Source: Mycobacterium adipatum
GTDB taxonomy: Bacteria > Actinomycetota > Actinomycetes > Mycobacteriales > Mycobacteriaceae
Assembly: GCF_001644575.1 (NCBI RefSeq)
Contig: NZ_CP015596.1
Coordinates: 4,650,001 to 4,714,000, forward strand
Direction: 5' to 3'
DNA: 64,000 nucleotides
Both the position numbers and the translations under genes were made by a program. Below are positions 1 through 64,000 of the stretch, one piece after another (the first letter of the stretch is position 1; every line of letters starts with the position of its first letter). Under the pieces are notes generated by a model. The model did not search any database. It was not told the DNA's origin and saw only the letters and a list, made by a program, of their open reading frames with translations.

Positions 1-1
1 C

Positions 2-283
2 GGGCATCACCAGGCCGTGGACAAACTCGGCGGCGGACTGGTGGTCGCGGCCCGCGCGCTGGACGGCATCACCGAGGGCATCGAGGACCCCAAGCGGTTC
101 TTCCTGGGTGTGCAGTGGCATCCCGAGGACGACGCCGGGCCCGCCGCCGATCGGTTGGCCCTGTTCGGCGCCTTCGTCGACGCCGCCGAGCAGTCGCGTC
201 ACCGCAGCGCGGCGGCGGCACAGCCGATCCGGGAACGGCGATCCGCGAAGCTCACCCCTCCGAGCTTCGCGGATCGCACCTAG
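2..283 (+). CDS. Class I glutamine amidotransferase / gamma-glutamyl-GABA hydrolase-like protein, C-terminal part
   Basis: Only the last 93 codons are in the window; the frame is open from base 2. The visible part begins with [10 protein letters not shown] and contains QWHPE, the His-Glu pair that closes the Cys-His-Glu triad of class I glutamine amidotransferases. The HHQAV...GIQWHPE spacing is typical of the peptidase C26 (PuuD-like) branch, which cleaves gamma-glutamyl amide bonds. The nucleophilic Cys would lie upstream of the window. The last 30 or so residues are Arg/Ala-rich and look like a disordered tail. Its TAG stop shares the palindrome CTAG with the stop of the convergent TetR gene. 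Family is fairly sure; substrate is unknown. Confidence 0.75.
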
Positions 284-918
284 ATATCGGCGGCCTCCGG
301 GGTGAACTGCCCCTTGCGGATGAGGGCCGTCACGGCGGCATCCCACCGGTTCAACTGGCTGACGGAGTAGAACGGCTCGGGGATGTGCCGTTCGATGTGG
401 TGGCGCAGCATGGTCGCGCCGACGCGTAGGATCAGCGGGTTGATGGTCCCCCAGAGCAGATCCAGGTCGGCCCGCACGAGTCCGTGCTCGGCGTACTTCT
501 CGCCCTGTTCGGTGCTGATGCGCAGCAGCCCGTCGAAGATGACGTTGCCGATTTCGTCACCCTGGCACAGGGCATGCGCGACGTAGTCGGTGACCTCGGG
601 GTACTTGTGGAAGAGCTTGGCGAACCGACCGCGGAGCTCGACGGAGTGATCGCCCGGCGGTTCCGGGAGCGGCTCTGACTCCAGGACTTCACCGAACACC
701 CTCAGCACGTATTCGTCGACCGCGGCGGTCAGACCGGCCTTGTTACCGAAGTAGTGCTGCACGAGTCCGACGCTCACCCCGGCGGCATCGGCGACAGCGC
801 GCAAAGGCGTATTCGAAACACCCTGCTGCGAAAAAGATTTGATGGCGGCATCGACTATCCGCTCCCGGGTGGACGGCACGGCAGGCGTCGACTCCCGGAG
901 AAACACCGTGCCTGTCAC
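280..918 (-). CDS. TetR-family transcriptional regulator
   Basis: A TetR-type DNA-binding domain is seen at the N-terminus: [18 protein letters not shown], then the helix-turn-helix [25 protein letters not shown]. The remaining roughly 140 residues form a helical ligand-binding domain of unknown specificity. The frame is open up to base 1020, but the stretch before the domain is low-complexity; I chose the GTG at 918, about 16 residues before the conserved region. An ATG at 952 or the ORF start at 1020 are alternatives. It converges on the amidotransferase gene (shared CTAG stop) and diverges from the small protein at 1044, which could be a target. Confidence 0.8.
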
Positions 919-1043
919 CACGGCGACAATACAGCAGGGCCGGTTCGGCATACAAGTGTCCGGTATTGCCATATGACCGTGGGGTGATGCAATATGCACA
1001 TACCGGTTGCCTGTGAGCAACCTGCGAGTCGGGGGCTTTGAAC

Positions 1044-1286
1044 GTGAATTCTGTACTGCGGCAGCAGATCCAATCGGCGTGCGATGATGTGCACCGCGAT
1101 CCGGAGGACAACGCCGCCATCGACCGCCTGCGGCGGCTGCTCGGCGCGCACCAAGGGGTGTCGCACGCGACCTGGCGCCGGCTGGTGGAACTGGCGTGCG
1201 ACCAATTGTTCGACGATCCCGAGGACCACGACACCCGGGACCGGCTGTTGCTCCTGCTGGCCGCCCGTGGATCGGTCACACTGTAG
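1044..1286 (+). CDS. Small acidic protein with an internal duplication
   Basis: An 80-residue ORF from a GTG; a TTG at 1038 in the same frame is an alternative. I do not recognise the family. The two halves resemble each other: ACDDVHRDPEDNAAIDRLRR in the first half and ACDQLFDDPEDHDTRDRLLL in the second, each followed by a short Leu/Ala/Gly segment. The shared core is ACD-x4-DPED-x3-RDRL-like. No signal peptide or membrane segment is visible. It lies just upstream of, and may slightly overlap, the broken MarR gene and could have been co-transcribed with it. Function unknown. Confidence 0.55.
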   Translation: MNSVLRQQIQSACDDVHRDPEDNAAIDRLRRLLGAHQGVSHATWRRLVELACDQLFDDPEDHDTRDRLLLLLAARGSVTL

Positions 1287-1793
1287 CGGTGACGGCGAAG
1301 AAGCGGGGACATCCACCCACCGGGGGTGGCTGTCCCCGCAACAGCAGCGCGCGTGGGTGGCCTACATGCGGGTGCAGCTGCGGATGAACTACGAGATGAA
1401 TCGGCAGTTGCAGGCGGATTCGCAGCTGTCGCTGGCTGACTACGACGTGCTCGTGGCACTCAGCGGCAATCGGGATCGGGCGATGCGGGTCAGCGACCTG
1501 GCCGCCCAGATCGGCTGGGAGCGCAACAGGTTGTCACATCAGTTGCGCCGCATGGAAGAACGTGGTCTCACCGAGCGCAGGCCGAACGCCGAGGATGGCC
1601 GCACCAGCATGTCGTCCTCACCGAGCGGGGACACGCCGCCATCATCGAGGCAGCCCCGGCACATGTCGACCTGGTGCACCGGCTGTTCTTCAACCCGCTT
1701 CCGGACAACCTGCTGGCGCCGTTCACCGCGGCGCTGGAACATATCCACGTCAACCTCAATCTCAACAGCTCGCTGCCGCCCGCACCGAGCTGA
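1267..1793 (+). pseudogene. MarR-family regulator with a frameshift
   Basis: The first part reads as a MarR regulator: WLSPQQQRAWVAYMRVQLRM, then LSLADYDVLVALSG and the winged-helix stretch VSDLAAQIGWERNRLSHQLRRMEERGLTERR. At about 1611 the frame is lost. Moving by one base restores the expected continuation: VVLTERGHAAIIEAAPAHVD and on to a TGA at 1791-1793. The simplest explanation is one lost G in ATG(G)TCGTC. It could be a real mutation or a sequencing error. The start is unclear; the GTG at 1267 is the only in-frame candidate close upstream of the domain and overlaps the preceding ORF. It precedes an operator-like palindrome and the IS-interrupted NTF2-like gene. Confidence 0.8.
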
Positions 1794-1796
1794 AGT

Positions 1797-1814
1797 TAAG
1801 TGAACCGTCACCTA
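1797..1814. promoter_or_regulatory. Operator-like inverted repeat TAAGTGA-N4-TCACCTA
   Basis: An imperfect dyad with a 4-base centre lies 3 bases after the MarR stop and 15 bases before the original ATG of the NTF2-like gene. It resembles the perfect palindrome at 3456-3473. Size and position suit a MarR or TetR dimer site; binding is inferred. Confidence 0.5.
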
Positions 1815-1829
1815 ATTGGAGAGCCGACG

Positions 1830-1839
1830 ATGACCGATG
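1830..1839 (+). pseudogene. Detached 5' end of the NTF2-like gene
   Basis: ATG ACC GAT G is the start of the gene that continues at 3110. Removing the IS and one ATG target copy gives ATG-ACC-GAT-GTG-ACC in frame with the downstream protein. GGAGAG at 1818-1823, a few bases upstream, is a plausible ribosome-binding site, so the IS has separated the gene from its own start and ribosome-binding site. Confidence 0.75.
1837..1839. repeat. Target-site duplication (ATG), left copy
   Basis: ATG directly precedes the left terminal inverted repeat and recurs at 3107-3109 directly after the right one. A 3-bp duplication is usual for IS3-family insertion. Confidence 0.75.
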
Positions 1840-1865
1840 GGGACTGCCCCCAGTTTGGTTGACTC
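1840..1865. repeat. IS left terminal inverted repeat
   Basis: This 26-bp end begins GGGACTGCCCCC and ends GTTGACTC. It matches the reverse complement of 3081-3106 at 23 of 26 positions. Confidence 0.85.
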
Positions 1866-1906
1866 CTGACCTGTGAGGATTCGTCCTTGCTGGAAGGATC
1901 AACCTC

Positions 1907-2203
1907 GTGCCGACACCGTTTCCTGCCGAGTTCCGTGCCGACGTCATCGCGGTGGCCCGCAAGGGCGAGGCGCCGCTGCGCCAGATCGCGAAGGACTTCG
2001 GCATATCGGAGGCTTGCCTGCACCGCTGGCTCAAGATCGCTGATCGTGAGGATGGCCGCGGTAAGCCCGCCTCAGCGGCCGATGCTGAGGACATGGCCGC
2101 GCAGCTGCGCGAAGCACACAAGCGGATCAAACTCCTCGAGCAAGAGGCCGAGGTGATGCGCCGCGCGGTCGGCTATCTGTCCCGGGACGCCAACCCAAAA
2201 TGA
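1907..2203 (+). CDS. IS3-family transposase OrfA
   Basis: 98 residues from a GTG. The N-terminal half is a helix-turn-helix of the transposase_8 type (FRADVIAVARKGEAPLRQIA, then FGISEACLHRWLKIADRE). The C-terminal half has the heptad-like Leu pattern of the OrfA leucine zipper (AAQLREAHKRIKLLEQEAEV). It recognises the IS ends. The stop follows the slippery heptamer CCCAAAA (2194-2200), so a -1 shift would yield an OrfAB fusion, the usual active transposase of this family. Confidence 0.93.
   Translation: MPTPFPAEFRADVIAVARKGEAPLRQIAKDFGISEACLHRWLKIADREDGRGKPASAADAEDMAAQLREAHKRIKLLEQEAEVMRRAVGYLSRDANPK
2194..2200 (+). promoter_or_regulatory. Putative -1 ribosomal frameshift heptamer CCCAAAA
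   Basis: In the orfA frame this reads C CCA AAA, fitting X XXY YYZ, and the next codon is the orfA TGA. orfB lies in the -1 frame with its ATG overlapping at 2200. The motif and frame relation are seen directly; frameshifting is inferred from IS3 biology. Confidence 0.6.
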
Positions 2204-3066
2204 TGTACCCGCTGGTCCTTGACCTTGCCGCTGACGGCGTGCCCGTCACGGTGACCTGCCGGGTCCTGGGATTCTCCACCCAGGCGTTCTACAAGTGGCG
2301 CAAAGCACCGCTGTCACAGCGGGATTGGGACGACGCGCACCTGATCAACGCGGCTCGCGAGATCCACGCTGATGATCCCGCTTTCGGGTACCGGTTCATC
2401 GCTGATGAGTTGCCTGGGCGCGGGATCACCACCAGCGAGAACCGTGTCGCACGGCTGTGTTCCCAGGAACGGATCTGGTCGATCTTCGCCAAGAAGCGAG
2501 GGCTGAACCGCCGATCCGGGCCGCCCGTGCATGACGACCTCGTGCAACGTCAGTTCAGCGCCCACGCTCCCAACCAGGTCTGGCTGGCCGACATCACCGA
2601 GCACCGCACCGATGAAGGCAAGCTCTACCTCTGCGCCATCAAAGACGTCTACTCCAACCGGATTGTCGGCTACTCGATCGACTCCCGAATGAAGTCGTCG
2701 TTGGCCGTGGCGGCGCTGGACCACGCTGTGGCGCTGCGCTCACCGGTTGCGGCGATTGTCCACTCCGACAGGGGTAGCCAGTTTCGATCGCGAAAGTTCG
2801 TCCACGCGCTGTCACACAACGGATTACACGGATCGATGGGCCGTGTCGGTGCCTGCGGAGACAACGCAGCCATGGAGTCGTTCTTCGCCCTGTTGCAACG
2901 CAACGTCCTGGACCGACGACGCTGGACAACCCGCGCCGAACTCCGGATGGCGATCGTCATCTGGATCGAGCGGACCTACCACCGCCGCCGGCGCCAACGC
3001 GCCCTCGGCAGGCTCACCCCGATAGAGTTCGAACTGCTCCACACACCAGTCGCAACCGCGGCCTGA
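2200..3066 (+). CDS. IS3-family transposase OrfB (DDE integrase core)
   Basis: 288 residues overlapping orfA by 4 bases in the -1 frame. It has an HTH_21-like N-terminus and a retroviral-integrase-type core. The DDE triad is visible: first Asp in WLADITEHRTDEGKLYL, second in IVHSDRGSQF, and Glu in GDNAAMESFFALLQRNVL. The length is typical and there are no internal stops, so it could be active. Confidence 0.95.
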   Translation: MMYPLVLDLAADGVPVTVTCRVLGFSTQAFYKWRKAPLSQRDWDDAHLINAAREIHADDPAFGYRFIADELPGRGITTSENRVARLCSQERIWSIFAKKRGLNRRSGPPVHDDLVQRQFSAHAPNQVWLADITEHRTDEGKLYLCAIKDVYSNRIVGYSIDSRMKSSLAVAALDHAVALRSPVAAIVHSDRGSQFRSRKFVHALSHNGLHGSMGRVGACGDNAAMESFFALLQRNVLDRRRWTTRAELRMAIVIWIERTYHRRRRQRALGRLTPIEFELLHTPVATAA

Positions 3067-3080
3067 AATTCACACCCCGC

Positions 3081-3106
3081 GAGTCAACTGAACTCGGGGC
3101 AGTCCC
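3081..3106. repeat. IS right terminal inverted repeat
   Basis: Mirror copy of 1840-1865, ending GGGGCAGTCCC. It is followed directly by the ATG target copy at 3107-3109. Confidence 0.85.
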
Positions 3107-3108
3107 AT

Positions 3109-3462
3109 GTGACCACCCGCCTGATGGAAGCCAACCTGATGGACGTCTTCAATGAGCGCGACGCGGATCGACGTGCCGCGGCGATCGCCGCCACCTACTC
3201 CCCCGACGTGCAGTGGTTCGACGACGAAGGCGTCGCCACCGGCCTCGACGAACTGAACACCAAGGCCGCTGCCTTGCAGGAGAAACTCAGCGGTCTGCAT
3301 TTCGCGGCGGCGGGCCCCGTCCGACAGACCCGTGGACTGGGGGTTCTCGCATGGGAACTGCGAGCCCCGGATGACAGCGTGGTGGCCACCGGCTTCGACG
3401 TCGCCGAGATCGCCGACGACCGCATCGTCAAACTGTGGACCATCCTCACTGGGAATAGGTGA
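3109..3462 (+). CDS. NTF2/SnoaL-like protein, 5' end displaced by the IS
   Basis: 117 residues from a GTG that the insertion junction leaves available; the original protein began MTDVTTRLME. It reads as a compact NTF2-like (SnoaL-type) cone fold: an N-terminal helix with FNERDADRRAAAIAATYSPD, then VQWFDDEGVATGLDELNTKA, and a C-terminal sheet ending FDVAEIADDRIVKLWTILTG. Such proteins act as small isomerases, cyclases or binding proteins; substrate unknown. Its native ribosome-binding site is now on the other side of the IS, so expression is probably lost or driven from the IS. The stop codon lies inside the palindrome at 3456-3473. Confidence 0.7.
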   Translation: MTTRLMEANLMDVFNERDADRRAAAIAATYSPDVQWFDDEGVATGLDELNTKAAALQEKLSGLHFAAAGPVRQTRGLGVLAWELRAPDDSVVATGFDVAEIADDRIVKLWTILTGNR

Positions 3463-3473
3463 TTAATCACCTA
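3456..3473. promoter_or_regulatory. Perfect 18-bp palindrome TAGGTGATTAATCACCTA
   Basis: The perfect dyad covers the stop codon of the NTF2-like gene and lies 11 bases before the first codons of the SDR remnant. Its half-site (TAGGTGA) is nearly that of the dyad at 1797-1814, with the same 4-base centre, so both are probably bound by the same regulator, perhaps the neighbouring MarR protein. Confidence 0.6.
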
Positions 3474-3484
3474 GGTTGCGCCGG

Positions 3485-3700
3485 GTGAGTCAACACCATC
3501 ATCGAGACACCGGGCTGGCCGGGCTGGCTCCCGCCGAGGAACAACAGGCGGCGCTGGACGGCATGGCCGCCGTGGTGCCGATGAAGCGGCTCGGGCATGT
3601 CGACGAGATCGCCTCGGCGGTACTGTTTCTCGCCTCGGACCAGAGCAGCTATATGACCGGGGCCGAGCTGGCCGCCGACGACGGTCAGCTCCAGCTCTGG
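3485..3700 (+). pseudogene. Short-chain dehydrogenase/reductase remnant (C-terminal quarter)
   Basis: The stretch APAEEQQAALDGMAAVVPMK, then RLGHVDEIASAVLFLASDQS and SYMTGAELAADDG, is the conserved C-terminal end of classical SDR oxidoreductases. The Rossmann domain and the Tyr-x3-Lys active site are absent. Upstream, another frame reads NTIIETPG, the expected preceding segment, so there is also a frameshift near 3510. A GTG at 3485 just after the palindrome may be the original start joined to the tail by an internal deletion. The remnant runs into the convergent reductase gene without a clear own stop. Confidence 0.7.
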
Positions 3701-3704
3701 CCGC

Positions 3705-4832
3705 TCACAGATCGAGCACCAGACGATCACCGGCAGACCGCGACACACACAGCAGCATCTGCCCGAGCCGGCGCTGCTCATCGGTCAGCAATTGGTCACG
3801 GTGCTCGACCTCACCGGCCACCACCTGCTGCGCGCAGCTCCCGCAGAATCCCTGCCGGCAGGAGTAGCTGACATCCGACTCGACGGCCAGCAACGCCGCC
3901 AGCGCACTCTGATCCGCGCGGACCGGGACAATGACCGCACTGCGCCGCAGCTCGAGTTCGAAGGGCTGCCCGTTGACCACTGGCACCGGGGAGAACCGCT
4001 CGATGTGCAGTTCGGTGCGCTCCGGGACCGCGCCGTGCACCAGATCCATCATCGGCGGCGGGCCGCACGCGTACACCGCGGTCCACGGGTCCACGTCATC
4101 GAGAAGATGTGCCGGCGTGGGCAGTCCGGACACGTCATCGGTCAGCACCCGGACCCGGTCGCCGAACGCCTCGAGCTGGTCCAGGAACGGCAGGCTTTCG
4201 CGGTGGCGGCCGGTGTAGCGCAGCGACCAGTCGAGCTGCAGTCGGTCGGCCAGCCGCACCATCGGCAGGATGGGCGTGATCCCGATGCCGCCGGCGATGA
4301 AACGTAGCCTCTCCGCCCGCGATCCGGAACCCGGCAGCGGCATCATGAACGCGTTGCGCGGCTCGCTCACCTCGATGAGCTGCCCGACGGTCAGGGCGTG
4401 CACCTCGTGGGAGGCGCCCTGCTCGCCAGGGATCAGGCGTACGGCGACGCGGTAGTGATCGGCGCGGTCCGGGTCCCCGCACAGCGAATACTGCCGGGTC
4501 CGGCCGGAGGGCAGATGCACATCGATATGTGCGCCGGCGTGCCACCGGGGCAGGTCCTCGCCGTCGGCGGCGACCAACGTCAGCGCCACGACATCGGGAT
4601 CTCCGGCCACCAAACTACGTTCCTCGACAACCATCGCCCGGCGGTTGGTCCGGCGCGGCAGCGCGGGCAGTGCCGCGTCGCCGCCCAACCGGGTCACCAC
4701 CGACAGAAAGTGCGGGACCGCGATTCCGGCAATCCGGATCAGCAGGTCCGAGGACTTGCCGTAGAGGCCCGGCGGCGGCTCCCCGGTGTAGGGCTTGAGC
4801 AGGCGCGCCAGCCGATCACCCATGCGCGGCAC
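3705..4832 (-). CDS. Flavin- and 2Fe-2S-containing ferredoxin reductase-type oxidoreductase (PDR/VanB-like)
   Basis: 375 residues. An N-terminal stretch of about 65 residues precedes a flavin-binding barrel with RQYS (113-116), an NAD(P)-binding domain with GGIGITP (181-187) and CGPPPMM (256-262), and a C-terminal plant-type 2Fe-2S ferredoxin domain with Cys 325, 330, 333 and 362. The order flavin-NAD-2Fe2S is that of phthalate dioxygenase reductase/VanB proteins, which pass electrons from NAD(P)H to an oxygenase. It starts inside the end of the metal-dependent hydrolase gene (17-base overlap), so that di-iron-like protein is the natural candidate partner. ATG at 4823 is an alternative start. 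Confidence 0.88.
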   Translation of the reverse strand: MPRMGDRLARLLKPYTGEPPPGLYGKSSDLLIRIAGIAVPHFLSVVTRLGGDAALPALPRRTNRRAMVVEERSLVAGDPDVVALTLVAADGEDLPRWHAGAHIDVHLPSGRTRQYSLCGDPDRADHYRVAVRLIPGEQGASHEVHALTVGQLIEVSEPRNAFMMPLPGSGSRAERLRFIAGGIGITPILPMVRLADRLQLDWSLRYTGRHRESLPFLDQLEAFGDRVRVLTDDVSGLPTPAHLLDDVDPWTAVYACGPPPMMDLVHGAVPERTELHIERFSPVPVVNGQPFELELRRSAVIVPVRADQSALAALLAVESDVSYSCRQGFCGSCAQQVVAGEVEHRDQLLTDEQRRLGQMLLCVSRSAGDRLVLDL

Positions 4833-5745
4833 GGGCCGCCGGCGAACTGGCGAGGTAGGCGACGGCCTGGGCGGTGCTGCCCTCGTCGACGGGGCTGTAG
4901 TCGCGACGGAGCAGGGTCAGCCCGGAGCGCACGTAGAACCCCATCGACGGCAGGGCCCCGGACTTGCCGGAGTTGCGCAGCCGCCACAACAGCCTCAGGT
5001 ACCCCAGCTTGGGCAGGGCCGGATCCTGGTGCACCAGGTACTTGGTGCCGCGCAGCATCATCGCGAAGAAGACGACCGTGACCATCACGCCGGCCGCGGC
5101 CTGCGCGAAGTAGTCCATGCCGAAGTACTTGGCGACGTTGAACGAGACATGCCGGTGCTCCACCTCCTCCGCGCCGTGCCAGCGGTACAGGTCGGTCAAC
5201 GTCGGGTCGGCCCCGAGCTCGTCCCACCGATTGTTCAGCGCCCAGTTGCCCAGCACGCCGGTGTAGTGCTCGGCGGCACTGAGCGCATGGGTCCCCGAGG
5301 CGAGCGCCTTGCGCTTCTTGTCCGGCGGCGCCTGGTCGATACGCAGGTCGTACTGACCGGCCACCCACTCGAGCTGCTTGGTGAAGGGCTCCGGGTCGAT
5401 GCCGTGGCCGCGCAGGTACTCGGCCAGCACAATGTCGTGGGTACGGGCGTGCACGGCCTCCTGCCCGACGAAGCCGACGATCTCCTCCCGCAGGTGTTCG
5501 TCCCGCACGTAGACCAGCGAGTCGGAGAGCAATTTGCTGAACCACCGCTCGGCGACGGGCAGAAACAGGTTCAACGCGGTCACCCCGTGCGACGCGTACG
5601 GATCCGAGGGGATCCAGTGCAACGGGGCCTGTGACCAGTCGAACTGCACATTGCGCGGGCGAAGAGCCACCTCTTCGGGCGCGAACGTGTCCGCGGCACC
5701 ATCGACAGCCCGGTCTTCGATCATCAGCCCAACATTCCCGGCCAT
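4816..5745 (-). CDS. Metal-dependent hydrolase family protein (PF10118-like), possible di-iron protein
   Basis: 309 residues from the ATG at 5745; an in-frame TTG at 5757 would add four. The helical protein carries histidine/glutamate motifs QEAVHARTHD, SAAEHYTG and HGAEEVEHRHVSFN, the pattern of the predicted metal-dependent hydrolase family PF10118 and of ferritin-like di-iron enzymes. A hydrophobic stretch (AAAGVMVTVVFFAMMLRG) near residue 225 may contact the membrane. It overlaps and is co-directional with the flavin/2Fe-2S reductase downstream, so the pair looks like an oxygenase plus electron donor. That reading is inference; the substrate is not evident. Confidence 0.78.
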   Translation of the reverse strand: MAGNVGLMIEDRAVDGAADTFAPEEVALRPRNVQFDWSQAPLHWIPSDPYASHGVTALNLFLPVAERWFSKLLSDSLVYVRDEHLREEIVGFVGQEAVHARTHDIVLAEYLRGHGIDPEPFTKQLEWVAGQYDLRIDQAPPDKKRKALASGTHALSAAEHYTGVLGNWALNNRWDELGADPTLTDLYRWHGAEEVEHRHVSFNVAKYFGMDYFAQAAAGVMVTVVFFAMMLRGTKYLVHQDPALPKLGYLRLLWRLRNSGKSGALPSMGFYVRSGLTLLRRDYSPVDEGSTAQAVAYLASSPAARAAHG

Positions 5746-5807
5746 GTCGTTGCTCAAACACCCGGCAGCGAATGACCGTAGCGGGGCAGGTAACGCGCCT
5801 GCCCGGC

Positions 5808-8651
5808 CTACGCGGGCACGTCGATGCCGCGCGCCGCCAGCCTACGCCGAGACGCCTCGGTGCGGATGGCCTGCGGCCACCAGAACCATTTGCCCAGCAG
5901 GGCGGCGATCGCCGGGGTCATGAACGAGCGCACCACCAGCGTGTCGAAGAGCAGGCCGAGCGCAATCGTGGTGCCGACCTGGGCCATCACCGTCAGGTCG
6001 CTGAACGCGAACGAGGCCATCGTGAACGCGAACACCAGACCCGCCGAGGTGACCACCGACCCGGTGCCGGCCATGGCTCGGATGATGCCGGTCTTCAGCC
6101 CGCCGGGCAGCTCCTCCTTGAACCGGCTCACCAACAGCAGGTTGTAGTCCGAGCCCACCGCCAGCAGCAGGATCACCGACATGGGCAGCACCATCCAGTG
6201 CAGCTCCAGACCGAGGATGTGCTGCCACAGCAACACCGACATGCCGAATGACGCGCCCAACGACAACAGCACCGTGCCGACGATCACCGCGGCCGCCACC
6301 AGTGCCCGGGTGATGAGCAGCATGATCACGAAAATCAATGAGGCGGCGGCGATCCCGGCGATCACCAGATCCCACTGCGCACCGTCGTGCATGTCCTTGT
6401 AGGTGGCCGCGGTGCCGGCGAGAAAGATCTTCGAACCTTCCAGCGGGGTGCCCTTGATAGCCTCCTTGGCGGCCTGCTTGATCGGGTCGACGTGCGCGAT
6501 GCCCTCGGGGGTAGCGGGGTCCCCGTCGTGACTGATGATGAACCGCACCGACTTTCCGTCCGGTGAGATGAAGTTCTCCATGCCGCGCTTGAAGTCTTCG
6601 TTCTCGAAGGCCTCCGGTGGCAGGTAGAAGGAGTCGTCGTTGCGCGCGGCGTCGAAGGCCTCCCCCATCGCCGTCGAGTTGTCCTGCATCGCCGACCCCT
6701 GGTCCTGCATGCCCTTCTGGGTCTGATACATCGTGAGCATCGAGTTCCGCATGTTCTCCATGACGCGGATGTTCTCCGGCATCAGCGCGACCATCTGCGG
6801 CAGCAGGGTGTCCAGGCGCTGCAGGTCCGGGACCAGCTGTTCGACATCGGTTGTCAGCAGGTCGATTCCGTCGAGGGTGTCGAACACCGACCGCATGGTC
6901 GCACACACCGGGATGTCGTAGCAGTGCGGTTCCCAGTAGAAGTAATTCCGGATGGGCCGCAGAAAATCATCGAAATCGGCAATATGGTCCCGCATTTCGG
7001 CGACGTCGAGCGTCATGTCGGTGGTCTTGAGCACCATCGAGTGGGTGGTGGCCGCCATCTGCTCGGTGACCGACGACAACTGCTGCATCGTCTCGATATT
7101 GGTCTGCATATCGTCGGCCTGTTTGAGCATGTCGGCGAACTGGTCCTGGCGGTACTTCTCGTTCATCGTCTGGGTGGCGCCCTGTTGGCTGAGCATGAAC
7201 GGAATCGTGGTGTGCTCGATGGGTTTTCCGTTGGGGCGGGTGATGGTCTGAACCCGCGCGACACCGGGCACAGCCAGGATCCCCTTGGCGATCTTGTTGA
7301 TCACCAGGAAGTCGGCGGGGTTGCGCAGATCCCGGTCGCTTTCCACCATCAGCAGTTCGGGGTTCATCCGCGCCGCACCGAAATGCCGTTCGGCAGCTTC
7401 GTATCCGACGTTCGCCGACAGGTCGGCGGGCAGATAGCGACGCGCGTCGTAGTTCGTCCTGTAGCCGGGCAGGGTGATCAGACCGATGATCGCCAGCGCC
7501 AGGCTGGCGACCAGGATCGGGCCGGGCCAGCGCACCACGGTGACCCCGATGCGGCGCCACCCCCGGGAGCGGATGGCCCGCTTGGGTTCGAACCGGCCGA
7601 ACCGGCTCCCGATCGTGATGACCGCCGGCCCCAGTGTCAGCGCCGCGAGCACCGCGACCAGGGTGCCGATCGCGCACGGTACGCCCATGGTCTGGAAGTA
7701 GGGCAGCCGGGTGAACGACAGGCACAGCATGGCGCCGGCAATGGTGAGGCCCGAGCCCAGCACGACATGCGCGGTGCCACCGAACATGCTGTAGTAGGCC
7801 CGCTCCCGGTCCTCACCGGCCCCGCGCGCCTCCTGATAGCGGCCGACGGCGAAGATCGCGTAGTCGGTGCCCGCCGCGATGATCATCAGCGTCAACAGGT
7901 TCACCGCGAACGTCGAGAGCCCGATGACGCCGACATTGGCCAGGAATGCCACCACACCCCGGGCGGCGCCGAGTTCGACGAACACCATCAGCAGGATCAG
8001 GATGGTGGTGCCGATGGAGCGGTACACGATGAGCAGCATCAGCAGGATGACACCGAGGGTGATCATGGTGACCTTGGCGATGCTCTTGTCGCCGGCATGG
8101 TGCTGATCGGAGATCAGGGGCGCACCGCCGGTGACGAACACCTGCAGTCCGGGTGGCGGCGGAGTTGCGGCCACGATATCGCGGACCGCCTGCACCGACT
8201 CGTTGGCCAGCGTCTCGCCCTGGTTGCCGTGCAGGTAGAGCTGGACGTACGCGGATTTGCCGTCAGCGCTCTGGGCGCCCGCGGCGGTCAGGGTGTCCCC
8301 CCAGAAGTCGGCCACGTGCTGGATGTGGGCGGGGTCGGCCTCGAACTTGTCGATCAGACCGTCGTAGTAGTGGTGGGCCTCGGCGCCGAGGGGTTGGTCG
8401 CCCTCGAGCACCACCATGGCATTGCTGTCGGAGTCGAACTCGTCGAAATTGGCGCCGATGCGCTTCATCGAGATCATCGCCGGCGCGTCCTTGGCGCTCA
8501 GCCCGACGGTGTTGGCCTCGCCGACCTCTTCCAGCGAAGGCACCAGAACGTTCGAGGCGACGGTCAGCACCAACCAGCCGACCAGGATGGGCACCGCGAG
8601 GGCGCGGACGAGGTGCGCGATCCTGGATCGCTGGGCGTTCGTGGCATTCAT
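5808..8651 (-). CDS. MmpL-family RND transporter
   Basis: 947 residues, the usual size of mycobacterial MmpL proteins, which export lipids or siderophores across the inner membrane using the proton gradient. One N-terminal membrane helix is followed by a periplasmic domain ([20 protein letters not shown] is a conserved MmpL stretch), two MMPL membrane blocks and a second large loop containing [14 protein letters not shown]. The Asp-Tyr pairs of the proton relay are seen in [13 protein letters not shown] (263-264) and [12 protein letters not shown] near the C-terminus. It most resembles the MmpL4/MmpL5 group. No MmpS partner gene is adjacent. Start ATG; 248 bases separate it from the divergent gene at 8900. 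Confidence 0.93.
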
Positions 8652-8688
8652 GAAGTGGGGCCCGTCGTTCTACAGAATCGCTATCGCG

Positions 8689-8699
8689 CGTAATTTACG
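8689..8699. promoter_or_regulatory. Small AT-rich dyad CGTAATTTACG upstream of mmpL
   Basis: Five-base arms around one central base, 38 bases upstream of the mmpL ATG in the most AT-rich part of the divergent spacer. It may be part of a promoter or operator. The rest of the spacer (8652-8899) shows nothing else I can support. Confidence 0.25.
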
Positions 8700-8899
8700 T
8701 AGCCCGTTTAATCATTAGCAAGCCATACGGACAATTGACAGCAATCTCACAGACTCGGGCCACAGGTCGCCGGGCGACCATCCCGGCCATGCACAAGGGC
8801 AAGCGACGGGCGAAGCCGGGGCGCGCGAACTGAGCCGTTTCCCGAACGCCCGGCGAGTTACCCCACTTCGTCATCCGGACGTCGTAGGTTCGAAGCACT

Positions 8900-9439
8900 A
8901 TGGCGAACAACGGTCCCCCCGAGAACCCGGGCTACTACTCCGATGACGAACCGACGCAGTACGCCGCGAACTACAGCGACTACACCCAGCCGTATCCCGC
9001 GGGCGACCCGTACACCGGCGGCGAACCCCCCGAGCCGCCGCTGCCCTGGTACCGCAAGCCCGCCGCGCTGGTCGTGATCGGCGCGGTGGCGGCGCTGGTG
9101 CTCGCCGGCGCCATCTGGGGCATCATCACCGCCCTGGGCGACGACTCGTCGCCGTCGACCATCACGACGACCACCACCACATCGGAAGCAGCCACCACGA
9201 CCGCGGTGGCGCCGGTGCCGACCGAGACGGTCACGGCCACCCCGGAAACCACCACCACGACCGCGCCGACCACCACCACAACCACGACCACCACGCCGCC
9301 GACCACCACGACGACCACGACCACCACCACGACGACCACGCCGAGCACATCGGTGAGCACGAGTATCAGCACCGTCACCGAAACGCAGACCGAGACCCAG
9401 ACCGTGACACCCGAGCCGCCGGCCGAGGACAACGGCTGA
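8900..9439 (+). CDS. Single-pass membrane protein with a long Thr-rich extracytoplasmic tail
   Basis: 179 residues. A Pro/Tyr/Asp-rich N-terminus of about 55 residues (likely cytoplasmic) precedes one membrane helix (AALVVIGAVAALVLAGAIWGI, about 58-78). The rest is almost entirely Thr with some Pro, Ser and Val, encoded by ACC/ACG/ACA repeats. There are no Cys residues and no enzymatic motif. Thr-rich regions outside the mycobacterial membrane are often O-mannosylated or wall-spanning, so a cell-envelope role is likely, but this is inference. A 14-bp-arm hairpin follows at 9446-9508. Confidence 0.75.
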   Translation: MANNGPPENPGYYSDDEPTQYAANYSDYTQPYPAGDPYTGGEPPEPPLPWYRKPAALVVIGAVAALVLAGAIWGIITALGDDSSPSTITTTTTTSEAATTTAVAPVPTETVTATPETTTTTAPTTTTTTTTTPPTTTTTTTTTTTTTPSTSVSTSISTVTETQTETQTVTPEPPAEDNG

Positions 9440-9445
9440 CACCCT

Positions 9446-9508
9446 CGCCCAGCGTTGGCCGGTGTGCGAGTTCGCGCGAAGATCTCGGGCATAAGCCAAC
9501 GTTGGGCG
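9446..9508. repeat. Long imperfect hairpin H
   Basis: Left arm 9446-9459 (CGCCCAGCGTTGGC) pairs with right arm 9495-9508 with one mismatch; the loop is 35 bases. The loop read on the minus strand contains ACTCGCAC, the core shared with hairpins at 20443, 21418 and 56106. It may act as a terminator for the gene at 8900, but no T-run follows. Confidence 0.5.
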
Positions 9509-9575
9509 CACAGTAGGGCCACAGTTGCGTCACGGCCGGTTCCGAACCGCCCGCACCGCTGGTTGTATCGACCCG

Positions 9576-9902
9576 ATGGGGACCCTCGCGCTCGTCATCG
9601 GGGTCGCCGTGATTGCCGCGCTGGGCGGCTACCTGGTCGGTCGCCGTCCGCGCCGGGCCCGCCGAGTGTTCATCGCCGGCTTCGTCTGCGGGTCGGCGGC
9701 CGGATCAATCCTGCAGGGTCGACGTCGCCGGCTGGCGAATCACGCGTTGCGCCGGGTCGTCGGCGGCGGGGTCGCCGTGGGCCCCAGAAGGTCGGTGCCG
9801 CTGTTCGATGAGGTGCGCCGCCACCGCCCGTACAGCGGCAACTCCCGCAAGGACTCCCATGACCATCGCCGGGCAAGGAACCGGACGACCGTCCGGACAT
9901 AG
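9576..9902 (+). CDS. Putative small membrane protein, Arg-rich
   Basis: An ORF of 108 residues from the ATG at 9576. Two hydrophobic segments are visible, TLALVIGVAVIAALGGYLVG and VFIAGFVCGSAAGSI, separated by an Arg-rich turn (RRPRRARR). The following tail is very basic. It overlaps the convergent gene at 9740-10345 by 163 bases; the overlapping part is the low-complexity tail, so a true shorter protein or a shadow ORF is possible. No good ribosome-binding site is seen. Function unknown. Confidence 0.4.
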   Translation: MGTLALVIGVAVIAALGGYLVGRRPRRARRVFIAGFVCGSAAGSILQGRRRRLANHALRRVVGGGVAVGPRRSVPLFDEVRRHRPYSGNSRKDSHDHRRARNRTTVRT

Positions 9903-10345
9903 CGACTGGTCTCGGAGTACCACCGCCATTCGTAGAGCCGCCCACCCGCCAATCGCTGCGCAAGCGCTTCGGATTCGACGCCCTGCAAATACGGCCGGAC
10001 CCACGTCACCATCACCCAGGCCTGCCCGGCGTCGGGAAGCCGGAACGTCCACTCGATCGGCGCGTCACCGGCGGCCATGGTGTGCCGCACCGCCGGTGAC
10101 TCGACGCCCTGTGCGCCGAAGAGTGCGACCGTGACGTTGTGGAAGACGCCGGGCCCACCGACCTCGAAACGCACCCGGTGCTCGTCGCCGTCACGTGTGA
10201 CCGAGAACGCCACCAACCCGCCCACCGCGACGTAGCGGGAAAAGACCAGCGCGCCGCCGACCATGAGGATCCGGCGTGCGGCGAGCAGCATCGTGAAGGT
10301 CGCAACGGTCAGCGCGACGACGCTCCACATGAGATCCACGCGCAC
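9740..10345 (-). CDS. Conserved membrane protein of unknown function
   Basis: 201 residues from a GTG; an ATG at 10330 is an alternative. The N-terminus has two membrane segments (LMWSVVALTVATFTMLLAAR and VGGALVFSRYVAVGGLVAFS). They are followed by a beta-rich soluble part with VRFEVGGPGVFHNVTVALFG and APIEWTFRLPDAGQAWVMVT. The tail is basic. I do not recognise the family. It follows the alpha/beta hydrolase gene on the same strand after 23 bases, so the two are probably co-transcribed. Confidence 0.6.
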   Translation of the reverse strand: MRVDLMWSVVALTVATFTMLLAARRILMVGGALVFSRYVAVGGLVAFSVTRDGDEHRVRFEVGGPGVFHNVTVALFGAQGVESPAVRHTMAAGDAPIEWTFRLPDAGQAWVMVTWVRPYLQGVESEALAQRLAGGRLYEWRWYSETSRYVRTVVRFLARRWSWESLRELPLYGRWRRTSSNSGTDLLGPTATPPPTTRRNA

Positions 10346-10368
10346 AGCGTGTCAGACGATCCCCGCGG

Positions 10369-11277
10369 TTACCGCGCCGCACCGATGAATTCGACGCCGG
10401 CGTTGATCGCGGCCCGGTGCCGCAGGATCCGGTAGTGCGCCAATCGGCCCAGCCCGCGGGTGGTCACCAGCTCCATACCCGGCCAGACACCGAGGAGTTC
10501 CTGGCTGTAGCGATAGGGCGCGTCCGGGTCGTCGGGGTCGTGGATCACCAGCAGCGGGGTCGCGGCGGCAAGGGTGGACCCGATGACACCGAGGTCGGTC
10601 TCGTGCAGTGGCATCTCGATGCGCTTGGCGAGCCGGCGATGCAGCCCGTCGCGGATGCGCGGGCCGAACCCGTGCCGTTCGGCGAACAAGTCCAGGTAGT
10701 AGTCGAAGTCGCCCATCGGCGCCAGGAACACCAGGCGTTCGATATCGGCGCCGCGGGTCAGCGCCAGCGCGGCGGCCTTGGCGCCCAGCGAGTGCGCGAC
10801 GACCGCCCGCGCCGGGCCGTGCGTGCGCACGAACGCGGTGACGGCCTCGGTGCACTCGACGAGGTGGGTGCGGCCCGGGGCCAGCGCGCCGGTGTCGGAA
10901 TCGTTGTGCGCCGGGAGGTCGAACGCGATGACACGGTGTCCGGCCTGCACGAGGGGTTTGACGAAGACGCCGAGGTGCGCGCGGCAACCGCCCCAGCCGT
11001 GCACCAGATACACCGTGGGTCCCTGCCCCCAGGCCTCCCCTGCCACCCGGTGCCCCGACCAGTACGCCTCGACGGGTTCACTCGGGGGAACCCCGGGTGG
11101 CATGCGCAGGCTGGCGTCGACATCCGGCGGCGTGCACCACAACTCGGTGGCCCACCGGGCCCCGATCGCCGGGGCGAACCGCTCCAGCAGGCCCAGCGCC
11201 CGGCGGATGCGGGGCTCGACCGGCGGCTCGATCCCCGACCCGGCCTGGGTGGCCGGCTGCGTGCTGTCACCGACCAT
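10369..11277 (-). CDS. Alpha/beta hydrolase
   Basis: 302 residues from the ATG at 11277; a TTG one codon upstream is also possible. The fold is clear: oxyanion motif VYLVHGWGG, nucleophile elbow VVAHSLGAKAAALALT (Ala-x-Ser-x-Gly rather than Gly-x-Ser-x-Gly), acid loop VIHDPDDPDAPY and C-terminal His in GRLAHYRIL. It hydrolyses an ester, amide or similar bond; the substrate cannot be told. No signal peptide, so it is cytoplasmic. The membrane protein at 9740-10345 follows closely. Confidence 0.85.
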   Translation of the reverse strand: MVGDSTQPATQAGSGIEPPVEPRIRRALGLLERFAPAIGARWATELWCTPPDVDASLRMPPGVPPSEPVEAYWSGHRVAGEAWGQGPTVYLVHGWGGCRAHLGVFVKPLVQAGHRVIAFDLPAHNDSDTGALAPGRTHLVECTEAVTAFVRTHGPARAVVAHSLGAKAAALALTRGADIERLVFLAPMGDFDYYLDLFAERHGFGPRIRDGLHRRLAKRIEMPLHETDLGVIGSTLAAATPLLVIHDPDDPDAPYRYSQELLGVWPGMELVTTRGLGRLAHYRILRHRAAINAGVEFIGAAR

Positions 11278-11391
11278 CAAACGTTCCCTCTCCCCATGGC
11301 GCCGATCCTAAATGCGGGTGTCCGCCGTGCTCATACCCGCCCGACGTCGGTTATTCACCGCCGCCATGACGAAAACCGCAGCCACAACGAA

Positions 11392-11424
11392 GAACAGGCC
11401 AGGGCGGGTGGCCCTGGCCTGTTC
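11392..11424 (-). terminator. Terminator hairpin downstream of ssrA
   Basis: GAACAGGCCAGGG pairs with CCCTGGCCTGTTC: a 13-bp perfect stem with a 7-base loop, directly after the 3' end of the tmRNA gene on the minus strand. The T-run is weak (TTCGTTG), as is common in mycobacteria. Confidence 0.75.
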
Positions 11425-11428
11425 TCTG

Positions 11429-11800
11429 TGGTGGAGCTGCCGGGAATTGAACCCGGGTCCTACGGCATTCCCTCAAGGCTTCTCCGTGCGCAGTCCGCTA
11501 TGCCTCTACTCGGATCTCCTGATCACGCCGACAAGTCAGGATGACGATCCCAGTCGCTGTTTGATGTCCCCACGGTTCCCGCGACCGAACCCGTGGGTGG
11601 GTCCCTCTAGCTGATGCCAGGATCCGGGCCGAGGGCGCTCCCGGTCTGACAGACACGCAGTCGCTACTTAGGCAGCGAGGGCGTAGTCGCGCTGATTGGA
11701 ATCGGCGCTTAATTGGTTGCAACGACGCTTACGGTGGTCTCTTGCCTGCACCGGCACGCTTCCCTTGATTCGATGCGCGAAGTCGAAACCGTTCAGCCCC
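11429..11800 (-). ncRNA. ssrA: tmRNA (ssrA)
   Basis: On the minus strand the RNA starts GGGGCTGAACGGTTTCGAC and ends with a tRNA-like T arm (GGTTCAATTCC) and GCAGCTCCACCA. The 5' GGGGCTG pairs with 3' CAGCTCC as an acceptor stem. The tag frame (11668-11706, minus) encodes ADSNQRDYALAA and a TAA, one residue different from the M. tuberculosis tag as I recall it (ADSHQRDYALAA). The length of 372 nt is normal. It rescues stalled ribosomes together with SmpB, encoded nearby at 14280. Confidence 0.96.
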
Positions 11801-11833
11801 TCGCACCCCCGCCGACGTTCGGCAGGACACTCC

Positions 11834-11839
11834 ATCATA
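11834..11839 (-). promoter_or_regulatory. Candidate -10 box of the ssrA promoter (TATGAT)
   Basis: TATGAT on the minus strand lies 34 bases upstream of the mature tmRNA 5' end, leaving a short leader that RNase P would remove. No convincing -35 box at 17 bases. Confidence 0.45.
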
Positions 11840-11865
11840 GCGCTCCCGCCGACAACCGCCAGTGA

Positions 11866-14139
11866 TTAAGCCTGGCCCTGCACCATGGCCAGCGATTCGA
11901 CGAGTTCGGACACCGGCACCGGGCGTCCGTACAGGTGCCCCTGCGCCAGCCGGCCGCCGGCCCGGGACACCATATCGGCCTGCTCGACGGTCTCCACGCC
12001 CTCGGCGATGACGTCCAGCCCCAGGTCGTCGCACAACTTGATCACCGACCGGTACAGCGTCTGATCCCGCGCCGGGTTGCTGCCGGAGGCCAGGCTGCGG
12101 TCCAGTTTCACGATGTCCACGGGCAGCGCGTGCAAATAGGTCAGCGAGCTGAACCCCGACCCGAAATCGTCGAGTGCCACCTTGACGCCCAGTTCACCGA
12201 ACCGGCGGATCTGCCGGGCGGCCCGTTCGAGGTCCACGATGGGCATCGTCTCGGTGATCTCCAGCACCAGCCGGTCGCGCGGGATCTGGTAGCGCTCCAG
12301 CACCTCGCGCACCTGCACCTCGAACGCCGGGTTGCCCAACCGTGCCCCGCCGATGTTGACGTGGATGTCCAGTTCCAGGCCACGCCCACGCACCTCCCGG
12401 CACGCCTGGTCGAGGACCAAGGCGTCGAAGTCGGCGCCCAACCCGGCCGCCTCGGTGTCCGCGACGAAGGTCTCCGCGGAGATGTCGATCCCGTTGGCCG
12501 CCGTCCACCGGGCCAGTGCCTCCACCGCCACCGGCGTCCCACCGGCGAGCTGCACGACGGGCTGATAGACGAGCCGGAAGCCCGGTGGCGGTTCCCCTCT
12601 CGCGATGCGCAACAGTGTCGGGAAGTCGACCACCGCACCCGAGGACGGTGCATAGACGACGGCGGTGTCCTTGCCCATCCGCTTACCCGCATACATCGAG
12701 ATGTCGGCCTGGCGCAGCAGATCGTCAGACGTCTGCGGCAACCCGTGCAGATCGGGCCGCACCAGCCCCATGCTGGCCTTAACCCGGAGCGACGAACCGT
12801 GCACCGGGAACGGCTCACGCAATGCGCTCCGTAGTCGCTCGGCGGCCGCCTCGAGCTGCCCGCCGCGGTCGTCGGCATCCTCGATCAAGATCGCGAACTC
12901 GTCACCGCCGATCCTCGCCAGAGTGTCACCCTCGGCCACGAAGCGCGCCAGCCGCTGCCCGACCGCGCACAGCAATTCGTCCCCCGCGGCGTGGCCGTAC
13001 CGGTCGTTGACTTCCTTGAAATCGTCCAGGTCGATGAAGATCAGCACGAACTGCCCGTGCCGCATGGCCGCGTCGAGCCGCAGCGCGAACAGGGTCCGGT
13101 TCGGCAGCCCGGTCAACGCGTCATGGTGCACTTGATGGGCCAGGCCACGCTGGGCCCAGTACAGCCATTGCGTCAGTGACCGCTGCGCCCGCGTCGCAAG
13201 TACCTGCCGGGTGGCCACCAGCGCCACCATCGCCACCGTCAGGCAGGCCGCGGCAATGGACAGCTCACGGTCGATGTAGAGGTGGAAGGTGAACAGCACT
13301 GCGACGCCGAGGAACCCCACATAGGGCAGCAGCAACTGCGGCCAGTCCTGGCGGCGCAGCGCCACATCCTCCGGCAGCGGCGAGGTCGGCAGGAAGGCGA
13401 AACCGGTGAGCGCCGGGCCGACGATCAGACCGATTCCGACCCACAACTGCGCGTCGGTCATGTCCACCGATCGCAGATACGCGAGCAGCCTGTTGGACAC
13501 CCCCATCAGCAGCAGGCCCCCGGCGAGCAGCAGGTAGTTCGTCCGATTCGGGCGGGCCGGGTCATAGATGGTGGCGATCAGCATCACGGTGCCAATCACG
13601 AAGATCTCGGCACCGATGAACGTGACGTCGAGCAGGCGCGTCACGGGCCCGGACGCCGCGAACCTGGTACCGAGATCGCTCATCACCGCAAGGATCAAGA
13701 AGGCCAGGCCGGCGATGACACCGTCGAGCACGTTGGTCACGAACGGTTGCCGCCGCGGACTGCCGGGCGGGGCCGTCACGCCGCCGCTGGATCGCACCAG
13801 CAGGGCCACCGCCGTGAACACCAGCACCGGTAGCGACATGTAGATGACCCTCGCCAGCACCGGCGCCCAGTCGGCCACGTGCAGCCGCCACAGTGTCTGG
13901 CCGAGCACCCAGTTCACCAATGCGGCGACGAACACCAGCCGCCACCAGCGTTCGGTACCGCGCTGGCGGCGTGCGACGGTCAGCCCGCACACGATGGCGG
14001 CCACCCCGACGCCGACCTGCAACACGTGCTCGACGACGCCCGCCACCGACTTGCCCCACAGCGCCATCGCGTTGACCGCTGCCAGGGTGAAGACCCCGGC
14101 GAGCACGAGTAAACGGAGACGCGAGTGTCCTAGTGTCAC
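11866..14139 (-). CDS. Membrane-bound GGDEF-EAL c-di-GMP signalling protein
   Basis: 757 residues from a GTG. About eight or more hydrophobic segments fill residues 5-310, followed by a GGDEF diguanylate cyclase domain (GGDEF at 411-415) and an EAL phosphodiesterase domain (EAL at 540-542). EAL catalytic features are present: HVNIGG, LVLEITET, ALDDFGSG, VDIVKLD, IAEGVET and AQGHLYG. The RxxD feedback-inhibition site expected before GGDEF is missing (AEGD instead). Both activities could therefore be functional, with the membrane part sensing a signal. It lies between ssrA and smpB on the same strand. M. tuberculosis encodes a single protein of this general type, as I recall, so an equivalent role is plausible. 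Confidence 0.93.
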   Translation of the reverse strand: MTLGHSRLRLLVLAGVFTLAAVNAMALWGKSVAGVVEHVLQVGVGVAAIVCGLTVARRQRGTERWWRLVFVAALVNWVLGQTLWRLHVADWAPVLARVIYMSLPVLVFTAVALLVRSSGGVTAPPGSPRRQPFVTNVLDGVIAGLAFLILAVMSDLGTRFAASGPVTRLLDVTFIGAEIFVIGTVMLIATIYDPARPNRTNYLLLAGGLLLMGVSNRLLAYLRSVDMTDAQLWVGIGLIVGPALTGFAFLPTSPLPEDVALRRQDWPQLLLPYVGFLGVAVLFTFHLYIDRELSIAAACLTVAMVALVATRQVLATRAQRSLTQWLYWAQRGLAHQVHHDALTGLPNRTLFALRLDAAMRHGQFVLIFIDLDDFKEVNDRYGHAAGDELLCAVGQRLARFVAEGDTLARIGGDEFAILIEDADDRGGQLEAAAERLRSALREPFPVHGSSLRVKASMGLVRPDLHGLPQTSDDLLRQADISMYAGKRMGKDTAVVYAPSSGAVVDFPTLLRIARGEPPPGFRLVYQPVVQLAGGTPVAVEALARWTAANGIDISAETFVADTEAAGLGADFDALVLDQACREVRGRGLELDIHVNIGGARLGNPAFEVQVREVLERYQIPRDRLVLEITETMPIVDLERAARQIRRFGELGVKVALDDFGSGFSSLTYLHALPVDIVKLDRSLASGSNPARDQTLYRSVIKLCDDLGLDVIAEGVETVEQADMVSRAGGRLAQGHLYGRPVPVSELVESLAMVQGQA

Positions 14140-14279
14140 CCATCCTCCCCGTACGTGGTGGGGCGCACTATATCGCTGTCACCGTTGAGACCCACGCGAA
14201 TACGACCATGCTGGACCCATGACGGCGTCGGGATCGGCTCCGCACCGGAGAGCCTGACGGAGTGCGTCGAGCGGCGCGG

Positions 14280-14777
14280 TCAGACCATGCCCTTGTTGCG
14301 CCGGCCCAGCTCGCGGATGATCTCCCGGTCGGCGTCGCGCTTGGCCAGATCCTGACGCTTGTCGCGGGCCTCTTTACCGCGGGCCAGCGCGAGTTCGACC
14401 TTGACCTTGCCGTCGGAGAAATACAACGACAGCGGCACCAGGGTCAGGTTGCCGTCGCGGATCTTGCCGACCAGATTGTCGATCTGGCTGCGGTGCATCA
14501 GCAGCTTGCGGTTGCGCCGCGGCGCGTGGTTGGTCCAGGTGCCGTGGTGATACTCGGCGATGTGCAGGTTGCGCAGCCAGATCTCACCGTCGTCGACGGT
14601 GGCGAACGCATCCGCCAGCGACGCCTGCCCCTCCCGCAGGCTCTTCACCTCGGTGCCGACCAGCATGATGCCGGCCTCGTACACATCCAGGATCGAATAG
14701 TTGTGGCGCGCCTTGCGATTGGTCGCCACCACGTGGTTGTTGGCCTTTTCGGCGGCTTTGTCGGGTTTTTTCGCCAT
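14280..14777 (-). CDS. smpB: SsrA-binding protein SmpB
   Basis: 165 residues. Characteristic stretches are [40 protein letters not shown] and [24 protein letters not shown] (here [20 protein letters not shown]). The tail is basic with [19 protein letters not shown]. SmpB binds tmRNA and places it in the ribosomal A site of stalled ribosomes. It is the last gene of the ftsE-ftsX-smpB run (3-base gap after ftsX), the order known in mycobacteria. Confidence 0.97.
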
Positions 14778-14780
14778 CTT

Positions 14781-15674
14781 CTATCTTCGAACGTAGAGGC
14801 GCAGCGTCACATAGGCGGTGACACCGGCCATCGCCACACCCACGAACAGCAGGATCGGCGCGATGTAAAGGATATCGGCGAAGTCCAGCGGCGCAATCAA
14901 ATTAGCTTGGGTGAACTGGGACAGCGCCTTCTCCAGGAACAGCGTGCGCACCGTGAGCAGACCGATGAGCGCCAACACCACACCGATGAACGCGGCCAAC
15001 ATCGCCTCCACGAGGAACGGCAACTGGGTATACCAGCGGGTCGCGCCGACCAGACGCATGATGCCGATCTCGGTGCGCCGCGTGTAGGCCGCCACCTGAA
15101 CCATGTTGGCGATCAACAACACCGCACCGATCGCCTGCACCAGCGCCACCGCGAACGCCGCGTTCGACATCCCGTCGAGTAGCGCGAACAACCGGTCGAT
15201 CAGATCCTTCTGGTTCAGCACGTTCAGTACGCCGGGCTGACCCTGCATGGCGCTGTCGAAGTCGAGGTGCTGCTCCGGGTTCTCCAGCTTGACGATGAAC
15301 GACGCCGGGAACGCGTCCTTACTCGCGACGTCCTTGAAGGCCGGGATCTTCTTGATCGCGTCGGCGTAGGCCTCCTCCTGGTTGAGGTAGCGCACCGATT
15401 TCACGTCATCACGCGAATCGATCAGTGCCCGCAGCGCCTTGCACGGATCGGCATCGCAGTTCGGGTCGTTGACCGACACGTCGTTGGTCAGGAAGACCTG
15501 GCTTTCCACCCGGTCGAGGTAGATATCGCGGGACTGATCCGCCACCCGCATCACCAGCAGACCACCGCCGAACAGACCGATGGAGATGGCGGTCGTCAGG
15601 ATCATCGCCACCGTCATCGTGACATTGCGACGAAGCCCGGTCAGAACCTCATTGACAAGGAACCCAAAACGCAC
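14781..15674 (-). CDS. ftsX: Cell division protein FtsX
   Basis: 297 residues from a GTG. One membrane helix near the N-terminus ([20 protein letters not shown]) precedes an extracytoplasmic domain with [20 protein letters not shown], the Cys pair seen in mycobacterial FtsX. Three C-terminal membrane helices follow. FtsX with FtsE forms an ABC-type complex that activates peptidoglycan hydrolases (RipC in mycobacteria) at division. Its start overlaps the ftsE stop by one base, so the two are translationally linked. Confidence 0.97.
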
Positions 15675-16363
15675 TAGCGATCCATTCCGTAGACGCCGCG
15701 CTGCTCGTCGCGGATGAGCCGGCCCAATTCGAGTTCGATGACACGCTGACGCATGGAGTCCACGATGTGGTGATCGTGCGTCGCCATCAGGACCGTGGTT
15801 CCGGTGCGGTTGATCCGCTCGAGCAGATCCATGATGTCCTTACTGGTCTCCGGGTCCAGGTTGCCGGTCGGTTCGTCGGCCAGCAGCACCAGCGGCCGGT
15901 TCACGAACGCCCGCGCGATCGCGACGCGCTGCTGCTCACCGCCGGAGAGCTCGTGCGGCAGCCGGCTGGCCTTACCGGACAGTCCGACCATCTCCAGCAC
16001 ATCGGGCACCACCCGGTTGATCACGTCGCCCCGCTTGCCGATCACCTCCAGCGCGAAGGCCACGTTCTCGAACACCGTCTTCTGCTGCAGCAGGCGGAAG
16101 TCCTGGAACACGCAGCCGATCACCTGCCGCAGTTGCGGGATGTGTCGGCCGGAGAGCTTGTTGACGTGGAACTTCGACACGCGGACATCGCCCTTGGAGG
16201 GATGCTCGGCGCCCAGCAGCAGACGCATGAACGTCGACTTGCCCGAGCCCGACGGTCCGATGAGGAAGACGAACTCACCCTTGTCGATCTTGAGAGAGAC
16301 GTCATCCAGTGCCGGACGAGCAGAGGATTTGTACTGCTTGCTCACTTTGTCGAGGGTGATCAT
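15674..16363 (-). CDS. ftsE: Cell division ATP-binding protein FtsE
   Basis: 229 residues from the ATG at 16363 (the preceding GTG codon is a less likely start). ABC ATPase motifs in order: Walker [11 protein letters not shown]-loop CVFQDFRLL, signature [14 protein letters not shown], Walker [13 protein letters not shown] and H-loop MATHD. It is the ATPase of the FtsEX complex at the septum. The 16364-16388 gap is short, so it probably belongs to the same transcript as the membrane protein upstream. Confidence 0.97.
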
Positions 16364-16388
16364 CACGGCACGCCAGTGTAGACGCGTG

Positions 16389-16904
16389 TCAGTTCGCGGT
16401 GCGGGCAGGCGGCGGAGGTGTGGCGGTCGTCTGCGGCGCCGGAGCCGGCGCGGCGGGGGGCACCACCGGCAGCGTGATCGGCGGGATCAACCCGTTCGGT
16501 CCGTCCGGGTCGATGACCGTCGTGGTCGGCGGCGCCTCCGTGGTCGACGTCGGCGTGTCGCCCGGCGACGTCGTGTCGGTCGGGTCGGTCGGCGACGTCG
16601 TCGTGGTGGTCGGCGGCTCGGTCGTCGTGGTGGTGGTGGTCGTGGTGGTCGTGGTCGGGTACGTGGTGCGCGGTACCTCCACATTGGTGCGCGGCACCCA
16701 GGTGTACTCCGGGTCGGGCACGAAACCCGGCGGGACGACCTGGGTGACCGGCGCGGGTTCCGGCGGTGGGCTGTAGGTCTCGTAGAGCCACGAGGTGAAC
16801 AGGAGCGCGACGATCAGGCCGATGGTCGACGTGCGCATCCGGCCGCCGAGGACGTAGGCCGGCCACTGCTTGTTGTCGTCGGTGGAACGCGAGATCAGCT
16901 TCAT
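16389..16904 (-). CDS. Single-pass membrane protein with Thr/Pro-rich tail (Rv3103c-like by position)
   Basis: 171 residues. A short cytoplasmic start ([20 protein letters not shown]) precedes one membrane helix ([20 protein letters not shown]), a segment with [18 protein letters not shown] and then Thr runs and Pro/Ala-rich sequence to the C-terminus. By position between ftsE and the mechanosensitive channel gene it matches the proline-rich membrane protein encoded next to ftsE in M. tuberculosis. Its ATG overlaps the stop of the upstream channel gene (ATGA). Function unknown; an envelope or division-linked role is inferred only from its neighbours. Confidence 0.8.
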
Positions 16905-17807
16905 TGGCCACGCACCTCCGAGTTCGCGGCCAGCGAGGTGGACTCCGGCTTGGCGACGATGCCGGCCCGCGCCAGCGCCGCGATGACCAGCAGCCGCAGC
17001 TGCCTGCCCACCTCGAACTGCTTGCCGGGCAGGGTGCGGGCGACCATCCGCAGGTTCACGGTGTCCAGTTCGAGGCTCTCCACACCCATCAGCTGCGGCT
17101 GGTCCAGCAGCAGCTCGCTCATCGCCGGGTTCTTCATCGCGTTCTCGCACACCGCGTGCAGCAGCTCGTTAACGGCGTTGAGGTCCGCCGAGGTCGGCAC
17201 CGGGATATCGACCACGGCACGCGCCCAGTCCTTGGACAGGTTGAGCGATTTCATGATCTGGCCGTTGGGGACGGTGAAGACCTCACCGTCACTGGTGCGC
17301 AGCTTGGTCACCCGCAGCGTGACGTCCTCGACGGTTCCGGTGGCGTCGTTGGACGCACCGAGCGTCAGCGTGACCAGGTCACCGAAGCCGTACTGCTTCT
17401 CGGTGATGATGAAGAACCCGGACAACAGATCCTGCACGATGCGCTGCGCGCCGAAGCCGAGCGCGGCACCCAGCACGGCGGCCGGCGCCACCAGCGAGCT
17501 CAGCGGGATCGCCAGGATGTCGGTGATCTGCAGCAGCACCACCACGCAGATCAGCGCGATGGTCACCCAGGAGATCACCGACGCGACGGCCTGACGATGC
17601 TTGGCGGTCTCAGTCCGCACCAGGGCATCGCTCTCCCGGAAGTCGGCGTCGATCCGCCTGCTGATGCGTTGGGCGGCCCAGTTCACGAACCGGGCCAGCA
17701 GGACCGCCAGGATCAGCAGCATGACGATGCGCAGGCCCTTGGTGATGATCCACTCACCGATGTCCCCGCGCCAGAAGTCGTGCCAGCGATCGGCCATGGA
17801 CAGTGCG

Positions 17808-17821
<14 letters not shown>
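16901..17821 (-). CDS. MscS-family mechanosensitive ion channel
   Basis: 306 residues from the ATG at 17821, which overlaps the end of prfB by 14 bases; ATG at 17797 is an alternative. An N-terminal helix ([20 protein letters not shown]), a second ([20 protein letters not shown]) and the pore helix region ([20 protein letters not shown] followed by [22 protein letters not shown]) are typical of small-conductance mechanosensitive channels, followed by the beta domain ([20 protein letters not shown]) and a C-terminal domain. It would release osmolytes on hypo-osmotic shock. Confidence 0.92.
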
Positions 17822-18926
<1,105 letters not shown>

Positions 18927-19067
18927 GACTGTTGAGGTTACCGGCCGCTTCCGGCGACTCCGCCCCCGATCGCCGCGGCGCCGCTAGCATCGGGTGCGGT
19001 AACAACCTCCGGTGGCGTCGCGACAGCCCCTTGCGCACCGCCGGTCAGCCCCATGAAAAGGCTTTCC

Positions 19068-20417
19068 ATGCGCCCGTACCACGTGGCGATTGTCGGCTCA
19101 GGCCCGTCCGGGTTCTTTGCCGCCGCGTCGCTGTTGAAAGTTGGACACGAAGACCGCGATTTTCGGGTCGACATGCTGGAGATGTTGCCCACACCGTGGG
19201 GACTGGTCCGCTCCGGCGTCGCACCGGATCACCCGAAGATCAAGTCGATCAGCGCGCAGTTCGAGAAGATCTCCGCGGACCCGCGGTTTCGGTTCTTCGG
19301 CAACATCGCCGTGGGCGAGCATGTGCACGCCGCCGAGCTGGCCGAGCGGTACGACGCGGTGATCTACGCGATCGGCGCCCAGGCCGACCGTGAGCTCGGC
19401 ATCCCCGGCGAAGATCTGCCCGGCAGCATCGCCGCCGTCGACTTCGTCGGCTGGTACAACGCCCACCCGCATTTCGGCGAGATGGCGCCCGATCTGTCCG
19501 CCGACCGCGCCGTGGTGATCGGCAACGGCAATGTCGCGCTCGACGTGGCGCGGATCCTGATCAGCGACCCGGAAATCCTCGCGCAGACCGATATCGCCGA
19601 CCATGCGCTCGACCGGCTCGGGCCGCGCGGCCTGCGCGAGGTCGTCGTGGTGGGACGCCGCGGACCGCTGCAGGCACCGTTCACGACGATGGAACTCCGC
19701 GAGCTCGGGCACATGGAGCAGATGGCAGAGGTCGACGTCGTCGTCGAGAGCGCCGACCTCGACCGCATCACCGACGAGGAACTCGAAGCCGCCGACAAGA
19801 GCGTGCGGCAGAACATCAAGGTGCTGCGCGAGTATGCCGCGCTGGAGCCCCCGGGTGCGCAGCGCCGGGTGGTCTTTCGCTTCGCCACCTCCCCGATCGA
19901 GATCCGCGGGGACGGTCGGGTCGAGTCGATCGTGTTGGGTCGCAACGAACTCGTCGACGAGGGCGGCCGGGTCGTGGCGAAAGACACCGGTGAGCGCGAA
20001 GAGCTCCCCGTGCAGTTGGTGGTGCGCGCCGTCGGCTACCGCGGCGTGCCCGTCGACGGTCTGCCGTTCGACGAGCGCTCCGGCACCATCCCGCACGCGG
20101 ACGGACGCATCGAGGGCCACGAGCACGAATACGTCGTGGGTTGGATCAAGCGCGGCCCGTCGGGCGTCATCGGCAGCAACAAGAAGGACTCCGCCGACAC
20201 CGTCGAGACGCTGCTACGCGATTTGGGCGAGCCCGGCTTCGACGAGACACACGCCGCGCAGTTGCACGAGTGGCTGCTGTCGCGCCAACCCAAGCTGGTC
20301 ACCGACGATCACTGGCAGCGCATCGACTCCCACGAGCGTGCGGCGGGCGATGCCCAGCACCGGCCGCGGGTGAAGTTGTCCAGCGTCGAGGAGATGCTGG
20401 GGATCGCGCACGGCTGA
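19068..20417 (+). CDS. fprA: NADPH-ferredoxin/adrenodoxin reductase FprA
   Basis: 449 residues. I place the start at the ATG at 19068 (MRPYHVAIVGSGPSG) because AAAAGG lies 6 bases upstream; the ORF would also allow 19053. FAD-binding GSGPSG is at the N-terminus, with MLEMLPTPWGLVRSGVAPDH shortly after. The NADP-binding VVIGNGNVALDVAR is near residue 155, and the conserved VVGWIKRGPSGVIGSNKKD is near the C-terminus. It closely follows the M. tuberculosis FprA sequence as I recall it. It transfers electrons from NADPH to ferredoxins that serve cytochromes P450 and other enzymes. Confidence 0.96.
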   Translation: MRPYHVAIVGSGPSGFFAAASLLKVGHEDRDFRVDMLEMLPTPWGLVRSGVAPDHPKIKSISAQFEKISADPRFRFFGNIAVGEHVHAAELAERYDAVIYAIGAQADRELGIPGEDLPGSIAAVDFVGWYNAHPHFGEMAPDLSADRAVVIGNGNVALDVARILISDPEILAQTDIADHALDRLGPRGLREVVVVGRRGPLQAPFTTMELRELGHMEQMAEVDVVVESADLDRITDEELEAADKSVRQNIKVLREYAALEPPGAQRRVVFRFATSPIEIRGDGRVESIVLGRNELVDEGGRVVAKDTGEREELPVQLVVRAVGYRGVPVDGLPFDERSGTIPHADGRIEGHEHEYVVGWIKRGPSGVIGSNKKDSADTVETLLRDLGEPGFDETHAAQLHEWLLSRQPKLVTDDHWQRIDSHERAAGDAQHRPRVKLSSVEEMLGIAHG

Positions 20418-20442
20418 CGCTCTGCAGGCCTCGCCGCGCCAC

Positions 20443-20505
20443 CGCGAGATTGCCGTTATCGAGGCGGCTACTCGCACTTTGTCTCGACAGGTGCAATCTC
20501 GCGGG
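20443..20505. repeat. Palindromic repeat A (hairpin), upstream of nuclease-like gene 1
   Basis: Arms CCGCGAGATTGC (20442-20453) and GCAATCTCGCGG (20493-20504) pair perfectly. The loop contains ACTCGCACTT. The 63-base unit matches repeat B at 21418-21480 at about 50 positions, in direct orientation. Confidence 0.75.
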
Positions 20506-20536
20506 GCTTGTCGGTGCGGTTGGGCAGCATCACCGC

Positions 20537-21484
20537 ATGGGGGAGCTGATCGTGGGTAGCCACGCACGTGCCGCGGGAACCGTAACCGACCATGAACTGC
20601 GGCGCTGGTATGACCGCGTCCACCGCGACATCTACACCTCACGCGGCCACCAGCTCACGTTGGACGAACGCATCGCCGCCGCGCACCTGCGTACGGGAGG
20701 TACAGGTGTGATCGCGGGTGTCGCCGCATCGGCACTGCTCGGCGCGGAGTGGGTGGACGGCGACATACCCATAGAAATGATCTGGAACATCAGCCGCGCC
20801 CCGGCCCGGATCATCGTGCGACGGGAGCGCATCGGCGCCGACGAGATCACCGCGCACAGGGGCGTTCCCGTGACGACGCCGACGCGGACTGCCCTCGACA
20901 TCGGTCGCCACCTCGGACGCGGCGAGGCCATCGCCCGTCTGGACGCGCTGCAGCGCGCGACGCCGTTCCAACAGGACGACGTTGTCGCGCTGGTGGAGCG
21001 GTATCGAGGTGCGCGCGGCCTCAAACAGTTGCGGTCGTTACTGCCACTCGTCGACGGCGGTGCCGAGTCACCCCGGGAATCCCGGCTGCGGTTGCTCTAC
21101 CTCGACGCCGGATTCCCGGACCTCACCACCCAGATCCAGGTGTACGACGGTCGTCGTCCACTGCGCAGGCTCGACATGGGTTGGGAGCAGTTCATGGTCG
21201 CCGTGGAGTACGACGGCGGGCAGCACCAGACCGACCGCTATCAGTACTTGAAGGATCTGCGCGTGATCCCGCAGCTGGAGCGGATGGGGTGGACGGTGCT
21301 GCGGGTGGTGAGGGAACAGAGCGACAGAGAAACCCTGGTGCAGGCGTATCGCGCGCTGATCGCCCGCGGCTGGGACGGAATACTCGGCACACCGCACCCG
21401 TCCGTCGCCCGGCTCGTCGCGAGTTTGCCGTTGTCGAGGACGTCACTCGCACTTCCACTCGACAACCGCAAACTCGCGGGCTGA
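20537..21484 (+). CDS. AbiEi-like / DUF559-type PD-(D/E)XK nuclease-like protein, copy 1
   Basis: 315 residues. The N-terminal half has a winged-helix-like start (TVTDHELRRWYDRVHRDIYT), GVIAGVAASALLGAEW and VPVTTPTRTALDIGRHL, resembling the AbiEi antitoxin-type domain common in mycobacterial orphans. The C-terminal half looks like a restriction-endonuclease fold: Glu in SPRESRLRLLYLDAGFP, Asp in LRRLDMGW, then VAVEYDGGQHQ, a DUF559/Vsr-like arrangement. It is a clear paralogue of the protein at 25716. Repeat A lies 32 bases upstream, and repeat B encodes its last 20 or so residues. No partner toxin gene is adjacent. Activity on DNA is inferred from the fold only. Confidence 0.75.
   Translation: MGELIVGSHARAAGTVTDHELRRWYDRVHRDIYTSRGHQLTLDERIAAAHLRTGGTGVIAGVAASALLGAEWVDGDIPIEMIWNISRAPARIIVRRERIGADEITAHRGVPVTTPTRTALDIGRHLGRGEAIARLDALQRATPFQQDDVVALVERYRGARGLKQLRSLLPLVDGGAESPRESRLRLLYLDAGFPDLTTQIQVYDGRRPLRRLDMGWEQFMVAVEYDGGQHQTDRYQYLKDLRVIPQLERMGWTVLRVVREQSDRETLVQAYRALIARGWDGILGTPHPSVARLVASLPLSRTSLALPLDNRKLAG
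21418..21480. repeat. Palindromic repeat B (hairpin), overlapping the 3' end of nuclease-like gene 1
   Basis: A 21-bp stem with one mismatch: arms 21418-21438 (CGCGAGTTTGCCGTTGTCGA and one more base) and 21458-21478; 19-base loop containing ACTCGCACTT. Direct copy of repeat A. The repeat is translated as the C-terminus of the upstream gene. Confidence 0.85.
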
Positions 21485-21536
21485 TCACTCCCCGGGCGGC
21501 AGACCAGCCGGAAGTCGAAGTGGCATCGACGCGCTC

Positions 21537-21938
21537 TCAGTTGGCGGGCGGGTAGTTGGGAGGCGGCGGCGGGTAGTTGGGAGGCGGCGGCGGGTAGTCG
21601 GGCGGCGGGGCGTCCAGCGGCGCGAAACCCCACTTGTCGGGATTCTTCGGCGAGTAGACGACGTCGATCAGCTGGCCGATGGTGGGCCACTGGGTGACGT
21701 CGACGACCATCCGTTGGTACACCACGTGTTCGTTGACCGTCGGGCCGTTGATCACACCGCTGATGGTGACGAACTGCTCGCCGACCTCGTCGGGGCGCGG
21801 GCTCACACCGGTCACCAGCAGAGTCCCGGGGGCCATGTTCGCCCCTACCGCTCCGCCACCGTTGCGGCGGCGGATCCACGGCATCGCTATCAGGACCAAG
21901 GCACCCACCAGGAGCAGGATCATCGCGAATTCGATCAC
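21537..21938 (-). CDS. Membrane-anchored protein with PPPPPNY repeats
   Basis: 133 residues from a GTG (the nearby ATG is out of frame). One N-terminal membrane helix (FAMILLLVGALVLIAMPWIR) precedes a beta-rich domain (VTISGVINGPTVNEHVVYQR, then MVVDVTQWPTIGQLIDVVYS) and a tail of repeated PPPDYPPPPPNYPPPPPNY. The domain resembles small DUF3592-like membrane proteins, but I am not sure of the family. It ends close to the nuclease-like gene 1 in convergent orientation and starts 88 bases before divergent hisN. Confidence 0.65.
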   Translation of the reverse strand: MIEFAMILLLVGALVLIAMPWIRRRNGGGAVGANMAPGTLLVTGVSPRPDEVGEQFVTISGVINGPTVNEHVVYQRMVVDVTQWPTIGQLIDVVYSPKNPDKWGFAPLDAPPPDYPPPPPNYPPPPPNYPPAN

Positions 21939-22026
21939 GCCCCCATGGTAGGACTGCGGTCATGAGCGAAGCGTGCGAGCGAATCATCGGACCCCAATGC
22001 GGCAGCCGAGCCTGCGAGGCGACCGC

Positions 22027-22812
22027 ATGAGCGACGTGTCCGACGATCTCGACCTTGCCCTGCGACTGGCCGACCAGGCCGACGAGCTGACGATGGCCCG
22101 GTTCGGCGCGCTGGACCTGCGCATCGAGACCAAGCCCGATCTCACCCCGGTCACCGACGCCGACAAGGGGGCCGAGGAGGCGCTGCGCGCCGCGCTGTCC
22201 GCCGCCCGCCCCGATGACAGCATCTTCGGCGAGGAGTTCGGCGGCGCCGCACCGTTGACAGGGGCCGACACCGGCCGCGTCTGGGTGCTCGACCCGATCG
22301 ACGGCACCAAGAACTTCGTCCGCGGCGTCCCGGTGTGGTGCACGCTGATCGCCCTGATCTCCGACGGCGTCCCCGTCGTGGGGGTGATCAGCGCTCCCGC
22401 GCTGGGGCGGCGCTGGTGGGCGGGTGCGGGCCTGGGTGCCCACACCTCGTTCGGCGGCAACACCCGGCGCATCCAGGTGTCCGGGGTCGGTGAACTGTCC
22501 GCGGCGAGCTTGTCCTATTCGGATCTGACGACGGGTTGGGACGACCGCCGCGAGGGTTTCCTGGCGTTGACGGACGCGGTGTGGCGGGTGCGCGCCTACG
22601 GGGACTTCTGGTCGTACTGCCTGGTGGCCGAGGGGGCTGTCGACATCGCCTGCGAGCCCGAGGTGAAGGTCTGGGACATCGCCCCGCTGGACATCCTGAT
22701 CAGGGAGGCCGGCGGCCGGTTCACCAGCATCGACGGCGCCGCCGGCCCCCACGGCGGGAGCGCGCTGGCCACCAACGGCCGGCTGCACGAGGCGGTGCTC
22801 GCCGCGTTGTGA
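22027..22812 (+). CDS. hisN: Histidinol-phosphatase, inositol-monophosphatase family
   Basis: 261 residues from the ATG at 22027; the ORF is open upstream but [20 protein letters not shown] matches the usual N-terminus. Metal-binding motifs of the Li-sensitive phosphatase family are seen: [25 protein letters not shown] and [18 protein letters not shown]. From memory the sequence closely follows the M. tuberculosis HisN (Rv3137). It removes phosphate from L-histidinol phosphate in histidine biosynthesis. As in M. tuberculosis, it lies upstream of fadE24-fadE23; a pflA-like gene found between them there is absent here. Confidence 0.9.
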
Positions 22813-22832
22813 GGTTCGTTACAGCCCTCGTC

Positions 22833-22854
22833 TATCTTACTCTGGAGTAAGATA
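22833..22854. promoter_or_regulatory. Operator-like palindrome upstream of fadE24
   Basis: TATCTTACTC and GAGTAAGATA form a perfect dyad with a TG centre, 40 bases upstream of the fadE24 ATG. The right arm contains TAAGAT, a possible -10 box, so a bound repressor would block transcription. It fits a TetR-type site; the regulator is not evident in the window. Confidence 0.7.
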
Positions 22855-22894
22855 CGGTCATCACGCATTGCCCATCCCACCAGAGGCTGCCGAA

Positions 22895-24283
22895 ATGACT
22901 CAGATCGAATCCCGCCCGAAGCGCAAAGGCCCGGAGAGCGCCGTCGGGCTCCAGAAGCACAAGCGGACCGCCACCGATATCGGCATCGCGCTGCTCACCC
23001 CGCTGGTCGGCCAGGAGTTCCTGGACCGTTACGGCCTGCGCGACCCGCTGAACAAGGGCATCCGCTACGGCGTCAAGACGGCGTTCTCCGCCGCCGGCGC
23101 ATCCACCCGTCAGTTCAAGAAGATCCAGAACCTGGGCGGCTCCCCCACCCGACTGGCGGCAAAACCGTCGGACTACTTCGACCTGACCCCCGACGACGAC
23201 CAGAAGATGATCGTCGAGACCGTCAGCGAGTTCGCCGAGGAGATCCTCCGCCCGGCCGCGCATGACGCCGACGCGGCGGTCAGCTATCCGGCCGATCTCA
23301 TCGCCAAGGCCGCCGAGCTGGGGATCACCGCGCTGAACATCCCGGAGAACTTCGACGGCATCGCCGAACACCGCAGCACGGTCACCGGCGCGCTCGTCGC
23401 CGAAGCGCTCGCCTACGGGGACATGGGCTTGGCGCTGCCGATCCTGGCCCCCTCGGGCGTGGCCTCCGCGCTCACCCACTGGGGCAGCGCGGACCAGCAG
23501 GCGACCTACCTGCCCGAGTTCGCCGGCGAGAACGTGCCGCAGGCAAGCGTCGTCATCGCCGAACCGCACGCGCTGTTCGACCCGACCGCGTTGAAGACCA
23601 CGGCCGTGCGCACCCCGGGTGGCTACCGGCTTTCCGGCGTGAAATCACTTGTCCCGGCGGCTGGTTCGGCCGAGCTGTTCATCGTCGCCGCACAGCTCAA
23701 CGGCAAGCCGGCCCTGTTCATCGTGGAGGCCTCGGCCGATGGGGTGACCGTCGAGGCCGATCCGTCGATGGGTGTGCGGGCCGCCGCACTGGGCCGGGTC
23801 GCACTCGACAACGTCGCGGTGCCGCTGCACAACCGCCTCGGGGAACCGGACCGATCCGACCAGGACTATGCTCAAGATTTCTCCGAAGCGATCGCCTACT
23901 CCCGATTGGGTTGGGCCGCACTGGCAGTCGGCACCTCGCACGCCGTGCTCGACTATGTCATCCCGTACATCAAGGAGCGCGAGGCGTTCGGTGAGCCCAT
24001 CGCCCACCGGCAGGCTGTGGCCTTCATGACGGCCAATATCGCCATCGAACTCGACGGGCTGCGATTGATCGCGCTGCGCGGTGCCGCACGTGCCGAGCAG
24101 GGCCTGACCTTCGCGCGGGAAGCCGCGCTGGCCAAGCGGATCGCCACCGACAAAGGCATGCAGATCGGACTGGACGGCGTCCAGCTGCTCGGCGGCCACG
24201 GCTTCACCAAGGAGCACCCGGTCGAACGCTGGTACCGCGATCTGCGGGTACTCGGCGTCGCCGAGGGTGTCGTCGTCCTCTAA
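22895..24283 (+). CDS. fadE24: Acyl-CoA dehydrogenase FadE24-like
   Basis: 462 residues from the ATG at 22895 (AGAGGC upstream); an ATG-less extension to 22868 is open. An unusual N-terminal 90-residue stretch precedes the acyl-CoA dehydrogenase fold (DLTPDDDQKMIVETVSEFAE, later IPYIKEREAFGEPIAHRQAV, then LLGGHGFTKEHPVERWYRDL). It oxidises the alpha-beta bond of an acyl-CoA, passing electrons to ETF. The following fadE23-like gene starts 28 bases downstream; paired FadE proteins often form heteromers in mycobacteria, so the two may be subunits of one enzyme (inference). Named by sequence feel and hisN-fadE24-fadE23 order. Confidence 0.85.
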   Translation: MTQIESRPKRKGPESAVGLQKHKRTATDIGIALLTPLVGQEFLDRYGLRDPLNKGIRYGVKTAFSAAGASTRQFKKIQNLGGSPTRLAAKPSDYFDLTPDDDQKMIVETVSEFAEEILRPAAHDADAAVSYPADLIAKAAELGITALNIPENFDGIAEHRSTVTGALVAEALAYGDMGLALPILAPSGVASALTHWGSADQQATYLPEFAGENVPQASVVIAEPHALFDPTALKTTAVRTPGGYRLSGVKSLVPAAGSAELFIVAAQLNGKPALFIVEASADGVTVEADPSMGVRAAALGRVALDNVAVPLHNRLGEPDRSDQDYAQDFSEAIAYSRLGWAALAVGTSHAVLDYVIPYIKEREAFGEPIAHRQAVAFMTANIAIELDGLRLIALRGAARAEQGLTFAREAALAKRIATDKGMQIGLDGVQLLGGHGFTKEHPVERWYRDLRVLGVAEGVVVL

Positions 24284-24310
24284 AGACTTCTAGGAACGGA
24301 AAACCCAGTC

Positions 24311-25525
24311 ATGGCAATCAATCTGGAACTACCCAAGAAACTGCAGGCGGTCGTCGAGAAGGGTCACCAGGGAGCGGCGGAGATGCTGCGCCCGATCTCG
24401 CGCAAGTACGACCTCGCCGAGCACGCCTACCCCGTTGAGCTCGACACCCTGGCCAACCTCTTCGAGGGGTTGCAGGAGGCCAAGACCATCTCCTTCGCCG
24501 GAGCGGACGCCTTCGGTGGCCGCAACGACGAGGGCAAGAAGACCAACGTCAACGGCGCCAACATGTCTGCGCTGCTGAACGCCCTGGAGGTCAGCTGGGG
24601 CGATGTCGCACTGCTGTTGTCGATCCCCTTCCAGGGGCTCGGCAACGCCGCGATCTCCAGCGTCGCCAACAAGGAGCAACTGGAACGTTTCGGCAAGGTG
24701 TGGGCCTCGATGGCCATCACCGAGCCGAGCTTTGGCTCCGACTCGGCCGCGGTGTCCACCACCGCGACGCTCGACGGTGACGAGTACGTCATCAACGGCG
24801 AGAAGATCTTTGTCACCGCGGGATCCCGCGCCACCCACATCGTGGTGTGGGCGACGGTCGACAAGTCACTGGGTCGTGCGGCCATCAAGTCGTTCGTGGT
24901 GCCGCGTGAGCACCCCGGTGTCACCGTCGAACGCCTCGAGCACAAGTTGGGCATCAAGGCCTCCGACACCGCGGTGATCCGTTTCGAGAACGCGCGGATC
25001 CCGAAGGAGAACCTGCTCGGCGACCCGGAAGTCAAGGTCGACAAGGGTTTTGCCGGGGCCATGGAGACCTTCGACAACACCCGGCCCATCGTGGCCGCCA
25101 TGGCGGTCGGCGTCGCCCGCGCCGCCCTGGAGGAGCTTCGGGTCATCCTCACCGAGGCCGGCATCGAGATCTCCTATGACAAGCCCGCCCACGCGCAGAG
25201 CGCGCCGGCGGCGGAGTTCCTGCGCATGGAGGCCGACTGGGAGTCCGGTTATCTGCTGACCGTCCGCTCGGCGTGGCAGGCGGACAACAAGATCCCGAAC
25301 TCCAAAGAGGCCTCGATGGGTAAGGCGAAGGCCGCCCGGGTGGCCAGCGATATCACCCTCAAGGCGGTCGAGATGGCCGGCACCGCAGGGTACTCGGAGC
25401 AGACGCTGCTGGAGAAGTGGGCCCGCGACTCGAAGATCCTCGACATCTTCGAGGGCACTCAGCAGATCCAGCAGCTGGTGGTCGCCCGCCGCCTGCTGGG
25501 TCTGTCCTCGGCCCAGCTGAAGTGA
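24311..25525 (+). CDS. fadE23: Acyl-CoA dehydrogenase FadE23-like
   Basis: 404 residues. Typical motifs: SMAITEPSFGSDSAAVSTTA-like stretch (here ASMAITEPSFGSDSAAVSTT), YVINGEKIFVTAGSRATHIV, and the C-terminal GTAGYSEQTLLEKWARDSKI followed by LDIFEGTQQIQQL. The Glu of IFEGTQQI occupies the usual catalytic-base position. It works in fatty-acid or related acyl-CoA oxidation with the upstream FadE24-like protein, on the same transcript. A strong hairpin at 25531-25560 closes the unit. Confidence 0.88.
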   Translation: MAINLELPKKLQAVVEKGHQGAAEMLRPISRKYDLAEHAYPVELDTLANLFEGLQEAKTISFAGADAFGGRNDEGKKTNVNGANMSALLNALEVSWGDVALLLSIPFQGLGNAAISSVANKEQLERFGKVWASMAITEPSFGSDSAAVSTTATLDGDEYVINGEKIFVTAGSRATHIVVWATVDKSLGRAAIKSFVVPREHPGVTVERLEHKLGIKASDTAVIRFENARIPKENLLGDPEVKVDKGFAGAMETFDNTRPIVAAMAVGVARAALEELRVILTEAGIEISYDKPAHAQSAPAAEFLRMEADWESGYLLTVRSAWQADNKIPNSKEASMGKAKAARVASDITLKAVEMAGTAGYSEQTLLEKWARDSKILDIFEGTQQIQQLVVARRLLGLSSAQLK

Positions 25526-25530
25526 TGCTC

Positions 25531-25560
25531 GGTGGCGCCGATCGGGGGGTCGGCGCCACC
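25531..25560 (+). terminator. Terminator hairpin after fadE23
   Basis: GGTGGCGCCGA pairs perfectly with TCGGCGCCACC over an 8-base loop, five bases after the fadE23 stop. There is no T-run. Confidence 0.7.
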
Positions 25561-25571
25561 TCCCACTTCTG

Positions 25572-25597
25572 CTCGCCGAGAGTGCGGTTTCATTCGC
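25572..25597 (+). repeat. Inverted flanking repeat C, left of nuclease-like gene 2
   Basis: This 26-base unit (CTCGCCGAGAGTGCGGTTTC plus six) matches the reverse complement of 26665-26690 at 22 positions. The pair brackets the gene at 25716-26612. A weak hairpin with 25623-25638 (CGCACACTCGGGTGAG) is also visible. Confidence 0.6.
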
Positions 25598-25715
25598 AAC
25601 ACACCGCGGCCCCCGTATCCCGACGCACACTCGGGTGAGTCAGCCTGTGGATAACATGCGCGAATCGGGTGTCGACGGCTGATTCGTGTCGGCGCTCGTC
25701 GTCACCGTCGGTGGC

Positions 25716-26612
25716 ATGAACCCCGTCGATTGGCCATTCCGCGGCCCGGAGGCCGTGTCCGACGGCACCCTGACGTTCCGTGAACTTCGCCGCTTCAACA
25801 GGGCCATCTACCCGGCGGTGTGGATACCTCGCGACACCGCGCTGTCCCCGCAGGAGCTGGCCCGCGCGGCGTGGTTGTGGTCAGACCGCCGCGGCGTGGT
25901 GAGCGGCCTGTCCGCCTCGGCACTGTTGGGCGCCAAATGGATCGACGCCGGTGAGCGCGCCGAGATCATCCACAGCAACCGCAGGCCGCCGGCCGGGCTG
26001 ATCGTGCGTAGCGACACCCTGGCGCCCGGTGAGACAACCGAGGTCTCCGGCATGCAGGTCACCAACCCGGCCCGCACTGCATTCGATCTCGGGCGTCGAC
26101 TCAAGCTACGCGCGGGCGTGCAACGCGTCGATGCCCTGATAAGCGCCACCCGGGTGCAGGTTGCCGACGTCCACGCCGTCGCGCGTCAACATCCGGGCGC
26201 CCGCGGGCTACGCCAGTTGCGAGAGACTCTGGATATCGTCGACGGAGGCTCGGAATCCCCGTACGAGTCGTTGACGCGACTCGTACTGGTGCGCGCCGGG
26301 TTTCCGCGGCCGGTGACTCAGATCAGGGTCTACGACAGGTACGGCATCGCGCTGGCCCGGCTCGACATGGGCTGGCCCGAGTATCGCATCGCGGTCGAGT
26401 TCGACGGCGCTCAGCACTGGACGGACCCAGAGCAGCGGGACCGCGACATCGAACGCCACGCCGCCCTGGAAGCGCAGCGATGGATAGTCATCCGGATCAG
26501 TGCCGGCCTGCTGCACACCCATCGAGGGGCGTTCTTGGACCGCGTCCATGCGGCATTGCTGTCGCGGGGCTGCCCGCCGTTCGAGTATTCGGGTGACGAC
26601 TGCCGCTATTGA
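25716..26612 (+). CDS. AbiEi-like / DUF559-type PD-(D/E)XK nuclease-like protein, copy 2
   Basis: 298 residues from the ATG at 25716; a GTG at 25686 would add ten. It is a paralogue of the protein at 20537: both share LTFRELRRF/VTDHELRRW near the start, GLSASALLGAKW, a VTNPARTAFDLGRRL segment, VDGGSESPYESLTRLVLVRA and LARLDMGWPEYRIAVEFDGA followed by QH. The final part carries the acidic residues of a PD-(D/E)XK-like fold. It is flanked by inverted repeats C and D. No companion toxin or methylase gene is next to it. Role unknown; defence, repeat mobilisation or DNA repair are possibilities. Confidence 0.75.
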   Translation: MNPVDWPFRGPEAVSDGTLTFRELRRFNRAIYPAVWIPRDTALSPQELARAAWLWSDRRGVVSGLSASALLGAKWIDAGERAEIIHSNRRPPAGLIVRSDTLAPGETTEVSGMQVTNPARTAFDLGRRLKLRAGVQRVDALISATRVQVADVHAVARQHPGARGLRQLRETLDIVDGGSESPYESLTRLVLVRAGFPRPVTQIRVYDRYGIALARLDMGWPEYRIAVEFDGAQHWTDPEQRDRDIERHAALEAQRWIVIRISAGLLHTHRGAFLDRVHAALLSRGCPPFEYSGDDCRY

Positions 26613-26664
26613 GCAGGCGAGCTCCCCGAAAGTGCATCCGCATACGCCCGATGTCGGCGAGCCG

Positions 26665-26690
26665 CGGACGAAACCGCACGCTCGCCGAGA
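26665..26690 (-). repeat. Inverted flanking repeat D, right of nuclease-like gene 2
   Basis: Minus-strand reading CTCGGCGAGCGTGCGGTTTC plus six matches repeat C at 22 of 26 positions. It also contains half of a small hairpin (TCGGCGAG 26655-26662 with CTCGCCGA 26682-26689). Confidence 0.6.
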
Positions 26691-26696
26691 AGCAAT

Positions 26697-26733
26697 AGAA
26701 AAATCCCCCGAGGCGCAGTGCCCCGGGGGATTC
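26697..26733 (-). terminator. Rho-independent terminator of the Ag85-family gene
   Basis: On the minus strand AATCCCCC pairs with GGGGGATT over a 15-base loop and is followed by TTTTTCTAT. It lies 13 bases after the stop at 26746. Confidence 0.85.
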
Positions 26734-26745
26734 TCTACGGCTTAC

Positions 26746-27909
<1,164 letters not shown>

Positions 27910-27945
27910 TCAGGGGTGTGCGCGAGTCGCCGTAGGCTGCCCGTC

Positions 27946-28512
27946 ATGACGCCCGCCCAGAACCCGTCCGGCAACCGTCTGACCATTGACGATTGGCTTC
28001 AGGCCGGATACGCGATCCTGGCCGAGGACGGCATAAAAACGCTGAAAATCGAACGTTTGTGTGCACGCCTGAAGGTGACCAAGGGCAGCTTCTACTGGCA
28101 CTTCGACGGCATGCCCAGCTACCGGGCGGCCCTGGTCGAGGGCTGGCGCAACCTGCGCGACGAGGATCGCAGCCAGATCGAGGCCATCGGGGAGTTGCCG
28201 CCCCGCGAGCGGCTCGCCCAGATGATGACCTCCCTGGTGAGCCCGCGGCATTGGACGCTGGAACGCGCCATGCGCGAGTGGGCACGCTCCGATGACACCG
28301 TCGCCGACAGTGTGCGGGCCGCCGATCGGCGGGTCCTGGCCGCCGTGCGCACCGCGTTCGAGGACGCCGGGTTCGATCCCGACGAGGCCGACCTCCGTGC
28401 GAACGCCACATTTGCCGTCGGCATCGGATTCCTGCACCTGTCCGGCCGGGTGCCCGACCCCGGGCAGGCCGCACAGAGCGAGCGCTTCCTGGACCTGATG
28501 CTGGCGCGCTGA
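27946..28512 (+). CDS. TetR-family regulator
   Basis: 188 residues from the ATG at 27946. The N-terminal DNA-binding domain reads LTIDDWLQAGYAILAEDGIK, then the helix-turn-helix LKIERLCARLKVTKGSFYWH; the FYWHF core is typical TetR. The C-terminal part is the variable effector domain. A 22-base palindrome (28518-28539) lies between its stop and the monooxygenase-like gene 37 bases downstream, so it probably controls that gene set and may be co-transcribed with it or separately expressed. Confidence 0.9.
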   Translation: MTPAQNPSGNRLTIDDWLQAGYAILAEDGIKTLKIERLCARLKVTKGSFYWHFDGMPSYRAALVEGWRNLRDEDRSQIEAIGELPPRERLAQMMTSLVSPRHWTLERAMREWARSDDTVADSVRAADRRVLAAVRTAFEDAGFDPDEADLRANATFAVGIGFLHLSGRVPDPGQAAQSERFLDLMLAR

Positions 28513-28517
28513 CCGCT

Positions 28518-28539
28518 TTCCATACTAAAAAGTATGGAA
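28518..28539. promoter_or_regulatory. Operator-like palindrome TTCCATACT-AAAA-AGTATGGAA
   Basis: Perfect 9-base arms with an AAAA centre, 10 bases before the ATG of the monooxygenase-like gene and 5 bases after the TetR stop. Size and position suit a TetR dimer. Confidence 0.7.
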
Positions 28540-28549
28540 CGGTCTGGCC

Positions 28550-29713
28550 ATGACGACGATCGAGGCCCGCGGCCTTATCACCGATGAGTTCGTGAGCGCA
28601 CTGGCCCAGCGCGCCGCCGAGGCCGAGAAGCTGCGCCGGCTGCCCGAGGCGACCATGGCGGACCTGACCGCAAGCGGGTTCACCGACCTGCTGGTGCCGA
28701 CACGCTACGGAGGGCAGCAGGCCCCCTTCCCGGCCCTGCTGGACCCGGTGCGGCGGATGGCACACGGCTGCACCTCCAGCGCCTGGACGATCGGCTTCTA
28801 CGCGCTGCACAACTGGATGCTGGCGCTGTTCGGGGAGCAGGCCCAGCAGGAGGCCTTCGGCACCCGGCCCTTCCTGGCGCCGGCACCACTGGCCCCGACG
28901 GGCAGAGGGCTGCCGGTCGACGGCGGCATCCGGCTGTCGGGGCGCTGGTCCTGGGCCACCGGGGTGAACCACGGCAACTGGATCATCGTCGCCGCACTCT
29001 GTGGACCGGACGAGGACATCTACCCCGCTCTTGCGCTGCTGCCCGCCGGCGAGGTCACCGTCGATGACGTCTGGCACACCGATGGCATGCGCGCGACCGG
29101 CTCCAACGATGCCATCGCCATCGATGTCTTCGTCCCCGAACACCGACTGGTGAAGGTCGCCGACATCTACGCCGGCACCGCCCCCGGCGCGGGACTGCAC
29201 GACTCCGCCACCTACCGCTGGCCGATGGTGCCCGCGCTGGCGCTGCTGGCGTCGATGCCCGCGCTGGGCAGCGCCGAACGGGTCACCGAGATGTACGCCC
29301 AGCGCCTTGCCGAGCGTGTACTGGCCTACGAGGGCGTCATGCAGAAGGACAAGCCGATCGCCCAGGCGCACCTGGCCGGCGCGCAGGTGCGCCTGCGTGC
29401 CTTGCGCGGCCTGCTGGCCGACACCGTCGGTGAGATCGAGACGATCGTTGCGCGCGGCGATTCGGTGGACAAGCCGGTGCGGTCGCAGGCGCGGCTGGCC
29501 GCGGCGCACATCGTCGCCGAATCCAAGGCGGTGATCGGCGACCTGATGGGTGCCGGCGGAGCCAGCATCCACTTCCTGACCAGCCCGCTGCAGCGCTACA
29601 AGCGCGACGTGGATGTGCTGTCCGGGCACGTGGTGTTCGACTACGACACCAGCCGGGAGCTGGCCGGTGCGCTGTCACTGGGTATGCACATCCCGCGCAC
29701 GTCGATGATCTGA
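28550..29713 (+). CDS. Group D flavin-dependent monooxygenase-like / acyl-CoA dehydrogenase-fold protein
   Basis: 387 residues with the acyl-CoA dehydrogenase fold, but the pattern is that of two-component flavin hydroxylases (HsaA type): LRRLPEATMADLTASGFTDL, PTRYGGQQAPFP, STSAWTIGFYALHNWMLAL-like stretch (CTSSAWTIGFYALHNW), SGRWSWATGVNHGNWIIVAA and C-terminal GGASIHFLTSPLQRYKRDVD. Such enzymes use reduced flavin from a partner to hydroxylate aromatics. The flavodoxin-fold gene 12 bases downstream could be that reductase. It may otherwise be a true dehydrogenase; the missing EGT-type catalytic Glu argues for the hydroxylase reading. Confidence 0.75.
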   Translation: MTTIEARGLITDEFVSALAQRAAEAEKLRRLPEATMADLTASGFTDLLVPTRYGGQQAPFPALLDPVRRMAHGCTSSAWTIGFYALHNWMLALFGEQAQQEAFGTRPFLAPAPLAPTGRGLPVDGGIRLSGRWSWATGVNHGNWIIVAALCGPDEDIYPALALLPAGEVTVDDVWHTDGMRATGSNDAIAIDVFVPEHRLVKVADIYAGTAPGAGLHDSATYRWPMVPALALLASMPALGSAERVTEMYAQRLAERVLAYEGVMQKDKPIAQAHLAGAQVRLRALRGLLADTVGEIETIVARGDSVDKPVRSQARLAAAHIVAESKAVIGDLMGAGGASIHFLTSPLQRYKRDVDVLSGHVVFDYDTSRELAGALSLGMHIPRTSMI

Positions 29714-29725
29714 CGAGGTACACCG

Positions 29726-30328
29726 ATGACGACGACACTGTGGGTCGAGGCAAGCCCCAAGGGGGACGCGGCGCTTTCCTCCCAACTGGCGCAGGCCTAT
29801 CTGGAAGGCCAGGACTACGAGCGGTTCTCGGTATGGGGTGAGGATGTGTTGCGCTTCGGACGGGACGCCGCGATCGCCAAGTTCGCCCCGCTGTTCGGCG
29901 AGAGCGTCACCGACGAGCAGCAGGCGATCTGGCAGCAGGTGCTCGACGAGATCGAGCGCGTCCGCCGTTTCGATCGGTTGGTGGTGTCGGCGCCCATGTG
30001 GAATTGGCATGTCCCCCATGCCCTCAAGGCGTGGATCGACGTCATCGTGCAACCCATTGCCAGCTTCACCCTGAACGACAAGGGCGAGCACGTCGGCACG
30101 CTCGGCGAGGGCAAGCCGCTGCAGCTCATCCTGACCCGCAGCAGCGCCTACGACGGTCGGCACGCAGAACTGCAGGATTTCCAGCGCCCGTATCTGGAGT
30201 ACGTCTTCGGCATGCTGGGCTATCAGGTCGAGACGCTGGTGATCGAACCCACCACCCGCTGGACACCGGCGGAACGTGAGCAAATGCGCACCGAGGCAAT
30301 GGCATCGGTACGCGCGCTGGCCGAGTAA
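29726..30328 (+). CDS. FMN-dependent NAD(P)H oxidoreductase (azoreductase/flavodoxin_2 type)
   Basis: 200 residues. Flavodoxin-like fold with the N-terminal phosphate loop region TTLWVEASPKGDAALSSQLA and the diagnostic VVSAPMWNWHVPHALKAWID of AzoR/quinone reductases. It reduces FMN, quinones or azo compounds with NAD(P)H. Placed directly behind the monooxygenase-like gene, so it may supply reduced flavin; this is inferred from position only. Cytoplasmic, no signal peptide. Confidence 0.88.
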   Translation: MTTTLWVEASPKGDAALSSQLAQAYLEGQDYERFSVWGEDVLRFGRDAAIAKFAPLFGESVTDEQQAIWQQVLDEIERVRRFDRLVVSAPMWNWHVPHALKAWIDVIVQPIASFTLNDKGEHVGTLGEGKPLQLILTRSSAYDGRHAELQDFQRPYLEYVFGMLGYQVETLVIEPTTRWTPAEREQMRTEAMASVRALAE

Positions 30329-30392
30329 CCCGTCGGGTCATCGCGGGAGGGCACCGCCGCCGGGGGCCACCCCTTGCGCCCCCACCAAACAA

Positions 30393-30408
30393 AAAGTAAA
30401 GTCACTTT
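30393..30408. promoter_or_regulatory. Small dyad AAAGT-N6-ACTTT upstream of the dioxygenase-like gene
   Basis: Short inverted repeat in an AT-rich patch (30388-30420) about 33 bases before the start at 30441. The 112-base spacer and AT-rich patch suggest a separate promoter here. Confidence 0.3.
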
Positions 30409-30440
30409 CAGTTTTTTCACCGAGATCTCCGAGGAGCGTC

Positions 30441-31532
30441 ATGGAATCCTTCGTCCATCTGCGAAAAGGCAAGACGCCCAAACGGGTGCACGCCGATCTC
30501 GACGGACTCAAGGACGACGAGCTCGGCCGTGGAGGTTTCGTCGGGCGGACCGCCAATATGTACCGGCGCAACGACCCCACCGCGTACCGCACCGTCGGCC
30601 CGCTGCGCCCCACCGACGTGCTGTCCTCGGAACTGAAGCCCGGCGACGCCACCGACGCCCAGGGCGGACCACTGCTCATGTTCTCCAACGACGACTGCCT
30701 GGTACTGCTGAGCCGACGCACCGAGCCGATGCCGTTCTTCGTCCGCTATGTCGACGGAGACCTGCTCATCTTCGTGCACAAGGGTGCCGGACTGCTGGAA
30801 ACCGAGTTCGGTCCGTTGCACTACCGCGAGGGCGACTGGGTCTACATTCCCAAGGCCTGCACGTTCCGTCAGATACCCGATTCCGAGAGCACCTGGCTGA
30901 TGATCCAGGCGACCGACGATTTCCGGGTCCCACCGGCGGGCATCCTGGGCAGGCATTTCCCGTTTGACCCGGCGCAGGTGACCATCCCCGAACCGGCACC
31001 CTGCGATGACGACGGCAGGGATGAATACGAGGTACGCCTGATCCACGACGGCGGGCCGACGAGCCTTTTCTACCAACACAATCCACTCGATGTGGAAGGC
31101 TGGCGCGGGGACAACTTCCCGTTCACCTTCAATATCGAGGACTACACCGTCATCACCTCCGAGAGCGTGCACCTGCCCCCGACGGTGCACCTGTTCATGC
31201 AGGCGACCGGCGTGTACGTGATGAACTTCCTGCCCAAGCCCGCCGAAAGCGTGCCCGGCACCGAGCGCACCCCGTGGTATCACCGCAACGTCGACTACGA
31301 CGAGATCGCGTTCTTCCATTCCGGCTCCCTGTACGGCATACCGATGCCGCCCGGACTGGTTTCCCATGCGCCGCAAGGAGTTCATCACGGCGCGCCGGAG
31401 AAGGCGCGGGAACGCGCGCGCCGCAAGTTCGACGATTACGACCGGGTCGACTGGTCGGTCATCGCCATCGACACCCGCCGCCGACTCATCCCGTCCGCCG
31501 AAATCCTCGCCAACGATCTGGGGCAGCACTAG
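30441..31532 (+). CDS. Homogentisate 1,2-dioxygenase-like protein
   Basis: 363 residues from an ATG with GAGGAG upstream. Double cupin fold; the opening VHLRKGKTPKRVHADLDGLK and the C-terminal metal site are HmgA-like: PPTVHLFMQ, YHRNVDYDEIAFFHSGSLYG (His and Glu) and SHAPQGVHHGAPEKARERAR (His). It should open an aromatic ring using Fe(II) and oxygen. It is somewhat shorter than many HmgA proteins, and maleylacetoacetate isomerase and fumarylacetoacetase genes are not nearby, so the substrate may not be homogentisate. It overlaps the alpha/beta hydrolase by one base. Confidence 0.85.
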   Translation: MESFVHLRKGKTPKRVHADLDGLKDDELGRGGFVGRTANMYRRNDPTAYRTVGPLRPTDVLSSELKPGDATDAQGGPLLMFSNDDCLVLLSRRTEPMPFFVRYVDGDLLIFVHKGAGLLETEFGPLHYREGDWVYIPKACTFRQIPDSESTWLMIQATDDFRVPPAGILGRHFPFDPAQVTIPEPAPCDDDGRDEYEVRLIHDGGPTSLFYQHNPLDVEGWRGDNFPFTFNIEDYTVITSESVHLPPTVHLFMQATGVYVMNFLPKPAESVPGTERTPWYHRNVDYDEIAFFHSGSLYGIPMPPGLVSHAPQGVHHGAPEKARERARRKFDDYDRVDWSVIAIDTRRRLIPSAEILANDLGQH

Positions 31533-32722
31533 TGACCACCACCGAGACTCCCGTGAAATTCGAGTACGAGCGCATCCCTTATCTGGTCGCCTACCAGAAC
31601 ACCTCCAGCGTCCGCGATGTATACGGCGGCGTCGCCGAGCTCGTCGTACTGGAGAGCTATCTGCTCAAACCGAAGGACAAGCCGTCTGACACCGTGCTGG
31701 TGTTCATGCACCCGATCGGTGGCGGCGCGTATCTGCCGATGATCAACGCGCTGGCCCGCGCCGGGCACCATGTCATCTACTGCAACAGCCGGTTCCGCGG
31801 CACCGACTCCGCGCTGCTGATGGAAAAAGTCGTCGAGGATCTCGGCGAGTGCATAAAGGACGCCAAGAACCGGTTGGGGTACGACAAGGTGGTGCTGGCC
31901 GGCTGGAGCGGCGGCGGATCGCTGTCGGTGTTCTACCAGCAGCAGGCACAGCATCCGACGGTGACCGCCAGCCCCTCTGGTGACGGCCCGGACCTCACTC
32001 AACTCGGACTCATCCCAGCCGACGGCATCATGTTGCTGGCCGCCCACATCAGCCGGCACGGCACCATGACCGAATGGATGGACGCGTCCATCCTCGACGA
32101 GAACGACCCGTCCAAGCGGGACCCCGAACTCGACCTGTACAACCCCGACAACCCGAACCAGCCGCCGTACACACAAGAGTTCCTGGCCCGTTACCACGAG
32201 GCGCAGATCGCCCGCAACCGGCGGATCACCAAGTGGGTCAAAGAAAAACTGGCCGAGCTGAAGGCGGCCGGCCGCCCCGATGACGAGTATGCATTCGTCG
32301 TGCACGGCACCATGGCCGACCCGCGTTGGCTCGATCCCACCGTCGATCCCAACGAACGCACCCCGGGGATCTGCTATCTGGGCGATCCTCAGGTGGTGAA
32401 CAACTCCCCCGTCGGGCTGGCCCGGTTCTGCACGCTGCGCAGCTGGCTGTCGCAGTGGAGCTATGACGACGCCCACGGCGACGCCGTCAAGGCCGGCCCC
32501 GATATCGCGGTCCCCGCCCTGGTGATCGGCAACCTCGCCGACGACGCCTGCACCCCCAGTCACACCCGGCGGCTGTTCGAGGCGATCGGGCATCCGGACA
32601 AGGAGATGCACGAGATCAGCGGCGCCAACCACTACTACTCCGGACCCGACCAGCGCGGCACCCTGCGTCAGGCCGTCGCGGTGTGCACGGATTGGCTGCA
32701 TCGGCACGGATTCTCACTGTGA
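31532..32722 (+). CDS. Alpha/beta hydrolase
   Basis: 396 residues from a GTG that overlaps the dioxygenase stop (TAGTG). Oxyanion region VFMHPIGGGAYLPM, nucleophile VLAGWSGGGSLSVFY (Gly-Trp-Ser-Gly-Gly), acid loop near VIGNLADDACTPSHTRR and His in ISGANHYYSGP are visible. An insert of about 100 residues between the strands holds ARNRRITKWVKEKLAELKA. Tight coupling with a ring-cleaving dioxygenase suggests hydrolysis of the cleavage product, but this is inference. Confidence 0.85.
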   Translation: MTTTETPVKFEYERIPYLVAYQNTSSVRDVYGGVAELVVLESYLLKPKDKPSDTVLVFMHPIGGGAYLPMINALARAGHHVIYCNSRFRGTDSALLMEKVVEDLGECIKDAKNRLGYDKVVLAGWSGGGSLSVFYQQQAQHPTVTASPSGDGPDLTQLGLIPADGIMLLAAHISRHGTMTEWMDASILDENDPSKRDPELDLYNPDNPNQPPYTQEFLARYHEAQIARNRRITKWVKEKLAELKAAGRPDDEYAFVVHGTMADPRWLDPTVDPNERTPGICYLGDPQVVNNSPVGLARFCTLRSWLSQWSYDDAHGDAVKAGPDIAVPALVIGNLADDACTPSHTRRLFEAIGHPDKEMHEISGANHYYSGPDQRGTLRQAVAVCTDWLHRHGFSL

Positions 32723-33924
32723 CGGCAATCGGGGCCCTCGACGGCATCCGGGTCCTGGAGCTCGGCACGCTGATCTCCGGGCCGTTCGCGGGCCGGCTGC
32801 TCGGTGACATGGGCGCCGAGGTCATCAAGATCGAACTGCCCGGCGCACCGGACCCGCTGCGCACCTGGGGTCAGGCCGAACTCGATGGGCACCACTTCTT
32901 CTGGACGGTGCACGCCCGCAACAAGAAGGCCGCCACCCTGGATCTGCGCACCGCGCGGGGCCGCGAGCTGTTCCTGGAGCTGGTGGACCGCTCCGACATC
33001 ATCGTGGAGAACTTCCGACCCGGCACCCTGGAGAAGTGGGACCTGGGCTACGAGGTCCTGCGTGCACGCAACAAGGGCATCATCCTGGTGCGGGTGTCCG
33101 GGTACGGCCAGACCGGTCCGGACGCCGGTAAGGCCGGCTACGCCTCGGTCGCCGAGGCGGCCAGCGGGTTGCGCCACATGAACGGATTCCCGGGCGGTCC
33201 GCCGCCGCGGCTGGCGCTGTCGCTGGGCGACAGCCTGGCCGGCATGTTCGCCGCGCAGGGCGCGCTGGCCGCGCTCTACCGGCGCAGTGTCACCGGCGAA
33301 GGCCAGATCGTCGACACCGCGTTGACCGAAAGCTGCTTGGCCATCCAGGAATCCACCATTCCCGACTACGATGTCGGCGGCGTGGTGCGGGGACCATCGG
33401 GGACCCGACTGGAGGGCATCGCGCCATCGAACATCTACCAGAGCGCCAACGGCAGCTGGGTGGTGATCGCGGCCAACCAGGACACGGTGTTCCGCCGGCT
33501 GTGCGCGGCGATGGGCAAGCCCGAACTGGCCACCGACGACCGCTTCGTCAATCACGTGGCGCGCGGACGCAACCAAGACGAGCTCGACACGATCATCGGC
33601 GCCTGGGCGGCCGACCGGGAACCGGGCGAGATCATCGCCACGCTGTCCGACGCCGGAGTGATCAGCGGTCCGATCAACACCGTGGCCGAGGTGGTCGAGG
33701 ACCCACAGCTGCGGGCCCGCGGAATGATCGCCGACCACTGGGACGATCGGGTGCAGCGCAATGTCAAGGGCCCGGGTGTCATCCCGGTGCTCTCGGAGAC
33801 ACCGGGCGGCATCCGCAACGGTGGATCGGCCCGTCCGGGCCAGCACAATGACGAGGTGTACTCGGGACTGCTGGGTCTGAGCGCCGAGGAACTGACGACG
33901 CTGCAAGAGCAAGGGGTGCTGTGA
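32719..33924 (+). CDS. Class III CoA-transferase (CaiB/BaiF family)
   Basis: 401 residues from a GTG overlapping the previous stop by 4 bases (GTGA). Family signatures: GIRVLELGTLISGPFAGRLL, GDMGAEVIKIE, ARNKKAATLDLRTARGRELF, NFRPGTLEKWDLGYE and VRVSGYGQTGPDAGKAGYAS. The catalytic Asp is in SLGDSLAGMFA. It moves CoA from an acyl-CoA onto a carboxylic acid, probably activating a ring-cleavage product so that the next enzyme can act. Confidence 0.93.
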   Translation: MTAIGALDGIRVLELGTLISGPFAGRLLGDMGAEVIKIELPGAPDPLRTWGQAELDGHHFFWTVHARNKKAATLDLRTARGRELFLELVDRSDIIVENFRPGTLEKWDLGYEVLRARNKGIILVRVSGYGQTGPDAGKAGYASVAEAASGLRHMNGFPGGPPPRLALSLGDSLAGMFAAQGALAALYRRSVTGEGQIVDTALTESCLAIQESTIPDYDVGGVVRGPSGTRLEGIAPSNIYQSANGSWVVIAANQDTVFRRLCAAMGKPELATDDRFVNHVARGRNQDELDTIIGAWAADREPGEIIATLSDAGVISGPINTVAEVVEDPQLRARGMIADHWDDRVQRNVKGPGVIPVLSETPGGIRNGGSARPGQHNDEVYSGLLGLSAEELTTLQEQGVL

Positions 33925-33925
33925 C

Positions 33926-34819
33926 GTGACGAAAGTCGATATCCGCGAGGTCTGCCTGCGTGACGGCCTACAGATCGAGAAGCCGATCCCGTTGTCCGCC
34001 AAGATCGCACTACTGGAAGCCATTGTCGCCACCGGTGTCCGGGAGGTCGAGGCCACCGCCTTCGTCTCGCCGTCGAAGGTGCCCGCCCTGGCCGACGCGG
34101 CCGAGCTCGCCGCCGAGCTGTACCGCTTTCCCGACGTCGAGTTCTCGGCGCTGGTGGCCAGCCCGGGCGGCGCCAAACGCGCCGTCGCGGCCGGTTTGAG
34201 TTCGATCGAGTACGTGGTGTCGGCATCGGATGCGCACAGCCGGGCCAACGTCGGACGTGACACCGCGGAAGCCACTGCGGCGATCGCCGACGTCACCCGC
34301 ATCGCCCACGATCACGGCGCCGGAGTCGAGGTCATCATCGCCACCGCCTGGGACTGCCCGTTCGACGGTCCGACGCCAGCTCGCCGGGTGATCGATATCG
34401 CTTCGGCGGCGGCCGAACTCGGTGTCGACCGGATCGCCGTCGCCGACACCATCGGAACCACCACCCCGCGCCGGGTCACCACCTTGATCGAGCAGGTCCG
34501 CCCGGTGATCGCCGACCTGCCGCTGGGCGCGCACTTCCACAACACCCGCGGCGCCGGACTGGCCAGCGCATACGCCGCCGTGCAATCCGGGGTCACCCGG
34601 CTGGATGCCTCCGTCGGCGGCCTGGGTGGCTGCCCGTTCGCTCCGGGCGCCAGCGGCAATATCGCCACCGAGGATCTCGTCTACCTGTTGCGGGACAGCG
34701 GTATCGAGGTCGACGTCGACCTCGACGCCGCGATCGCGGCGGCCCGGGTGGCCCAGGACGCCGTCGGGCACGAACTGCCCAGTGCGCTGCTGCGCGCCGG
34801 TGATCGCATCCTGGCCTGA
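33926..34819 (+). CDS. Hydroxymethylglutaryl-CoA lyase-like enzyme
   Basis: 297 residues from a GTG. DRE-TIM barrel motifs: REVCLRDGLQIEKP with the metal-binding Asp, ATAFVSPSKVPALAD, SIEYVVSASDAHSRAN, VAVADTIGTTTP-like IAVADTIGTTTPRRV, GAHFHNTRGAGLASAYAAVQ and GGLGGCPFAPGASGNIATED with the catalytic Cys. It should cleave a beta-hydroxy-beta-methyl acyl-CoA to acetyl-CoA or a similar acyl-CoA plus a keto acid. It directly follows the CoA-transferase, so the two probably act in sequence. Confidence 0.93.
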   Translation: MTKVDIREVCLRDGLQIEKPIPLSAKIALLEAIVATGVREVEATAFVSPSKVPALADAAELAAELYRFPDVEFSALVASPGGAKRAVAAGLSSIEYVVSASDAHSRANVGRDTAEATAAIADVTRIAHDHGAGVEVIIATAWDCPFDGPTPARRVIDIASAAAELGVDRIAVADTIGTTTPRRVTTLIEQVRPVIADLPLGAHFHNTRGAGLASAYAAVQSGVTRLDASVGGLGGCPFAPGASGNIATEDLVYLLRDSGIEVDVDLDAAIAAARVAQDAVGHELPSALLRAGDRILA

Positions 34820-34820
34820 T

Positions 34821-35435
34821 ATGACGCCCCCGGAGACGCTCACCGCCAAGGGCCGTCAGACCCGTGACGCCATCGAACTGGCCGCCCGGAAGTTGTTCGC
34901 CGAGCGTGGTTTTCACGGCACCACGCTGGCCGATATCACCTCCGCGGCCGGGAAGTCCTCGGCGGTGTTCTACCGATACTTCGATGACAAGGAAGACCTG
35001 CTGGCCTCGCTGGCCGAGTCCTTCCTGCACGATATCGTCGAGCCGTCCGGCACCCGGGTGCCGCTACCGGAGTCGCCGCAGGACAGCGACTATTTCACCA
35101 CGGTGGTGACCGGGTACTGGAATCTGTTCCGGCAGAACATCGGCATCATGATCGCCGTTGCACAGCTCGGTGCCACCCAGCCGCGTTTTGCGCAGGTGCA
35201 GCACGAGTTCCGGCGGTTCGGCATGGACATGGTCGCCGAATCCGTGCGCCGCGCCCGCGAACAGGGCTACGCGCAGGACCTGGAACCCGAACACATCGCG
35301 GCCGCGATCGCATTGCTGTTCGAAAACTTCACCGTCGTCGTGGTGGGCAAACCGGACACCGAGCTGCAGATCAGCGATGCCGACGCCATCAGGACCCTAT
35401 CGACGATCTGGAAGAAAACCCTGTACGGCTTCTAA
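34821..35435 (+). CDS. TetR-family regulator
   Basis: 204 residues, ATG one base after the lyase stop. DNA-binding domain RDAIELAARKLFAERGFHGT, then LADITSAAGKSSAVFYRYFD. The effector domain follows. It lies inside the catabolic run and ends 20 bases before the acyl-CoA dehydrogenase gene, so it probably regulates the same genes. Its operator is not obvious; the small dyad at 30393 is one candidate. Confidence 0.92.
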   Translation: MTPPETLTAKGRQTRDAIELAARKLFAERGFHGTTLADITSAAGKSSAVFYRYFDDKEDLLASLAESFLHDIVEPSGTRVPLPESPQDSDYFTTVVTGYWNLFRQNIGIMIAVAQLGATQPRFAQVQHEFRRFGMDMVAESVRRAREQGYAQDLEPEHIAAAIALLFENFTVVVVGKPDTELQISDADAIRTLSTIWKKTLYGF

Positions 35436-35455
35436 AGGACGAAAGAGAGATCACT

Positions 35456-36694
35456 GTGGATTTCGCTTTACCCGAACACCTTCCGGGTTTGCTGGCCGAG
35501 ATGGACGCGTTCATCGAGACCGAGATCAAACCGCTGGAACGCGAGAACATGCAGTACTTCGACCGGCGCCGTGAGTTCGCCCGCACCGACCTGGACAACG
35601 GCGGCGTCCCGGCCCGCGAATGGGAGGATCTGCTCGACGAGATGCGCCGCCGGGCCGATGCCGCCGGCTGGTTGCGCTACGGGTTGCCCGAGGAATTCGG
35701 CGGCCGCGGCGGCAGCAACCTGGATATGGCGGTGATCCGGGAACATCTGGCGCACAAGGGCCTCGGACTGCACAACGACCTGCAGGACGAGTCCTCGATC
35801 GTCGGCAACTTCCCTCAGGTCATCATGATGAGCCGGTTCGGCACCGACGCCCAGAAGCGGGAGTGGGTGGAGGCGATGCTCACCGGTGAGCGCTCGATGG
35901 CGTTCGGGCTCACCGAACCCAACCACGGCAGCGATGCCACCTGGATGGAGACGACCGCGGTCCGCGACGGCGACGACTGGGTGATCAACGGCGCCAAGCG
36001 GTGGAACACCGGTGTGCACCGGGCCACCCATGACCTGGTCTTCGCGCGGACATCCGGCCAAGACGGTTCCGCGGTGGGGATCACCGCCTTTCTGGTGCCC
36101 ACCGACACCCCGGGTTTCACCGTCCCCTACTACTGGTGGACCTTCAACATGCCCAGCGATCATGGCGAGGTGGAACTCAAGGACGTCCGGGTGCCTGCCG
36201 ACGCGGTGCTCGGCGAGGTCGACCACGGGCTCGAGGTCGGCCAGACCTTCCTGCACGAGAACAGGATCCGGCAGGCCGCCAGCAGCCTGGGGGCGGCGCA
36301 GTACTGCATCGACCGGGCCGCGCAGTATGCCGGAGACCGGATTGTGTTCGGCAAACCGCTGTCGGTGAATCAGGCCGTGCAGTGGCCGCTGGCCGAGCTG
36401 CAGACCGAGGCCCAGATGGTGCGACTGCTGGTGTATTACGCGGCCTGGCATCTGGATCGCGACCACCACATGGAGGTGTCGGACAAGGTCTCGATGGCCA
36501 ACTACCGGGCCAACCGGCTGGTGTGTGAGGCCGCCGACCGGGCGATGCAGATCCACGGCGGTGTGGGCTACAGCCGCCACGAACCGTTCGAGCACATCTA
36601 CCGGCACCACCGCCGGTACCGGATCACCGAGGGTGCCGAGGAGATCCAGATCCGTCGGGTCGCCCAGCGCATGCTGAAGTTCGGCCGCAAGTGA
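35456..36694 (+). CDS. Acyl-CoA dehydrogenase
   Basis: 412 residues from a GTG with AAAGAGAG upstream. Motifs: GLPEEFGGRGGSNLDMAVI, MAFGLTEPNHGSDATWMETT, WVINGAKRWNTGVHRATHDL, VGQTFLHENRIRQAASSLGA and AMQIHGGVGYSRHEPFEHIY followed by RITEGAEEIQIRRVA. FAD-dependent oxidation of an acyl-CoA with ETF as acceptor. The stop overlaps the APH-family gene (GTGA). This branch of the family often travels with APH-like kinases and DUF6285, as here. Confidence 0.93.
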   Translation: MDFALPEHLPGLLAEMDAFIETEIKPLERENMQYFDRRREFARTDLDNGGVPAREWEDLLDEMRRRADAAGWLRYGLPEEFGGRGGSNLDMAVIREHLAHKGLGLHNDLQDESSIVGNFPQVIMMSRFGTDAQKREWVEAMLTGERSMAFGLTEPNHGSDATWMETTAVRDGDDWVINGAKRWNTGVHRATHDLVFARTSGQDGSAVGITAFLVPTDTPGFTVPYYWWTFNMPSDHGEVELKDVRVPADAVLGEVDHGLEVGQTFLHENRIRQAASSLGAAQYCIDRAAQYAGDRIVFGKPLSVNQAVQWPLAELQTEAQMVRLLVYYAAWHLDRDHHMEVSDKVSMANYRANRLVCEAADRAMQIHGGVGYSRHEPFEHIYRHHRRYRITEGAEEIQIRRVAQRMLKFGRK

Positions 36695-37647
36695 CCGATC
36701 CCGCGGCGCTCGCCGGGGTGTTGGCACCCGCGCTCGGCGATGTCACGGTGACCGACCTGCGGGTGCTCACCGGCGGGGCCAGCCGCGCCACTTGGGCCTT
36801 CGACGCGCACACGGCATCGGGAGTGCGCGCGCTGATCCTGCGCACCGGGCCACCCGATGACGTGCACGCCGGCATGGAGTTGGAGGCCGCGGCGCTGCGC
36901 CGGGCCGCGGCCACCGGGGCGCCGGTGCCGGAGATCATTGCGGCCGACAACTCCCCTGCCGCCCTGGGCAATCCGTTCCTGATCTGCGAGTTCATCGGCG
37001 GGGAGACCATCGTGCCCAAGATCGCGCGCACGCTGGATGACACCTCGCGGGCACGGTTGCTGCGGCAGTGTGCGCAGGCGCTGGCCGCGATCCACCGGGC
37101 CGACCCGGCGGGCATCGGGCTGGTGGCCTCGGACCCGCTGCACGAGTGGCGTCATCGCCTCGACGAGATGGGTGACACCACAGCGACGTTCGAGTGGGCC
37201 TTCCGGTGGCTGGAACTGCATCGGCCACCGGCGACACCGCCGGTGTTGGTCCACGGCGACTTCCGGATGGGAAACCTGATCGTCGACGACACCGGCCTGG
37301 CGGCGGTGCTCGACTGGGAGCTGACCCATATCGGCGAGGCCCTCGATGATCTCGCCTGGTTCTGCATCCGGGCCTGGCGCTTCGGCGCGCCCGCGTCGCG
37401 GGGTGCGGGCGGACTGGGCAGCATCGAGGATTTCGTCACCGCGTACGAAGAGGCCGGCGGGACACCGGTGGACCGCGTCGCGCTGCGCTGGTGGTTGGTC
37501 GCGGCCACGCTGCGCTGGGGGGTCATCTGCCGCTACCAGTACGAACGGCACCGCAGCGGGCTGACCCGCTCGGTGGAGCTGGCCGCCATCGGGCGGCGGG
37601 TGTGCGAGACCGAGTACGACCTGCTCAATCTCTTGGAGGCATCGTGA
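36691..37647 (+). CDS. APH-family phosphotransferase linked to acyl-CoA metabolism
   Basis: 318 residues from a GTG. Kinase-like motifs: PNPFLICEFIGGE-like (LGNPFLICEFIGGETIVPKI), catalytic loop VLVHGDFRMGNLIVDDTGL and metal-binding VLDWELTHIGEALDDLAWF. Proteins of this branch, fused or adjacent to acyl-CoA dehydrogenases (ACAD10/11 style), phosphorylate hydroxyacyl-CoA so that it can be dehydrated; I infer the same role here. It is not an antibiotic resistance enzyme by context. It overlaps both neighbours by 4 bases. Confidence 0.88.
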   Translation: MTDPAALAGVLAPALGDVTVTDLRVLTGGASRATWAFDAHTASGVRALILRTGPPDDVHAGMELEAAALRRAAATGAPVPEIIAADNSPAALGNPFLICEFIGGETIVPKIARTLDDTSRARLLRQCAQALAAIHRADPAGIGLVASDPLHEWRHRLDEMGDTTATFEWAFRWLELHRPPATPPVLVHGDFRMGNLIVDDTGLAAVLDWELTHIGEALDDLAWFCIRAWRFGAPASRGAGGLGSIEDFVTAYEEAGGTPVDRVALRWWLVAATLRWGVICRYQYERHRSGLTRSVELAAIGRRVCETEYDLLNLLEAS

Positions 37648-37979
37648 CGGATCTGCACTACAAGCCGACCGCCGCGGAACTGGTCGCCGCCGTCGCGGAG
37701 TTCCTGGAGGGCGAGGTCCGCGCCGAGACGTCGGGGGCGGTCAACTTCCACGCCCGGGTCGCCGCCAACGTGCTGCGCACCGTGCAACGGGAGCTGCTCG
37801 ACGACACCGCCGACGAGCCCCGGGCCGCGCTGTTCGAGCTGGGGTTCGGCGACGAGCCCGCGCTGGCGGCCGCGATCCGGGCCGGGGCCTTCGACGGCCG
37901 CGATGCGCAGGTGATCCCCGCGCTGCGCGCGCTGGTGTCGCACCGGCTGAAAGTCGCACACCCCGGCTATGAGGAGTAA
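37644..37979 (+). CDS. DUF6285-like small protein
   Basis: 111 residues from a GTG overlapping the kinase stop. It reads KPTAAELVAAVAEFLEGEVR, NFHARVAANVLRTVQRELLD and a C-terminal RALVSHRLKVAHPGYEE. It resembles the DUF6285 family that regularly follows acyl-CoA dehydrogenase-linked APH kinases. No enzymatic motif is seen; a helper or stabiliser role for the kinase is a guess. Last gene of the catabolic run; it converges with the methyltransferase gene 4 bases away. Confidence 0.75.
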   Translation: MTDLHYKPTAAELVAAVAEFLEGEVRAETSGAVNFHARVAANVLRTVQRELLDDTADEPRAALFELGFGDEPALAAAIRAGAFDGRDAQVIPALRALVSHRLKVAHPGYEE

Positions 37980-37983
37980 CGCC

Positions 37984-38598
37984 TCACACCCGGCGCACCC
38001 GGGCCAGCCAGGCCGGCTCGTCGACAACCGTGCCGGCCGGCAGCCCCAGCGACCCGGCGTGGGCCTGCCCCACCACGCCGCGGTAGGTCGTCGTCCGCAG
38101 CTCCTGGACGTCCCAGCCGTCGGTGAACGCCGAGCGGATCACCTGCTCGCTGACCTGTGGACCGAAGCCACGGCCGGCATCGGAGAGCGCCAGCAGGTGC
38201 AGGTGGCCCCCGGGCCGGACCGCGCGGTGCAGACTCCGGACGTAGCGCGCCCGGTCGACATCGTCGAAGATGTGAAACAACGCGCTGTCCAGGATGGTGT
38301 CATACCGGGTCCCAGGATCGAGAGCGAAAGCATCGCCGATCTCGAAACGCGCATCCACCCCGCGGGCGGCCGCATTCTCCCGGGCCTGGGCCACCGCGTG
38401 CGGCGCCAAGTCGATGCCCAGCACGTCATACCCCAGCCGGGTCAGCAGGATCGTGTGCTCCCCCAGGCCGCATCCGATGTCCAAAATCGGACTGCGCAAC
38501 AGCCCTGTTTGTTCCAGAGCGACCACCGCGGGTTGTGCTTCACCGATGACCCAAGGCGCAGTGTGTGATTCGTATGCAGTATCGAACCGTTCCTTCAT
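37984..38598 (-). CDS. Class I SAM-dependent methyltransferase
   Basis: 204 residues from the ATG at 38598; an in-frame TTG at 38613 would add five. SAM-binding motif I ILDIGCGLGEHT, motif II LGIDLAPHAVAQARENA and later LFHIFDDVDRARYVRSLHRA are visible, the Methyltransf_11/25 pattern. The start MKERFDTAYESHTAPWVIGE resembles thiopurine or small-molecule methyltransferases. Substrate unknown. A small dyad GTTCA-ACC-TGAAC (38608-38620) lies in the short divergent spacer. Confidence 0.85.
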   Translation of the reverse strand: MKERFDTAYESHTAPWVIGEAQPAVVALEQTGLLRSPILDIGCGLGEHTILLTRLGYDVLGIDLAPHAVAQARENAAARGVDARFEIGDAFALDPGTRYDTILDSALFHIFDDVDRARYVRSLHRAVRPGGHLHLLALSDAGRGFGPQVSEQVIRSAFTDGWDVQELRTTTYRGVVGQAHAGSLGLPAGTVVDEPAWLARVRRV

Positions 38599-38634
38599 AT
38601 CAACAGTGTTCAACCTGAACGGGAGTTGAGGTCA

Positions 38635-39012
38635 ATGGAGATGACAGCAGAGGTGGCCGACCGCCTGTTCGACGCCATCGAACGCGGCGACTACACCGAC
38701 ATCGAGGCGCTGTGGGCCGACGATGTCGCGGTGTGGCACAGCGGTGACCAGGCCGACAACGACCGGGCTCTGGCGCTACGGGTCATCCGCTGGTTCCTCC
38801 GGACCACCGCGACACGCCGGTACGAGATCCTCGATCGACAGTTCTTCGACGGCGGGTTCGTCCAGCAGCATGTCCTGCACGCCGACGCCACCCATGGCGC
38901 TTCGATCGAATTGCGGGTATGCATCGTGATCAAGGTGGGAGCCGACGGCCGCATCACCCGGATCGACGAGTATTTCGACCCGGCCGACATGGCTCCCCTG
39001 CTGACGAGCTGA
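38635..39012 (+). CDS. NTF2/SnoaL-like protein
   Basis: 125 residues from the ATG at 38635. NTF2-like pattern: VADRLFDAIERGDYTDIEAL, WADDVAVWHSGDQADNDRAL and the C-terminal ADGRITRIDEYFDPADMAPL, a stretch common in SnoaL_2/limonene epoxide hydrolase-like proteins. Function unknown. The YceI-like gene follows 9 bases downstream with its own ribosome-binding site, so they may be co-transcribed. Confidence 0.78.
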   Translation: MEMTAEVADRLFDAIERGDYTDIEALWADDVAVWHSGDQADNDRALALRVIRWFLRTTATRRYEILDRQFFDGGFVQQHVLHADATHGASIELRVCIVIKVGADGRITRIDEYFDPADMAPLLTS

Positions 39013-39021
39013 GGAGACGCC

Positions 39022-39534
39022 ATGGACCCGCAGGACTGGATCGGCAACTGGCGGCTGGACACCACCCGCACCGAGCTGGCCTTCCACAGCCCGACGTTCT
39101 GGGGGTTTGCGCATGTCAAAGGAATTTTCACCGATGTCGAGGGCTCGGCGGAGGCGGTCGCCGACGGTAACGTCACGGGCCGGCTCAGCATCAGCGCTGC
39201 ATCGGTGAACACCGGCATCGGCCGCCGCGACAAACACCTTCGCTCTGCCGACTTCTTCGACGTCGAGCGCTTCCCGCTCATCGAGGTGAGTGTGGAATCG
39301 GCGGAGGTCACCGGGACCTCCTGGGTCACCCTGAGCATCCTGGTGACGGTCAAGGGCCAGGAACAGGAGTACGACCTCCCGGTCCATGTCCGGGATGCGG
39401 CCGGCGGCGAGGTCCAATTGCAGACCACCACGACGCTCAATCGCCAGGCCTTCGGAGTGGACGGCAACCTTCTCGGGATGATGGGTGATGCGGTCACCAT
39501 CGAAGCCGCCGCGGTTTTCGTCAAGCAGTCGTAG
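39022..39534 (+). CDS. YceI-family protein
   Basis: 170 residues, GAGGAG upstream. It opens GNWRLDTTRTELAFHSPTFW and has FTDVEGSAEAVADGNVTGRL, RRDKHLRSADFFDVERFPLI and VTVKGQEQEYDLPVHV, the lipocalin-like YceI pattern. YceI proteins bind isoprenoid or amide lipids; in E. coli the protein is periplasmic, but no signal peptide is visible here. Role unknown. Confidence 0.88.
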   Translation: MDPQDWIGNWRLDTTRTELAFHSPTFWGFAHVKGIFTDVEGSAEAVADGNVTGRLSISAASVNTGIGRRDKHLRSADFFDVERFPLIEVSVESAEVTGTSWVTLSILVTVKGQEQEYDLPVHVRDAAGGEVQLQTTTTLNRQAFGVDGNLLGMMGDAVTIEAAAVFVKQS

Positions 39535-39544
39535 CATCGGCCAT

Positions 39545-39943
39545 GTGGCCGACACCGACGCCCAGCTCCGGATCCTGGTCTACAGCTCCAACCACCGCAC
39601 CCGCGATCAGGTGCGCTCGGCGCTCGGCCGGCGCATCCACCCCGATCTGCCCGAACTGAGTTACCTCGACGTGGCAACCGCTGCGGTCGTCGTCGAACAG
39701 GTCGCCGCGGGCGGGTTCGATCTGCTCATCCTGGACGGTGAAGCGGCCCCCGCGGGCGGGATGGGACTGGCCAAACAGCTCAAGGACGAGGTCGCGGAGT
39801 GCCCGCCGATCCTGGTGCTCACCGGGCGACCGGATGATGCGTGGCTGGCCTCCTGGTCGCGGGCGGAAGCGGCCGTGCCGCATCCGATCGACCCGATCCG
39901 CCTGGGCGAGGCGGTCGCGCACCTGCTGCGCAACACTGTTTGA
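39545..39943 (+). CDS. Response-regulator receiver-domain protein (Rv3143-like)
   Basis: 132 residues from a GTG (the overlapping ATG at 39543 is out of frame). A stand-alone receiver domain: LRILVYSSNHRTRDQVRSAL, phosphoacceptor Asp in FDLLILDGEAAPAGGMGLAK, Thr in LVLTGRPDD and the C-terminal AAVPHPIDPIRLGEAVAHLL. There is no output domain. From memory it closely follows Rv3143, which likewise lies upstream of nuoA in M. tuberculosis. A cognate kinase is not nearby. Confidence 0.88.
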   Translation: MADTDAQLRILVYSSNHRTRDQVRSALGRRIHPDLPELSYLDVATAAVVVEQVAAGGFDLLILDGEAAPAGGMGLAKQLKDEVAECPPILVLTGRPDDAWLASWSRAEAAVPHPIDPIRLGEAVAHLLRNTV

Positions 39944-40051
39944 TTTCCAGCACGAAATACGCTGCGGCCGTAGGTTGTTCGACGCCCTCTTCGAGGAGAG
40001 CGGGCGGCTCAGCTATCGGACTCGATACTAACGAAAATGCGCCGCCTCAAC

Positions 40052-40083
40052 CGTTAACGCGACTAAGCTGTGTCCTAGCTCAC
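40052..40083 (+). promoter_or_regulatory. Possible nuo promoter region
   Basis: In the 183-base spacer before nuoA, an AT-richer stretch (GTTAACG at about 40051 and TAGCTC about 16 bases further) could be -35/-10 elements. GTTGACACAGG just before the ATG holds the presumed ribosome-binding area. Weak evidence. Confidence 0.3.
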
Positions 40084-40126
40084 ATCGATCGTCCAACGAG
40101 AGAGCGGCACAAAGGTTGACACAGGC

Positions 40127-40501
40127 ATGAACGTCTATACACCCATCCTGGTGCTCGGGGCGATCGCTGCCGTCTTCGCGATCGGCTCGGTGGGCATTGC
40201 CACCTTCGTCGGGCCGCGCCGCTACAACCGGGCGAAACTGGAAGCCTACGAATGCGGGATCGAACCGCTGCTGCCCGCCGAGGACGCCAAGCTCGCCACC
40301 GGCCAGCGATTCCCGGTGAAGTACTACCTGACCGCAATGTTGTTCATCATCTTCGACATCGAGATCGTGTTCCTCTACCCGTGGGCGGTGTCGTTCGACT
40401 CACTGGGGCTCTTCGCCGTGGTCGAGATGCTGCTGTTCATGCTGACCGTCTTTGTGGCCTACACCTACGTCTGGCGCCGGGGAGGGCTGTCATGGGACTA
40501 G
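40127..40501 (+). CDS. nuoA: NADH-quinone oxidoreductase subunit A
   Basis: 124 residues. Three membrane helices ([60 protein letters not shown]). [11 protein letters not shown] and [16 protein letters not shown] are conserved NuoA features. It is part of the membrane arm near the quinone site. First gene of the 14-gene nuo operon; overlaps nuoB by 10 bases. Confidence 0.97.
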
Positions 40502-41049
40502 AGGAACAACTGCCCGGCGGGATCCTGCTCTCCACCGTCGAGAAGGTTGCCGGCTACGTCCGGAAAGGCTCGTTGTGGCCGGCCACGTTCGGGTTGGCAT
40601 GCTGCGCCATCGAGATGATGGCGACCGCCGGCCCACGGTTCGACATCTCCCGCTTCGGCATGGAACGGTTCTCCGCGACACCGCGGCAGGCCGACCTGAT
40701 GATCGTTGCAGGGCGGGTCAGCCAGAAGATGGCACCGGTGCTACGCCAAGTCTACGACCAGATGGCAGAACCGAAATGGGTACTGGCCATGGGTGTCTGC
40801 GCATCGTCGGGCGGCATGTTCAACAACTACGCGGTGGTTCAGGGGGTCGACCACGTGGTCCCGGTGGACATCTATCTGCCCGGCTGCCCACCGCGACCGG
40901 AGATGCTGCTGAACGCGATACTCAAACTGCACGCCAAGATCGCCGAGATGCCGCTCGGGGTGAACCGCGCCGAGGCCGTCGCCGCCGCCGAGCAGGCCGC
41001 GTTGGCCTCCCCGACGACGATAGAGCTGACCGGGTTGCTGCGCTCATGA
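40492..41049 (+). CDS. nuoB: NADH-quinone oxidoreductase subunit B
   Basis: 185 residues. Binds the terminal 4Fe-4S cluster N2: adjacent cysteines in [11 protein letters not shown], then [11 protein letters not shown] and [12 protein letters not shown]. It passes electrons to quinone at the junction of peripheral and membrane arms. ATG lies inside nuoA; the stop overlaps nuoC by 4 bases. Confidence 0.98.
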
Positions 41050-41717
41050 CCGACGATTCCGATGTGGAAGTCATCGGTACCCGCCGCGGCATGTTCGGGG
41101 TCACCGGCACCGGCGACACCTCGGGTTACGGACGGCTGGTTCGCGAGGTCACCCTCCCGGGGAGCTCCCCGCGGCCCTACGGCGGCTACTTCGACGCCAT
41201 CGTCGACGCCTTGATCGCCGCCCTCGGTCCCGACAGCTTCACCGCCGCCGTCGAACGTGTGGTGGTGTTCCGCGACGAGCTGACACTGGAGGTGCGGCGC
41301 GAGCACCTGCCGACGGTGGCCCAGGCCTTGCGGGACGACCCCGCACTGAGATTCGAACTCTGTCTGGGTGTTTCGGGGGTGCACTACCCCCACGAACTCG
41401 ACCGCGAGTTGCACGCGGTGTATCCGCTGATGTCCATCACCCACAATCGGCGGTTGCGGGTCGAAGTCGCCGCACCGGACACCGATCCGCACATCCCTTC
41501 TCTGTTCCCGATCTATCCGACCACCGACTGGCACGAACGGGAAACCTACGACTTCTTCGGGATCATCTTCGACGGGCACCCGTCGCTGACCCGTATCGAG
41601 ATGCCCGATGACTGGGTGGGACATCCGCAACGCAAGGACTACCCGCTGGGCGGCATACCCGTCGAGTACCACGGTGCGCAGATACCGCCGCCGGATGAGC
41701 GGAGGTCCTACAACTGA
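41046..41717 (+). CDS. nuoC: NADH-quinone oxidoreductase subunit C
   Basis: 223 residues. The 30-kDa subunit signature [20 protein letters not shown] is seen, with [15 protein letters not shown] and the C-terminal [12 protein letters not shown]. It is a scaffold subunit of the peripheral arm. Separate from nuoD, unlike the fused NuoCD of E. coli. The stop shares one base with the nuoD ATG. Confidence 0.97.
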
Positions 41718-43018
41718 TGTCGGCGCACAACTCCCCGCCCGTGGTCATGGTCGGCGGTCAGGACTGGGATGCGGTGGTGGCGGCTGCTCGCGAGCACGCC
41801 GGCGAGCGCATCGTGGTCAACATGGGGCCGCAGCACCCGTCCACCCACGGCGTACTGCGTCTCATCCTGGAGATCGAAGGCGAGACCATCACCGAGGCCC
41901 GCTGCGGAATCGGCTACCTGCACACCGGAATCGAGAAGAACCTCGAGTACCGGAACTGGACTCAGGGTGTCACCTTCGTGACCCGGATGGACTACCTGTC
42001 CCCGTTCTTCAACGAGACCGCCTACTGCCTGGGCGTGGAGAAGCTGCTCGGCGTCACCGATGACATCCCCGAACGAGCCAGCGTCATCCGTGTCATGCTG
42101 ATGGAACTCAACCGGATCTCCAGCCACCTGGTCGCACTGGCCACCGGAGGTATGGAGCTGGGCGCCATGTCGGCCATGTTCTTCGGCTTCCGCGAACGCG
42201 AGCTGGTGCTGAGCATGTTCGAGACCATCACCGGGTTGCGGATGAACCACGCCTACATCCGGCCGGGCGGATTGGCCGCCGATCTGCCCGACGAGGCGAT
42301 GGCCCAGCTGCGCGAACTGCTCGACGCGCTGCCCCAGGGACTGCGGGATCTGGAGAAACTGCTGCGGGAGAACTACATCTGGAAGGCCCGCACCCAGGGC
42401 ATCGGGTACCTGGACCTGACCGGATGCATGGCGCTGGGTATCACCGGGCCGGTGCTGCGGTCCACCGGTCTGCCCCATGACCTGCGCCGGGCGCAGCCCT
42501 ACTGCGGGTATGAGACCTACGACTTCGAGGTCTGCACCGACGACGGCTGTGATGCCTACGGTCGCTATCTGATTCGCGTCGACGAGATGAAAGAGTCGCT
42601 GAAGATCGTCGAGCAGTGCGTCGCCCGGTTGAAGCCGGGGCCGGTGATGTTGACCGACAAGAAGCTCGCCTGGCCCGCGGATCTCAAGGTCGGCCCGGAC
42701 GGGCTGGGCAACTCCAAGGAGCACATCGCGAAGATCATGGGCTCCTCCATGGAGGCCCTGATCCATCACTTCAAGCTGGTCACCGAGGGCATCCGGGTGC
42801 CCGCCGGCCAGGTGTACGTCGCCGTCGAGTCCCCCCGGGGCGAGCTCGGCGTGCACATGGTCAGCGACGGCGGCACTCGACCGTACCGCGTGCACTACCG
42901 CGACCCCTCGTTCACCAATCTGCAGGCGGTGGCCGCGATGTGTGAGGGCGGCATGGTCGCCGACGCCATTTCCGCGGTGGCCTCGATCGACCCGGTCATG
43001 GGAGGTGTGGACAGGTGA
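41717..43018 (+). CDS. nuoD: NADH-quinone oxidoreductase subunit D
   Basis: 433 residues. 49-kDa subunit motifs: [47 protein letters not shown] and the C-terminal [11 protein letters not shown]. It forms the quinone-binding cavity with NuoB. Overlaps nuoE by 4 bases. Confidence 0.98.
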
Positions 43019-43797
43019 CACTCATCGAACTCCAACTCGGGCAGCGGCCCGACGAATCCGGTCCCCCGATCAGCGCTGGGCCCCAGGCCTATTCGGACGA
43101 CGTGACCGAGCGGCTGTCCGCCGACGCCGAGCAGATCATCGCCCGCTACCCGGTGGCGCGGTCAGCGCTGCTGCCGCTGCTGCACCTGGTGCAGGCTCAG
43201 GACGGCTATCTCACCCCGGCGGGCGTCGGGTTCTGCGCCGCACAGCTGGGCCTCACCCCTGCCGAGGTCACCGCCGTCGCCACGTTCTACTCGATGTACC
43301 GGCGCACCCCCACCGGCGACTACCTGGTCGGGGTGTGCACCAATACGCTGTGCGCGGTCATGGGGGGCGACGCCATTCTTGAGGTGCTGCAGGACCATCT
43401 CGGGGTGCATGCCGGTGAGACCACCGCCGACGGCAAGGTCACCCTCGAGCACATCGAGTGCAACGCCGCCTGCGATTACGCGCCGGTGGTGATGGTCAAC
43501 TGGGAGTTCTTCGACAACCAAACCCCTTCGTCGGCACGGCAACTCGTCGACGAGTTGCGTGCGGGCCGCACCGTCAACCCGTCGCGCGGCGCACCGCTGT
43601 GCACATTCACCCAGACCGCACGCATCCTCGCCGGATTCCCCGATCAGCGGCCCGGCGCAAATGACGGTGCACCCGGTGAGGCGAGCCTGGCCGGTCTGCG
43701 CATCGCCCACGAACGCGGTATGACCGCACCCGCGGTCGGCGAGCCCGCGCAGGCACCGCCGGCTGTGCCTGCGCCGAAGGACGGGGACCACCCGTGA
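43015..43797 (+). CDS. nuoE: NADH-quinone oxidoreductase subunit E
   Basis: 260 residues from a GTG. The thioredoxin-like 2Fe-2S domain has its ligands in [10 protein letters not shown] and [15 protein letters not shown]-terminal extension of about 70 residues, ending in an Ala/Pro-rich stretch ([13 protein letters not shown]), goes beyond the usual NuoE length. Part of the NADH-oxidising module with NuoF and NuoG. Confidence 0.97.
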
Positions 43798-45074
43798 CGC
43801 TCACCCCGGTTCTCAGCGCGCACTGGGACGACGCCGACTCCTGGACCCTGGACGGCTACCGGCGCCACGGTGGATACCAGGCCTTGCAGATCGCGCTGGC
43901 CATGAACCCCGATGACCTCATCGCCCTCGTCAAGGATGCCGGTCTGCGTGGACGTGGTGGTGCGGGCTTCCCCACCGGCCAGAAGTGGTCGTTCATCAAC
44001 CAGAACGATCCCAAACCCAAGTATCTCGTGATCAACGCCGACGAGTCGGAACCCGGTACCTGCAAAGACATTCCGCTGATGATGGCCAACCCGCACGTGC
44101 TGGTCGAGGGTGCGATCATCGCCGCGCACGCCATCCGCGCCGAGCACGCCTTCATCTACCTGCGCGGCGAGGTGGTGCCGGTGCTGCGCAGACTTCAGGG
44201 AGCCGTTGCCGAAGCCTACGCGGCGGGCTACCTGGGAGCGGGCGTCGACCTTGTCGTACACGCCGGCGCGGGTGCCTATATCTGCGGTGAGGAGACCGCG
44301 CTGCTGGACTCCCTGGAGGGGCGTCGCGGCCAACCCCGCCTGCGCCCACCGTTCCCCGCGGTGGCCGGGCTGTACGCCTGCCCGACGGTGGTGAACAACG
44401 TCGAGTCCATCGCCAGCGTGCCCGCCATCGTGCGCGGCGGGATCGACTGGTTCACATCGATGGGTTCGGACAAGTCACCCGGATTCACGCTGTACTCGCT
44501 GTCGGGTCACGTCACCCGACCCGGGCAGTACGAAGCACCGCTCGGCGTCACGCTGCGCGAACTCCTCGAGCTGGCCGGCGGGGTGCGGGCCGGGCACCAG
44601 CTGAAGTTCTGGACCCCCGGCGGATCGTCGACCCCGCTGCTGACCCCGGAACACCTCGACGTGCCACTGGATTACGAGGGGGTGGCCGGGGCGGGCTCGA
44701 TGTTGGGCACCAAGGCGCTGCAGATCTTCGACGAGACCACCTGCGTGGTGCGCGCGGTCCGGCGGTGGACACAGTTCTACGCCCACGAGTCGTGCGGGAA
44801 GTGCACCCCGTGCCGTGAGGGCACGTACTGGCTGGCGCAGATCTACGAACGACTCGAAGACGGCACCGGCCGCCGCGACGATATCGACAAGCTGCTCGAT
44901 ATCTCCGACGCCATCCTCGGCAAGTCGTTCTGCGCCCTCGGTGACGGCGCCGCCAGCCCGATCATCTCGTCGGTCAAGTACTTCCGCGATGAGTACCTGG
45001 CGCACCTGGGTGCCGGGTGCCCGTTCGACCCGCACGCGTCGACCCTGTTCGCCGTGGAAGGAGCGGGCGCATGA
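43794..45074 (+). CDS. nuoF: NADH-quinone oxidoreductase subunit F
   Basis: 426 residues from a GTG. NADH-binding [19 protein letters not shown]-binding [18 protein letters not shown] and the 4Fe-4S motif [15 protein letters not shown] are all present. It takes electrons from NADH. Overlaps nuoE and nuoG by 4 bases each. Confidence 0.98.
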
Positions 45075-47446
45075 CGATCGCCGAACCGGCCAGGGAGACC
45101 GCCGGAGTCGAGATGGTGTCGTTGAGCATCGACGGCCACCAGATCAGTGTGCCGAAGGGCACCCTGTTGATCCGGGCCGCCGAGCTGATGGGGATCCAGA
45201 TCCCTCGGTTCTGCGACCACCCGCTGCTGGACCCGGTCGGCGCCTGCCGGCAGTGCCTGGTCGAAGTGGAAGGTCAGCGCAAGCCGCTGGCGTCGTGCAC
45301 CGCGACGGTCACCCCCGACATGGTGGTGCGCACCCAACTGACCTCCGAGATCGCCGACAAGGCGCAACACGGCGTGATGGAACTGCTGTTGATCAACCAT
45401 CCGTTGGACTGCCCGGTGTGCGACAAGGGCGGTGAATGCCCGCTGCAGAACCAGGCAATGTCCAACGGGCGCACAGACTCCCGATTCGACGACGTCAAGC
45501 GCACCTTCCCCAAGCCCATCAACCTGTCCACCCAGGTGCTACTGGACCGGGAGCGTTGTGTGCTGTGCGCCCGATGCACCCGGTTCGCCAATCAGATCGC
45601 CGGCGACCCGTTCATCGAGCTGCTGGAACGCGGTGCGCTGCAACAGGTCGGCATCGCCGACGGCGAGGCGTTCGACTCCTACTACTCCGGTAACACCGTG
45701 CAGATCTGTCCGGTCGGCGCCCTCACCGGGGCGGCCTACCGGTTCCGGGCCCGGCCCTTCGACCTGGTGTCCGCGCCGAGTGTCTGCGAACACTGCGCCT
45801 CCGGATGCGCCCAACGCACCGATCATCGCCGCGGAAAGGTGCTGCGGCGCTTGGCCGGCGACGACCCGGAGGTCAACGAGGAATGGAACTGCGACAAGGG
45901 CCGCTGGGCGTTCACCTACGCCCGTCAGGCGGATCGCATCACCACACCCCTGGTCCGCGATCCCGACGGCAGCCAGCGTCCGGCGTCGTGGTCGGAGGCG
46001 GTCGCGATCGCGGTGCGCGGCCTGACCGCCGCCGCCGGGCGGGCCGGCGTCCTGGTCGGGGGACGGGCCACCGTGGAGGACGCCTACGGCTACGCCAAGT
46101 TCGCCCGGATCATGTTGAACACCAACGATATCGACTTCCGCAGTAGAGTGCACTCGGCCGAAGAGGCCGAATTCCTGGCCCACGCGATCGCCGGGCTGTC
46201 CCAGTCGGTGAGCTACGCCGATATCGAAGCCGCGCCCGCGGTACTGCTGGCAGGTTTCGAGCCCGAAGAGGAATCCCCGATCGTCTTCCTGCGGCTGCGC
46301 AAGGCCTTCCGCAAGCGCGGCCTATCGGTGCTGTCGGTCGCCCCGTTCGCGACCCGCGGGCTGCACAAGTTGGGTGGCCGCCTCATCCCGGCCGTACCGG
46401 GCGGGGAGGCCGCGGCGCTGGACGGTCTGCACGGCGATCTCCCGCCCGATGCGCTCATCCTGGTCGGCGAACGCCTCGCCGGCTCCCCCGGCGCCTACTC
46501 CGCGGCCGTGCGGCTGGCCGCCGCCACGGGCGCCCGGCTGGGGTGGGTGCCGCGCCGCGCCGGAGATCGCGGCGCGCTGGAAGCCGGTGCCACGCCGAAT
46601 CTGCTGCCCGGCGGCCGCCCGATCGGGGACGCCGCCGCCCGCGCCGAGGTGGCGGCGGCCTGGAACGTGCAAGACCTGCCGGCCCGGCCCGGCCGCGACA
46701 CCGGCGGAATTCTCGCCGCCGCCGCCTCCGGCGATATCCAGGCACTTCTGGTCGGCGGCGTCGACGTCTACGACCTTCCCGATCCGGAGGCGGCGATGGC
46801 CGCCCTGGACGCCACACCGTTTCTGGTCAGCCTGGAGTTACGACGCAGCGCCGTCACCGATCGTGCCGATGTGGTGTTCCCAGTGGCCCCGGTGGCCGAG
46901 AAGTCGGGCACCTACGTGAACTGGGAAGGTCGGCACCGTCCGTTCCCGGCGGCATTGCCGCCGGCCGCCACCGCCGATATGCGCGTGCTGGCCGCCCTGG
47001 CCGACGAGGTCGGCGTCGACCTGCGGTTGACCGACGCCGCCACGGTGCGCGCCGATATCGGCGCGCTGGGCAGCTGGCAGGGCCCACGTGCCTCCGCCCC
47101 CACCGTCGCGGCGGCGGAGGCTGCCCGACCCGGACCCGGCGAAGCCGTGTTGGCCGGCTGGCGGATGCTGCTCGACGAGGGACGGTTGCAGGACGGGGAA
47201 CCGCATCTGGCGGGCACCGCCCGGCCCGTCGTGGCCCGGCTGTCCGCGACCACAGCCGCCGAGATCGGTTGCCTCGACGGTGATCCGGTGCGTGTCAGCA
47301 CGGACCGTGGTGAGCTGACGGCGCCGGTGTCGGTGACCGAGATGCCCGACCGGGTGCTCTGGCTGCCGCTGAACTCCGCCGGCTGCCGGGTGCACCGCAC
47401 GCTGGGCGTCACGCTGGGCGCCACCGTCCGGATCGAGCCGGCATGA
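45071..47446 (+). CDS. nuoG: NADH-quinone oxidoreductase subunit G
   Basis: 791 residues. N-terminal 2Fe-2S ferredoxin domain ([20 protein letters not shown]), His/Cys cluster region ([17 protein letters not shown]), [10 protein letters not shown] and a molybdopterin-oxidoreductase-like body starting [19 protein letters not shown]. The C-terminal MopB-type domain carries no visible catalytic role. Electron relay between NuoF and NuoI. A 28-base gap precedes nuoH. Confidence 0.97.
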
Positions 47447-47474
47447 ACCGGCGAGACGCGAGGCGGGATCACCG

Positions 47475-48725
47475 ATGACCATGCCCGATCTGAGCTCGTT
47501 CGGCCACGACCCGTGGTGGTTGATGCTGGCCAAGTGCCTGGCGATTTTCGTGTTCCTGGTGCTCACCGTGCTGGTGGCGATCCTCGCCGAACGGAAGATC
47601 CTGGGCCGCATGCAGATGCGATTCGGCCCCAACCGGGTCGGGCCGTTCGGCCTGCTGCAAAGCCTCGCCGACGGCGTCAAGCTCGCCCTCAAGGAGGGGC
47701 TCATCCCGGCCGGTGTCGACAAGCCGATCTACCTGATGGCTCCGGTGATCGCCGTCATCCCGGCCATCATGGCATTCGCGGTCATCCCGATGGGTGGGCT
47801 GGTATCGGTCTTCGGGCACACCACCGCGCTGCAACTGACGGACCTTCCGGTGGCGGTGCTCTACGTGCTGGCGGTCACCTCGGTCGGGGTCTACGGGATC
47901 GTCCTGGCCGGCTGGGCATCCGGATCGACCTATCCCCTGCTGGGCGGGCTGCGCTCCAGCGCGCAGGTGGTCTCCTACGAGATCGCGATGGCGCTGTCCT
48001 TCGTCGCGGTGTTCCTCTACGCCGGCACCATGTCCACCTCCGGCATCGTCGCGGCCCAGCACGGCACCTGGTTCGTGTTCCTGCTGCTGCCGTCGTTCCT
48101 GGTCTACGTGACCTCCATGGTCGGCGAGACCAACCGCGCACCGTTCGACCTCCCGGAAGCCGAGGGCGAACTGGTCGGTGGATTCCACACCGAATACTCC
48201 TCACTGAAGTTCGCGATGTTCATGCTCGCCGAATACATCAACATGACGACGGTCTCGGCGCTGGCGACCACGATGTTCTTCGGCGGGTGGCAGGCGCCGT
48301 TCCCGTTCAGCATGATCGAGGGAGCCAACTCGGGCTGGTGGCCGTTGCTGTGGTTCGTGGCGAAGGTGTGGGCCTTCCTGTTCCTGTTCATGTGGTTGCG
48401 AGCCACCCTGCCCCGGCTGCGCTACGACCAGTTCATGGCGCTGGGCTGGAAGCTGCTCATCCCGGCCTCGCTGGCCTGGATCGTCATCGTCGCGATCACC
48501 CGGACGCTGCGCGGGCCGGACGCTCCGGTGTGGGTGGCCGTGGTGGTCAGTGTGGGCGCCGCGGCGGCGGGGGCGCTGGTGCTGATGACTCGCCGTTCGT
48601 TGCGGCGCCACGCCATCCCCACGTTCACCCTGCCCGCGGATCCGGGCGCGGTCAGCGTCTACCCGATCCCCCCGATACCCGGTACTACGCGACGCAACGA
48701 ACCAAGGGAGCACTCAGATGTCTAA
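47475..48725 (+). CDS. nuoH: NADH-quinone oxidoreductase subunit H
   Basis: 416 residues; ATG at 47481 is an alternative start. Eight or so membrane helices, with the conserved [20 protein letters not shown] and [20 protein letters not shown] loops that line the quinone channel. It joins the peripheral and membrane arms. The last 40 residues are a hydrophilic tail. Overlaps nuoI by 8 bases. Confidence 0.97.
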
Positions 48726-49254
48726 GGTCGGGGATGCGTTGGCCGGGTTCGGCGTCACGTTCAAGGCGATGTTCAAGAAGCCGATCACCGAGCAGTATCC
48801 CGAGCAGCCCGGCCCCGTCGCGGCGCGCTATCACGGCAGGCACCAACTCAACCGGTACCCCGACGGGCTGGAGAAGTGCATCGGTTGTGAGCTGTGTGCC
48901 TGGGCCTGCCCAGCGGACGCCATCTACGTCGAAGGGGCGGATAACACCGAGCTGCAACGGTTCTCACCGGGCGAGCGGTACGGGCAGGTGTATCAGATCA
49001 ACTACCTCCGGTGCATCGGATGCGGATTGTGCATCGAGGCCTGCCCGACCAGGGCGCTCACCATGACGAACGACTACGAGATGGCCGATGACAACCGCGC
49101 GGATCTGATCTACGGCAAGGACAAGTTGCTCGCCCCGCTGGCCGCGGACATGACCGCGCCCCCGCATGCGATGGCGGCGGGTAGCACCGACGAGGACTAC
49201 TACCGCGGCAACATCAACGCCCTCGGGCTGATTCAGCAGCCGGAGACGGCCTGA
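48718..49254 (+). CDS. nuoI: NADH-quinone oxidoreductase subunit I
   Basis: 178 residues. Two 4Fe-4S ferredoxin motifs: [20 protein letters not shown] and [20 protein letters not shown]. It carries electrons to NuoB. N-terminal amphipathic stretch [20 protein letters not shown] docks on the membrane. Stop shares one base with the nuoJ ATG. Confidence 0.98.
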
Positions 49255-50030
49255 TGACCCCGGACATCGTGGCGGCCGCGATCGACGGTGCGACGCTGGC
49301 CCGCACCTCGACCACCGAGGCGGTGCTGTTCTGGATCCTGGGCGCGGTGATCGTGGGCAGCGCGCTCGGGGTGGTCACCGCGACCAAGGCGGTGTACTCG
49401 GCGATCTTTCTGGCCATCACCATGATCAACCTGGCGGTGCTCTACATCGCGCAGGACGCGGTGTTCCTCGGGGTGGTGCAGATCGTCGTCTACACCGGCG
49501 CGGTGATGATGCTGTTCCTGTTCGTGCTGATGCTCATCGGCGTCGACTCCTCGGAGTCATTGGTGGAAACGATCCGCGGGCAACGCATCTCGGCGATCGT
49601 CGTCGGTGTCGGGTTCGGCATCTTGCTGATCGGGGCGATCGGCAACGCGGTCGTCAGTAGGTCGGCGGACGGATTCGCCGGGCTCGAGCAGGCCAACGCG
49701 GCCGGCAACGTCGAGGGCCTGGCAGTGCTGATCTTCACCCGCTACGTGTGGGCCTTCGAGTTGACCAGCGCGTTGCTGATCACCGCGACGCTGGGCGCGA
49801 TGGTGCTGGCCCACCGGGAGCGGTTCGACCGCCGCAAGACCCAGCGAGAGCTGGCCGCCGAACGCTTCGCACCGGGCGGGCACCCCACGCCGATGCCCAA
49901 TCCCGGTGTCTACGCCCGGCACAACGCCGTCGACGTGCCGGCGCGACTTCCCGACGGGACCGGCGCGCGCACGTCGGTCAGCTCGGTACTGGTGCCACGT
50001 GGTCACCTCAGAACCGGGGATGACCGATGA
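49254..50030 (+). CDS. nuoJ: NADH-quinone oxidoreductase subunit J
   Basis: 258 residues, five membrane helices in the first 190 residues, including the conserved [20 protein letters not shown] helix with a pi-bulge region. The hydrophilic C-terminal 75 residues extend beyond E. coli NuoJ, as usual in mycobacteria. Part of the proton-pumping arm; overlaps nuoK by 4 bases. Confidence 0.96.
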
Positions 50031-50326
50031 ACCCGGCGAACTACCTGTTCCTGTCGGCGCTGCTGTTCACCATCGGTGCTGCCGGAGTGCTGCTGCGCCG
50101 CAACGCCATCGTCATGTTCATGTGCGTCGAGCTCATGCTCAACGCCGCCAACCTGGCGTTCGTGACGTTCTCCCGGATGCACGGGCAGCTGGACGGTCAG
50201 GTGGTCGCCTTCTTCACCATGGTGGTCGCGGCCTGTGAGGTGGTGGTCGGGCTGGCCATCATCATGGCCATCTTCCGGGCGCGACGCTCGGCGTCGGTCG
50301 ACGGCGCCAGTCTGCTGAGGCACTAG
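50027..50326 (+). CDS. nuoK: NADH-quinone oxidoreductase subunit K
   Basis: 99 residues with three membrane helices; the conserved Glu in [19 protein letters not shown] and a second in [19 protein letters not shown] belong to the proton path. Stop shares one base with the nuoL GTG. Confidence 0.97.
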
Positions 50327-52212
50327 TGGACAATCTCACCTGGCTGCTGATAGCCCTGCCACTGGCCGGGGCGGCATTGCTGCTGCTCGGTGGCCGGGCC
50401 ACCGATGCCTGGGGGCACCTGCTCGGGCTGGCCGCCGCCGTCGCGTCATTCGTGGTTGCGGTCGTGCTGTTCGGCCGGCTGCTCGGGCGCCCCGCGGATG
50501 ACCGGACGCTGCACCAGACGGTGTTCTCCTGGGTGCCGGCCGGCGATTTGCGCGTCGACTTCGGGCTACAGGTCGACCAGTTGTCCATCTGCTTCGTGCT
50601 GCTGATCACCGGCGTCGGGTCGCTGATCCACCTGTACTCGGTCGGGTACATGTCCCACGACCCCGGCCGTCGCCGGTTTTTCGGCTACCTGAACCTGTTC
50701 GTGGCGGCGATGCTGCTCCTCGTGCTGGCCGACAACTATCTGGGCCTGTACATGGGGTGGGAAGGTGTCGGCCTGGCCTCCTACCTGCTGATCGGGTTCT
50801 GGTCGCACAAGCCGAGCGCTGCCACCGCGGCCAAGAAGGCGTTCGTGGTCAACCGGGTCGGCGATATCGGGCTGGCGGTCGCGCTGATGGTGATGTTCGC
50901 CGCCACCGGAACCGTCTCGTACTCCGGTGTTTTCGCCGCCGCGCCGCAACTGTCCGGCGGCACGCTGAACGCCATCGGGTTGTTGCTGCTGCTGGCCGCG
51001 TGCGGCAAATCCGCCCAGGTGCCGCTGCAGTCCTGGCTGGGCGACGCGATGGAGGGCCCGACCCCGGTCTCCGCGCTGATCCACGCCGCCACCATGGTGA
51101 CCGCCGGTGTGTACCTCATCGTGCGCTCCGGCCCGGTGTTCAACCTGGCCCCCGAAGCCCAGACCGCGGTCGCCGTCGTCGGCGCCGTCACCCTGCTGTT
51201 CGGGGCGATCATCGGCTGCGCGAAGGACGACATCAAGAAGGCCCTCGCGGCGTCGACGATGAGCCAGATCGGGTACATGGTGCTCGCCGCCGGACTGGGG
51301 CCGGCCGGGTACGCCATCGCCATCATGCATCTGCTCACCCACGGGTTCTTCAAGGCCGGGTTGTTCCTGGGCGCCGGCTCGGTCATGCACGCGATGGACG
51401 ACGAGACCGATATGCGCCGGTACGGCGGGTTGCGTGCCGTCATGCCGATCACCTTTGTCACGTTCGGGCTGGGCTACCTCGCGATCATCGGGGTACCGCC
51501 GTTCTCCGGTTTCTTCTCCAAGGACGCGATCATCGAAACCGCCTTCGCCGCGGGCGGAGCCAAGGGCCTACTGTTGGGCGGCGCGACGCTGCTCGGCGCG
51601 GGTATCACCGCGTTCTACATGACGCGGGTGATGCTGATGACGTTCTTCGGCGAACGGCGTTGGAAGCCCGACCAGCATCCGCACGAGTCCCCAGGGATCA
51701 TGACCGCGCCGATGGTCATCCTGGCCCTCGGATCCGTCGGCGCCGGTGCGCTGCTGGCCCTCGGCGGCACGCTGGTGCACTGGCTGGACCCCGTGGTGAA
51801 CCCGGCCGGCGCGGAGCTTCACCACGTCGTCCCGGTCTGGGTGATGACCACCATCACGCTGTCGGTGGTCGCGATCGGTGTCGGTATCGCCTATCGCATG
51901 TACGCCACCCGGGCGATTCCCGAGATCGCGCCCGCGGGGTCCGCGCTGACCGTGGCCGCCCGTCACGACCTGTACGGCGACGCGTTCAACGAACGGGTAC
52001 TGATGCGTCCGGGTGCGCAGTTCACCGCGGGGCTGGTGGAACTCGACGATGACGTGGTGGAGGGGGTGACCCGGGGCCTGGCCGCGGGTGTGGCGGACGC
52101 ATCGCAGCGGATGCGGCAGTGGCAGAACGGGTTCGCCCGGTCCTACGCGTTGTCCATGCTGGCCGGCACGGTCCTGGTGATCGGCGCGATTCTGGTGGTG
52201 AGGGTCTGGTGA
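50326..52212 (+). CDS. nuoL: NADH-quinone oxidoreductase subunit L
   Basis: 628 residues from a GTG. Antiporter-like subunit with the conserved [18 protein letters not shown] (proton-path Glu), [35 protein letters not shown] and [18 protein letters not shown]. The long C-terminal lateral helix region follows. Distal proton pump of the complex; overlaps nuoM by 4 bases. Confidence 0.98.
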
Positions 52213-53765
52213 ACGGGATCGGCTTGCTGACCGCGCTGTGGGTGGTGCCGATGGTCGGCGCGGTGGTGGTGATCCTGCTGCCGTCCAAGGCATCCGCGCG
52301 GTATACCGCGCTGGCGATCTCGCTGCTGGTCCTGGTGCTGACCGTGGTGCTGGCGCTGCGCTTCGATCCGGCCGGGCCACAGTTCCAGTTCGTCGAGGAC
52401 TATCCGTGGATCCCGACGTTCGGCACCGGCTACATCCTGGGCCTGGACGGGATCGCGCTGGCCCTGGTGGTGCTGACGGCGGTGCTGGTGCCGCTGCTGA
52501 TCGTGGCCGGCTGGAACGACGGGGGTGACCGGAGCTTCGGAAAGCGGTCCACGCAGAGCTACCTTGCGCTGACGCTGGCCGTCGAAGCCATGGTGCTGAT
52601 CTCACTGATGGCGCTGGACGTGCTGCTGTTCTACGTGTTCTTCGAGGCGATGCTGATCCCGATGTACTTCCTCATCGGCGGGTTCGGCGGCGCCGGACGG
52701 TCCAAGGCGGCGGTGAAGTTCCTGCTGTACAACCTGTTCGGCGGGCTGGTCATGCTGGCCGCCGTCATCGGCCTCTACGTGGTGACGGCGAGCAGCGGGG
52801 TATTCGCGTCCGGCACCTTCGACTTCCGGGCCATCGTGGCGGCGGTCGCCGACGGCGACCTGGCCATCGACCCGGCGCTGCTGAACGCGTTGTTCCTCGG
52901 TTTCATGTTCGCGTTCGCGGTGAAGGCACCGCTGTGGCCGTTCCACCGCTGGCTGCCCGACGCCGCCGTCGAATCCACCCCGGCGACCGCGGTGCTGATG
53001 ATGGCCGTCGTCGACAAGGTCGGGACGTTCGGCATGCTGCGCTACTGCCTGCAGCTGTTCCCCGACGCGGCGAAGTACTTCCAGCCGCTGATCATCACGC
53101 TGGCCGTCATCGGGATCGTCTACGGCGCTGTCGTCGCGATCGGCCAGACCGATGTGATGCGGCTGATCGCCTACACCTCGATATCGCATTTCGGTTTCAT
53201 CATCCTGGGCATCTTCGCGATGACCAGCCAGGGCCAGGCGGGCTCGACGCTGTACATGGTCAATCACGGCATCTCCACCGCGGCGCTGTTCCTGATCGCC
53301 GGATTCCTGGTGTCGCGCAGAGGGACCCGGCTCATCGCGGACTTCGGTGGCGTGCAGCGGGTCGCGCCGGTGCTGGCGGGCACCTTCCTGGTCGCCGGCC
53401 TGGCCACCCTGTCGTTGCCCGGGCTGGCACCGTTCATCAGCGAGTTCCTGGTCCTGATCGGCACGTTCACCCGGTTCCCGGTGCTCGCGGTCGTCGCGGC
53501 CAGCGCACTGGTGCTGTCGGCGATCTACATCCTGTGGGCCTATCAGCGGATGATGACCGGGCCGGTCACCGCGGGCAACGAATCGGTGCGTGACCTGATA
53601 CCGCGGGAGCTGATCGTGGTGGCCCCGCTGATCGCCCTGCTGGTGGTGCTCGGGGTGTATCCGAAACCGGCACTCGATGTCATCAACCCGGCGGTCACGC
53701 ACACGCTGACCACCATCGACGTCCAAGACCCGGCACCCGCCACGGCGGAAGGGCCCGCGCGATGA
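52209..53765 (+). CDS. nuoM: NADH-quinone oxidoreductase subunit M
   Basis: 518 residues from a GTG. Antiporter-like subunit: [20 protein letters not shown] (proton-path Glu), [20 protein letters not shown] and [20 protein letters not shown]. About 14 membrane helices. The tail ends in a short hydrophilic stretch. Overlaps nuoN by 4 bases. Confidence 0.98.
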
Positions 53766-55324
53766 CCATCGAGGCACCGTCCGTCGAATACGGCCAGCTC
53801 GCACCGGTTCTCATCGTGCTGGGCGTCGCGGTGCTCGGTGTGCTGGTCGAGGCGTTCCTGCCGCGGCACGCCCGCTACGGTACCCAGCTGCTGCTGGCCC
53901 TCGGCGGCCAGCTGGCCGCAATGGGGGCGGTGATCTGGGTGCACATCGATCTGGGTGGCTCGCCGGGCGATATCGCCGCGGAGGGTTCGCTCGTCGTGGA
54001 CCGCCCCGCGTTGTTCCTGCAGGGTCTGCTGTTGTTGATCGGCATCCTCGGGGTGCTGCTGATCGCCGAGCGTCGGATCGGCGCCGGGAGTGCGCAGGGC
54101 CTGGACGCGTTCACCCCGCAGGCTGCCGCGGTGCCGGGCAGCCTCGCCGAGAAGGTGGCCGTCAAAGCCGTTGTCGCGCAAACGGAGATCTTCCCGCTGA
54201 CGATGTTCGCGCTCGGGGGCATGATGCTGTTCCCGGCTTCCAATGACCTGCTGACCATGTTCGTCGCCCTGGAGGTGCTGTCGCTGCCGCTGTACCTGAT
54301 GTGTGGTCTGGCCCGGCGCCGCCGCCTGGTGTCCCAGGAAGCCGCGCTGAAGTACTTCCTGCTGGGTGCGTTCTCCTCGGCCTTCTTCCTGTATGGAGTC
54401 GCGCTGCTGTACGGGTATTCCGGTGGGTTCGGGCTCGACGATATCGCCACCGCCGTGGCGGCCGATCGCGACGGAGCCGCGCTGGCGTTGACCGGAGCCG
54501 GGTTGGTGGCCGTCGGGATCCTGTTCAAAGTCGGTGCGGTGCCGTTCCATTCCTGGATTCCCGACGTCTATCAGGGTGCCCCCACCCCGGTCACCGCATT
54601 CATGGCGGCCGCCACCAAGATCGCCGCGTTCGGCGCCATGCTGCGCATCTTCTATGTCGCGCTGCCCGGACTGGCCGACGACTGGCGGCCGATGCTGTGG
54701 GTGATCGCGATCGTCACGATGGTGGTCGGCACCATCACCGCCGTATCCCAGAACGATGTCAAACGGATGCTGGCGTACTCCTCGATCGCGCACACCGGGT
54801 TCATCCTCACCGGCGTCATCGCGCTGAACGGAGCCGGGGTCGCGGCGACGTTGTTCTATCTGTTCGCCTACGGCTTCAGCACGCTGGGTGCCTTCGCGCT
54901 GGCCGGGTTGGTGCGCGGCGCCGACGGCGAGGAGGCGAGCGCGTTGACTCGGTGGGCCGGTCTGGGCCGGCGTTATCCGGTGGTGGGCGTGGTGTTTTCG
55001 CTGTATCTGCTTGCCTTCGCCGGTATCCCCCTGACCAGCGGATTCGTCAGCAAGTTCGCGGTGTTCAAGGCGGCCGCCGAGGGTGGGGCCGGGCCCCTGG
55101 TGATCGTCGGTGTCATCGCCAGCGCGGTGGCCGCCTACTTCTACGTGCGGGTGATCGTGCTGATGTTCTTCACCGAGCCACCCGAGGACGGTCCGGTCGT
55201 CGTGGTGCCGAGTGTGCTGACCACGGGTGTCATCACCGTGACGGCCGCCGTCACCTTCGCCCTCGGCGCGCTCCCCCAGCCGCTGCTGGATCTGGTGAAC
55301 CAGGCACAGCAGTTCGTCGGTTGA
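53762..55324 (+). CDS. nuoN: NADH-quinone oxidoreductase subunit N
   Basis: 520 residues. Third antiporter-like subunit: MFVALEVLSLPLYLMCGLAR, FKVGAVPFHSWIPDVYQGAP and KRMLAYSSIAHTGFILTGVI. It ends the nuo operon; all 14 genes are in the canonical A-N order with no insertion. No clear terminator is seen before the crotonase gene 16 bases downstream, so read-through is likely. Confidence 0.98.
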   Translation: MTIEAPSVEYGQLAPVLIVLGVAVLGVLVEAFLPRHARYGTQLLLALGGQLAAMGAVIWVHIDLGGSPGDIAAEGSLVVDRPALFLQGLLLLIGILGVLLIAERRIGAGSAQGLDAFTPQAAAVPGSLAEKVAVKAVVAQTEIFPLTMFALGGMMLFPASNDLLTMFVALEVLSLPLYLMCGLARRRRLVSQEAALKYFLLGAFSSAFFLYGVALLYGYSGGFGLDDIATAVAADRDGAALALTGAGLVAVGILFKVGAVPFHSWIPDVYQGAPTPVTAFMAAATKIAAFGAMLRIFYVALPGLADDWRPMLWVIAIVTMVVGTITAVSQNDVKRMLAYSSIAHTGFILTGVIALNGAGVAATLFYLFAYGFSTLGAFALAGLVRGADGEEASALTRWAGLGRRYPVVGVVFSLYLLAFAGIPLTSGFVSKFAVFKAAAEGGAGPLVIVGVIASAVAAYFYVRVIVLMFFTEPPEDGPVVVVPSVLTTGVITVTAAVTFALGALPQPLLDLVNQAQQFVG

Positions 55325-55340
55325 GACTAGCTTCGCAAGG

Positions 55341-56105
55341 ATGAGTGTCGTTCTCTGCACCAACCATGGTGCCGTGCGGATGTTGACCCTGAACCGTCCG
55401 CAGGCCCGCAACGCCCTGAGTCACGAGGTGATCCGCGCGCTCTATGCGGCGCTGAAGGCTGCCGATGCCGACGAGCAGGTCCGCGCGGTGGTGCTCACCG
55501 GCACCGATCCGGCGTTCTGCGCCGGCGTCGACCTCAAGGAAGCGGCCCGCGACGGGTTGACGTACTTCGAAGAGTTCCGCTCCCAGAGTTGCATTACCGC
55601 CGTCCGCGAGATGCGCACCCCGATCATCGGCGCCATCAATGGCGCCACCTTCACCGGCGGGTTGGAGATCGCGCTGGGCTGCGATTTTCTGATCGCCTCC
55701 GAGCGCGCGGTGTTCGCCGATACCCACGCCCGGGTGGGCATCCTGCCCGGCGGCGGGATGACCGCGCGACTGCCTCAGGTGGTCGGCCTGGCGATGGCCC
55801 GGCGGATGTCGATGACCGGCGAGGTGATCGACGCGGCCCGCGCCGAACGGATCGGGCTGGTCACCGAGGTCGTCGCGCATGAGCGGCTGCTGGAGCGCGC
55901 GCTGGAACTGGCCGAGTCGGTCGCCGAGGTGCCGGGCCCGACCATGCTCGGGCTCAAACAGATCTACACCGAGGGTGCCGCGGCGGTGATCGATCCGGCG
56001 CTGGCCGCCGAGGCGCGCATCGCGTACGCCCAGCACCGGGACTTCGAGGGGCTCGGAGACCGGTTCCGCACGGTATCGCAGCGCAACAAGAGCCAGATCA
56101 CCTAG
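55341..56105 (+). CDS. Enoyl-CoA hydratase/isomerase (crotonase) family protein
   Basis: 254 residues, AAGG just upstream of the ATG. Crotonase features: LTLNRPQARNALSHEVIRAL, TGTDPAFCAGVDLKEAARDG (oxyanion hole) and ATFTGGLEIALGCDFLIASE with the first Glu. In the second active-site segment (FADTHARVGILPGGGMTARL) the usual second Glu of hydratases is replaced, so it may not be a classical hydratase; isomerase, hydrolase or another crotonase activity is possible. Directly behind nuoN; a 20-bp-arm hairpin follows its stop. Confidence 0.88.
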   Translation: MSVVLCTNHGAVRMLTLNRPQARNALSHEVIRALYAALKAADADEQVRAVVLTGTDPAFCAGVDLKEAARDGLTYFEEFRSQSCITAVREMRTPIIGAINGATFTGGLEIALGCDFLIASERAVFADTHARVGILPGGGMTARLPQVVGLAMARRMSMTGEVIDAARAERIGLVTEVVAHERLLERALELAESVAEVPGPTMLGLKQIYTEGAAAVIDPALAAEARIAYAQHRDFEGLGDRFRTVSQRNKSQIT

Positions 56106-56170
56106 CCGCCGAAACAGCATTCCGGCGGGCCGTCACTCGCACTTTCCCGTCCGGAATGCTGTTTCGGCGG
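56106..56170. repeat. Long perfect hairpin E between convergent genes
   Basis: Perfect 20-bp arms (CCGCCGAAACAGCATTCCGG, 56106-56125, and 56151-56170) around a 25-base loop that contains ACTCGCACTT, the same loop core as repeats A and B. It begins right after the crotonase stop and ends 7 bases before the stop of the convergent TetR gene, so it may be a bidirectional terminator; no T-runs. Confidence 0.85.
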
Positions 56171-56177
56171 AAATGGC

Positions 56178-56774
56178 TCAGCGGATGACGCCGTGCACCA
56201 CGATCGCGGTGGTTTGGTCGACCCACTGGTCGTCGAGGTCCTGGCCGGGGGTGAGCAGCATGCGCAGCAGGGTGGCGCCGCCGATCAGTTCGATGAGCCG
56301 ATCCGGGTCGACCTCGGGGTGTACCTCGCCGCGCTCCACGGCCCGCTGCAGCCGGAGCCGCACCACCTCGAACAACCCGGTGAACCGGCCCATCACCCGG
56401 TCGTTGAGGTCCGGGTCGGCGGCCATATCGGCGATCACCCCGGGCAGCGCCGCGCGCACCACCGGACTGGTGAACACGGCGCCGGCGGCCGCGATCATCT
56501 CGCGGACATCGCCGGCAATATCGCCCTCGGGCGTGCCCAGTGCGGTCGGCGCGGTGGGAAACGCCGCCTCGTGCACCAGTTCGGCCTTGCTGGACCAGCG
56601 CCGGTACAGGGCGGTCTTGGTGGTGCCCGCCCGTTCGGCGACGGCGGCCATGGTCAGGTTCGAATAGCCGATCTGCACAAGAAGATCCGATGTCGCCGTG
56701 AGGATGGCAGCATCGATGCGAGGGTCACGGGGCCGGCCGGCACCCTTGTCAACCTGTGGTATCTCTGCTTTCAT
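56178..56774 (-). CDS. TetR-family regulator (Rv3167c-like by context)
   Basis: 198 residues from the ATG at 56774; the frame is open further upstream into the divergent gene and was not used. DNA-binding domain RDPRIDAAILTATSDLLVQI, then LTMAAVAERAGTTKTALYRR. C-terminal TetR_C-type effector domain. It is divergent from the APH-family gene with a 43-base spacer that must contain both promoters, the arrangement of Rv3167c/Rv3168. It probably represses that gene and itself. Confidence 0.88.
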   Translation of the reverse strand: MKAEIPQVDKGAGRPRDPRIDAAILTATSDLLVQIGYSNLTMAAVAERAGTTKTALYRRWSSKAELVHEAAFPTAPTALGTPEGDIAGDVREMIAAAGAVFTSPVVRAALPGVIADMAADPDLNDRVMGRFTGLFEVVRLRLQRAVERGEVHPEVDPDRLIELIGGATLLRMLLTPGQDLDDQWVDQTTAIVVHGVIR

Positions 56775-56796
56775 AACGCTACCCACCGTATCGTAA

Positions 56797-57947
<1,151 letters not shown>

Positions 57948-57948
<1 letters not shown>

Positions 57949-59063
57949 TGCTCGGACCGATGGATGAGTTTCCGGTACACCAAGTTCCGCAGCCCATCGC
58001 GTGGCCGGGATCCTCGGACCGGAACTTCTACGACCGTTCGTATTTCAACGCCCACGACCGCACCGGCGACATCTTCGTCATCACCGGCATCGGCTACTAC
58101 CCGAATCTCGGTGTCAAAGACGCCTTCCTCTTGGTACGCCGCGGGGATGTCCAGACGGCGGTGCACCTGTCCGACGCGCTCGATCAGGACCGGCTCAACC
58201 AGCACGTCGACGGCTACCGGGTCGAGGTCACCGACCCGCTGCACAGTCTGCGGATCACCATGGCCGAGACCGAGGGTATCGCCGCCGATCTCACCTGGAC
58301 CGGGCTGTTCGACGTCGTACAGGAGCAACGCCACCTGATGCGCCAAGGCAACCGGGTGACCCTGGATGCCCAGCGTTTCGCCCAGTTGGGCTCCTGGAGT
58401 GGGCATCTGGAGATCGACGGGGAACGCATCGCGGTGAACCCGGACACCTGGATCGGGTCCCGCGACCGGTCCTGGGGGATCCGCCCGATCGGTGAGGCCG
58501 AGCCCGCCGGACGTCCCGCCGATCCCCCGTTCGAGGGCATGTGGTGGTTGTACGTGCCGATCGCCTTCGACGACTACTCGATCGTGATCATCATCCAGGA
58601 GGCCCCGGACGGGTTCCGCTCACTCAACGACTGCACCCGGATCTTCAAGGACGGCCGCGTCGAACAACTCGGCTGGCCGCGGGTGAAGATCCACTACCGT
58701 TCGGGGACCCGCATCCCGACTGGCGCCACCATCGTGACCAACACGGCCACCGGGTCCGAATTGCGCTTTGAGGTGGAATCCAAACTGCCGGTGCCCATCC
58801 ACGTCGGCGGCGGGTATGGCGGCGACGCGGACTGGATCCATGGCGTGTGGAAAGGCGAGAAGTTCACCGAGCGGCTCACCTACGACATGACCGACCCGGC
58901 GATCATCGGGCGGGCCGGGTTCGGCGTCATCGACCATGTGGGACGGGCGGTCTGCACCGAGGGCGACAAGGACCCGGTGCAGGGCTGGGGCTTGTTCGAG
59001 CACGGCGCGCTGGGCAGGCATGACCCCTCCGGGTTCGCCGACTGGCTCACCGTCGCCCCTTGA
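57948..59063 (+). CDS. Conserved protein of unknown function (Rv3169-like by position)
   Basis: 371 residues from a GTG; ATG at 57960 is an alternative. It is mostly beta-strand, without a signal peptide or membrane segment. Recognisable stretches are WPGSSDRNFYDRSYFNAHDR, GTYFVITGIGYYPN-like DIFVITGIGYYPNLGVKDAF, DTWIGSRDRSWGIRPIGEAE and MWWLYVPIAFDDYSIVIIIQ. The two-part layout suggests a lipocalin-like or CrtC-like beta-barrel pair (hydroxyneurosporene synthase type), but I am not certain. Coupled to the APH-family kinase, so the two probably act on the same compound. Confidence 0.75.
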
Positions 59064-59094
59064 TTCACTGCCGCGAGCTCCCGTGAGCTCCCGT

Positions 59095-59150
59095 GAGCAG
59101 ACACAAATGGCCGCTTTTATGGCCACTTTTGCGGCCATTTGCGTCTGTTC
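59095..59150. repeat. Long hairpin F between convergent genes
   Basis: Arms 59095-59114 (GAGCAGACACAAATGGCCGC) and 59131-59150 pair at 18 of 20 positions over a 16-base loop (TTTTATGGCCACTTTT). The arms unlike those of A, B and E; no ACTCGCAC core. It lies between two convergent stops, with a TTTT at each loop edge, and may terminate both genes. Confidence 0.75.
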
Positions 59151-59159
59151 GCGGAGGAA

Positions 59160-59525
59160 CTAGGCCACCCAGAACAGCGCGGCGGCGGCCACCGCCTCCA
59201 CCAGGCAGTAGAACCAGTTGGGGTAGAAGGACGTCCGGTCACCCAGCACCGCCGACGCGACCCGGCCCACAGCCATGCCGGCCAGCGCCGCAGCGACGGT
59301 GATCAGGACCCCGGTGCGCACCGACGCCGGCGCGGTCATCGCCCAGCCGAGTACACCGGCGATGGCCAGACCGAAACCGCCATACACGGCCCGCACCTCG
59401 GCACGCTGCACATCCGTGCCCAGGGTGAACCCGAACGGGCGCAACATCATCGCCGGCGCCGCCAGCGCGTACACACCCATGCCGAGGAAGAACATCCCGA
59501 CGATGGCGATCACGGTGGGGACCAC
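59160..59525 (-). CDS. DUF4345-like four-helix membrane protein
   Basis: 121 residues from the GTG at 59525, chosen because AGGAGG lies a few bases upstream; the ORF extends to 59561. Four hydrophobic segments: VIAIVGMFFLGMGVYALAAP, AVYGGFGLAIAGVLGWAMTA, GVLITVAAALAGMAVGRVAS and FYCLVEAVAAAALFWVA. The central RAEVRAVYGGFGLAIAG motif is typical of DUF4345. Function unknown. Its start region is divergent from, and only 34 bases away from, the AraC-type regulator, which may control it. Confidence 0.8.
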   Translation of the reverse strand: MVPTVIAIVGMFFLGMGVYALAAPAMMLRPFGFTLGTDVQRAEVRAVYGGFGLAIAGVLGWAMTAPASVRTGVLITVAAALAGMAVGRVASAVLGDRTSFYPNWFYCLVEAVAAAALFWVA

Positions 59526-59559
59526 GGTAGCCTCCTGCTCAGTTGACGAGGAGACCAGC

Positions 59560-60315
59560 ATGCCGCCGCGAGCACCCGCTCCGCTTCCACAAACCTGCTA
59601 TCCGGCGGTGTGGTTGTGGCCGGGTCAGGCGTTGTACTCCGGCCCCGCGCTCGGCTTGCAGCCGCACTCCGGGTCGGTGTGGTGTCTGGCCGTCGGCGTG
59701 GACGGCCCGCTGACGGTACGGGTCGGCGCGCAACGCATCCAGGCCCGTACCGCGCTGATCCCGCCCCGGCTCACCCACCACCTGAGCATGACCGGGCCCC
59801 TGGTGTCGTGTTACCTGGACCCGGCCTCGGCGCGCGCCGCCGCGTGCCGCGCACAGTTCGACGAGTTCTGCGGGGACATCGGGGTGCAGCACACCGCAGA
59901 GGTCGAGCTGTTCACCCCGCCCACCGACGATGTCGGGGCGCTGCGCTGGTTGGAGCGGGCCGCACCGTCGGATGTCCAGCAGCTCGACTCGCGAATCGCG
60001 CGGGCCGCCAAGCAGGTTCGCGATGACACGGCGGCCGCCGTGTCGGCCGCCGAGCTCGCCGCGTCGGTGGGGCTGTCCGAATCCCGGTTCCTGCATCTGT
60101 TCCGCCAGGAGATCGGGTGCAGCCTGCGCCGCTACCGACTGTGGAGCCGACTGATGTGCGCCGGGGCCGAGATCGCCGCCGGGCACAACCTCACGACCGC
60201 CGCGGCGCAGGCCGGGTTCGCCAGCCCGTCACATCTGGCCGACCGGTTCAAGACGACGTTCGGACTGTCGGCCACGCAACTCCTCGCGACGGGCCTGACG
60301 ATCCGGACGCCCTGA
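59560..60315 (+). CDS. AraC-family transcriptional regulator
   Basis: 251 residues from the ATG at 59560 (GAGGAG upstream). The N-terminal 120 residues form a cupin-like sensing region (LQPHSGSVWCLAVGVDGPLT, then IPPRLTHHLSM). The C-terminal double helix-turn-helix reads VSAAELAASVGLSESRFLHL, RQEIGCSLRRYRLWSRL and NLTTAAAQAGFASPSHLADR. It is convergent with the Baeyer-Villiger monooxygenase gene (3 bases apart). Probable target: the divergent DUF4345 gene or itself. Confidence 0.9.
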   Translation: MPPRAPAPLPQTCYPAVWLWPGQALYSGPALGLQPHSGSVWCLAVGVDGPLTVRVGAQRIQARTALIPPRLTHHLSMTGPLVSCYLDPASARAAACRAQFDEFCGDIGVQHTAEVELFTPPTDDVGALRWLERAAPSDVQQLDSRIARAAKQVRDDTAAAVSAAELAASVGLSESRFLHLFRQEIGCSLRRYRLWSRLMCAGAEIAAGHNLTTAAAQAGFASPSHLADRFKTTFGLSATQLLATGLTIRTP

Positions 60316-60318
60316 GCA

Positions 60319-61884
60319 TCAGCCCGCGACGGTGCGCAAACTCTGGTCAGCGGGCGGCGTGTCCGCCTCCGACACGCACGCTCGCGGGGAAGTTGCGGCG
60401 GCCTGGACCCGGCCGAACACCATCGACTCCTCGATCCGGTCGAAGCGGTGCTCGACGATATCCAGCGCATAGTTGTGCCGCACGTTCCACGGCCGGCGGG
60501 TACCCGATCTGGGCAATGCGTGCGGGGACCGTTTGACATACCCGGCGTCGAGATCGAACGTCGGCTTCTCCGGCATCGACTCCGAGCCGAGATGCGGGTA
60601 GGCATGCGTGTATCCGTGGGAATCCATGTACGCCAACAGTTTCGCCACCGCACGGGCGGTCATGTCGGCACGCAACGTCCAGGACGCGTTGGTGTAGCCG
60701 ATGCACCACGCCATATTCGGCACGTCCTCGAGCAGGTACTCCTTGTAGACGAAGCGGTCCGCGGGATCGATCCGTTTGCCGTCCACCTTGATCTCGATAC
60801 CGCCGAGGGACTGCAGTTGCAACCCGGTGGCGGTGACGATGATGTCGGCGTCGATCCGCCCGCCCGAGGCCAGCACGATGCCTTTCTCGTCGATGCGCTC
60901 GATATGGTCGGTCACCACGTCGGCGCGTCCGGCGCTGATGTCTTCGAACAGATCTCCGTCGAGCACCAGACACATCCGCTGGTCCCAGGGGTTGTAGCGC
61001 GGTTTGAAGTGGACGTCGACGGGATAGCCGGGGGGCAGTTCGGCGGTGTTTGCCCGGCGGATCAGCCCGCGTCCCACCTTGGGTGCCTTGCGGAAGAACA
61101 TGTACAGCAGGAAGTGATACCAGGCGTTGCGGAACCGGACGACCTGGTGAGCAATCCTGCGTGGCAACATCTTCCGGACAGCCTGCATCGGCTTCGGCAC
61201 CGCGGGCATGGACATCATGTACGTCGGTGAACGCTGCAGCATGGTGACGTGCCCGGCCGTGTCGGCCAGTGCGGGCACCAGGCTGACGGCGGTGGCGCCG
61301 CTGCCGATCACGACGACCCGCTTACCGGCGTAATCGAGGTCCTCTGGCCAGAACTGCGGATGGACGACGGTCCCGGAGAACGTCTCGATACCGGGAAAGT
61401 CCGGGGTGTACGCCTGGTCGTAGTTGTAGTAGCCGGTGCCGAAGAACAGGAACCGGCACCGGTAGGTGACCTCGGCACCATGGGTTTCCGCGTGCACGGT
61501 CCAGGTATCGGTCGTGGAATCCCAGTCCGCCGCCGATACCCGGGTGTCGAACCGGATATGCCGGTCGATGCCGTATTTGTGCGCCGCCGTGGTGAGGTAC
61601 TCGCGGATATCGGCGCCGTCGGCGACATGCTCGCGACGGGTCCACGGTTCGTAGGGATAGCTGAGGGTGAAGATATCGCTGTCGGAACGGATGCCCGGAT
61701 ACCGGAACAGATCCCAGGTCCCACCGATGCGCTGCCTGCGCTCCAGGATGGTGTAACTCGACCCGGGGTTGCGCTGCTGGATGCGGTAGGCGGCGTTGAT
61801 GCCCGAGATGCCCGCTCCGATGATCAGAACATCGCTGAACTGCGGCTCCGCGGCGTCCTGTGGTGCGCCCTGCTCATCGGCCAT
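60319..61884 (-). CDS. Flavin-containing Baeyer-Villiger-type monooxygenase
   Basis: 521 residues, GAGGAGG before the ATG. FAD-binding VLIIGAGISGINAAYRIQQR, GGTWDLFRYPGIRSDSD, the BVMO fingerprint FSGTVVHPQFWPEDL, and NADP-binding VVVIGSGATAVSLVPALADT. It inserts oxygen next to a carbonyl or oxidises sulfur or nitrogen. It resembles the EthA/MymA group of mycobacteria, members of which activate thioamide prodrugs, so activity on such compounds is conceivable but not shown. Confidence 0.93.
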   Translation of the reverse strand: MADEQGAPQDAAEPQFSDVLIIGAGISGINAAYRIQQRNPGSSYTILERRQRIGGTWDLFRYPGIRSDSDIFTLSYPYEPWTRREHVADGADIREYLTTAAHKYGIDRHIRFDTRVSAADWDSTTDTWTVHAETHGAEVTYRCRFLFFGTGYYNYDQAYTPDFPGIETFSGTVVHPQFWPEDLDYAGKRVVVIGSGATAVSLVPALADTAGHVTMLQRSPTYMMSMPAVPKPMQAVRKMLPRRIAHQVVRFRNAWYHFLLYMFFRKAPKVGRGLIRRANTAELPPGYPVDVHFKPRYNPWDQRMCLVLDGDLFEDISAGRADVVTDHIERIDEKGIVLASGGRIDADIIVTATGLQLQSLGGIEIKVDGKRIDPADRFVYKEYLLEDVPNMAWCIGYTNASWTLRADMTARAVAKLLAYMDSHGYTHAYPHLGSESMPEKPTFDLDAGYVKRSPHALPRSGTRRPWNVRHNYALDIVEHRFDRIEESMVFGRVQAAATSPRACVSEADTPPADQSLRTVAG

Positions 61885-61931
61885 CGGACAACCTCCTCGT
61901 GGTCCTGCCCCGTACCACCCACCATAGGCGT

Positions 61932-62912
61932 TCAGGTGCGCAGCTCGTCAACGATCTGGGCCAGCAATTGCACCTCGATCGGGCCGGGCTGGTAGATGCA
62001 GATCCGGTCCGAGATGCCCTCCACGCGATCCCGGATATGGGCGGCCACCTGGGCGGGGGTGCCGCACGCGGCAATGGTGTGCAGCACGTCGTCGTCGATG
62101 AGCGCGCCCATCTCCGCCCAGCGGCCCTGCTTGGACAGCGCGTTGAGCTCGGGTTGCAGGTCGCCCCAGCCGTGGATGTCGAGCACCGGCTTGTAGGCCG
62201 GCGTCGACCCGTAGAAGGCCAGCAGCTTGCGGGTTGCGTCGTGGTCCTCACCGACCGACACGATGATCTCAGGCACGATCGCGAGGTCGGCGCGGGTGCG
62301 TCCGCCCGCGGCGAGCCCCTCGTCGACGGCGGCCATGGTGACCTCGTGCAGGAACTTCTTGTTCCCGAACGGCATCACCAGCAGACCGTCGGCGTGCTGC
62401 GCGGTGGCCTTGGTCAACCGCGGCCCCAGTGCGCCGACGTAGATGGGCGGCGGCCCGTACGGGTTGTCACGTGGCGTGAACGTCGGGGTCATCAGGGTGT
62501 GCCGGTAGAACTCGCCTTTGAAGTCCAGCCGCGCGCCGTCAGACCAGGTGTCGAAGATGGCGCGCAACGCCGCGACCAGCTCGGTCATCCGCGCGACCGG
62601 GCGGTCGAAGTCGGCGCCGAACCGCTTCTCGATCTGGGTGCGGATCTGGGTACCCAACCCGAGGGTGAACCGGCCCTTCGTCAGGATCTGGTGATCGATG
62701 GCCTGATGCGCGAGGTGGATCGGGTTGCGCGGGAAGGCGATCGCCACGTTGGTCATCAGGTCCAGACCGCCGACGGTCGAGGCCAGCGTCAACGGCGTGA
62801 ACACGTCGTGGGGCCCCTCGAAGGTGAACACCCCGCTGGCGCCGGCATCGCGCAGCGCCTGCGCACGCTCGATGGCTCCCACCGGACCGAACAGTGCCGT
62901 CATCACCTTCAC
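61932..62912 (-). CDS. LLM-class F420-dependent oxidoreductase
   Basis: 326 residues from the GTG at 62912; ATG at 62903 is an alternative. TIM-barrel pattern of bacterial luciferase-like F420 enzymes: [80 protein letters not shown]420 use is usual in mycobacteria for this branch (TIGR03617 type); substrate unknown. It follows the monooxygenase gene's strand, with 47 bases between; both may belong to one transcript. Hairpin G lies just upstream of its start. Confidence 0.88.
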
Positions 62913-62930
62913 AGCGGGCACCCTACTGGG

Positions 62931-62977
62931 ATTCCGGCGTGAAAACGTGCGCATACCGTACGTTTTCGCGCCGAAAT
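62931..62977. repeat. Hairpin G in a divergent promoter region
   Basis: Arms ATTCCGGCGTGAAAACGT (62931-62948) and 62960-62977 pair at 16 of 18 positions over an 11-base loop. It lies in the 82-base spacer between the divergent F420-type gene and the amine oxidase, so a terminator is unlikely; an operator or structured leader is possible. Confidence 0.65.
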
Positions 62978-62994
62978 CGCGTAGGAAGGGGGGC

Positions 62995-64000
62995 GTGACC
63001 GATGTGATCGTGGTGGGGGCCGGATTCGCAGGACTGTCAGCGGCGCGGGAGCTGACCAAACGCGGACACGAGGTGCTGGTGCTCGAAGGCCGTGACCGGG
63101 TGGGCGGCCGTTCCCTCACCGCGACGCTGGCGGGAGTGCCGGTCGACCTGGGCGCGACGTTCGTCGGCCCCACCCAGGACGCGGTGATCGCATTGGCCGC
63201 CGAACTGGGCTGTGCCACCGTGCCGACCCACAGTCGGGGCAAGAACCTGATCCGCTGGCACGGCAAGGTGCGCTCCTACCGCAGCACCATTCCGAAACTG
63301 TCGCTGATCGAGCTGCTCGACGTGTCCCGCATCCAGTGGCGTTTCGACCGGCTGAGCCGACTGATCCCGGTCACCGACACCTGGGACGCCCCGGCGGCGC
63401 AACGACTGGACCAGAAGAGCCTGGAGGGGTGGCTGCGCGCGGTGCACGCCGGCGCGTCGACCCGCAACCTGATGGCCATCATGGCGCGGGTCACCTGGGG
63501 CTGCGAACCCGACGACGTGTCGATGCTGCATGCGGTGCGCTACGTCAAGGCTGCCGGCGGGCTGGGCCGGATGCTCGACGTCAAGGGCGGCGCCCAGCAG
63601 GACCGCTTCCCCGACGGCACCCAGCAGATCGCGCAGCGCATCGCCGCCGAACTCGGCGAGCGGGTGCGCACCGAGGCCGCGGTGCGGCGCATCGCGCGCA
63701 CCGGGGCGGGGTTCACCGTCGAGTCGGCTCGGGGCGAGCACACCGCGGCCGCGGTGGTGCTGGCGATCGCCCCCGCGCACCGCGGTGCGATCACCTTCGA
63801 CCCGCCCCTGCCCGAGGGCTATCAGGCGTTGCCGGCGCACTGGCCGCAGGGCAACCTCAGCAAGGCCTACGCCGCCTACGAGAAACCGTTCTGGCGGGCG
63901 GGTGGATGTTCGGGCGAGGCACTCTCCGACGAGGGCCCCATCTTCATCACCTTCGATGTCAGCCCGAGCGATGACGGTCCCGGAATCCTGCTGGGCTTCG
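62995..64000 (+). CDS. aofH: Flavin-containing monoamine oxidase-like protein, N-terminal part
   Basis: Starts at a GTG with AGGAAGGGGGG upstream and runs off the window after 335 codons. FAD-binding [40 protein letters not shown] and [20 protein letters not shown] are typical amine oxidases. It continues with [20 protein letters not shown] and the [16 protein letters not shown] region. It oxidises an amine with oxygen as acceptor. Its neighbourhood (TetR, APH, hypothetical gene a few kb upstream) matches Rv3167c-Rv3170, where Rv3170 is aofH; gene symbol given on that basis. Confidence 0.85.

Follow-up and report, generated by a model that had tools for sequence, protein, structure and literature searches.

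A 64,000-nucleotide stretch of the 6.05 Mb genome of Mycobacterium adipatum (the window) contains a nuclease-like gene placed between two copies of a palindromic repeat, which raises the question of whether the gene and its repeats form a unit capable of spreading. The upstream copy, A (20443–20505, plus strand), and the downstream copy, B (21418–21480, plus strand), are spaced by 975 nt, run in the same sense and are identical at 79% of 63 ungapped positions, close to the 50 or so matches counted in an earlier sequence-only reading. That reading had also taken each copy for a hairpin, which was borne out: the arms are complementary at 82% (22 nt) in A and 95% (21 nt) in B, and folding as single-stranded DNA gave z scores of −4.25 for A (2 of 200 shuffles as good) and −6.47 for B (0 of 200). 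Matches to the arm pattern number four in the window against 0.00 expected. The loop of A reads ACTCGCACTTT, and the motif CTCGCACTT, previously said to be common to both copies, occurs three times in the window (0.43 expected; 3 of 100 shuffles as high): in A, in B and in a third hairpin at 56108–56170. A and B gave R1 hits of 73.4 and 83.1 bits, respectively. In the hairpin alignment 94.4% of cells pair, compared with at most 48.8% when slid; little compensatory change was found there (3 pairs; 80 of 500 shuffles as high), so the hairpin structure rests on pairing rather than covariation. We rejected a mismatch at stem position 12/50 as a special feature: it is unpaired in 16 of 18 sequences of hairpin alignment A2 and in 12 of 18 copies from genome G013, all four bases occur there, the neighbouring positions are strongly paired, and its frequency is near that expected of a free position. 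Rfam returned chance matches only (mir-196, 21.9 bits against a cut-off of 55.4), and a promoter scan of the locus was empty.

The bracketed gene (20537–21484, plus strand) encodes 315 residues and lies between fprA and a 133-aa gene without a Pfam match. Its start codon is 31 nt past the end of A and its 3′ end overlaps B, which encodes approximately the last 21 residues; this tail is mostly disordered in the structure model, with residues 302–311 and 313–315 at pLDDT below 50. An AbiEi-like gene bracketed by A and B had been proposed, and the protein does match AbiEi in PADLOC (E = 3.2e-9). It is predicted to fuse an AbiEi antitoxin-type module (residues 1–173) to a nuclease domain of the Vsr/I-Bth0305I type (176–279), an assignment based on VIA-align comparison of the structure model, in which both the AbiEi-type two-domain fold (6y8q, 165 aligned, rmsd 5.4) and the Vsr-like catalytic fold are present. 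Vsr, the very short patch repair endonuclease, is a mismatch-repair enzyme. By sequence, the nuclease domain of the window protein stays under the Pfam cut-offs and has no better match than 3r3p at E = 1.3. MTES_1575 matches 34 of the 36 members of the family alignment (E ≤ 0.01), in agreement with the fold, and the only Pfam families matching the 36 at that threshold are MTES_1575, DUF559 and AbiEi_1. Six orthologs gave dN/dS values of 0.12–0.31. A relative from M. smegmatis (P0036) is 62% identical to the window protein over 90%. The neighbours scanned encode an oxidoreductase, the 133-aa protein, an inositol monophosphatase, a release factor and a second nuclease; no AbiEii nucleotidyltransferase toxin gene was found among them. 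The 133-aa gene itself carries three tandem 21-nt units (21544–21609), and its product has a proline-rich C terminus (NYPPPPP).

The locus is not unique, and the paralogy previously noted is extensive: the family model matches 13 places in the window genome (G000), and each of the 40 genus genomes searched holds 2–17 relatives. Seven paralogs read in the window genome also have hairpins alongside, with differing stems. One paralogous gene lies in the window (25716–26612, plus strand; MTES_1575 39.0 bits and DUF559 23.9 bits, both over the Pfam cut-off), between a degenerate upstream hairpin of another stem (25572–25639) and a downstream hairpin (26624–26689), neither with a strand assigned; its flanks score 23.6 inverted versus 11.0 direct. 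This second unit (25572–26689) stands 5 kb downstream of the first with its own degenerate hairpin pair; G185 and G187 have two nuclease matches spaced similarly, and what G186 has at the place of the second unit is a 112-position remnant.

To compare flanks across the family we used 60 listed places from the genus search, 29 loci for other genomes and loci added later; the genus listing comprised top-scoring places, so the sample favours close relatives. For 96 of the first 97 genes (one flank was too short) the median flank score was 17.75, compared with 10.5 for mismatched pairs, and a gapped version gave 23.7 versus 10.2 for mismatched pairs and 10.8 further out at the same loci. The final set comprised 153 genes that scored 200 bits or more across most of the model, encoding 138 distinct proteins. 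Scores of at least 15 were reached by 116 of the 138 genes (6% of mismatched pairs), of at least 18, taken as matching repeats on both sides, by 108 (3.5%), and of at least 25 by 86 (1.4%). The outer flanks of the same loci reached 15 in 10 of 132 cases and 18 in none, and none of 75 fprA loci without the unit reached 15. Paired flanking repeats, for which the sequence-only reading had proposed a comparison with random genes, are thus specific against three controls, in favour of that reading. The remaining 22 genes have no paired repeat at 15 or above, and several of those inspected retain one clear hairpin. The repeats are direct in all 12 genes with an orientated loop motif on both sides; the motif is not on both sides in 100 of the 138, and some loci score higher inverted. 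The layout is also present in chromosomes assembled as one contig, from several species.

The gene makes up a unit with the hairpins beside it, and the stem follows the nuclease lineage. For pairs at different sites, protein identity correlated with stem similarity (rho 0.204; maximum of 500 label permutations 0.064), in a test that counted some fprA-site pairs with L132, whose contig is short, as different-site. The test was rerun on the 129 genes with complete flanks, same-site pairs now being defined at the protein level. Among different-site pairs, a stem was shared (at least 18) by 4 of 3948 at below 50% identity, 44 of 173 at 60–70% and 4 of 7 above 70%; among same-site pairs, by 0 of 91 below 50% and 19 of 20 above 80%. 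Where a gene had a same-site partner with an unrelated stem, its protein was nearer to a gene elsewhere in 43 of 66 cases (36 of 54 with a DNA-level same-site definition). The Mantel statistics were computed without phylogenetic correction. Stems differ among gene lineages yet are common to related nucleases at unrelated sites, and one and the same site can hold units of different lineages from species to species. The site of G000:1915492 illustrates this: the TTGACTCTGCG stem is found there in the window genome, G186 and G189, another in G185 and G187 and a third in G190. The window-genome nuclease at this site is 54% identical to that of G187 and 68% identical to a G192 nuclease at another site, which has a similar stem. 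As a rule, the left hairpin resembles its right-hand partner at the locus more closely than it does the right hairpin found in another species: left–right similarity was higher within the locus in 72 of 78 same-site pairs from six sites, a count that takes in pairs with different units, includes L314, which has no paired repeat there, and retains L001, whose window hairpin was missed because the start was set too far upstream. Same-side comparisons (mean 73.9) are dominated by common flanking DNA and do not bear on within-locus likeness.

Orthologous sites occur in four states: occupied by the gene and two hairpins, by a hairpin but no gene, by another gene–stem unit, or by nothing. Empty and single-hairpin sites in relatives had been set beforehand as a check on mobility, and both kinds exist, an outcome in favour of the sequence-only reading. 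The gene stands downstream of fprA in 5 of 80 named loci, among which the closest fprA to that of the window belongs to Mycobacterium sp. MBM (90%), followed by M. frederiksbergense and P9-22 (88%). In the 75 fprA loci without the gene, the next gene lies within 200 nt in 45, lies farther in 18 and was not found on the stretch in 12. A long-arm search of the 45 short intergenic regions gave a weak hairpin in L199 and a second hairpin, identical to a G013 copy, in M. hubeiense (L158); hairpins with other stems were seen by eye at the fprA site of M. aurum, M. neoaurum and M. bacteremicum. In the metagenome bin WOFB04, two contigs share 4090 nt with a single difference, which lies within the hairpin: one contig reads hairpin–gene–hairpin, and the other has a single chimeric hairpin whose left half equals the left copy and whose right half equals the right copy. 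Both contigs come from a metagenome assembly and end at the same point.

Five further occupied sites were compared in up to seven relatives, with weak or contig-edge matches left out (5131k in G185, several in G192). At 1915k five relatives have the gene, G188 has one hairpin with the same stem, and G192 has nothing. The 5131k comparison leaves out G185: the gene is carried by G186, G192 and, in broken form, G187, G189 has one cognate hairpin, and G188 and G190, where the right flank was not matched, have neither gene nor hairpin. Six relatives have the gene at 4976k, and G192 has a single hairpin of related stem; at 2684k it is in G185–G187, with nothing in G189 and G190; and at 5366k it is in five relatives, with a different hairpin doublet in G188. 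That many units stand at the same site in several species indicates that movement is slow and inheritance mostly vertical.

Single hairpins stand in place of units and also at other sites. The third hairpin of the window (56108–56170, plus strand; loop ACTCGCACTTT; z −8.8) lies between genes and has no nuclease gene; its stem resembles that around the paralog at G000:2684357, and it is present at the same site in G185–G187 and absent from G188 and G190. Including this one, four of five solitary-hairpin sites are present in some relatives and absent from others, and G187 has a hairpin of another stem at one of them. At the solitary site G000:3116074, the flank matches of both G185 and G186 have a hairpin beside them in the model search. 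A covariance model of the window's hairpin class, used with a cut-off of 53 bits, found further copies beyond the flanking pair in G000 (at least 4), G185 (at least 4), G186 (at least 7), G187 (at least 4) and G192 (at least 4); these are minima, since only the best candidates per genome were scored. Of the close genomes, all 5 that have the gene at the fprA site thus contain solitary hairpins of this class, and none of the 3 without it does (G188, G189 and G190; best 44.9 bits). Some of these genomes supplied hairpins for training the model; the solitary copies of G187 and G192 did not enter it. The G192 ortholog is 63% identical to the window nuclease, and the nucleases of G188–G190 are at most 48% identical to it among 12 aligned proteins, which are a part of all hits. 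Across 118 genus genomes, hairpin matches occur in 47, window-type nucleases in 47 and both in 31 (odds ratio 6.7, p = 3e-6, uncorrected for phylogeny), again with the best candidates of each genome scored.

Two genomes show other arrangements. The 39 matches in G013 fall at 38 listed places. One of these flanks a nuclease with another stem, leaving 37 dispersed hairpin places with one stem among the 19 read (CGCGAGACTGTAGTTATCG...), a REP-like population; for some other genomes the hairpin table includes opposite-strand duplicates. This stem was found around none of the 12 nuclease matches of G013. One of the G013 hairpins read (L375–L393) stands at the fprA site, where the window has its unit. 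M. aurum (G188) has two mirrored hairpins that make up a 145-nt doublet, about 100 nt upstream of a nuclease without a downstream partner hairpin. The doublet recurs at three other places, two of which are nuclease-unit sites in other species; the doublets (L284, L128, L407 and L409) are all about 145 nt long with CCTAGG-like ends, and they resemble REPINs.

The sequence-only reading had likened the locus to REP/RAYT systems with a different enzyme. The likeness extends well beyond one locus, while active mobility and DNA cutting are still what we infer. As in REPtrons (and TIRtrons), the gene lies between two gene-specific palindromes that coevolve with it, and dispersed palindromes occur without the gene and correlate with the enzyme, G013 being the exception; PMC2817692 and PMC3733652 describe these features for RAYTs. 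Here the enzyme is a predicted Vsr-like nuclease, and neither the Pfam matches of the 36 members nor the fold points to an HUH/Y1 tyrosine transposase of the IS200/IS605 type. The window repeats are direct, as are all 12 orientated pairs, where RAYT genes have inverted ones; they are about 63 nt long and few, and there is no GTAG at the stem base of A or B. REP sequences usually exceed 100 copies per genome according to PMC2817692, compared with at least 4–7 solitary copies in the close relatives and at least 37 places in G013. The family thus works in a REP/RAYT-like manner but does not have the defining kind of enzyme, and is not a REP/RAYT member. It shares the predicted Vsr-like fold with EDxHD homing endonucleases such as I-Bth0305I, the nuclease domain coming nearest in fold to an enzyme of the homing type, but differs in its AbiEi-type N-terminal module, its position between genes and its two full palindrome copies in place of one split target or half-sites. 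With the AbiEi antitoxins of type IV AbiE systems (6y8q, Rv2827c) it shares the predicted two-domain fold, but it has a fused nuclease domain, no adjoining AbiEii toxin gene and repeats on both sides.

Homologs outside the genus extend the distribution. A search of 149 genomes of the phylum found a relative at E ≤ 1e-10 in 45 (four of them in the genus), with scores outside the genus of at most 143.5 bits. Of 26 outside-genus loci 23 were usable; in 10 of these a direct flank repeat exceeds the null's 99th percentile, and the inverted flank repeats of L206 and L228 are strong, on a score for which no null was run. The layout, seen in about half of these 23 distant homologs, is wider than mycobacteria. 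Plasmid and phage collections yielded weak relatives only (7 and 1 records, respectively). Within the open-licence literature, a scope outside which most subscription papers and preprints fall, we found no account of hairpin-bracketed DUF559/AbiEi-type nuclease genes and no description of such bracketing for Vsr or DUF559/MTES_1575 proteins.

We consider it probable (about 0.6) that the window locus belongs to a large family of nuclease units bracketed by palindromes and spreading by cut-and-repair. The union of a palindrome-binding module with a homing-type nuclease, and the palindromes on either side of the gene, suggest that DNA is cut at the palindrome and copied through repair. The AbiEi-type N-terminal module would bind the palindrome, its binding to the upstream hairpin probably regulating the gene as well, and the Vsr-like domain would nick or cut the DNA there, either as duplex or as single-strand hairpin. 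By repair from another copy, cut hairpin sites would acquire either a hairpin or the complete unit, and the two flanks would stay alike; recombination between the direct repeats may sometimes delete the gene and leave one chimeric hairpin, like a solo LTR. Counting against this explanation are the 37 hairpin places of G013 without a cognate nuclease found, the 22 genes below 15 together with the ten outer flanks that reach it, the small number of solitary copies in close relatives, and the fact that the chimeric single hairpin is known from a metagenome assembly. No target-site duplication was noticed in the sequences read, for which there was no dedicated search.

The most serious competitor, which we nevertheless regard as unlikely, is that the hairpins are operators or terminators only, with the AbiEi-type module repressing its own gene, the downstream copy acting as an insulator and the nuclease serving, for example, in defence. 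AbiEi antitoxins autoregulate through inverted repeats (PMC7319586); the short distance from A to the start codon fits such an operator, and binding specificity alone would yield the co-variation of gene and stem. Regulation would not, however, lead one to expect hairpins scattered apart from the gene, a single hairpin of chimeric make-up or one site held by units of different lineages, and a scan covering loops of 3–8 nt found no terminator near the gene. Less probable again is a phage-defence or toxin–antitoxin gene of the AbiEi group that lies at recombination-prone palindromes by chance, as the scanned neighbours include no nucleotidyltransferase toxin gene and the stems go with the gene lineage rather than with the site.

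The dispersed hairpins of G013 speak for an alternative in which REP-like hairpins are moved by another enzyme, for example an HUH transposase acting in trans, with the nuclease gene as a passenger. We think this still less probable, given that the stem follows the nuclease lineage and that hairpins co-occur with window-type nucleases. Chance, base composition or assembly artefact could produce some of the pairs, as 6% of mismatched flanks reach 15, but 108 of 138 genes at the higher threshold against the three controls, and a pattern that recurs in single-contig chromosomes of several species, make it scarcely credible as a general explanation.

Spread by cut-and-repair thus stays our preferred reading, and the family looks like undescribed, slow-moving selfish DNA, whose movement itself we infer. 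We judge the chances about evenly balanced that it represents an Actinomycetota-wide class of selfish element, in which an AbiEi-type module and a Vsr-like homing nuclease, with the target hairpin at both ends, spread by cut-and-repair, erode to single hairpins like solo LTRs and have independently converged on a REP/RAYT-like way of life by means of unrelated chemistry. If the preferred reading is right, proteins that now bear the annotations hypothetical, endonuclease domain or AbiEi antitoxin C-terminal domain would make up a lineage of selfish elements with palindromes of their own, and a hydrolytic nuclease could drive REP-like repeat populations. Many intergenic hairpins of mycobacteria would then be explained, and dozens of natural enzyme–hairpin pairs would be at hand for studying how proteins recognize DNA hairpins.
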